From IMG/VR virus record IMGVR_UViG_3300046000_010924, positions 1 to 32,884 of that record: a stretch of 32,884 nt of DNA. One strand, given 5' to 3'. How positions within the stretch are numbered: position 1 is the stretch's first letter; every line of letters begins with the position of its first letter. Of the stretch, positions 1 through 32,884 are shown in pieces. The translations under genes and the position numbers were made by a program. Source of the stretch: a virus. The notes under the pieces were generated by a model. The model saw nothing but the letters and a program-made list of their open reading frames with translations. It was not told where the DNA came from and did not search any database.

Positions 1-2106
1 GAGGCAGATAAGGTATTCAGTCTACGTAATAATAAGACCACCAACTTTAAAAATGGTAGATATTTATGCACTTGGCTTTCAGGGGGTAATAATACAACTG
101 GTATTTGGGTAGATAGATATTACTACCCTGATAGAATTTCAAAAGAAAATGCTCTATCTGCGTCTCCTTTATTTGCTCCGTCTTTTCTAGATCCTATTGA
201 TTCACTAATTTATAGTTCTCCTAGTACAGCTAATTATATTTTTGATAAAAAGAGTGATTTAACTCTCGAACCAAATTCAAAATACTATTATTCGAGAGTA
301 GGTGTAGAAGATATACAGAACGCTATTACAAGCGCCTCACCTCTTATAAGTAGCTTTACTAATTTTTACACCACTAAAAATGTATTATCTGCTTATGATA
401 GTAGTTCTATTGTATATGATGGTACGAAATATAATAAGTATAATATAAAGAATGATGTAAACTGTACATCTCAATTTACTTTCTCTTTCGATATGTTTGT
501 TAGTCCAAATATAGTTAATAATGGGTATTCAATAGCTAACTCTAGTAAACATTTTACAGTACTTAGTGATATAAAAATTACACCTTTTATAGTTCTATAC
601 CAAGATAAAACAGTTTATATATATAATACTTCCTTTACATTAATTAAAACCGTTGATTTTGCTACTAATATAAAGGAAGTTATAACTAATAGACCACTTG
701 ATGATTTTTTTGTTATATGTAGCGACGGTTTTTGCTACAAAGTTAATGAATTAGGTAATAAGCTAAAGCGAGAGTATATACCTATAATTTTATATAGAAA
801 TTACACACAGGATGATGACTATATTTACTTCTTATTAAATGTTACTGGTGAGGTGTTAAAGGTAAATAAAAATACATTTAATTATACTACTATATACTCG
901 ACACCGTTGAGTTTATATTCAGATCCTAACGATCCGCAGAATAAGCATAGAAGTTTATTAATATATAATAATATTCTTTATGGAATACCTGGTGAGAACG
1001 TAAAGATAAAAAATACAAATGAAATATATTTTTTATATGGTAACAGGCAGATATGGTATTACAACCTTATAACTAATAGAAGTCGTATATTGTTTGATAC
1101 GACGAGTGCTTTTAACGATTTTAACATAACTCCTGATAATCAGATACTACTGATTACAGATAACAACTGGTATCAATATACTACGAACCGTGAATTTGTG
1201 TTATCAGGAACCACTACAAATAGTACTGAAGGGAAATATAAAAACATTCATGTAGATATTATGAGAGAGTATACACCTAACGGTGTACAAGAATTCTCTA
1301 CAATCTTAATGTTATCAGGTGGTTTAAATACAGGTAATTTAATGTCATACAATATAGGTACTGGTCAAACTTATAATTTAGGTATAAGTGGTGTATACAT
1401 AGCGGATACAAGCGCTACAAGGAAAAAATATACAATGACTAACTTTAATAATCTACAGGCTTTAAACAGTAATAGGTTAGCTTTTAATATTACACTTACT
1501 AATTACCTTTCCTCGGAGGATATTTTATCTAAAAGTATAGCCGTTGATTTAGGATCTATTGATACCGGTTATCATACTTTTACATATAGGTTTGATGCAT
1601 TACAGGGTAATATTAGTTTGTTTATTGATGGTGTTTTATATCAAAACGAAGTAATTCCACCTAGCAAGTATAATATTCAACAAATACTTTCTGAAGATTT
1701 ATATGTTGGAGCTGTCGGTATTACTAATGGTATAGATCTTGCAACTTACTTGAAGCAACCAGGGTATTACTTTATTAATAGTAGTTACCCCGTTCGTAAT
1801 CTTATGATATACAATCACGCTCTCAAGTCTGATGAGATTTTTGCCCTCAGCTTAAAAGATAGAACAATTGACGAACTCATATTGTCTATACCTTGCGGTC
1901 AAAGAAATAATATTGAGGAAATAGAGAGGTTTTTTAAATACGCTCCCGTAACCAGTTCAAAGAGTATAAATATTTATGTTAAGAATACTGGTATTACTAA
2001 CACCACCTTTAAAAATAACATTAAGAATGTTATTTATGAGCAAGCAGCATCAACATTACCTGTAGGTGTTAAGATTAACGATATACAATTTATTGATTTT
2101 AAATGA
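1..2106 (+). CDS. LamG-like virion/adhesin protein (5' end cut off by window)
   Basis: The frame is open from base 1, so the start lies outside the window; the ATG at 493 is internal, because the 164 codons before it read as continuous protein. About 701 residues are visible. The C-terminal half has the signature of a concanavalin-like/LamG jelly roll: HTFTYRFDALQGNISLFIDG, then VRNLMIYNHALKSDEI, the usual last-strand motif of LamG domains in phage proteins. The middle is rich in short Asn/Tyr/Ile strands. A likely role is glycan binding or a structural part of a tail fibre or baseplate. It overlaps the next gene by four bases (ATGA), which suggests translational coupling. The fold call is fairly sure; the exact virion location is not known. 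Confidence 0.75.
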   Translation, partial: EADKVFSLRNNKTTNFKNGRYLCTWLSGGNNTTGIWVDRYYYPDRISKENALSASPLFAPSFLDPIDSLIYSSPSTANYIFDKKSDLTLEPNSKYYYSRVGVEDIQNAITSASPLISSFTNFYTTKNVLSAYDSSSIVYDGTKYNKYNIKNDVNCTSQFTFSFDMFVSPNIVNNGYSIANSSKHFTVLSDIKITPFIVLYQDKTVYIYNTSFTLIKTVDFATNIKEVITNRPLDDFFVICSDGFCYKVNELGNKLKREYIPIILYRNYTQDDDYIYFLLNVTGEVLKVNKNTFNYTTIYSTPLSLYSDPNDPQNKHRSLLIYNNILYGIPGENVKIKNTNEIYFLYGNRQIWYYNLITNRSRILFDTTSAFNDFNITPDNQILLITDNNWYQYTTNREFVLSGTTTNSTEGKYKNIHVDIMREYTPNGVQEFSTILMLSGGLNTGNLMSYNIGTGQTYNLGISGVYIADTSATRKKYTMTNFNNLQALNSNRLAFNITLTNYLSSEDILSKSIAVDLGSIDTGYHTFTYRFDALQGNISLFIDGVLYQNEVIPPSKYNIQQILSEDLYVGAVGITNGIDLATYLKQPGYYFINSSYPVRNLMIYNHALKSDEIFALSLKDRTIDELILSIPCGQRNNIEEIERFFKYAPVTSSKSINIYVKNTGITNTTFKNNIKNVIYEQAASTLPVGVKINDIQFIDFK

Positions 2107-4145
2107 TAACCTATAGTGATTATAAGAGATTTTATGCTGAATCAGGATTGTTTACACTTAACAGTGTAGACTATACAGGATATGTTGAAGTATTAAGCGG
2201 GGTACCATATACAGCCACTGAATTAGATATCACGTCTAAATGTAGTACCTTATCTTCACTGGTAGGTGTACCACTTGAGAGGCAAAGTACATATAAAACG
2301 GATCTACTTTGTTCTGATTTCTTTTTTGATCGAGGTATTAACGATATTGTTGAATTACCTATACCTCTCGAAGAAATATTAATTGAAGCTAATGACTTTT
2401 TAAATTATAATCTCTTAGAGAGTAAATTAACAAAAATTAAAACTAATACAATATATACGTATTCAAGGTGCTTCATGACGGGAGCACTGTTACCTGTTAG
2501 TGATAATGTTAAATATGCTGGTGTACTTAGCGCGTCGCAAACGACACTTGATTTGTTTGCGGGTAGTAATTATAGTACACTACCCTTTGGTAGTACCAAC
2601 AATTTTCTCGAGTTAGACGGTATACGTGGATTTGCTCCTGTTAACTATTTAGAAGATGATAGTAAAGCTGTTATATTTGCCTTTACAAGTACAAACCTTA
2701 TATCTCTTTCATGTAGCGATCAATCTATAGGTGTTATTGAGATTTCACCTTACTATCAAACACAGGTAGCGGAGAATACACTATCTTTTTTCAATATCGG
2801 TGGTATAGCTACTATTGGTAAGTTTCTATATGTTACAGATACAGGTAATAATAATATCTTAAAGTATGATATAGGAGGATATATTGATGGTGATACGGTT
2901 CTTTCTAATAAGAGAAACTTAGTAGAAATTATTGGCGGAAAAGGGCTAGCAGTGGATGAGGTATTGTTCAATGAACCTAAAGAAATAACAGCGGGTAATA
3001 ATTACATAGCTGTTAATGACTCTAAAAATTATGCTATAAAGGTATTTGATCTAGACTTTAACTTTATAGCAGTAATTAATAGTATTAATTTTAAGCGTGA
3101 ACCTATAGCTGCATTGGAGTATAATAGATTAACTAACTACCTATATGTTTTAACGTATAGTCAGCAGAAAACTAAACTTTATATTATAAATGACTGCTTC
3201 AACGTTGAGGAGTCATATGAGTTACCATTTATATTACAGGTTGGCGAGGTAATTAATAATATAAGTTTTTCGTATAACAATAGTAACTTTTTTTATATTA
3301 GTACAAACTACGCTATTTATAAATTATTAGTTAATAAGCCCGGTAATAGAAAGGGTGTTTATCAGACTAATAAAATTTTATCTAATATTAAGTCTCCTGC
3401 ATCACAGGTAACCGCTACATATGTAATTTCCGGTGGTCAAACGACTATAGTGCAAGATCCTAATAGTTTGTGGAATTATGTTGATACTTATTACGACAAT
3501 GCTAAATTTAACTGGGAAACTAATACGCCATCCATAACGAGTATAGTAACACAAGGTGCATCAATTCAAACCACTACAACTACAATACCTGCGAGTTATA
3601 CTACATCTGTCTATAGCGATGTAATAGTAGGATATAGATTAACACCACAGAGTGATGATACCGATAAAGTGTTTTTTATTACGAATAGTAGAATATATTA
3701 TTTTAAAGAGCCTAATATATATAAGAGTGTATTAAAATTGGATAATTTTGATAGTTACGGCGCTAATTTTACACTTAATAGTAGTGAGTATATTCAAGGA
3801 AGTTCTCTCAATAAAGAGTTCTATAAGGTAATTTATGATAATATTAATTTAAAAAACAACCTGGTTGGTAGATTTACGGGAGCATATAATAATTTAGATA
3901 TATTTGTGTTTACAGATTATAACTATAATATAGATTTATCACTGTTACTTAGTGACTCTATTGAAGAATATTATATTCATGATAATGAAAAGAATCTAGC
4001 AGGTGTGTTTAATAGATTTATTCGTAATATATATGAGCTACAATTAAAAATAATAGCCCTAACAGTAACTGATAAGGGTGATGGGATTGTACCTGTTTAC
4101 AATACTACTACAGGACAGTCTAGTAACACCTTGATAATAGAATAG
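2103..4145 (+). CDS. NHL/beta-propeller-like virion protein
   Basis: A 680-residue protein whose ATG overlaps the previous stop. Residues ~230-420 show NHL-type propeller blades: IGKFLYVTDTGNNNILKYDI, then a glycine-rich loop, FNEPKEITAGNNYIAVNDS, then AIKVFDLDFNFIAVI and NYLYVLTYSQQKTKLYII. Such propellers in phage tails usually serve as adhesion or scaffold domains. There is no signal peptide and no catalytic motif that I can see. The C-terminal ~90 residues (IDLSLLLSDSIEEYYIHDNE onward) look helical and may anchor it. The long Asn/Ser/Thr-rich composition matches its neighbours, so it is probably part of the same fibre or baseplate assembly. It is followed by a late promoter for the next gene. 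Confidence 0.65.
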   Translation: MITYSDYKRFYAESGLFTLNSVDYTGYVEVLSGVPYTATELDITSKCSTLSSLVGVPLERQSTYKTDLLCSDFFFDRGINDIVELPIPLEEILIEANDFLNYNLLESKLTKIKTNTIYTYSRCFMTGALLPVSDNVKYAGVLSASQTTLDLFAGSNYSTLPFGSTNNFLELDGIRGFAPVNYLEDDSKAVIFAFTSTNLISLSCSDQSIGVIEISPYYQTQVAENTLSFFNIGGIATIGKFLYVTDTGNNNILKYDIGGYIDGDTVLSNKRNLVEIIGGKGLAVDEVLFNEPKEITAGNNYIAVNDSKNYAIKVFDLDFNFIAVINSINFKREPIAALEYNRLTNYLYVLTYSQQKTKLYIINDCFNVEESYELPFILQVGEVINNISFSYNNSNFFYISTNYAIYKLLVNKPGNRKGVYQTNKILSNIKSPASQVTATYVISGGQTTIVQDPNSLWNYVDTYYDNAKFNWETNTPSITSIVTQGASIQTTTTTIPASYTTSVYSDVIVGYRLTPQSDDTDKVFFITNSRIYYFKEPNIYKSVLKLDNFDSYGANFTLNSSEYIQGSSLNKEFYKVIYDNINLKNNLVGRFTGAYNNLDIFVFTDYNYNIDLSLLLSDSIEEYYIHDNEKNLAGVFNRFIRNIYELQLKIIALTVTDKGDGIVPVYNTTTGQSSNTLIIE

Positions 4146-4149
4146 CCGG

Positions 4150-4157
4150 TATAAATA
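4150..4157 (+). promoter_or_regulatory. T4-type late promoter box TATAAATA
   Basis: An exact TATAAATA, the T4 late promoter -10 element, lies eight bases before the ATG at 4165. If +1 is six bases past the box, the mRNA leader is about two bases. No Shine-Dalgarno sequence is present. A TTGATA lies at 4131-4136 with a 15-base spacer to the last six bases of the box, so a sigma70-like reading is also possible. Confidence 0.65.
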
Positions 4158-4164
4158 TAATAAA

Positions 4165-4857
4165 ATGGCTAGTACTAAGCTTACACAGACAAAAATTAGT
4201 GATACCTACGGTGGTGTGTTACATTCTAACGGCGAAGCTTTACCTGTATCAACACTTATAGATATCTACGATGGACTGGGTAACAAGTCGTCGCTTAAAT
4301 TAGGTAGAGCGTGTAATGGTGCAACTGTTTGTGGTCCATTTACATGTGATACATTGACCACAACATCGAAGCTTTCTGCTTCAACACAATTTGATATATT
4401 AAATTTATTAAATGTATTACACCCTGTAAGCTCTATAATTGTTACCTTTAATGATAGTAACCCTGGTACAAGAACTGGCTGGACTGGTACAACCTGGTCG
4501 CAGGTAAGTCAAGGGAGATTTTTAGTAGGTGTCGGTAGTGATACTGTTGACGGAGTATTTAAAACCTTTACAGCTGGAAATAATACAGGCGGTGAATATC
4601 AACATCTATTAACCATCCCTGAAATGCCAAATCATAGACATCTTAATGGTACTGCAGATGACACACGTGCAGCGGGAAATTCATCTTTCGTATATGGTGA
4701 AACTTTTATAGATATGCCCGGTCTTGCAGAAGGTAGACAGGAAACTTCTGCTGGAGGAACAAGAGTACAAGGATTTACTTCTTACATAGGTAGTAATCAA
4801 CCTCATAACAATACACCTCCTGGGTTTGGCTTGTATGTATGGCAAAGAACGGCTTAA
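4165..4857 (+). CDS. Tail fibre/baseplate tip protein with collar-like receptor-binding domain
   Basis: A 230-residue protein. The C-terminal half is a collar/receptor-binding tip of the T4 gp12/gp10 type: GRFLVGVGSDTVDGVFKTF, then HLLTIPEMPNHRHLNG with an HxH-type metal-site motif, and the closing NTPPGFGLYVWQRTA. In this family paired histidines in a trimer bind metal along the fibre axis; MPNHRH and NQPHNN fit that. The N-terminal ~75 residues are a separate small domain, probably the attachment part. The gene has its own late promoter. It most likely encodes a short tail fibre or baseplate tip that touches the host surface. The fold call is sound; the receptor is unknown. Confidence 0.8.
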   Translation: MASTKLTQTKISDTYGGVLHSNGEALPVSTLIDIYDGLGNKSSLKLGRACNGATVCGPFTCDTLTTTSKLSASTQFDILNLLNVLHPVSSIIVTFNDSNPGTRTGWTGTTWSQVSQGRFLVGVGSDTVDGVFKTFTAGNNTGGEYQHLLTIPEMPNHRHLNGTADDTRAAGNSSFVYGETFIDMPGLAEGRQETSAGGTRVQGFTSYIGSNQPHNNTPPGFGLYVWQRTA

Positions 4858-4879
4858 TTAACTAGATATTTTTAACTTT

Positions 4880-5980
4880 ATGCCTGATATTACAATTATA
4901 AAACTTAAGATTAGAAGAGGTACAGACGCACAACGAAAATCTGTCATTCTCGAGCAGAGTGAATTGGGATATACAACTGATACAAAGCGTGTATTTGTTG
5001 GTGATGGTGTTTTACCAGGTGGTAACATTGTTGGTAATGTTACATGGTCTCCTCAGACTCGGACTAATATTACTAACGCACAAATAGGCGATATCGTGTA
5101 TGATAATAGTCTACTATACCAATTAACTGGTGTAAATTATAGCTTACCTGATAGTTGGGCTTTTATAGGTTCAAAAACAGATAATAGCACTTTAACGTAT
5201 TCTAGCAATCAACTTATTATAAAAGATAACGGTATAACAGGTACTAAATTCTTATCGTCTGCTGCATCAGGCGGGTTGGTTGCTACTGTAAATAATGGTA
5301 TATCAGCTAATGTAGATAATATTACTCTAAAAGTAACATCAACAAATGTACTATCGGTAGGTGTAATTGATCAAAAGCATATCGCTTCTTCTGCACTCGG
5401 TAACGGATTACAGGGTGGTAGTGGTACTATAATAGGTGTTAACGCAGATACAGCGTATTTCGGATACAATAGTACAACACTAACACTTACGGCGTTACCA
5501 GTAGGTACAGTAACAGCTTATTCGCTTAGTGCTGATTCTTTCGGAGCTGGTTTAGATATTGTAGGTGATAAATTACAAGCAACAATTAACGATACGCTTA
5601 CTACAGATATTCAAAATGTTGGCGGTCAAATAAAACTGGCAAATTTTGGGGGTGCTGGTGATTCCGGTAATATATTTAGAAATATAGTATTCGATTCGAA
5701 AGGTAGAGCATTATCTTCTTATAATTCTATAATAGATACTTTATCTGCCGGTAATGGTAGTTATGCAGGGTTTCCTCTACAGACAACAGGTGCAGGAATA
5801 TCTGCACTATCTGGCTATCGTGGTAATACATTAGTAAATACACTATCTTGGAATTCTAACTTTACAGCGTCAGTAACAAAGCAACTATCTTCTGCAGGAT
5901 TTATTACTTTTGAATCTGTTAACTCACAAAACGGTACATCGGTGGATAGATTCGCAATACCAATCTTTTCTTATAAATAA
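4880..5980 (+). CDS. Tail fibre protein with Mtd-like N-terminal domain
   Basis: A 366-residue protein. Residues 5-50 (IKLKIRRGTDAQRKSVILEQ, then ELGYTTDTKRVFVGDG) form the N-terminal module seen in the major tropism determinant and many phage fibres, which serves for attachment and trimerisation. The rest is low-complexity Ser/Thr/Asn/Gly beta structure, as expected for a fibre shaft. No distal catalytic domain or collar motif is seen. The start is the ATG at 4880; the 22-base gap after the previous gene has no promoter box and no ribosome-binding site, so it is probably on the same transcript as 4165. Its N-terminus is paralogous to that of the next gene. Confidence 0.75.
   Translation: MPDITIIKLKIRRGTDAQRKSVILEQSELGYTTDTKRVFVGDGVLPGGNIVGNVTWSPQTRTNITNAQIGDIVYDNSLLYQLTGVNYSLPDSWAFIGSKTDNSTLTYSSNQLIIKDNGITGTKFLSSAASGGLVATVNNGISANVDNITLKVTSTNVLSVGVIDQKHIASSALGNGLQGGSGTIIGVNADTAYFGYNSTTLTLTALPVGTVTAYSLSADSFGAGLDIVGDKLQATINDTLTTDIQNVGGQIKLANFGGAGDSGNIFRNIVFDSKGRALSSYNSIIDTLSAGNGSYAGFPLQTTGAGISALSGYRGNTLVNTLSWNSNFTASVTKQLSSAGFITFESVNSQNGTSVDRFAIPIFSYK
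5972..5979 (+). promoter_or_regulatory. T4-type late promoter box TATAAATA overlapping a stop codon
   Basis: An exact TATAAATA lies in the last codons and stop of the upstream fibre gene. The predicted +1 at ~5985 gives a nine-base leader before the ATG at 5994, with no Shine-Dalgarno sequence. Confidence 0.6.
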
Positions 5981-5993
5981 CTCCCCTTAATCA

Positions 5994-7682
5994 ATGTCAG
6001 CTAAAATTGAAATTAATAAAAATACACTACTTAAACTTCTAATTAGACGCGGTACTAATGTTGACAGACAGAATGTAATATTAACGGAAGGTGAACTAGG
6101 TTACACAATAGATACAAAACGCTTATTTGTGGGTGATGGTCAAACACAGGGTGGTATCTCTATTGGTAGTACCTATGCAGGTAGCTCAACTGCTGTAACT
6201 GATTTTGTTGGAGCTGTTGTAGGTGATTATGCTTTTGATACAGATAATAATAAGTTATATGTCCACCATTTATCAGGCTCAGCTAGCAATATTAATAACT
6301 GGGTCGAGGTGGGAGGTGTGTATACTGCAGCGGATAGTACGGTTGTTGTAAGTAATACTAACGGTATAAGAGTAGGTACTTTATCTGCTGGTAATATATC
6401 TTCAAATTTACTAGGTAACTCAATATCCCTAGATGGTACAAATAAAATATCACTCAGCAGCAGTATTAAGACAGATCGCATTACACCTCTAAATAGTACT
6501 TATTTGAGTTTACCGCAGAACTTATCTATTAATTCTGTTAATTATAGCTGGCCAACAGGCGGCGTTGGTTCAGATCTTTATCTTACTTCTGACATATCTG
6601 GTAACTTATCGTGGAGCAATGCTGCTACTCCTACGACTGTGTTTGTAGCAGGTACAGCCGGTCAAATTGCTGTAGGTTCTATTATGCCTTACGTTTCTTC
6701 AGCTAATGCACCTGCAGGTTGGTTACTGTGTAACGGTCAATCTGTTGTAGGTGCTAGTTACCCTGAACTATCTGCCGTAGTTGGTTACTCCTTTGGGGGT
6801 AGTGGTGCTAACTTTAATGTACCTAATTTAATTAACAAAACAATTTACGGTGTTAGTAATTCGCCTTCTTCATCTACATTAGTTAGTGTTTCATCAGGTA
6901 CTAATTCAACCTTGAGTGCAACAGGTATGCTTTATATAATAAAAGCTAAACCTGATTATGTTGTATCTTCCACGTTTACTATTAATAATGGGTTAACAGG
7001 TACAGTTAATGGTGTCGATGTTACAGGTAGTGCTATAGGTACTTTATCTGGTAATATTAAGGTAGGTTTACCAGCGATAATTACAGGTCAAACTATAGTT
7101 GGTGGTAGTTCGTTTACTGTAGATACATACGGACGTGTAACCACGGTAGCGAGTACATCTAGTATAGCATACCCAGCTGGTACTATTACACAAGTAACGG
7201 GTACAGATATTTACAACGAAAATTCACCTATTGCGTTCTTAAAACGACCTGTAACAATATATTCTGAACCGCAGTCTTCTAGTACTACATCAGTTACTAC
7301 AACAATTTCTGCATACCCCAAGATAACCTCTTTTACTGCCGCCGGCGCTCGAACTCAGACACTATATAATGTATCACCAGCTGCAAAGAATTTAATTGTT
7401 GATTGTGAAATTAAAAAATCTGGCCCTGATGGTGGTAATATGGATAGATTTGTTGTATCTGCTCCTAATGAAAGTCTTCTTACTGGTCCAACTTCACCAG
7501 ATACATATGAATATCTAGTAGGATCAAGCCGTGCATCTGGTAGTGGTGATAGTATACGTAGTGGTAGTCAAGTGTTTATACCACTATCTGCTGCGGCCAA
7601 CGGTAATTTAACATGCGCTTTTAGAATATCACCTTCTAAATATGATGCCATTACAATAAGAATTGTTGGTTATACTATATAA
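5994..7682 (+). CDS. Tail fibre protein: Mtd-like N-terminus plus tail collar domain
   Basis: A 562-residue protein. Residues ~10-55 (LLKLLIRRGTNVDRQNVILT, then GELGYTIDTKRLFVGDG) repeat the N-terminal module of the gene before it. Around residues 224-285 is a phage tail collar domain (PF07484 type): AVGSIMPYVSSANAPAGWLL, CNGQSVVGASYPELSAVVG, then FNVPNLINKTIYGV. The C-terminal ~110 residues form another beta domain with a strongly polar end. It is probably a trimeric fibre whose N-terminus docks to the same partner as its paralogue, with a different distal tip. It has a late promoter overlapping the previous stop codon. Confidence 0.85.
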   Translation: MSAKIEINKNTLLKLLIRRGTNVDRQNVILTEGELGYTIDTKRLFVGDGQTQGGISIGSTYAGSSTAVTDFVGAVVGDYAFDTDNNKLYVHHLSGSASNINNWVEVGGVYTAADSTVVVSNTNGIRVGTLSAGNISSNLLGNSISLDGTNKISLSSSIKTDRITPLNSTYLSLPQNLSINSVNYSWPTGGVGSDLYLTSDISGNLSWSNAATPTTVFVAGTAGQIAVGSIMPYVSSANAPAGWLLCNGQSVVGASYPELSAVVGYSFGGSGANFNVPNLINKTIYGVSNSPSSSTLVSVSSGTNSTLSATGMLYIIKAKPDYVVSSTFTINNGLTGTVNGVDVTGSAIGTLSGNIKVGLPAIITGQTIVGGSSFTVDTYGRVTTVASTSSIAYPAGTITQVTGTDIYNENSPIAFLKRPVTIYSEPQSSSTTSVTTTISAYPKITSFTAAGARTQTLYNVSPAAKNLIVDCEIKKSGPDGGNMDRFVVSAPNESLLTGPTSPDTYEYLVGSSRASGSGDSIRSGSQVFIPLSAAANGNLTCAFRISPSKYDAITIRIVGYTI

Positions 7683-7685
7683 TTT

Positions 7686-7847
7686 ATGAATGAATTAATT
7701 ATCGAAGGATTGATCGAGGAAGATATTAAACTTCTTAAAGAAATTGTAGAGTCTTATAAACTTTCTGTAAAGGATTATAATAAGGTTATACGCGTGAAGG
7801 AATTAAATGATAAGTTAACACAGATATTAAATTATTTTAATGATTAA
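7686..7847 (+). CDS. Small acidic helical protein, unknown
   Basis: A 53-residue frame (MNELIIEGLIEEDIKLLKEI, ending YFND) starting three bases after the fibre gene's stop and filling most of the 173-base gap to the next gene. It is rich in Glu, Lys, Leu and Ile and reads as two amphipathic helices with heptad-like spacing, so a small coiled coil or chaperone is possible. It has no Shine-Dalgarno sequence, like its neighbours. Its codon use matches the surrounding genes. I do not recognise a family. Confidence 0.5.
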   Translation: MNELIIEGLIEEDIKLLKEIVESYKLSVKDYNKVIRVKELNDKLTQILNYFND

Positions 7848-7855
7848 ATAGTTAT

Positions 7856-8068
7856 GTGGCTATTCCAGACAGAGTATTAGCGCTTGGGGAAGAATTTTCA
7901 GACTATATACTAATCGATGATTCGCGTAATAGTGTAATTATTAATTTTGAAATGGAATATTTTGATATATTATATCGTGAATATAAGCGGTTAGGTTATT
8001 CTGTAAAGCATGTCACGCGATTTAAATCTAAAGATTCTATGACTTGTGTCTTTACCAAGGACTCTTGA
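7856..8068 (+). CDS. Small protein of unknown function (GTG start)
   Basis: A 70-residue protein read from GTG at 7856; the frame has no upstream ATG before a stop. The sequence (LGEEFSDYILIDDSRNSVII, then YFDILYREYKRLGYSVKHVT) alternates beta strands and an amphipathic helix, giving a compact alpha/beta look. It ends one base before the late promoter of the lectin-like gene. Its place inside the fibre cluster suggests a chaperone or minor virion component, but that is only context. No recognised family. Confidence 0.5.
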   Translation: MAIPDRVLALGEEFSDYILIDDSRNSVIINFEMEYFDILYREYKRLGYSVKHVTRFKSKDSMTCVFTKDS

Positions 8069-8076
8069 TATAAATA
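8069..8076 (+). promoter_or_regulatory. T4-type late promoter box TATAAATA
   Basis: An exact TATAAATA begins right after the stop codon at 8066-8068 and ends six bases before the ATG at 8083. The predicted +1 (~8082) leaves a leader of about one base. Confidence 0.7.
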
Positions 8077-8082
8077 AACTAT

Positions 8083-9255
8083 ATGGTATACCCTACGTTT
8101 ACGGTTAATACAAAAGCATTCAATATAGCATCTAACTACGGGTATTCCCCCTATTATGATATTGTATGGTCTTTTGATTATGCTATAAGCGGTAACAATA
8201 ATACTGAAGCTGGGTTTACCGTATTTATAATGGATAATAATTATATATTATCGGGTGGTAATTTTAATATTGATCTCGGTTATTCAGGACTTTCTTCTAA
8301 TAGTGATCAATCAAGCTCTTTAACCCCAGGGGTAAGTGGAGGTATAATTGCTGTAGGATTTGATACCACGGGATTATTTGCTGTATCAGCGCTTTCTGGA
8401 ACAAGAGTAATCCGCGATGGTATTGATGAGTCAGCTAGAATTCTTAATAGTGTTAGTATTCGTGATAAGTGGCCAGCTTATAGTTATAATACAAATAATT
8501 ACAATGTTGCTCTTTCAAGCTTAGATAGTTCTTTTAAGATTGTTGATGGTGAGCTAAATTATAAAACGATTCGTGCAAGACTAGGTAATGTTGGTAGAAC
8601 ATTGTATGTTGATTATAGGAGTACTCCTGACGATGATTTTAAATCCCTACTAGTAAAAGATGTAAATTTAGATATTACAAGTAATACTATGTATAAAGTT
8701 GGAGCATCTTTTGCGACACCTATAAGTAGTAACGATCCTAATAAAATAGGTACTATATATTTTAGAAATTTCCATACAGAGGGTAATTTTTTATCTGGTG
8801 AGGTAACAACAATAGTAAATACTACTTTGAGTGGGGTAAAAATCTTACCTGTCAGACCTATAATTCCAACAATTCCTCCTTCGCGACCACCTATACCTCC
8901 ATTGGAGGAATTTGTAATACCTATTGTAGATAATAATGCTGTATACAGTATATGCCCCACACACACAATAACTTATGCAAGAATAACTTCGGTTGATAGT
9001 CTTACAGGTATTACAGAAGATAGATACAACTTTGGATATAGATTGAGCGTATTTGATGGTACTAGTGCAATAAATGTGAATTTAACTCGTAAGGATATAT
9101 TTAATTATGTATCTTCTGACAGTAAGTATAGAATATATAAAGATATGTTTTGTGAGTACTGGAAATTATCATCTGCAACATCATTATTTTTAAATAATAC
9201 TAGCTTTGTACCGATTGGTGCATATAGTACAACCATTTCTGCAAAATATATATGA
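8083..9255 (+). CDS. L-type-lectin-like virion protein
   Basis: A 390-residue protein. The N-terminal ~230 residues resemble a legume/L-type lectin jelly roll: [37 protein letters not shown], then [19 protein letters not shown], matching the family pattern in which a flat glycine-rich strand leads into a conserved Asp of the metal/sugar site. A Pro-rich hinge ([19 protein letters not shown], ~residues 263-283) joins it to a C-terminal ~100-residue beta domain. The likely role is binding host surface sugar, or linking fibre parts. It overlaps the giant adhesin by four bases (ATGA), so the two are probably made together. The lectin fold is inferred by eye; sugar binding is not shown. Confidence 0.65.
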
Positions 9256-12200
9256 TACATGATAATATAAATGTTGATATTAAACTTAAGGGTCAATATA
9301 GATTCTCCGTAAAGGATAATGATACTATTGTATATACGTCACCTTGGTGTAATAATACTATTTTATCGTGTGGTTTAGTAGATCTTCACTATTACGACAT
9401 ACCTAACATTATTAGTTATTTAGATATAGGGTCGAGTAGTAGTCTGCCCGGTGTATCAGGCTACGGACTTTCAGGTGTAATAGCTGAAACGGAATTTAAA
9501 AACATATATAGAGATATTGTCGAATCGTATCAAGATACGATTTCAAGTAAAGTCTATATTGCATCTTTTTCTTCTGGTAAAGCTCTAGATAATATTACGA
9601 TAAATGAATTCGCTATTAAGCGGACTGAAATTAATAGTTTTGCTCGAAATACTCTCACTTCAACATATAGCTTATGCGCAGGTCAAATAATTAACTTTGA
9701 ATATAAACTGACAGTTAACTGGTCATCTTATTTTACAGGTAATTTACCTGTAACAGGTAATAGTTTAGGTTATATATATACAATACCTATTATATCTACA
9801 ACATATAATATACCCTACGATAGTTTATATTATAATAATAATATGCTTTTTTTACTAGGCAATATATATAATTCTGACGGAAGTTTTCTTAATCGTCTAC
9901 CTAATATGGGTGATGACTATCCTGTGTTTTTTGATTGGGGTATTGATACATCAACATTTTCTACATATACACCAAATGAAGTAAGTAGTTCTATAGATAA
10001 TATATTACGCAGATATACAGTGAATACTTGCTATAGTGGGATAGCTTGCGAACCTAATAGTGAAGTTCATAGTAATATAAAAACAGCCTTAATTGTAAAA
10101 GATGGAGATATAACACAACGAACCAATAAGTTTAACGCTACACGGTTTGTCTTTCCACTTACTGTATATAATAGTATAGTTGTGTGTCCCTCCACGTTAC
10201 CTAGCAACACTTCTCTTAATAATATAACACTCGGCTATAGCTATACATGGGGAGAGTGTGATACAACATCGTCGGAGCCACCGCCTACTCTCACTATTAG
10301 TAGCGTAGATATAAGCAATACTGACGGTTACCCATCTGAAGATTGTTATGATCCTGCAACAGGTGAACCGTATGATACAAGAGTTATGTTCAGTGTAACA
10401 ATGTCAGAAATAGGTTACCCTGGAGAATATGATTTAGTTGTTAGTGTAATGAGTAATTCTTCTAATTCTGAAGGAACAACTGTAATACAGCCTGGCGAAA
10501 CTAAAGACTTTACATTGTATGTAAATTGTATACCTAATGAGGTAATCACTATTCAAGCTCAAGCTACACACAAAATAACTTCTAGTAAGGTAACTAATAT
10601 TGCTATCGAAACAGCTTACGCACTTAACCTGTGTACTCCTACACCCACACCTACACCAACAATAACTCCTACACCAACAGTAACTCCTACTAATACCCCT
10701 ACTCCAACAGTAACACCAACAGTAACTCCTACTAATACAGTAACACCAACAATAACTCCTACTAATACAACTACACCAACTGTAACGCCTACTAATACAC
10801 CTACACCAACAGTAACGCCTACTAATACACCTACACCAACAGTAACGCCTACAGTAACTCCTACTAATACACCTACTAATACACCTACACCAACAGTAAC
10901 GCCTACAGTAACTCCTACTAATACACCTACTAATACACCTACACCAACAGTAACACCTACAGTAACACCTACAGTAACGCCTACTATAACACCAACAATA
11001 ACTCCTACTAATACACCTACACCAACAATAACACCAACAATAACACCAACAATAACTCCGACTAATACACCTACTAATACAGTAACACCAACAATAACTC
11101 CTACTAATACTCCTACTAATACTCCTACTAATACTCCTACTAATACAGTAACACCTACAGTAACACCTACAGTAACACCTACAGTAACACCAACAATAAC
11201 TCCTACTAATACACCTACTAATACACCTACACCAACAGTAACCCCTACAGTAACGCCTACAGTAACTCCTACTAATACTCCTACTAATACAGTAACACCA
11301 ACAGTAACCCCTACAGTAACCCCTACAGTAACGCCTACAGTAACCCCTACTAATACTCCTACACCTACAGTAACACCTACTATTACACTTACACCAACAG
11401 TAACGCCTACCCTCTTCCTATCACCGACACCTACCCCAACAATAACACCTACTATTACACTTACACCAACAGTAACACCTACTAATACACCTACAGTAAC
11501 GCCTACAGTAACGCCTACAGTGACTCCTACTAATACTCCTACTAATACAGTAACACCTACAGTAACACCTACTGTAACACCAACAATAACTCCTACTAAT
11601 ACACCTACTAATACTCCTACACCTACAGTAACACCAACAATAACACCAACAATAACTCCTACTAATACTCCTACTAATACTCCTACACCAACAATAACAC
11701 CAACAATAACTCCTACTAATACTCCTACACCAACAATAACACCAACAATAACACCAACAATAACTCCTACTAATACTCCTACTAATACTCCTACACCAAC
11801 AATAACACCAACAATAACTCCTACTAATACTCCTACTAATACTCCTACTAATACTCCTACTAATACACCTACACCAACAATAACACCAACAATAACTCCT
11901 ACTAATACTCCTACTAATACTCCTACTAATACACCTACACCAACAATAACACCAACAATAACTCCTACTAATACTCCTACACCTACAGTAACACCTACTG
12001 TAACACCAACAGTAACACCTACTGGATTAGGTATCGAAACCATCTGCGTCGAGTACACTCAGGCAACGTATGACCCATATGTTACCACGGAGACGCAATT
12101 CAACATGTCTGGGAATGTTGTCATCGGATACACCGGCACAGGTCCTGGAGGCACGTTCACACTCGACTATAACATCTATACATCATATTGGGAGCTGGAC

Positions 12201-12782
12201 GATCCTAATTATGTATCCAGCTATTACTACAACGACGGCTCTTCACCTGATGGTTATTATATTCCTGGCGCGTTTCCGCCTTACTACGCCACTGTCACCA
12301 GCGGCGCATGCCCAACACCAACACCTACACCAACAGTAACTCCTACACCGGTAACTCCTACACCAACACCAACATCAGTAACTCCTACACCAACACCAAC
12401 AGTTGGCAGTCTCCCTGAAACAATCTATGTCAGACACTATCAATATCCTGATGGTCCGGAGACAGACTTTACGATGACGTGGGTCGTCAACGGCCCGTTT
12501 GGTGGGATGATTGGCGCAGCTACGAACGATTATTACGAAGGTAGCTTCTTCAACGGCACTTACGACGAGACATTCTGGCTGGCATGGTATCTTAACGCGA
12601 CCTACGTGGAAACATATTATGATGAAGAATTAGGGGAATATGTGCATGTCTATACACCCGGATGGCTTTTCTACTACGGTCCGGGTGTAGGTAGTGAAGA
12701 TGCAACAAACCCAGCTGGAACGTATGATGATGTATATCAGCAGAATTATCGTATGATCGTCTCCCTCACTCCGTTTCCTTAA
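9252..12782 (+). CDS. Giant Thr-X-stalk adhesin (tail fibre-like)
   Basis: A 1176-residue protein with clear modules. Residues 1-~330 form a head domain ([20 protein letters not shown], then [11 protein letters not shown]) like the N-termini of phage fibre proteins. Residues ~345-455 look like an Ig-type beta sandwich. Residues 462-924 are a stalk with Thr at nearly every second position, alternating with Pro, Val, Ile or Asn. Then come a module of ~95 residues ([20 protein letters not shown]), a second short Thr-Pro linker, and a final module of ~126 residues ([20 protein letters not shown]). The two C-terminal modules look like diverged copies of each other. There is no signal peptide. It is probably a long extensible adhesin whose tips bind the host. 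Its start overlaps the lectin gene's stop. Confidence 0.75.
10635..12023 (+). repeat. In-frame minisatellite encoding a (Thr-X)n stalk
   Basis: 1389 bases built on a six-base unit (Thr codon plus Pro, Val, Ile or Asn codon), usually paired into twelve-base units such as actcctactaat, acacctacagta and acaccaacaata. One interruption near 11408-11425 (LFLSP) breaks the pattern. The sense strand is very poor in G. Synonymous wobble (act/aca, cct/cca/ccc, acg) changes along the array, so blocks with the same wobble reveal recent block duplications. Such an array should change length by slippage or recombination in whole codons. Confidence 0.95.
12024..12782 (+). other. GC-richer C-terminal cassette of the adhesin
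   Basis: The two tip modules (12024-~12308 and ~12405-12782) use C-ending codons (gtc, atc, tac, gac, ggc, acc) and acg/gcg far more than the rest of the gene, which prefers ATA, AAT, TAT and GGT. One sampled line (12121-12180) is 50% GC. The T-P linker between them (~12309-12404) returns to the local wobble pattern. This suggests tip modules acquired from another genome and joined through the low-complexity stalk. Confidence 0.6.
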
Positions 12783-12919
12783 TTTCAAAACCACCCACTA
12801 TTACGCGTCCTGAATACCAATAATAAAAAGTCACACCTGATGACCGTCTCTCATGTCTCTAGCTATTGAACTCAGCCATGGATACTCCTAGATGACAATT
12901 ATCATTGCTTTATAGCTAA

Positions 12920-13162
12920 TTAAATATTACCCATCATCGCTTCAACGGTAAGATCATGCTTCATAGAGTGAAAGCGTTCATCAATATATTTCTGAAATGC
13001 AAGAGGTTTGATCCATTCATTGTTATCCTTACCATAGCCAAGCTCATCACATTTATTTGATACCTGCTCAATACCTTCAAGCAAACACGCCCAACGCGTC
13101 AGCTCATCGATATCCATATTAATTTCTTTACCGGTTTTAAGTTTAAAGTTAAACGTTCTCAT
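12920..13162 (-). CDS. Small protein of unknown function
   Basis: An 80-residue protein (MRTFNFKLKTGKEINMDIDE, ending VEAMMGNI). It begins with a beta hairpin, then helices containing WACLLEGIEQ and FQKYIDERFHSMKHDL. Its ATG shares one base with the stop of the membrane protein upstream, so it is last in that operon. The 137-base gap downstream (12783-12919) separates it from the converging adhesin gene; I see no strong terminator there. No recognised family. It could be a small regulator. Confidence 0.55.
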   Translation of the reverse strand: MRTFNFKLKTGKEINMDIDELTRWACLLEGIEQVSNKCDELGYGKDNNEWIKPLAFQKYIDERFHSMKHDLTVEAMMGNI

Positions 13163-13581
13163 TATACACTAGTATAAGGAAGTTCCCTTTTCTTTAAAGC
13201 ATTAAATGCATTCTCAATGTTAAGTGGTTCAGTTAATAAAACAGATTCAAAAGTGGCATTAACTCGATACTTACTTGCGCATTTTTCGCAGATAAAAATA
13301 TTATCTTCGTTAAGTAGTATAGGTGCTTTGGTTGGATTTTGCCCACAAGGGCAGTTTATCTCTACTGTTTGTGTCTGAAGAAGGTGGTTGAATGCAGACT
13401 GTTCACTTTCTAAAAAGATTTGACTCTTTTTATTAGGGTTAAAAAGATAAAAAATTAAAAAATGAATAATAAAGGCTGCTGTAACACCTTGCCAAAACCC
13501 TATAAAACTTTGCAGTATAAACCCAATACCAAGACTTATTAAACTAGTAAGTATGAGTGATATTCCGATTTTTTTAATCAT
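13162..13581 (-). CDS. Membrane protein with two TM segments and a zinc-ribbon-like domain
   Basis: A 139-residue protein. Residues ~4-28 (ISLILTSLISLGIGFILQSF) and ~32-47 (GVTAAFIIHFLIFYLF) are membrane segments. The soluble part carries a possible zinc site, CPC at ~77-79 and CEKC at ~97-100, in a beta-rich stretch. The likely topology is a short loop outside and the C-terminal domain in the cytoplasm. It could be a membrane-bound phage factor (lysis, exclusion or host takeover), but no family is recognised. It has its own sigma70-like promoter inside the end of the upstream gene and is followed by the 80-residue gene with a one-base overlap. Confidence 0.6.
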   Translation of the reverse strand: MIKKIGISLILTSLISLGIGFILQSFIGFWQGVTAAFIIHFLIFYLFNPNKKSQIFLESEQSAFNHLLQTQTVEINCPCGQNPTKAPILLNEDNIFICEKCASKYRVNATFESVLLTEPLNIENAFNALKKRELPYTSV

Positions 13582-13586
13582 AAGTA

Positions 13587-13614
13587 ATTATAACTTATAA
13601 TGCTAACTTATCAA
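13587..13614 (-). promoter_or_regulatory. Predicted promoter TTGATA-N16-TATAAT, near-leaderless
   Basis: On the - strand TTGATA (13614-13609), a 16-base spacer and TATAAT (13592-13587) end five bases before the ATG at 13581. The -10 box sits in a perfect inverted repeat, ATTATAA-C-TTATAAT (13587-13601), which could serve as an operator. It overlaps the end of the upstream gene. Confidence 0.6.
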
Positions 13615-13921
13615 GCAATTCAGGAATATTTTGTGTGATTTCTGTACCTATATTGTCAATAACCTTATATATAGGTTCTAGATTTTTAGCCTTCACTTGT
13701 GAGTTGCTTTCTGCAGTAATAAACATTGCTCTCAGTTCAAGAAGATCAAGATATAGTTTACTAATTAACTCGTTTGCTGAATTAAAATTAAACGGAAGAA
13801 CTTGTGGAGCTTCATGTGTTGCAGCTTCATCTTCATATTTTTTAATCTGAGCAGATACATCAAAGTCTGCTATAGGCTTTGATGCGACTCCTATATTGTA
13901 TGGATTTGTTGCAACTGGCAT
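13595..13921 (-). CDS. Small protein of unknown function, possible virion-associated
   Basis: A 108-residue protein (MPVATNPYNIGVASKPIADF, ending IPELLDKLAL). The N-terminus is flexible and Pro/Ala-rich; the C-terminal two thirds (NSANELISKLYLDLLELRAM onward) is helical, probably coiled coil. The start is the ATG at 13921, one base after the predicted +1 of a late-type CATAAATA box. It is divergent from the probable virion protein at 13955, sharing a 33-base promoter region. No recognised family. Confidence 0.55.
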   Translation of the reverse strand: MPVATNPYNIGVASKPIADFDVSAQIKKYEDEAATHEAPQVLPFNFNSANELISKLYLDLLELRAMFITAESNSQVKAKNLEPIYKVIDNIGTEITQNIPELLDKLAL

Positions 13922-13927
13922 TGTATT

Positions 13928-13935
13928 TATTTATG
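13928..13935 (-). promoter_or_regulatory. Possible late promoter box CATAAATA
   Basis: On the - strand CATAAATA, one mismatch from the T4 late box, ends six bases before the predicted +1 at 13922, next to the ATG at 13921. No TTGA -35 box is found 16 bases upstream. Confidence 0.4.
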
Positions 13936-13941
13936 CTTTGG

Positions 13942-13949
13942 TATAAATA
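13942..13949 (+). promoter_or_regulatory. T4-type late promoter box TATAAATA, leaderless
   Basis: An exact TATAAATA ends five bases before the ATG at 13955, so the predicted +1 falls on the start codon itself. Confidence 0.7.
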
Positions 13950-13954
13950 ATTAT

Positions 13955-14389
13955 ATGACTAAGTTTGAAAGTAGATTTTTTAGAGCCTTACATGAACAGG
14001 ACGAAGACAGACAAGCAATGGAGCAATCGCTTGATCAAGGTACAGATCCTGGTAAGTTTGATGTTGATCCTTCCGGTGGTAAAGGTGCTAATAGTGAAGT
14101 AGCTCAACATACAGCTGCGGCTGTAGAAGCCACTGCTCGTGTACATGCTCAGTATGTAGAAAAAATTAATGGCTGGTCACAGCGCTTAACAGAATTTAAT
14201 GAGTTTCTTAACGGTACCGGTGATTCAGTTCAGTCAGCTATTGCAGGAGCTGATGAAGATACTATTCTTAAGGATTTAGAAGATCAACAAAGTAGAATTA
14301 CGCGTGCTGCAACTGAAATTGCAGCTCTTATTCAAAAATTTAATTCTGTAATTACTACAGAAAATAAGGCTAGCTACAGAGGAGTCTAA
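13955..14389 (+). CDS. Probable late virion protein, candidate internal head protein
   Basis: A 144-residue, Gln/Ala/Glu-rich helical protein standing alone on the + strand among - strand replication genes. It has its own late promoter and its own terminator (14415-14446). The N-terminus, MTKFESRFFRALHE followed by QDEDR, is a short amphipathic helix ending in LxE, the pattern cut by the T4 prohead protease in capsid-targeting leaders of internal head proteins. Residues ~55-140 form long helices. Its 3' end overlaps the converging primase gene by 20 bases. Virion location is inferred from promoter type and leader only. Confidence 0.6.
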   Translation: MTKFESRFFRALHEQDEDRQAMEQSLDQGTDPGKFDVDPSGGKGANSEVAQHTAAAVEATARVHAQYVEKINGWSQRLTEFNEFLNGTGDSVQSAIAGADEDTILKDLEDQQSRITRAATEIAALIQKFNSVITTENKASYRGV

Positions 14390-15431
14390 ACTTTTTAATC
14401 TCTGAAAGCTTAATAATACCCTCGAGTGATTCGTGGGTATTTTTTTGTATAAATTCTGCTGATATCTCATCTATCTTACAATGCATGGCGATATCGTTAA
14501 AATCTTTAAATCGTGTACCAAACTTTTCAGGCCATATAAAGACTTTCTCACCATTTAGTAATAATGTCTCTGATTTCTTTAGAGATGCATTGTCAATCCA
14601 CTGACTATCAAGTACCCAAATACGATCTAACCATTTTAGTGTTGTATCTACCTGTTTTTGTTGCCTTTCAGTAAATGTTGCATTACCCCTCTCTGTAATA
14701 CCCGCGACAGCTACACTATTTTTAGTAAAAAATGCATTTATTGGCCCTTCAAATATAAAGACACTCGATATATCATTAGTAACTTTGTCTATATTAAATA
14801 ATGTTTTTTCAGCATTAATTCTCGATACATATTTCGGTCTTGTCTTATTATCAGCTGGTAATATTGTTCTAGACTGATAGAACTCAATATTACCATGTTC
14901 GTTCTTAAACGGCAACACTAGTCTATTCTTATGAACAGGATCTGTTAATGAAAGATAAAGATTGTCAGGGCGGTTTACCGCTGTATCTAGACGTCTACTG
15001 TGAATTAAGTTTAAACACGCGGAGACGATGGGATTCGCACCGTAAAACTTAAGCTGATAAGGGTCACTCAGGTTAATAGAGTCTTTTGGTAGTGTCTCTG
15101 TCTTAGGTTTAACAATAGGCTCATCAAAGCTAGGCAAAATCTCACGTTCACCTGTATATTCCTCCACTTCGGAAATAATCTCCGTATCAGTCTTACCGGA
15201 TACTTGTTTGATCCATGTATATGGCTTACCAGACCACCCACAGTTATGACAGAAGATATTGTCATTCTTTGGAATGTAATAGCAGCGTTTCTTTTTACCA
15301 AATGATGACCCGCTTCCTTCCCTACACAAAGGACATGAACACTGGTATGTGTTGTTATACTTGTTAGTTTTAGGGTAGTATCCTAATTCGTAAAATTTCT
15401 GTACGATATACTCTTCAGGTAAGTTAATCAT
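14370..15431 (-). CDS. 61: DNA primase, T4 gp61-like
   Basis: A 353-residue DnaG-family primase (T4 gp61 has 342) that makes RNA primers for lagging-strand synthesis with the gp41 helicase. The N-terminal zinc-binding domain has C33-x2-C36 and C61-x2-C64 (CHNCGW), with further Cys at 31 and 50. A linker leads to the catalytic core: NRLVLPFKNEHGNIEFYQSR, then the TOPRIM glutamate in VFIFEGPINAFF, and the acidic WVLDSQWID. The ATG overlaps the stop of the RNase H gene by four bases (ATGA), so the two are coupled. The last ~30 codons contain, on the opposite strand, the terminator of the converging late gene. Confidence 0.9.
   Translation of the reverse strand: MINLPEEYIVQKFYELGYYPKTNKYNNTYQCSCPLCREGSGSSFGKKKRCYYIPKNDNIFCHNCGWSGKPYTWIKQVSGKTDTEIISEVEEYTGEREILPSFDEPIVKPKTETLPKDSINLSDPYQLKFYGANPIVSACLNLIHSRRLDTAVNRPDNLYLSLTDPVHKNRLVLPFKNEHGNIEFYQSRTILPADNKTRPKYVSRINAEKTLFNIDKVTNDISSVFIFEGPINAFFTKNSVAVAGITERGNATFTERQQKQVDTTLKWLDRIWVLDSQWIDNASLKKSETLLLNGEKVFIWPEKFGTRFKDFNDIAMHCKIDEISAEFIQKNTHESLEGIIKLSEIKKFRLLCS
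14415..14446 (+). terminator. Rho-independent terminator inside the primase gene (opposite strand)
   Basis: The stem AATACCC/GGGTATT has an inner CGA/TCG pair set and a five-base GTGAT loop, followed by seven T. It lies 25 bases after the stop of the + strand late gene and within the coding sequence of primase on the other strand. Confidence 0.85.
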
Positions 15432-16300
15432 GCAAACATTGATAATAGCTTATGCTTAACAAAAAACAAATTATACCAGTCTTCTTTCTTGGATAAGATA
15501 GAGTTAATATCATGCTCTTTACATAAGTCGATAAATTGCTGAAAATCAGGCTCGCAACTCATAGCATTTGGCATTTGTTCTTGATAGTATATCAACTCAT
15601 CACGATTTTCTATTTGCCGATACTTATCTAGGCGAAATAACTCGAGATTGCGTGTAAAAATTGAGTATTCTTCGTCTGTGAGTTTAACTGTACCTTCGAG
15701 ATACTTTTTAACCTTAACCTTACCAAATTTAGGTATTCCTGGTACATTGTCTGATTTATCACCTACTAAGCATTTGATAGTCATGAAATTAACCTGTTCA
15801 CATCCTACATTTTCTACAAAATTAGCCGTATTTGTCTCTTTTTTACGAATTGGATCATATACAATAACGCTTTTATTAATTAACTGTAAAAAATCTTTAT
15901 CAACCGAGATAATAACCTTAGATCCCTCTAAAGACTCGGTCAAATATGCAATAACATCATCAGCTTCTAGCTTCCGTGGAAAAATAGAAGGAATACCTAA
16001 GGTATAAAGAAATTCCTTAATCTTTTCGTTGTTTTGATGTGGCGCTGTGTCAGATGACCTATTACCTTTATAATCAGAAAAAAGATCTTTACGATCATTG
16101 CGTTGATAATCAGGCTTTTCATCCCAGCAGGCGAGGATCTTATCAGGCTTATAAGTGTTGACATAACTTTTAATCGCATTAAGTGTAAAGTAAATATGAA
16201 AGTTATTTAATTTTTCTGGATCTTCAAGTCCTACTATCGTTTTAGCCGTCCAGTATGTGCGATGGATCGCATTATTCATATCCATTATAAGTGTCTTCAT
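15428..16300 (-). CDS. rnh: RNase H / 5'-3' exonuclease, T4 Rnh-like (FEN1 family)
   Basis: A 290-residue flap-endonuclease-family protein (T4 RNase H has 305) that removes RNA primers from Okazaki fragments. The acidic metal-binding residues are in LIMDMNNAIH (D7), ILACWDEKPDYQR (D60), EADDVIAYL (~113-115) and SVDKDFLQL (~133-136). The helix-3-turn-helix DNA-binding motif is GDKSDNVPGIPKFGKVK (~180-196). The order of motifs is complete, so it should be active. It overlaps the upstream 90-residue gene by 29 bases and primase by four, placing it in one transcription unit with clamp, exonuclease and primase. Confidence 0.93.
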   Translation of the reverse strand: MKTLIMDMNNAIHRTYWTAKTIVGLEDPEKLNNFHIYFTLNAIKSYVNTYKPDKILACWDEKPDYQRNDRKDLFSDYKGNRSSDTAPHQNNEKIKEFLYTLGIPSIFPRKLEADDVIAYLTESLEGSKVIISVDKDFLQLINKSVIVYDPIRKKETNTANFVENVGCEQVNFMTIKCLVGDKSDNVPGIPKFGKVKVKKYLEGTVKLTDEEYSIFTRNLELFRLDKYRQIENRDELIYYQEQMPNAMSCEPDFQQFIDLCKEHDINSILSKKEDWYNLFFVKHKLLSMFA

Positions 16301-16544
16301 TTTTACTATACTGTTCTTTACAAATCTTTACAACTTCTTTTGGACCTTGCTCGACGTACTTAATAATATTAGAGTTCCTTGCTAATTCAAATGATTCTTT
16401 AGGTACATTTCGATTTAACATAGTCGGTACTGCAAGAAAATTATAAAACTGTGCTGTTTTTTCAACAAGTATTAATATCTCACCTGCATATGTACCGCTA
16501 TGAACTGCGTAAATATGACCTATTTCAGATTTACGACTAAACAT
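16272..16544 (-). CDS. Small protein of unknown function
   Basis: A 90-residue protein (MFSRKSEIGHIYAVHSGTYA, then GEILILVEKTAQFYNFLAVP) whose first half reads like a small SH3-like beta barrel, followed by a helical, charged tail. It lies one base after the 104-residue gene and overlaps the exonuclease start by 29 bases, so it is tightly built into the clamp-exonuclease-primase operon. A role in replication or recombination is likely from context alone. No recognised family. Confidence 0.6.
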   Translation of the reverse strand: MFSRKSEIGHIYAVHSGTYAGEILILVEKTAQFYNFLAVPTMLNRNVPKESFELARNSNIIKYVEQGPKEVVKICKEQYSKNEDTYNGYE

Positions 16545-16545
16545 C

Positions 16546-16860
16546 TCATTCTTCTAGTTGCGGAATACCTCTCTCAATTAAACTAGTAATAACTACTTCC
16601 ATTGATGATGTTTTTAACGAGTAATTGCGTGGAAATAGTCTACCACCGTCATTAAACTCAAACATCATTTCACCTTTAAAGTCCTTATTTTCATAGCAAG
16701 TAATAAACAAGGATGAATTACCCGGATCAACTAGAATAGTCCATTTTCTTGGATCTGCAATAGAATAGTTAGTATTAATTTTCCATGTATTAAACTTACA
16801 ATCTTTTAAACGTTTTACGAAATATGATAATGTGGTAATTTTATTTTTAGCAATCTTCAT
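16546..16860 (-). CDS. Small protein of unknown function
   Basis: A 104-residue alpha/beta protein (KITTLSYFVKRLKDCKFNTW, then KWTILVDPGNSSLFITCYEN, ending RGIPQLEE). It starts with a Lys-rich helix, has a central beta sheet, and ends with a helix. The ATG overlaps the stop of the clamp gene by four bases, so its amount is probably tied to the clamp. I do not recognise it as gp62 or any other clamp-loader part. Confidence 0.6.
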   Translation of the reverse strand: MKIAKNKITTLSYFVKRLKDCKFNTWKINTNYSIADPRKWTILVDPGNSSLFITCYENKDFKGEMMFEFNDGGRLFPRNYSLKTSSMEVVITSLIERGIPQLEE

Positions 16861-17594
16861 TGTGTTAGTGAGGTTACAATATATTTTAATTTAATGTCAT
16901 TTGCTTGCATATCAAACACGCAAACACCATACTGTGTATTTACTCCTACATCTATAATATTTCCAATAGTAGATAAAAGTTTAATATTATCCAAATTAAG
17001 GGGTAAGGGATTAAGTACAAAATTAACTTCACCTAGATCCAAACATAATGCATCAGTATTATGTCGAGCTCTATCAGTTAACTCCGCTTTTAAGCAGCCA
17101 TCTTCTGTAAAAAGATATACTTTATTAGTCTCAGTTGCAAATGTACTACCTTTAATAATTGATTGTAGGATATCTTTTGTTAACTGAAAACTAATATCAT
17201 ATTTAAAACTATTAACTTTTTCAATATTAATAGTAGGCTTTGCAAGCAACCCGTCTTCGTACAAATGATACTTAAACTTAACACGGTTATCTTTATATTC
17301 ATAGTTATTTGAATTAACATTCAATATCATTTCCTTTACAGAAATGCTATCTATAACGCGAATAAGTTTCTTAATGTCAGGTATATTATTTGTACCGTTA
17401 AAATTAGCTTCTACCGAATTTAATTCCGCAGACAATATTAGTGTATTGTCTGCGGAAGAGACGAGACAGGATAGTTGACCAGGCTCTCCAGCCTGTACAT
17501 TTACTATCGCTGACTCGTTGATTTTCGATATCGCATCTAGAAACTTTACAAATTCAGGCTGCTTTAGTACTCTTAGTTCTCTTTTGTCCGCCAT
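16857..17594 (-). CDS. 45: DNA polymerase sliding clamp, T4 gp45-like
   Basis: A clamp of ~245 residues from the ATG at 17594 (T4 gp45 has 228), reading MADKRELRVLKQPEFVKFLD. A TTG at 17603 would add three residues; I prefer the ATG. Family features are repeated beta-alpha-beta clamp units, including IINVQ-like strands near the start, EDGCLKAELTDRARHNTDAL and a C-terminal strand pair ending LKYIVTSL. In T4 the trimeric clamp tethers the polymerase and also activates late transcription, which fits the TATAAATA late boxes in this window. The upstream gene overlaps the start by 41 bases. Confidence 0.88.
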   Translation of the reverse strand: MADKRELRVLKQPEFVKFLDAISKINESAIVNVQAGEPGQLSCLVSSADNTLILSAELNSVEANFNGTNNIPDIKKLIRVIDSISVKEMILNVNSNNYEYKDNRVKFKYHLYEDGLLAKPTINIEKVNSFKYDISFQLTKDILQSIIKGSTFATETNKVYLFTEDGCLKAELTDRARHNTDALCLDLGEVNFVLNPLPLNLDNIKLLSTIGNIIDVGVNTQYGVCVFDMQANDIKLKYIVTSLTQ

Positions 17595-18009
17595 GGCTTT
17601 CAAGTGTAGTCGCGATTCTAGCTAAGTTCAAGCTAATTTCCTTAAGAACATCAATAATGTCTACATTATTTGTTACTTCTGTAGGTCTAATAGCTTGCTG
17701 AATATGTTTTAACTCTTTAACAGCCTGCTCAACACCAACAATTGGTTCACTGATCGGTAAGGATTGTGGTGGGATTATAGGTTGTTCGTATACCAATGGT
17801 TGCTCAATTGGTTGTTCTATCGGAGCTTGGTGATGCATCTCTGCACGCTGTGTAGGTGCTTGTAACACTTGCGCAAACGTATTTTGAATGTCTGTACTAA
17901 TAGGTCTTAGGTTAACCGACTGACCCATAATCATCTGATCAGTTTGCTTTGCAATGCCATGCATAGTCCCCGCAAACATTAAGAATGCTTGTTTTTCTTC
18001 GTCAGTCAT
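17554..18009 (-). CDS. Pro/Gln-rich protein of unknown function between gp32 and gp45
   Basis: I place the start at the ATG at 18009 (MTDEEKQAFLMFAGTMHGIA), one base after the gp32 stop, giving 151 residues; a longer reading upstream would run through gp32 coding sequence in another frame. An N-terminal helix is followed by a Pro/Gln-rich disordered linker (QAPIEQPIEQPLVYEQPIIP) and a C-terminal helix (VDIIDVLKEISLNLARIATT) with a Lys-rich end. AAGGA eight bases before the ATG is one of the few Shine-Dalgarno-like sites here. Its position suggests a replication accessory protein, perhaps binding gp32 or the clamp. Not recognised. Confidence 0.6.
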   Translation of the reverse strand: MTDEEKQAFLMFAGTMHGIAKQTDQMIMGQSVNLRPISTDIQNTFAQVLQAPTQRAEMHHQAPIEQPIEQPLVYEQPIIPPQSLPISEPIVGVEQAVKELKHIQQAIRPTEVTNNVDIIDVLKEISLNLARIATTLESHGGQKRTKSTKAA

Positions 18010-18010
18010 A

Positions 18011-18880
18011 TTACAGGTCCTTGAGAAGCTCGTCGATTTCATCATCAATAGAAGTATCATTAAATTGAGATGATGCCTTAAATGGTGAATTATCTGCATT
18101 TTTTTCTTCTTGAGTTGATGGTGTTGAAATTCTAGCTTGCTGAGTATTTACTTCGGGTTCAGAGGCTTCCGTCTTACAGTAGTAATGTTCATTAAGCATA
18201 GCTTTAAGTTCATCATATGACTTAAGACTAAAGACTTTTGTAAGATCAAAAGTGCTATCGTAGATCTTCTTTTGCTCATCTTCTGTAAGAGCAAGTTTAC
18301 CTGCTGAAGTAAATCGAGATGATACATAGGTAGGAAACTCTCCTTGATTTTCACACTTAACTTTAAAGTTAACACCGGTAGATCCAAGATCGAAAATTCG
18401 TGGACCGAACTCTTCTGCATCCTCACCCTCAATAGCCTCCATAATAATTTTATGAAGTTGCTTACCGTAGCGAAGAATCTTAACTTTGCCGTTGTTATCA
18501 GGATTCTGTGAATCATCAACAACATAAACGTTAACAAGATACTTCTCAATACGTTTAATTGCTTTGACTTTTTCTTTATCGTCTTCTGACCCTGCACGTA
18601 GAATCTTGAAGCGTTCTTCAGCGATCGGATCACGTTCACCGAAGGTCATCGGCGATAGAGTTTGTACGTATTGACCTGTTGCAAATGACGGCCATCCATG
18701 ATTGTAATAATGGAAGAACGTATTTTTTGGATCCTTAGCGAAGGGCAACAATCTAATAGTATAGGTATTGCCTGGTGTAGTCTTCATGATTTCGTTGTAG
18801 GTAGCATTACTACCTTCACCTTCATTTTTGACTAGTGCATCCTTGATGGATTGAAACATTGATGTATTGAATGAACTCAT
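18011..18880 (-). CDS. 32: Single-stranded DNA-binding protein, T4 gp32-like, without zinc cysteines
   Basis: A 289-residue gp32 homologue (T4: 301). The OB-fold core matches T4 gp32: TYTIRLLPFAKDPKNTFFHY, NHG (60-62), then KRIEKYLVNVYVVDDSQNPD and NNGKVKILRYGKQLHKI. The C-terminus is the usual acidic tail for partner proteins (SIDDEIDELLKDL), after a Ser/Glu-rich linker. The T4 zinc ligands (one His, three Cys) are not kept: residues 63-90 contain no Cys, and only two Cys occur in the protein. It has its own promoter and a 35-base G-free leader, fitting autogenous translational control as known for T4 gp32. Confidence 0.93.
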   Translation of the reverse strand: MSSFNTSMFQSIKDALVKNEGEGSNATYNEIMKTTPGNTYTIRLLPFAKDPKNTFFHYYNHGWPSFATGQYVQTLSPMTFGERDPIAEERFKILRAGSEDDKEKVKAIKRIEKYLVNVYVVDDSQNPDNNGKVKILRYGKQLHKIIMEAIEGEDAEEFGPRIFDLGSTGVNFKVKCENQGEFPTYVSSRFTSAGKLALTEDEQKKIYDSTFDLTKVFSLKSYDELKAMLNEHYYCKTEASEPEVNTQQARISTPSTQEEKNADNSPFKASSQFNDTSIDDEIDELLKDL

Positions 18881-18921
18881 TTTTTATATTTTGGTTGTTA
18901 GTTTAATTTTGGTTATACTTT

Positions 18922-18949
18922 ATTATATCTCACTTTTTTTATTTTTCAA
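18922..18949 (-). promoter_or_regulatory. gp32 promoter TTGAAA-N16-TATAAT with G-free leader
   Basis: On the - strand TTGAAA (18949-18944), a 16-base spacer and TATAAT (18927-18922). The predicted +1 is ~18915, giving a 35-base leader (18915-18881) with no G at all and two copies of AACCAAAAT. The lack of G means it cannot form a stable hairpin, and there is no Shine-Dalgarno sequence. This is the only clearly leadered - strand gene in the window. Confidence 0.65.
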
Positions 18950-19585
18950 CAGATATTCTTCAATAAGTCGAAAAGATTCTCTTATCATTACCTTTAATTT
19001 TGCAGATTGTTGGAAATTAATCCGTGTATCATTCAGCAGTTTATTAAAATCAGTAATAAAAAATTCTAAGAGATCTGGTTCAACTTGTCTAATAATTCTG
19101 TCACATTCAAGACCGTGTATAACATAAAAATTTATGCTATGATCACGGAGGTGTTGTAACACCAGAGGTGTTGTACCGTTATTTATACTCTTGTATTCAG
19201 ATAGTGTTAAATTATTCTTAACACAATAACGCATAATAAATGTACAGCATTGCTTACATTTTATAATATTGTCTTCACTATCCGGAGAAGATGTTTCTTG
19301 GTTTCTTTTATATAACGCATAGCACTTAATAGCTTTCGGCGTTGTAAAATATTGTAGATCGAAGTATTCATTATCACCATAATACTGATACGGTGCTTTA
19401 AAAAAATCTGATATAATTACATTTCTATTACTTTGAAATAGTAAGGATAGTTTCTTAAGAATAATATAAGTCTTATCGTCAATCTTAGTAAAATCTTGCC
19501 TTAATTTAAAGGGCTTATCTTTTGCTGTTCTACTCGCAATTAAATATGCGTTATAAATTTGTTTTTCTAATTCAGTTAGAGACAT
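18923..19585 (-). CDS. Protein of unknown function upstream of gp32
   Basis: A 220-residue, mostly helical and basic protein (LTELEKQIYNAYLIASRTAK, then FFKAPYQYYGDNEYFDLQYF and TTPKAIKCYALYKR). The middle holds five Cys (KCKQCCTFIMRYC), a possible metal site. In T4 the gp59 helicase loader (217 residues) lies next to gene 32, so size and place would fit such a role, but I cannot match its motifs, and I do not assign it. The gp32 promoter overlaps its 3' end. The ATG is at 19585, 13 bases after the previous gene. Confidence 0.6.
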   Translation of the reverse strand: MSLTELEKQIYNAYLIASRTAKDKPFKLRQDFTKIDDKTYIILKKLSLLFQSNRNVIISDFFKAPYQYYGDNEYFDLQYFTTPKAIKCYALYKRNQETSSPDSEDNIIKCKQCCTFIMRYCVKNNLTLSEYKSINNGTTPLVLQHLRDHSINFYVIHGLECDRIIRQVEPDLLEFFITDFNKLLNDTRINFQQSAKLKVMIRESFRLIEEYLLKNKKSEI

Positions 19586-19597
19586 AGTCTAGCGTTA

Positions 19598-19891
19598 TTA
19601 TAAATCTATCTTCTGGTTAGAATTAAGCCATTTCGTTATATACTTACTTTTAGTGATCGTAGGATCATATTCTAAAAATAGTTTAACGATTTCGTAGTTA
19701 GAATCAACTCCTAAAAGGTCTTTTAATATACTTCTCAATTTTTCATCCTGTAAAGCGAGTATAAACACATTTTGAAAAGATAATTTTTTACCTTTCAAGA
19801 GTGTACAAAACGAACAAAAAGAGAGTAATATATGTTCACTTTCTCTATCTATAATACTCTGTGAAGGATTTACAACAGGTGTTAAATGCAT
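19598..19891 (-). CDS. Small protein of unknown function
   Basis: A 97-residue, mostly helical protein (MHLTPVVNPSQSIIDRESEH, then FCSFCTLLKGKKLSFQNVFI, ending WLNSNQKIDL). A CSFC pair could bind metal with another site, but no second pair is present. It overlaps the stop of the 145-residue gene by ten bases, so it is translated from the same message. T4 places the late co-activator gp33 in a comparable spot; the sequence does not let me claim that. Confidence 0.55.
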   Translation of the reverse strand: MHLTPVVNPSQSIIDRESEHILLSFCSFCTLLKGKKLSFQNVFILALQDEKLRSILKDLLGVDSNYEIVKLFLEYDPTITKSKYITKWLNSNQKIDL

Positions 19892-20319
19892 GGTGTTAAT
19901 TTAGTTGTAAATTTAAGAAACTTTTCTGTAAGTTTACCTTGAGCAATTTCTTTGCTTTCGTCGATACAATTACCATCACATAATAGTTGAGATAATTTAC
20001 ACAAATTAACATTACAAACTGTTTTATTTGTTTTAATTAATACTTCTTTATCTTTAACTGATACAACAATAGCAATAGCTGCACATAACTTTTTAATCAT
20101 GTGATTAAGCAACTCTTCTTGAAACTCATCTGCAAAACAGCTAATTACAAGATATTCTTGCAATTCACCTTTAAAGAATTGTGTAGTATTTAGCTGATCT
20201 TTATATTTTAAAAAATATAATTTAATATCGTTAAGTTCTTGAACATCAAAATCTCTTTTACCATCACGAAAGGCACTAATACTAGCCTTAAGGTTGTCGT
20301 TACAAGTAGCTGGTTTCAC
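19882..20319 (-). CDS. Protein of unknown function, Cys-rich (GTG start)
   Basis: A 145-residue helical protein from GTG at 20319 (MKPATCNDNLKASISAFRDG). Nine Cys are scattered through it (ISCFADEF, KKLCAAIAI, KTVCNVNLCK, QLLCDGNCID), with Lys-rich helices. No recognised motif. It is the first gene of a three-gene set of unknown proteins between helicase and gp32, and has its own leaderless-type promoter inside the end of the helicase gene. Confidence 0.55.
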   Translation of the reverse strand: MKPATCNDNLKASISAFRDGKRDFDVQELNDIKLYFLKYKDQLNTTQFFKGELQEYLVISCFADEFQEELLNHMIKKLCAAIAIVVSVKDKEVLIKTNKTVCNVNLCKLSQLLCDGNCIDESKEIAQGKLTEKFLKFTTKLTPCI

Positions 20320-20325
20320 TACTCG

Positions 20326-20353
20326 TATTTACAAATAGTTGCTACATAATCAA
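20326..20353 (-). promoter_or_regulatory. Predicted promoter TTGATT-N16-TAAATA, leaderless
   Basis: On the - strand TTGATT (20353-20348), 16 bases, then TAAATA (20331-20326); +1 would fall on the GTG at 20319. The same site reads TGTAAATA, one mismatch from the late box, so late use cannot be ruled out. Confidence 0.5.
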
Positions 20354-21672
20354 CTTCCAAAGGATTGTAGCATATTATACGAGCTGTCTTCTGTAGAACT
20401 AATACTATCTTCTGCTTGCGTAATAGTAAGTGTAGTATAATCGATTCTCATAGCTTGAGTATGACCTCTTGGTCCATACCTATTCTTCATCATACCTAAT
20501 CGAATAATACCTAGTTCTCTATCTTCTTCGTTCTGATAAATCGATACAATAACATCAGCAGTAGCTGCTAGACCAACAGATTCAGAGATCGTAGTAAGAT
20601 CTGGGTTAGCAGAACTAAAGCCAGATCGATTTAACTGAGTTGCAGATATAATCGGACAATTAAACACATAAGTCATAGCACGAACTTGCTCAGTAACATT
20701 TTTAATGCGTTCGTATGAGTTAGAACCTACAGTAGAATGTAGTAGATTGAGATAATCTAATACAATAGCATCAATCTTAATACCTTGATCAACGATCTTT
20801 TTAATAAATGCCTTTAACTGATTAGGGGTAACTGTACTAGGGGGAAATTCTTTAATAAAAATACGGCCTTTACCTTCATCCTCTTGTTCTTTTAGTGCTT
20901 GTCGTAGTGAGTGCGAGTTAATTGCTAGTTCTTTTAGTGGAATCTTACTAACATTAGTACAAATACGACGAGCGTACAGTAGTTCTGACATTTCTAAAGT
21001 AATAAGAAGTACATTCTTTCCTTGATTAGCAATATTTGTAGCAATATTACCTAGAAAGATAGATTTACCGATATTAGTCTCACCGGCAAATACATAAAGT
21101 GCACGACCATTCTCTTGAAACCCGCCATTCAATGCATCATCGAACCACTCCCATGTACTAGGAATAGCTTTTTGAATACTCGTTAGATCTTCTACAATAA
21201 TATCTACATCACGATACAAATCAAGACCTCTATCGGTTACAAGGTTAATATTACATGAAGTCTCAAATTTATTAAGAATATCTGAAGTATCGATTGAACC
21301 TTTAGCAATATCACTCGCTACTTCAAGCATTGTATGGTATACAGATTTTTCTTTAATAAATCTCTCTGTATTATCATACAATTCACTATTATCTATGTTC
21401 TTATCAATGTCCTTAAACGACTCAACAAGCTGTTTAAATGAATCTTTATGCTCTTCTGTAGTAAGATACGTCTTAACTTCGGTTAGCGTTGGTAGCTTTT
21501 CACGTTTAGCATAAAAATCGTTAATAATCTCAAATATTTTTGCAATATTTTTAGATTTAAAATACTTAGGCTTAACGTAATCAACAATAGAAGCTAAATA
21601 CGTAGAGTCACACAAAGAACGATAGCAAAGTATCTTCTCGAAATAATCATTATCAAGGTCAAGGTTACTCAC
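20350..21672 (-). CDS. 41: Replicative DNA helicase, T4 gp41/DnaB-like
   Basis: A 440-residue RecA-fold helicase of the DnaB family (T4 gp41: 475) that unwinds DNA ahead of the fork and partners with primase. The N-terminal ~150 residues are the helical collar domain. Then come Walker A GETNIGKS (197-204), VLLITLEMSELLYARRICTN (motif H1a), Walker B IDAIVLDYLNLLHS and the SATQLNRSGF motif. The start is GTG at 21672; no ATG is closer. It has a predicted leaderless promoter. The C-terminus (SISSTEDSSYNMLQSFGS) is a flexible Ser-rich tail. It follows the GAT/glycosyltransferase pair. Confidence 0.93.
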   Translation of the reverse strand: MSNLDLDNDYFEKILCYRSLCDSTYLASIVDYVKPKYFKSKNIAKIFEIINDFYAKREKLPTLTEVKTYLTTEEHKDSFKQLVESFKDIDKNIDNSELYDNTERFIKEKSVYHTMLEVASDIAKGSIDTSDILNKFETSCNINLVTDRGLDLYRDVDIIVEDLTSIQKAIPSTWEWFDDALNGGFQENGRALYVFAGETNIGKSIFLGNIATNIANQGKNVLLITLEMSELLYARRICTNVSKIPLKELAINSHSLRQALKEQEDEGKGRIFIKEFPPSTVTPNQLKAFIKKIVDQGIKIDAIVLDYLNLLHSTVGSNSYERIKNVTEQVRAMTYVFNCPIISATQLNRSGFSSANPDLTTISESVGLAATADVIVSIYQNEEDRELGIIRLGMMKNRYGPRGHTQAMRIDYTTLTITQAEDSISSTEDSSYNMLQSFGS

Positions 21673-21678
21673 AATATA

Positions 21679-21706
21679 ATACTAATATAGTTCCCTACAA
21701 TTACAA
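21679..21706 (-). promoter_or_regulatory. Predicted helicase promoter TTGTAA-N16-TAGTAT, leaderless
   Basis: On the - strand TTGTAA (21706-21701), 16 bases, then TAGTAT (21684-21679), with +1 on the GTG at 21672. The boxes are weaker than those of gp32 and uvsX but spacing and placement are identical. Confidence 0.4.
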
Positions 21707-22366
21707 TCACAGTTTACCTTTCCACTTGTTTAGGAACCATTTTTGACCCTCATTAAACTCAGGAGTGAATTCCCTTAATCCTGGTGATGCATGAGTAATC
21801 ATGATATCTGATACGCCGATTTTTAATTTTTCCTTATGGCAGCTCAAAGAAAAATCCAAATCATAGTGGTGAAATCCGGCTGGGTTAGATTCATCAAATC
21901 TAACTTTCTCAAATACTTTACGACTCATTGCCATAAACACACCATCAATTAGAACAACCCGTTGAGGGTAAGGTCCAAAAGCAGTCATTGATTTTTGTTT
22001 TTCATTACCATGCGATACAGCGCCGTGAAGCTTTCCGCCACCAAATCCGCCACCCATTAAATGCCATAATGCTGGTTCCTCTAGTTTACATTCTGTTGTA
22101 CCCGCTACACCGATTAAATCAAACTGTTTAAACAGTGTAGGTAATTTATATGATAGGTCAGATTCAATAATAATATCATCATGACAGAGTATTAAATATT
22201 CTGCCTTTTCCTGTATTGCGAAATCAATAGCCTTATTATAAATGACAGGTAGGGGTTGTGTATTATTTTCCTTGAAGAAGAATTTCTTGCGCATAGAGCG
22301 ATCACTATATAATAATGTATCTTTCTTTGATCCTTTTGTTGCTGTAAAATAAAATGTATTTTTCAT
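21707..22366 (-). CDS. GT-A fold glycosyltransferase (family 2-like)
   Basis: A 219-residue protein. The nucleotide-sugar binding part shows PVIYNKAIDFAIQEKAEYLI, then LCHDDIIIE, where HDD takes the place of the DxD metal motif. Further on, VVLIDGVFMAMSRKVFEKVR, then RFDESNPAGFHHYDLDFSLS, gives the acceptor-side motif with a candidate catalytic Asp, a pattern of the StrF-like family 2 group. There is no membrane segment, so it acts in the cytoplasm. Its ATG overlaps the amidotransferase stop by four bases, so the two are coupled. It could modify DNA bases, a phage protein or host polysaccharide; the sequence does not decide. Confidence 0.75.
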   Translation of the reverse strand: MKNTFYFTATKGSKKDTLLYSDRSMRKKFFFKENNTQPLPVIYNKAIDFAIQEKAEYLILCHDDIIIESDLSYKLPTLFKQFDLIGVAGTTECKLEEPALWHLMGGGFGGGKLHGAVSHGNEKQKSMTAFGPYPQRVVLIDGVFMAMSRKVFEKVRFDESNPAGFHHYDLDFSLSCHKEKLKIGVSDIMITHASPGLREFTPEFNEGQKWFLNKWKGKL

Positions 22367-23028
22367 AAAAATAAAAACGGTGAGTTAGTTTCAAATGTAT
22401 CAACGAGAGTCCATGTTTTAAAGTCTTTAAGCATCATGATAACACCTTCCGGTAATAACCTGAAACCTTCACCTCCAAGTGTAGATATATCACCATTATC
22501 ATTATAGTGTAATACTGATCCCTGCCTTATAATATAAGTATCGTTCGAATCTGTATCAATTATACATAGTGCAAACGTACCTCTAAGCTTACTCAGTACT
22601 TTTTTAATAATACCAGGTGCTGAACATTCACCATTACACTCTTCAGTAAAGAATTGTAAAAGATTAGGAATAACAGACGTATCCACTTCATTCACATCCC
22701 AAGGTGTATATTGGGCTTTTAGTTCTTTATGATTTGTTAATACACCGTTATGTACGACAGACCATGATAACGATTCAAACGGGTGAGATGTATCGTATGA
22801 CCAAGAACGAGCTGCAGATGTTGGAGCTTGTACATGGCCTATATAATAGTCACACCGCTCGTCTAATTCAATTTGGTTAAAATCGAGTGTACCTTGTTTT
22901 TTAATAATTTGCTGCTCATTACCATCATACAGACAGAGAACTCCACTAGCAAAATTACCACGAGGTAGATTACCATCGTATAATACTTCAAATTTTGATA
23001 CATTGTTAGATCCTACGATTGCGCAAAT
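22363..23028 (-). CDS. Class II glutamine amidotransferase, apparent ATT start
   Basis: Read from ATT at 23028, the protein has 221 residues and starts (M)CAIVGSNNVSKFE, with the Ntn nucleophile Cys at position 2 as in GlmS (MCGIVG). Other family motifs follow in order: LPRGNFASGV (like YRG..S.G), GHVQAPTSAA (like GHTRWATHG), VVHNGVLTNHKEL (the HNG glutamine site), VDTSVIPNLL and RGTFALCIIDTDSNDTYIIR. The frame has no ATG, GTG or TTG before residue 112, and the GTG at 22695 would drop the whole active site. It releases ammonia from glutamine; no second catalytic domain is fused, so a partner is expected. QueC, 1.5 kb upstream, is one candidate, and the coupled glycosyltransferase is another. 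Confidence 0.8.
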   Translation of the reverse strand: MCAIVGSNNVSKFEVLYDGNLPRGNFASGVLCLYDGNEQQIIKKQGTLDFNQIELDERCDYYIGHVQAPTSAARSWSYDTSHPFESLSWSVVHNGVLTNHKELKAQYTPWDVNEVDTSVIPNLLQFFTEECNGECSAPGIIKKVLSKLRGTFALCIIDTDSNDTYIIRQGSVLHYNDNGDISTLGGEGFRLLPEGVIMMLKDFKTWTLVDTFETNSPFLFL

Positions 23029-23052
23029 AAGTCAGCTTCTCACTCCTTTCAT
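23029..23052 (-). promoter_or_regulatory. Leader with six-codon minigene in frame with the amidotransferase
   Basis: On the - strand an ATG at 23052 reads MKGVRS and stops at TGA (23034-23032); after one codon (CTT) the amidotransferase ATT follows in the same frame. AAAGGAG inside it is the best Shine-Dalgarno-like sequence in the window, but it lies 14 bases before the ATT. Confidence 0.45.
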
Positions 23053-23062
23053 ATATATTTTA

Positions 23063-23380
23063 TTATAAATAATCTCGTCTCTCCTTTGGCATTCTCCAGA
23101 AAAAATCGATTTGACCGGTTAAGTTATTTTTAGCTAATGCATAAGATGGATATTCAATACCATCAGGCATCATATACCAGGATTTACGTTCTTTTTTGAC
23201 TTTTTCAATACCTAAGTTTTTTAGTGTGTTAGATCCAAGACCTTTTATTTTAAAGAGGTCGTTGTTCGAACGAAAAGGTTGCATTGCTACAATACGTTCC
23301 GCTACTCGTTTACCTATTCCGGGTAGATTACATATACCCGTATAAGACATTTCGTTAAAATCTTCCCAATTTAATTGCAT
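23063..23380 (-). CDS. Helix-hairpin-helix (ComEA-like) DNA-binding protein
   Basis: A 105-residue protein. Two tandem helix-hairpin-helix motifs: GICNLPGIGKRVAERIVAMQ (~16-35) and FKIKGLGSNTLKNLGIEKV (~43-61), each with the h-G-h-G hairpin that contacts the DNA backbone without sequence preference. The C-terminal ~45 residues (WYMMPDGIEYPSYALAKNNL onward) form a separate aromatic-rich domain. A role in DNA repair, recombination or processing is likely. It is first of the unit that leads to the amidotransferase and glycosyltransferase, and divergent from the late gene at 23400. Confidence 0.75.
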   Translation of the reverse strand: MQLNWEDFNEMSYTGICNLPGIGKRVAERIVAMQPFRSNNDLFKIKGLGSNTLKNLGIEKVKKERKSWYMMPDGIEYPSYALAKNNLTGQIDFFWRMPKERRDYL

Positions 23381-23384
23381 CTTC

Positions 23385-23392
23385 TATAAATA
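23385..23392 (+). promoter_or_regulatory. T4-type late promoter box TATAAATA
   Basis: An exact TATAAATA lies between the divergent HhH gene and the ATG at 23400; the predicted +1 (~23398) leaves a two-base leader. Confidence 0.7.
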
Positions 23393-23399
23393 AGTATAT

Positions 23400-24506
23400 A
23401 TGAGTTCTTTTACTAATCTACTCTCAAGATTATCTTTTATTAACGAAGCTGTTTCACCGCTCGATACACTTATTCCTGGCTTTCAAAAACAAGCAAGAGG
23501 ATTAGCTGCAGCAAAGGGAGCATCTGCTAGCACACGTGAGGGAAAGTTAGCATTATTAACTATTCTATACGATCTTGATATTATTGACGATTCCGTTGTA
23601 AGAATGTTTAAGAATGACCCATCTGTTAGTAGATTAGTTGCGTATTTTGAGCAAAATGGTATTGCAAAGGCTATTAAAGCTCGTAAAGATGATATCCAGA
23701 ATTATATTAAAGATAAGTTAGAAGATAAAATTAGCTTTACAACTGGTAACAGAACGGATGCTGCAATGCAACGTATGGAAGTTAATAAATTAAATACAGA
23801 ACTTAAGGCTGCTAAGAAGGTAGCTCGTATCGAACGTAAAAAGGATACCGCCGCTGCAATGAGTGCTGTTAGTCAGGTAGTTGATAACTATGCTGATTTG
23901 GTTGGATCAATACAGGGGTCATATAGCGAGGACTATATGATCGAACTTGTTGCTGATAAAAGTAGTGATCTTGGCGATATTAACAATATTGTTAATTATC
24001 TCAAGCAGTTCGTTAAAGAGTCTGATATAGACGTGGAAGGAAGAAGTATAGATGCGACATTCTCAAAAGATTCTAAACTAGGTAAAATTATAACTCGTCT
24101 TGGTGCTGAAAAAGTAGAGTCACAGATTTCAGACGATCTAGAAAAATACGGTGGTGTTGGTGTTGTTATTCATACACCTGATATACAAGCTAAACCTAAT
24201 ATGAACGGTAATATAGGTCAAGAAGAAGAAGAGGGGTACGAAGAAGAAGCTGAAGATGAAGAAGGTTTTACTACTACAGTAGAAAGATTAGAAGAGTTTG
24301 GAATATCTACCCCGAGGTATACTAATGGCAAAATACCCGATATAAAAAATAGTAATACAGTGACGGAGGGATCAGTTCTTAACTATATGTCTGAACAAAG
24401 AGTTTACTCATCTCCAAAGCCGATCGTTGAATCAATAAGCTTTAGAGACAAGTTTAAACCACAAACTTCTAAGCAGTTAGCTGAATTAAAAAGTTACGGA
24501 ATGTAA
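23400..24506 (+). CDS. Probable late virion protein, candidate internal head protein
   Basis: A 368-residue, charged, mostly helical protein standing alone on the + strand with its own late promoter. The N-terminus MSSFTNLLSRLSFINE followed by AVSP is an amphipathic leader ending in IxE before Ala, matching the T4 prohead-protease capsid-targeting pattern (for example the IAE-A site of T4 internal proteins). Residues ~110-155 are Lys/Arg/Ala-rich coiled coil, and ~270-295 is a Glu-rich acidic run (QEEEEGYEEEAEDEEGF). The end is basic. Its stop overlaps the converging QueC gene by 13 bases. No recognised family; the head location is inferred. Confidence 0.6.
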   Translation: MSSFTNLLSRLSFINEAVSPLDTLIPGFQKQARGLAAAKGASASTREGKLALLTILYDLDIIDDSVVRMFKNDPSVSRLVAYFEQNGIAKAIKARKDDIQNYIKDKLEDKISFTTGNRTDAAMQRMEVNKLNTELKAAKKVARIERKKDTAAAMSAVSQVVDNYADLVGSIQGSYSEDYMIELVADKSSDLGDINNIVNYLKQFVKESDIDVEGRSIDATFSKDSKLGKIITRLGAEKVESQISDDLEKYGGVGVVIHTPDIQAKPNMNGNIGQEEEEGYEEEAEDEEGFTTTVERLEEFGISTPRYTNGKIPDIKNSNTVTEGSVLNYMSEQRVYSSPKPIVESISFRDKFKPQTSKQLAELKSYGM

Positions 24507-25243
24507 TTACATCCTTTGGCTTCGTAAATCCCGTCAAGCTTTTCCTGTTGCAGATACTTAATGGGATCTCTGTAATTTGCTGAAATAAACCCAGCTAATC
24601 TTAAACTACTCGCTGGAGTTGTAGCATCTGCTAAACCATCTTCTCTATTACTATAACATGTCCATGTGTCTCCGAAGTTTACTCCTAATTCTACACCCTG
24701 CCTTACGATATCAGCCTTTGACAGGGAGAGCAATGGAGCTCCCACGCGGATTCTATGTTGTCTGTTAAGTGATATTAGTTCATTCATCTTGTCAACGAAC
24801 GAAAAATCTCCGTCCCAGTAGCCGGCTAGAGAGTCAACTTGTGCGGCACCATACCACACTTCATCTGCTTTTAGACTCTCTGCATAAGCACAGCAGATCG
24901 TAACAAACATCTGATTTCTAAACGGTACATATGATACAGGTTGCGCATCACCTGCAATTTTACTAATATCTGGGTTATCAATCCCTTCATTAGTAAGAGA
25001 TGAGGTAGGTGAGATATCTTTTAAATATGTTACATCTAATGTCTTGTTTGTGACAGTAATATTAGGATATTTTTCCTTTATAAGTTGATACTGAACCCCC
25101 ATACACTCTAATTCCCTACTATGTCTCTGACCGTAATCAAATGTTACTGTATGAATTTCACTATAACCTTGAGCTGCTGCCATGTATAGTAATACTGTAC
25201 TATCCGCTCCTCCACTAAATGCTAAAACTAATTTTTTACTCAT
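24494..25243 (-). CDS. queC: QueC-like PP-loop protein lacking the zinc-binding cysteines
   Basis: A 249-residue homologue of 7-cyano-7-deazaguanine (preQ0) synthase. The ATP PP-loop SGGADS is at 10-15, followed by TFDYGQRHSRE, the VSYVPFRNQMF motif (usually VPGRN), LLSLSKADIVRQGVELGV and TWTCYS. In standard QueC the last stretch runs C-x8-C-x2-C-x2-C and binds zinc. Here only C196 remains; the other three positions fall on Asp, Thr and Ser in ADATTPASSLRLAGF. The end of the family fold (RLAGF then ANYRDP) is still clear. It may still make preQ0, or use a related ligase/amidotransfer reaction with the separate class II amidotransferase. Phage QueC proteins elsewhere serve 7-deazaguanine DNA modification. 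Confidence 0.85.
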   Translation of the reverse strand: MSKKLVLAFSGGADSTVLLYMAAAQGYSEIHTVTFDYGQRHSRELECMGVQYQLIKEKYPNITVTNKTLDVTYLKDISPTSSLTNEGIDNPDISKIAGDAQPVSYVPFRNQMFVTICCAYAESLKADEVWYGAAQVDSLAGYWDGDFSFVDKMNELISLNRQHRIRVGAPLLSLSKADIVRQGVELGVNFGDTWTCYSNREDGLADATTPASSLRLAGFISANYRDPIKYLQQEKLDGIYEAKGCNYIP

Positions 25244-25260
25244 GATTTTTTAAAAGTTGG

Positions 25261-25276
25261 TTATTATTAATAATAA
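25261..25276. promoter_or_regulatory. Perfect 16-bp palindrome in the queC/endonuclease divergent region
   Basis: TTATTATTAATAATAA is a perfect inverted repeat with no spacer, centred in the 56-base region between the two divergent starts. It could be an operator for either gene; AT-rich chance palindromes of this size are possible. No TTGA-type promoter was found for queC. Confidence 0.35.
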
Positions 25277-25286
25277 AGTCGGTTAC

Positions 25287-25294
25287 TATAAATA
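25287..25294 (+). promoter_or_regulatory. T4-type late promoter box TATAAATA, leaderless
   Basis: An exact TATAAATA ends five bases before the ATG at 25300, putting the predicted +1 on the start codon. Late expression of free-standing or intron homing endonucleases is known in T4. Confidence 0.65.
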
Positions 25295-25299
25295 CTAGT

Positions 25300-25926
25300 A
25301 TGAATAAGTATTATGTTTATATGTATATTGATCCTGAAACTCGTAAACCGTTTTATATCGGTAAAGGTACAGCTTCTAGAGCTTGGGCGTTTACCGGTCA
25401 CGATCATAATAAATGGCTAACTATAAAAATCAATACAATACGCGATAAAGGTTATAAAAGTAAGGATTTTGTTATTATTATGGATGATAATTTACTTGAA
25501 TCAGAAGCTTTTGAACAAGAAAAATTACTTATCGAGCAGTATGGTAAGAAAATGGATGGTGGTATTTTGTTTAATATTAACGATGGGGGCGTACAGCCAC
25601 CATCACAAAAAGGTAAGACGTGGAAGTTATCTGAGCAATCTATTATTAATATGAAAGCTAGTTGGACACCGGAACGTAGAGAGAAAAATAGTATTAAATT
25701 TAAAACAATTGAACGAACAGCAGATTGGTGTGCTAAAATATCTGCTGGTAAGCGAAAAGCAGTATTTGATCAAATAGTATTTGAGCAATATGTATTATCT
25801 AATTATAAATTAAAAGATATCATAGATATGATGAACATTACCTATGATATCTTTAGAGATCGCGCGCTTTTAACTTATAACACTGTTAAGTTTAGAGATA
25901 TAAAGAAATTAATTAATATCCTCTAA
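25300..25926 (+). CDS. GIY-YIG homing endonuclease (free-standing, Seg-like)
   Basis: A 208-residue protein. Residues 4-24 carry the GIY-YIG pattern as YVYMYIDPET then FYIGKG; the catalytic Arg (SRAWAF) and Glu (SEAFEQEKLLIEQYG) follow, and FNINDGG closes the nuclease domain. Residues ~100-130 (PPSQKGKTWKLSEQSIINMK) look like a NUMOD3-type DNA-binding repeat, and ~155-205 is a helical DNA-binding end. It nicks or cuts a target in related phages and is copied by repair. It sits between queC and uvsX and overlaps the end of uvsX by 18 bases, so its insertion did not break a gene. Confidence 0.88.
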   Translation: MNKYYVYMYIDPETRKPFYIGKGTASRAWAFTGHDHNKWLTIKINTIRDKGYKSKDFVIIMDDNLLESEAFEQEKLLIEQYGKKMDGGILFNINDGGVQPPSQKGKTWKLSEQSIINMKASWTPERREKNSIKFKTIERTADWCAKISAGKRKAVFDQIVFEQYVLSNYKLKDIIDMMNITYDIFRDRALLTYNTVKFRDIKKLINIL

Positions 25927-27006
25927 TACTTCATCAGGTACTGTTACTTCATCATTAGAGTAAGACCAGTTTTTCTTAATTTTTACTTCTAAGAGCGGTA
26001 TAATAGTTTTTTCCCACAAATCAATGTCTTTTCTAAAATTACGATAATATCCAAGCTTAGTACCATCTTCTAGTGTATATGTAGCTCCACTTTGAACAAC
26101 AATACCATGTCCAACTGCGAGGTCGAGTAGACCGTAGTAGCGATCTAAACCTGTAGAGAATGATAAGAACATTTCACCTTCAAGGTACTGTTTAATAAAT
26201 CGATTCTTACGTGTAAGAGCTCTGATAATAATGCCTGAGTAATTCTTTTGACCAACAGCAAGTTTTGTATCCGTTGTTTTACCACCATCATCTTTAACGG
26301 GCTTACGAGCTAGCTGAACTGTAACAGATGGAAGATAAACGCATGCTTTACCTCCTGGCATATTTTTTTCAATTGATGGAAACATTGCTGTAGGATCATC
26401 ATATACATGGTTTGTAAGTAAAATTGTTGTCTGTGTAATAGATCCAAGATTAGTACATGTTTGTAATAGGGTTTTCATTGCACGAGCTTTAGAGCCCATA
26501 TCGGAGCTAGTACTTTCCTTACCCATACGAGAGTGTTCGAGTTCTGATTGAAGATTACCAAGTGAATCGATAGCTACAATAAATCTACCTTGAAGCTTTT
26601 TTTCTTGAACCGATGTTAAGAACTTATACAGTGCGTTTCGTGTTTGTTCAATACTAACACACGGTACATATTTGACTTTAGATACATCTAACCCAATACG
26701 AGTAGCTCCTTCCGCGTCAATAGCATTTTCTGTATCGAAAATAACAGGAATAAGTCCTTCTTTTTGAGCATTAGCAAGAATCTTTTGTACAAACAATGAC
26801 TTACCTGTCATAGACTCACCTGCAAGCATTACAACACGACCTTTAGGAATGCCGCCGTAAACAGATCCCGAAATAATTGCGTTAAGCACATAACTTCCTG
26901 TATCAATCCAACTATCTACTCTACTCAGTGTGCTATCTGAGAGATAAGTAGCAAAGGGATTAACCTCATCAATACTATCTAAGGCACTTTTAACATCTTT
27001 ATCCAT
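25909..27006 (-). CDS. uvsX: UvsX recombinase (RecA/Rad51 family)
   Basis: A 365-residue strand-exchange protein (T4 UvsX: 391). Walker A is GESMTGKS (63-70), the catalytic Glu is in VIFDTENAID, Walker B is FIVAIDSLGNLQSE, and the DNA-binding loops follow DMGSKARAMKTLLQTC and ILLTNHVYDDP, with the PGGKACVYLPSVTVQLARK strand. It coats ssDNA in recombination-dependent replication and repair, working with gp32. The end is acidic (VTVPDEVLEDIN). It has its own consensus-like promoter, placed right after the terminator of the polymerase unit, so it is controlled separately. No intein or intron interrupts it. Confidence 0.95.
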   Translation of the reverse strand: MDKDVKSALDSIDEVNPFATYLSDSTLSRVDSWIDTGSYVLNAIISGSVYGGIPKGRVVMLAGESMTGKSLFVQKILANAQKEGLIPVIFDTENAIDAEGATRIGLDVSKVKYVPCVSIEQTRNALYKFLTSVQEKKLQGRFIVAIDSLGNLQSELEHSRMGKESTSSDMGSKARAMKTLLQTCTNLGSITQTTILLTNHVYDDPTAMFPSIEKNMPGGKACVYLPSVTVQLARKPVKDDGGKTTDTKLAVGQKNYSGIIIRALTRKNRFIKQYLEGEMFLSFSTGLDRYYGLLDLAVGHGIVVQSGATYTLEDGTKLGYYRNFRKDIDLWEKTIIPLLEVKIKKNWSYSNDEVTVPDEVLEDIN

Positions 27007-27012
27007 ATAGAT

Positions 27013-27040
27013 ATTATAGATACAGCGCTCTATAAATCAA
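27013..27040 (-). promoter_or_regulatory. uvsX promoter TTGATT-N16-TATAAT, leaderless
   Basis: On the - strand TTGATT (27040-27035), 16 bases, TATAAT (27018-27013), then six bases to the ATG, so +1 falls on the A of the start codon. No Shine-Dalgarno sequence. Confidence 0.7.
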
Positions 27041-27042
27041 GA

Positions 27043-27091
27043 CAAAAAAATACCCCCGGAATTACGCATGCAAGCAGAGGCGCCGGGGGTT
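27043..27091 (-). terminator. Rho-independent terminator between the polymerase unit and uvsX
   Basis: The stem ACCCCCGG/CCGGGGGT (27052-27059 with 27083-27090) closes a 23-base loop and is followed on the - strand by a run of seven T (27050-27044). It ends transcripts from the 115-residue gene, three bases before the uvsX -35 box. Confidence 0.85.
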
Positions 27092-27107
27092 TGCTAAATT
27101 TATTTAA

Positions 27108-27455
27108 TCAGTCTTCAAATAATCTAATAACTTCTGCATCACCTTGAGCGGGTTGCTGTGGAGCAGGAGTATTAATACCGTTATACTGTAGAATAATCTT
27201 ACTATCAAGTTCTACAGAAGATTGTACGATACTAGCTCTATTAAATGTCCAATGATTGGATGTACGTGAACCAGGTGCGAGGAATTCCATAAAGATATAG
27301 GGAATAGATTGAACTTGAAGTTGGCCTGTTTGTGGATTCGGTTGAACGTGAATAATGACAGGATTATCTAGAGTTAACGTTGTAGCAGTCTGTTCAACTT
27401 CTACTCCAATAACTGTACGGCCGATATGATCAATAATTGTTGTAATCTTACTCAT
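27108..27455 (-). CDS. Small beta-rich protein, possibly Sm-like
   Basis: A 115-residue protein. TIIDHIGRTVIGVEVEQTAT then TLTLDNPVIIHVQPNPQTGQ and IPYIFMEFLA read as a bent five-strand barrel of the Sm/LSm kind, with a Gln/Pro-rich tail. If so it could bind RNA; this is a fold guess only. It has its own leaderless-type promoter and is followed directly by a strong terminator. Confidence 0.6.
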   Translation of the reverse strand: MSKITTIIDHIGRTVIGVEVEQTATTLTLDNPVIIHVQPNPQTGQLQVQSIPYIFMEFLAPGSRTSNHWTFNRASIVQSSVELDSKIILQYNGINTPAPQQPAQGDAEVIRLFED

Positions 27456-27462
27456 GATATTT

Positions 27463-27490
27463 ATTGTATATTGAGAATATTACTTTTCAA
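27463..27490 (-). promoter_or_regulatory. Predicted promoter TTGAAA-N16-TACAAT, leaderless
   Basis: On the - strand TTGAAA (27490-27485), 16 bases, TACAAT (27468-27463); the predicted +1 at 27456 is one base before the ATG at 27455. The -35 box lies in the end of the upstream 80-residue gene. Confidence 0.6.
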
Positions 27491-27722
27491 CTTTTTTGTT
27501 AGTATTAATAAGTGATTTGTTTACTTCTTCTCTCCATGCTAGTAATCCGCGACGCATACTCTCTACGTCAGGTTGATTATTAACACCTGAACCATCATCA
27601 TGTCCCATCATAATATCCGATACAATGCGTAGTATTGCTTCAATACCTCTTGCTTTACCACGCCAAAAAGCAGGGTGTGAGCGTCTTGTATCGTCAAGTT
27701 CAGGTTGGTCTAAGTATTCCAT
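27480..27722 (-). CDS. Small helical protein of unknown function
   Basis: An 80-residue protein (MEYLDQPELDDTRRSHPAFW, then RGKARGIEAILRIVSDIMMG, ending NTNKKVEK). Residues ~25-42 are a helix, then a Gly/Asp/Asn loop and a second helix with RRGLLAWREEV. It lies 41 bases after the polymerase stop with a possible promoter of its own. Its place suggests a replication accessory, but I recognise no family. Confidence 0.55.
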   Translation of the reverse strand: MEYLDQPELDDTRRSHPAFWRGKARGIEAILRIVSDIMMGHDDGSGVNNQPDVESMRRGLLAWREEVNKSLINTNKKVEK

Positions 27723-27730
27723 ATTAATAG

Positions 27731-27758
27731 TATATAGTTGTTAATTTTTATTTTGCAA
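27731..27758 (-). promoter_or_regulatory. Possible promoter TTGCAA-N16-TATATA, near-leaderless
   Basis: On the - strand TTGCAA (27758-27753), 16 bases, TATATA (27736-27731), +1 about 27724, two bases before the ATG at 27722. Confidence 0.4.
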
Positions 27759-27763
27759 CTAGA

Positions 27764-30700
27764 TTAGAATCCAAATAAATCATCAAGTTCTGTTTGCACA
27801 TTATCAGTTGGCTTTCTAATACGCCAATTTACAGAGTCATAAAAACGTTCAATCGAATTAAACAAGATCTTTTCAAACATCAGTACATAGTCGATTTTAA
27901 ATAGATTTCTAAACTCAGCATTATAATCATACTTGAAGCCGATAGTTGTAATACCATATTTGTTTTGCTTTTCTACATATAGATATCTAATTTTATCACC
28001 AGAGGTAATAGTTTCACTTTTACCGTCAATCTTTGACATAATTAAATTATGGTAGTATGCTGACTTAACGTGAATAGGCATACCTTTAGCTACTAAAAAC
28101 TCTTTACACTGTGATGCATATTTTTCATAACCTTTTACACCCATAACAAACGCAATTTCTTCCGGTGAGAGACTCTTAAACACATCAAACGTTTCATTAA
28201 GTAGTTTATTAGTCTGATTTTGAGATTGTGTTAACAACATTGTCTCGATAATCTTCTTAGCGTATGGTTTAATAGCATTAGGCATCGTAGTACGTACAAC
28301 TTCCACACCTACATACTTAAACTTATCAACCTTTAGACCTTCATCATCAAGAATATGCATTACATAACGCTTTTTCTGCAAAAATACCGCAACATCTGCA
28401 ATACACTCACGTTTAAACACGAATCTACTATCTTTCGTGAGCAAATTCTTTTTAGCCCATAAAGTAATACCTATATTAAGATAATCTTCAAGATCATTTA
28501 CGGTTTTATAAAATTTTTCCGATATAACCTCACCATCCTTAAGAGGAACCTTGTCCTTTATGCATCCTAATGAAAAGTAGCACGAGTCTGTATCAGAGTA
28601 TACCCAACTCTCATTAAGAGTATGTGAATCCGTCACATTAAAGTTAGTAGTAAGATAGTTTTGTAGTAGTTTACCGGCTTGTTTGATAACAGCTTGACCA
28701 GTTAGCGTTACAGACGATGCAATATCATCATCGCCAATAGGAGCTTGCTTATTACCCATATATCCATAACAACTATTAACAAGAATCTTAATAACCATTT
28801 GTTTAGTATTAAGTCTTTCTACTTCAAACTGTATCTTTTCATAGTCAGCGTCAGACTTGTTAAGTGTTTGTAGCTTTTTACGAACTTTAAATAGTTCTTC
28901 CTTAATAATAACACGTTCTTTGTAATAGTGATCGAGGAATTCAGGAATAATACCCTGCTTCTTTTGTGTAAATAGGAAGCCTGCTTTAGTTATAGCTAAT
29001 TCTTCTTGCTTAATAAAGGAACTAAACTTTTCTTTAGTTAAATTAAACGATTTACCTGATATATGATGTACAATAAAGTTATTATCATCAGTCTTCTCTA
29101 TCTTACCCACCTTTGTTTCAGGAGATAAATTAAGTGCAATCATAACATTCGGATATAGTGAGTTAGCATCGAAAGATACAACGTTTTCTTTAAAGCCATG
29201 CTTAGGTTCAGCTACATAGGCGCCAGGATTTTTACCTTCTGCTTGAGGTCTTACAAAAGTTGAAATAACTTCCTTACGCTTACGCGCTTTAATAGTAAGC
29301 GCACCATTAATGACAGAAATAGTACCCATAGCACCTTCAAGAGTAGTTAAACCTACATAAGAAAGCATACGTAAAAGCGAAACATACTGTAACTTTTCTT
29401 CAAGTTTAACAAGTAGATTAACATCTTGAATGTTATATTTAACAAATGTATCCCAATCCGTTTCAGATAAAGTAGCGAGGTTAATATCACCATAATCTAC
29501 CTTACGTTCATTAAGTTCCACCTCACCGATTGCATCTAGTTTATAAGATTCTCTTAGTCTTAAGCAAAATCGCTTGTAAATATCAAGATAGTCAATGCAG
29601 GCTACACCACTAATATAGTAACGCTTGACTTCTCTACCAAACTTACCTCTCATAGTACGGTCATATACTTGACCTACAGGTGAAAGTCGATTTACATACT
29701 CTTGACCAAGTAACCTTTCTATACGGTTAATAATATAAGGAATATCAAACCCCTCACAATTGTGTGTATGTATACCGTTACATAAGAATGTATGTGTTTC
29801 TGTTGTTATATCGTACATTTGCACCTCTCTACCTGTCTTGGTAATAGGTAATATCCTAACTACATATTCATCAGCACCACCATACATCCATTGTATTTTA
29901 TTAGACGCAGTATTTTTAATAGTTCGATATTTTAAATTGCTTAGTTTGGTTTTTCTATGTGTATGTCTGATATATAAATTTTCTAAAAATTTCTGATTTA
30001 TATTATTACTATTTACAGTAATATAATTCTTATGCAAACGCGATTGAACACCATTCCATAGTAGTAATTCTTGAAGGTCATTTAAAAATTTATATTTAGT
30101 GCAGTCGTAATTACATAAAGAAATACCATTCTGCTCAATCCAGCCATCACCGTCGATCATACCACTAAAAAATGCCTTGAATTGAGAATAAGATAATCTA
30201 GATAGTAGTTCTACATCTGGTTGCTTAGAGTCACTTTTGTTATAAATTAAATTGTGCAATACACGAGCTTTATTATTATTACATATCTGCTTGGTATATG
30301 AAATAAACTCTCTATTATTAAACCTGGTTATACACTCAGTAAATGGTTTTAGATTTTTGTTATGCTCTTTTGCAAACGCTGCTGTATAACTTGCGATTAA
30401 ATCGCTATATTTACTTGTCAACCTATAACACTGCTTACTCTTATCATATGTACCATCTGTAAATATAAATCCCATTAGTTGTAGTATCTCTAAAGATATA
30501 CTCTCCTTTTTTCTTATAATAAAATTATCACAAACACGTCGCGTTGTAGTAAAGTTAAAAATATAACTATCCTGATCCTCATCAACTATGACGTCTCTAA
30601 GTGCTGGCACGCTTTCTACAAATTCTTGATAGTTTAAGTCACTATTATTATTAATACCTAGATGTTTGACAGCATAGAAATCATAAACAACTTGATCACG

Positions 30701-31552
30701 CTCAATATCTGCTACACTTAATTCTACAATATTTTTAGTTAAGGTTTTAAAATTTTTATAATCTGTCTTTTTTCTTCTATAAACCATAAATCTATGATCT
30801 TTAGAGCACAGAACACTACTACCATGCTCCGTCTTAATCTCGTACTCAGACTTTATACCTGTATTCATAAAGTTATTTATACAAATACCATGTCTTTTAA
30901 GAGGCTTATTCTCGAAGTTATTCGATAAATCCTTAATTTTAACTATACGATCCTGTAACCATACATGTTGATTTTCTTCTATACAGTTCCAACCACTAAG
31001 AATATCAGGGTAGTCGGATTCTATATACTCGATAAATTTAATAAACAGATCCCGCTCATTTTTGCAGTGATAGTATACTACATTATCAGCAGTATTTGTA
31101 TATGGAGCTAACCCAAAAGTATTAAACTTCTTTGTAGTTGTATCATAGCATGTAATAACATTTACAGGGTGAGTAGGGTCTTCTGTATTCGGAAAGCTGC
31201 TAGGTGAAAAAGTTTCGATGTCAAAAAATACAACCTTTAGTGGGTGCTGAGTAAACTCAGGCGTTTCATTCTCACGCCAAAACGTCTCTAGCAAGTATTG
31301 CTGAACTGTTGGAATATTCTCAAACAACCTACGATTACCGGAATCAGCAATGTACTTAGTTCGATCGTATTGTGTATTAAATGAGCGCTTTTTAACCTTT
31401 GTACCGTAAATAGATACCTTATCTCCGTCAGGTGATTCGAGATACAAATAAGGATTAAACGTTACATCACGAGTGACACGTCTACCTTCATCATCCCAGG
31501 TAAAAAGCTTGATTGATTGATTTCGACTATTATATACTGCGTTTCGATACAT
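27764..31552 (-). CDS. 43: Family B DNA polymerase (T4 gp43-like) with an in-frame intein
   Basis: A 1262-residue precursor; removing the 409-residue intein leaves 853 (T4 gp43: 898). Proofreading motifs: Exo I FFDIETF (D111, E113); Exo II GWN/CEGFD (N189 joined to C599, D603), split by the intein; Exo III YNIQD (Y706, D710). Polymerase motifs: A SFDANSLYPNVM (D795), B KILVNSCYG (~922-930), C YSDTDS (985-990). The last residues, ELDDLFGF, fit a clamp-binding tail as in RB69 and T4. All catalytic residues are present. The gene follows an interrupted glycosyltransferase gene, from which it is separated by a promoter containing a large inverted repeat. It is the replicative polymerase. Confidence 0.95.
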   Translation of the reverse strand: MYRNAVYNSRNQSIKLFTWDDEGRRVTRDVTFNPYLYLESPDGDKVSIYGTKVKKRSFNTQYDRTKYIADSGNRRLFENIPTVQQYLLETFWRENETPEFTQHPLKVVFFDIETFSPSSFPNTEDPTHPVNVITCYDTTTKKFNTFGLAPYTNTADNVVYYHCKNERDLFIKFIEYIESDYPDILSGWNCIEENQHVWLQDRIVKIKDLSNNFENKPLKRHGICINNFMNTGIKSEYEIKTEHGSSVLCSKDHRFMVYRRKKTDYKNFKTLTKNIVELSVADIERDQVVYDFYAVKHLGINNNSDLNYQEFVESVPALRDVIVDEDQDSYIFNFTTTRRVCDNFIIRKKESISLEILQLMGFIFTDGTYDKSKQCYRLTSKYSDLIASYTAAFAKEHNKNLKPFTECITRFNNREFISYTKQICNNNKARVLHNLIYNKSDSKQPDVELLSRLSYSQFKAFFSGMIDGDGWIEQNGISLCNYDCTKYKFLNDLQELLLWNGVQSRLHKNYITVNSNNINQKFLENLYIRHTHRKTKLSNLKYRTIKNTASNKIQWMYGGADEYVVRILPITKTGREVQMYDITTETHTFLCNGIHTHNCEGFDIPYIINRIERLLGQEYVNRLSPVGQVYDRTMRGKFGREVKRYYISGVACIDYLDIYKRFCLRLRESYKLDAIGEVELNERKVDYGDINLATLSETDWDTFVKYNIQDVNLLVKLEEKLQYVSLLRMLSYVGLTTLEGAMGTISVINGALTIKARKRKEVISTFVRPQAEGKNPGAYVAEPKHGFKENVVSFDANSLYPNVMIALNLSPETKVGKIEKTDDNNFIVHHISGKSFNLTKEKFSSFIKQEELAITKAGFLFTQKKQGIIPEFLDHYYKERVIIKEELFKVRKKLQTLNKSDADYEKIQFEVERLNTKQMVIKILVNSCYGYMGNKQAPIGDDDIASSVTLTGQAVIKQAGKLLQNYLTTNFNVTDSHTLNESWVYSDTDSCYFSLGCIKDKVPLKDGEVISEKFYKTVNDLEDYLNIGITLWAKKNLLTKDSRFVFKRECIADVAVFLQKKRYVMHILDDEGLKVDKFKYVGVEVVRTTMPNAIKPYAKKIIETMLLTQSQNQTNKLLNETFDVFKSLSPEEIAFVMGVKGYEKYASQCKEFLVAKGMPIHVKSAYYHNLIMSKIDGKSETITSGDKIRYLYVEKQNKYGITTIGFKYDYNAEFRNLFKIDYVLMFEKILFNSIERFYDSVNWRIRKPTDNVQTELDDLFGF
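29759..30985 (-). mobile_element. LAGLIDADG-containing intein in the polymerase Exo II motif
   Basis: Residues 190-598 of the precursor. The first residue is Cys (CIEENQHVWLQDRIVKIKDL, block A); block B is TEHGSSVLCSKDHRFMVY; the end is MYDITTETHTFLCNGIHTHN with the His-Asn pair, followed by Cys+1 of the host protein. Between them are two LAGLIDADG motifs, LQLMGFIFTDGTY (D366) and FKAFFSGMIDGDGW (D467), both with the acidic residue, so splicing and homing should both work. Base composition matches the host gene. Confidence 0.95.
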
Positions 31553-31582
31553 TCTCTACTATAGTATAAATTATAGTAGAGA
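31553..31582 (-). repeat. 11-bp inverted repeat over the polymerase promoter and start
   Basis: The arms TCTCTACTATA (31553-31563) and TATAGTAGAGA (31572-31582) are perfectly complementary around an eight-base centre, GTATAAAT. The repeat ends directly at the polymerase ATG and contains the predicted -10 box. Confidence 0.85.
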
Positions 31583-31590
31583 GTTATCAA
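31563..31590 (-). promoter_or_regulatory. DNA polymerase promoter TTGATA-N16-TATACT, near-leaderless
   Basis: On the - strand TTGATA (31590-31585), 16 bases, TATACT (31568-31563), +1 about 31556, four bases before the ATG at 31552. The spacer and -10 box lie inside the inverted repeat, so a protein bound there would compete with RNA polymerase. Confidence 0.6.
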
Positions 31591-31593
31591 CGT

Positions 31594-32663
31594 TTATGGG
31601 TTCCAACGCTTAAGATATTTTCGTTCTGTTGATCCGTATGGCGTATTAAGTACCTCAAGATGACATCCAATATTTTCATCTAATTCAAGAAAGCGTTGTG
31701 ATCCTATATGTCTAAAGATTTCAACATTTCTATAATATGCAGCTTTATTTTTTAAGAGAGCTTCAAGCTTTTGTTCAAGTTCAGGTCCTGTTTTAAATTT
31801 AAGATCAGCGGGTGCGCCTTTATATGTTTCCATATCTTGTACAAGACAAGGAAGACCTAGTACGCACGCTTCGATAAATTTAATATCGGATTTTGAATTA
31901 TTAAATGAATTATCTTGAAGCGGTGCAATCATTACTTGTGCACCAAGGTTTGCAATAAAAGCTGGATATTTATTAAGAGATTGCCAAGGATGAAATTCAA
32001 TTTTACCGCTTTGGACGTGAGGAGTTAAAGCTGGTGGAAAGGCGCCAACAAATACCCATTGATATTTGTCAATGGTGTTACGTACAACATCAAGAACATG
32101 CGAAAAATCATCTATACCACCATTTTTGTTATCGACATCATAATGTGCTCCTGATCCAGTATATAATACTCTGGGCTTCTTTTTATTTTTATCGTAGTTG
32201 TTCCAAATTTGTTGTTTGTTGTAATAATGACCCATCCAGTGGTAAGGTACAAAGTTAGGTATAACAGTAATTTCCTTTTTACCTGTACGTTCTTGATAAA
32301 GCTTGCGCATATAGTCACAGGTGACGGTGACTTCATCACACATATTAATAATATCTATACAGTTATTACGAATTTCATCGTTATCAAATGCAAATTTAAA
32401 TTTATTATAATCAGGAATATCCTCTCTAAATACAACATCGTCAACCTCATAAACTATTTTAAATCCATGATCTTGTTGCACAGTCTTAAGATACTTGATA
32501 AATTCTTTTTGATCATTTGATGCTTGTCGTTGTACTTTAACGCACTTAACACCAGTATACCAGCGTGGATCAAAAATCATTGCTGTTTGTGATTGCGAAC
32601 AGCCATAGCCCTCCGAATTAATAAGTAATTCAGGCCAGAGTATTCTCCAAAAACCACCATCAT
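31594..32663 (-). CDS. Glycosyltransferase (GT-B, group 1-like), 3' exon of an intron-split gene
   Basis: The visible exon gives about 356 residues. Before the ATG at 32580 the frame continues upstream with family-like sequence (DGGFWRILWPELLINSEGYG, CSQSQTAMIFDPRW) up to the intron, so that ATG is internal. GT-B features: IVYEVDDVVFRED, DEVTVTCDYM, ITVIPNFVPYHW at the domain boundary, RVLYTGSGAHYD, WVFVGAFPPAL and the donor-site IKFIEACVLGLPCLVQDMET with the conserved Glu. It is a cytoplasmic sugar transferase of unknown acceptor. The 5' exon is outside the window. The exact junction is uncertain by a few bases (32661-32669). Confidence 0.8.
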
Positions 32664-32884
32664 CTTCACTTTAATTCGTTAAATTAAAGCCGCTTGCGCT
32701 GCTATATGTTTCCATATAGATGAGACTATATCATCATCTAGAATCTAGATGGACCCCGTTTCGATACACTTGTATCTACTCACTTACGTGATAGTCGTTG
32801 AACGTTCTCTTTCGAGCTTCGCTGCTGATTGTCATGATATTTCAAGAGTTTCCAGCAATTAGAGGTCTTTGCTTTACACGTTAC
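32664..32884 (-). mobile_element. Group IA self-splicing intron, 3' half (5' part outside window)
   Basis: On the - strand the four conserved core elements occur in order: P AATTGCTGG (32860-32852), Q AATCAGCAG (32830-32822), R GTTCAACGACTA (~32803-32792) and S GATATAGTC (~32732-32724). Pairings found: P3 GACCTC/GGGGTC, P4 TGCTG/CAGCA, P6 CTC-GAAA-GAG, P7 GACTAT/ATAGTC, P7.1 CAC-GTAA-GTG, P7.2 GATAC/GTATC, P8 CATCTAG/CTAGATG, P9 CTATATG-GAAA-CATATAG, and P9.2 CTTTAATT/AATTAAAG ending at 32669. P7.1 and P7.2 mark subgroup IA, the type found in T4 genes. P1-P2 and any intron-coded endonuclease lie beyond the window. Confidence 0.93.

Follow-up and report, generated by a model that had tools for sequence, protein, structure and literature searches.

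A glutamine amidotransferase that stands alone near a QueC homolog raises the question of what it supplies to a phage: an archaeosine-type DNA base, a sugar, or some other step of 7-deazaguanine metabolism. We addressed this question in the window, a 32,884-base IMG/VR viral fragment whose replication module is T4-like and comprises a DnaB-type helicase, UvsX, a gp32-like SSB, and a DNA polymerase. Of the pathway genes, the fragment holds QueC and the glutamine amidotransferase (GAT) only, and the others were read from relatives. Pfam, profile, and fold matches bear out the first-pass annotation of a class II GAT and a QueC 1.5 kb apart on the minus strand. The helix-hairpin-helix (HHH) reading frame and the GT-2 glycosyltransferase coupled to GAT also lie as described there, the GT-2 start and the GAT stop sharing an ATGA overlap. 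The opposite-strand gene between GAT and QueC was absent from that annotation. The features of the locus are as follows.

21707-22366, minus strand: GT-2 family glycosyltransferase (PF13712; Pfam E=1e-12)
22363-23028, minus strand: GAT, stand-alone class II glutamine amidotransferase, 221 aa (Pfam GATase_6; alignment of 53 relatives; AlphaFold model matched by Foldseek to the GlmS glutaminase domain)
23029-23060, minus strand: GAT leader, with a purine-rich Shine-Dalgarno-like AAAGGAGTGA at 23049-23040, then the probable ATT start (sequence; start-region comparison)
23063-23380, minus strand: HHH protein upstream of GAT, kept in most of the window clade (Pfam HHH_3, E=1e-8)
23400-24506, plus strand: gene between QueC and HHH, kept in the window clade (clade comparison)
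24494-25243, minus strand: QueC, retaining the SGGxDS, YxQxHxxE, VPxRN, YWD, and TCY motifs (Pfam PF06508, E=3e-49; motif table)
24599-24667, minus strand: zinc-site region of QueC, with three of the four zinc cysteines substituted (alignment with VH7D, pf16, and 9g QueC)

A scan near these genes found no tRNA, and promoter and terminator scans there were uninformative.

The family assignments of GAT and QueC are firm. GAT matches GATase_6 above the gathering score (E=4e-10), a profile built from 53 relatives retrieves solved GlmS and PurF structures (best E 5e-11), and in a Foldseek search the AlphaFold model (pLDDT 93) comes closest to the glutaminase domain of GlmS (E 4.5e-14) and also matches PurF; the protein has no sugar-isomerase domain. 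Its signature comprises the catalytic Cys2, HVQAPT (65-70), HP (82-83), HNG (93-95), D116, and R168. Among these class II residues, set on an Ntn fold, the N-terminal Cys2 and the oxyanion motif HNG are invariant across the 53 sequences, and Asp116 is present. The conserved Arg that binds the glutamine carboxylate (R73 in GlmS) is replaced by Gln67 in all members (HxQAPT), so that the use of glutamine by GAT is not assured. We thus claim the GAT fold for this protein, which would probably act as a glutaminase.

The GAT reading frame has no ATG, GTG, or TTG ahead of the catalytic Cys. The codon before this Cys is ATT (23028-23026), and most relatives have ATG at this position. Since a class II GAT requires its catalytic Cys beside the initiator Met, the simplest reading of the sequence is that the window GAT starts with ATT. 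An ATT start occurs in 5 of the 91 distinct GATs, in several sub-lineages and each time with a purine-rich leader, whereas a Shine-Dalgarno-like leader is missing from most ATG-started relatives, in which the start directly follows the upstream HHH stop.

The QueC of the window is recognizable and altered at one site. It scores 144 bits against NCBIfam TIGR00364, slightly below the cut-off of 150. Every window-clade QueC has lost the C-x8-CxxCxxC zinc site by replacement of three of the four Cys; in the window, D206, T209, and S212 are the substitutions and C196 alone is kept. These proteins retain SGGxDS, YxQxHxxE, VPxRN, and the equivalents of Tyr131 and Tyr189 (canonical QueC motifs of PF06508 cluster 1 taken from PMC13329287).

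The pairing of GAT with QueC extends far beyond the window. Viral contigs were searched with GAT alone, without using queC, which yielded 91 distinct relatives (92 minus one bacterial GlmS). QueC is in the locus of 84 of them, on the same strand every time (84/84), and the remaining seven GATs lie on contigs that end within about 3.5 kb upstream. QueC is upstream of GAT in 81 of the 84 loci, 52 pairs are within 60 bp, and the largest gap is about 3.5-3.6 kb. Because all 84 loci with enough flank are paired, although they were found without queC as a query, the nearness of the two genes is not due to chance. In the locus L004, 'Staphylococcus phage SA 1306 Kay', a GAT match without QueC was a bacterial GlmS and was removed. 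A scan of the prokaryote genome collection (genome_contigs) with the GAT alignment A1 found no relative. KVP40-type GATs are present in 51 phage records, with QueC annotated under or beside GAT in most; in KVP40, nt-1, VH7D, 6E35.1a, and pf16, GAT is a 'hypothetical protein' abutting queC. Within partial coverage of the literature, we found no paper naming the stand-alone GAT.

The relatives also supply the rest of the pathway. The first-pass annotation had linked GAT and QueC to 7-deazaguanine and pointed to dpdA, queD, queE, and folE as genes to look for. Each of the seven window-clade contigs covering that region encodes FolE, QueD, and QueE, and three large contigs of the clade carry a gene for a 260-aa TGT-fold protein. 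Distant GATs lie mostly in cassettes with FolE, QueD, QueE, and QueF together with DpdA2 or the 260-aa protein. GAT tracks QueC in very divergent phages and the cassettes hold FolE, QueD, QueE, and a transglycosylase, which places GAT and QueC in one 7-deazaguanine pathway, as had been proposed; we regard this pairing and common pathway as highly likely. Two of these, of 105 kb and 122 kb (G011 and G012; GATs 81% and 71% identical to that of the window), have a second cassette, located close to the major capsid gene in G012, that encodes the 260-aa protein and QueF together with a formyltransferase-like and a kinase-like protein. The more distant G026 (185 kb, 46% GAT identity to the window) carries GAT, QueF, and the 260-aa protein. 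QueF contains ESKSxKLY in 44 of 45 sequences, which we take to be the NADPH-binding motif of reductase-type QueF, and preQ1 is therefore the expected product. From these relatives, with 46-81% GAT identity, the window phage probably has QueF and transglycosylase genes outside its fragment.

The 260-aa protein is proposed to be the base-inserting transglycosylase on the strength of its predicted structure. Its model has a pLDDT of 95.7, and among the PDB matches listed, 50 of 50 are tRNA-guanine transglycosylases (E from 6e-8, probability 1.00). In this protein, whose gene is carried by G011, G012, and G026, Asp52, Asp83, and Asp210 are invariant, and the order of these residues presumably fits the catalytic aspartates of TGT. 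The family corresponds to phrog_19058, a group that PHROGs leaves without a function and that has no counterpart in Pfam. Searches of the first five long relatives with the PF01702, DpdA2, and 9g DpdA profiles found no transglycosylase. These five contigs do not extend over the second cassette, and profiles of this kind do not reach so divergent a family. Profile-profile comparison gave no sequence link to DpdA1 or DpdA2, and the fold search alone linked the family to transglycosylases. The contigs with the TGT-fold gene showed no overlap in DNA sequence with the window. Some of these contigs share metagenomes with window-identical contigs.

Whether the pair makes archaeosine can be judged from the GAT tree and from measured bases. 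The first-pass annotation read GAT and QueC as a possible two-gene archaeosine enzyme. Such a split synthase would convert preQ0, free or in DNA, into the amidine G+, like the 9g fusion. The 9g GAT-QueC with DpdA installs dG+ in DNA (PMC6884629), and nt-1, in which QueC is paired with this GAT and no QueF passes the cut-off, contains chiefly dPreQ0 (0.11% of G), besides dG+ (0.02%) and dADG as traces (PMC6884629). However, the authors of the nt-1 work point to an ArcS homolog for its dG+, and the stand-alone GATs form one clade (SH-aLRT 95) apart from GlmS, PurF, AsnB, and the fused GAT-QueC of 9g and PSTCR7 in a quick tree with long branches. The two-gene archaeosine enzyme is further weakened by the Gln for Arg in HxQAPT and by the retention of GAT where a reductase-type QueF makes preQ1. 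The genome of 6E35.1a encodes a transglycosylase, QueF, QueC, and the stand-alone GAT, and its DNA contains dPreQ1 at about 15% of dG by mass spectrometry (PMC12028318). The claim was thus not sustained; we do not favor the archaeosine reading for stand-alone GAT and QueC and consider a split synthase unlikely, with a part for GAT in the formation of trace G+ being possible.

Other roles for the pair fare worse. That GlmS glutaminase domains are the best solved relatives of GAT, that the window-clade GT-2 and GAT genes overlap, and that these phages carry many sugar genes would fit GAT in an amino-sugar pathway with the coupled glycosyltransferase, QueC being near by coincidence. In the window clade GT-2 is always the neighbor of GAT, but none of the distant GAT cassettes has it, and these keep QueC; together with the missing isomerase domain and the position of GAT outside the GlmS branch, this makes a sugar pathway extremely improbable. 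The clustering with a sugar-specific family that the first-pass annotation had allowed for does not appear in the tree. The phage preQ0 or preQ1 could instead be destined for tRNA modification, with the TGT-fold protein as a tRNA enzyme, which its modeled resemblance to tRNA enzymes would allow. DNA modification was measured for related GAT cassettes with DpdA2-type genes (nt-1 and 6E35.1a), so that tRNA is an improbable target and DNA the presumed one in the window clade. The clade-wide loss of zinc cysteines could also mean that the reaction of QueC with GAT ends at the amide (ADG) or yields another amide. This altered reaction is very doubtful, as the remaining catalytic motifs are intact, the nitrile-requiring QueF is in the same genomes, and QueCs without the zinc site are also found in GAT-less loci, next to the TGT-fold gene. 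For protein deazaguanylation of the QatC/Cap9 kind, known from the literature, no partner genes were noticed.

We therefore return to QueC as the partner of GAT. Ammonia is the nitrogen donor of QueC (PMC13329287). Since QueC is the constant partner, present wherever the flank suffices, and a known ammonia user, the simplest role of GAT is to feed ammonia to QueC, and we consider it probable that GAT is the glutamine-dependent ammonia-supplying subunit of QueC, serving a preQ1-type DNA modification. In the proposed scheme, phage FolE, QueD, and QueE would produce 7-carboxy-7-deazaguanine (CDG). GAT would split glutamine and pass the ammonia to QueC, presumably in physical partnership, and this two-polypeptide preQ0 synthase would use ATP to convert CDG via 7-amido-7-deazaguanine to 7-cyano-7-deazaguanine (preQ0). 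In the window clade, QueF would then reduce preQ0 to preQ1, the TGT-fold protein would exchange guanine in DNA for preQ1, and the formyltransferase-like enzyme may decorate the preQ1 amine. The modified base should shield phage DNA from host nucleases. A more specific version, in which the virus-specific GAT family and the zinc-free QueC form a glutamine-dependent two-subunit enzyme feeding a compact TGT-fold DNA transglycosylase (phrog_19058) that installs preQ1 or formyl-preQ1, is tentative, at slightly below even chances, and a sugar step on the base via GT-2 is speculation. The missing zinc site of the window-clade QueC speaks against the ammonia-subunit reading. The chemistry does not depend on GAT, since bacterial QueC works with ammonia in its absence and many phage QueC loci, with QueC and the TGT-fold gene, had no GAT that we could find; 8 of 10 TGT-fold-type records searched whole had no GAT match.

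The ammonia-subunit reading gives a testable function to a 'hypothetical' gene in KVP40, nt-1, 6E35.1a, pf16, and many metagenomic phages, and it suggests that phages draw nitrogen for base hypermodification from glutamine, not from free ammonia. It also cautions that a GAT and QueC pair need not mean an archaeosine pathway. The TGT-fold family may be the transglycosylase of many aquatic phages with preQ0 genes.

Compared with known systems, the locus resembles the fused GAT-QueC of 9g and Crenarchaeota in joining a class II GAT to QueC within a phage pathway of FolE, QueD, QueE, and transglycosylase. Unlike the fusion, the window-type proteins are separate, the GAT clade differs, HxQAPT replaces the Arg-bearing motif, QueF often accompanies the stand-alone GAT, and the window QueC lacks the zinc site. 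The closer parallel is with the Vibrio phages KVP40, nt-1, and 6E35.1a and the Pseudomonas phage pf16, in which an unfused GAT belonging to this clade immediately follows QueC and is accompanied by FolE and one gene of the DpdA2 type. Their cassette is compact, with a zinc-bearing QueC and DpdA2, whereas the window clade has dispersed genes, a zinc-less QueC, another TGT-fold protein, and GT-2 after GAT. The window QueC shares with canonical bacterial QueC the ATP-pyrophosphatase SGGxDS, YxQxHxxE, VPxRN, and the essential Tyr residues, and differs in lacking the C-x8-CxxCxxC zinc motif and in having a GAT partner. The archaeal two-subunit GMP synthase, in which a separate glutaminase feeds an ATP-pyrophosphatase, would follow the same principle; its GATase is of class I and its synthetase differs, so that it is an analogy rather than a family member.

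The phrog_19058 family, whose predicted model resembles tRNA-guanine transglycosylases (TGT fold), is compact and located in phage preQ0 cassettes, and is a candidate DNA-guanine transglycosylase. A formyltransferase-like protein adjoins the TGT-fold gene, and preQ1 may be its formylation substrate. The members and neighbours in the compared loci (L numbers) are as follows.

L169:9880-10683, TGT-fold protein
L163:19330-20000, TGT-fold protein
L169:10680-11237, formyltransferase-like protein
L164:121-693, formyltransferase-like protein
L129:5017-5559, formyltransferase-like protein

The zinc cysteines are absent from phage QueC clades that include the window protein (zinc-site region 24599-24667) and QueC of loci L195-L262; these clades are found both in loci with the amidotransferase (GAT) and in loci without it. 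The GAT start codon is a conserved ATT in the window (23026-23028) and in loci L010, L024, L070 and L082. Start-region comparison revealed that ATT-started GATs have a strong purine-rich leader and fall in several sub-lineages, while sister genes start with ATG. The DnaB-type helicase gene of L010 is split by a 370-aa ORF (L010:4953-6065). The 'Staphylococcus phage' GenBank contig L004 carries a full GlmS gene amid bacterial-looking genes and is probably bacterial DNA.

Three further window ORFs were recorded.

9252-12782, long protein with PTPT/NTPT repeats
25300-25926, opposite strand, GIY-YIG-like ORF between QueC and UvsX
27764-31552, DNA polymerase ORF

The repeat protein also has a long open frame antisense, and the GIY-YIG-like ORF is present only in some relatives. 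The polymerase ORF is ~400 aa longer than those of most relatives and has an intein-like insert that ends in HTHN|C.
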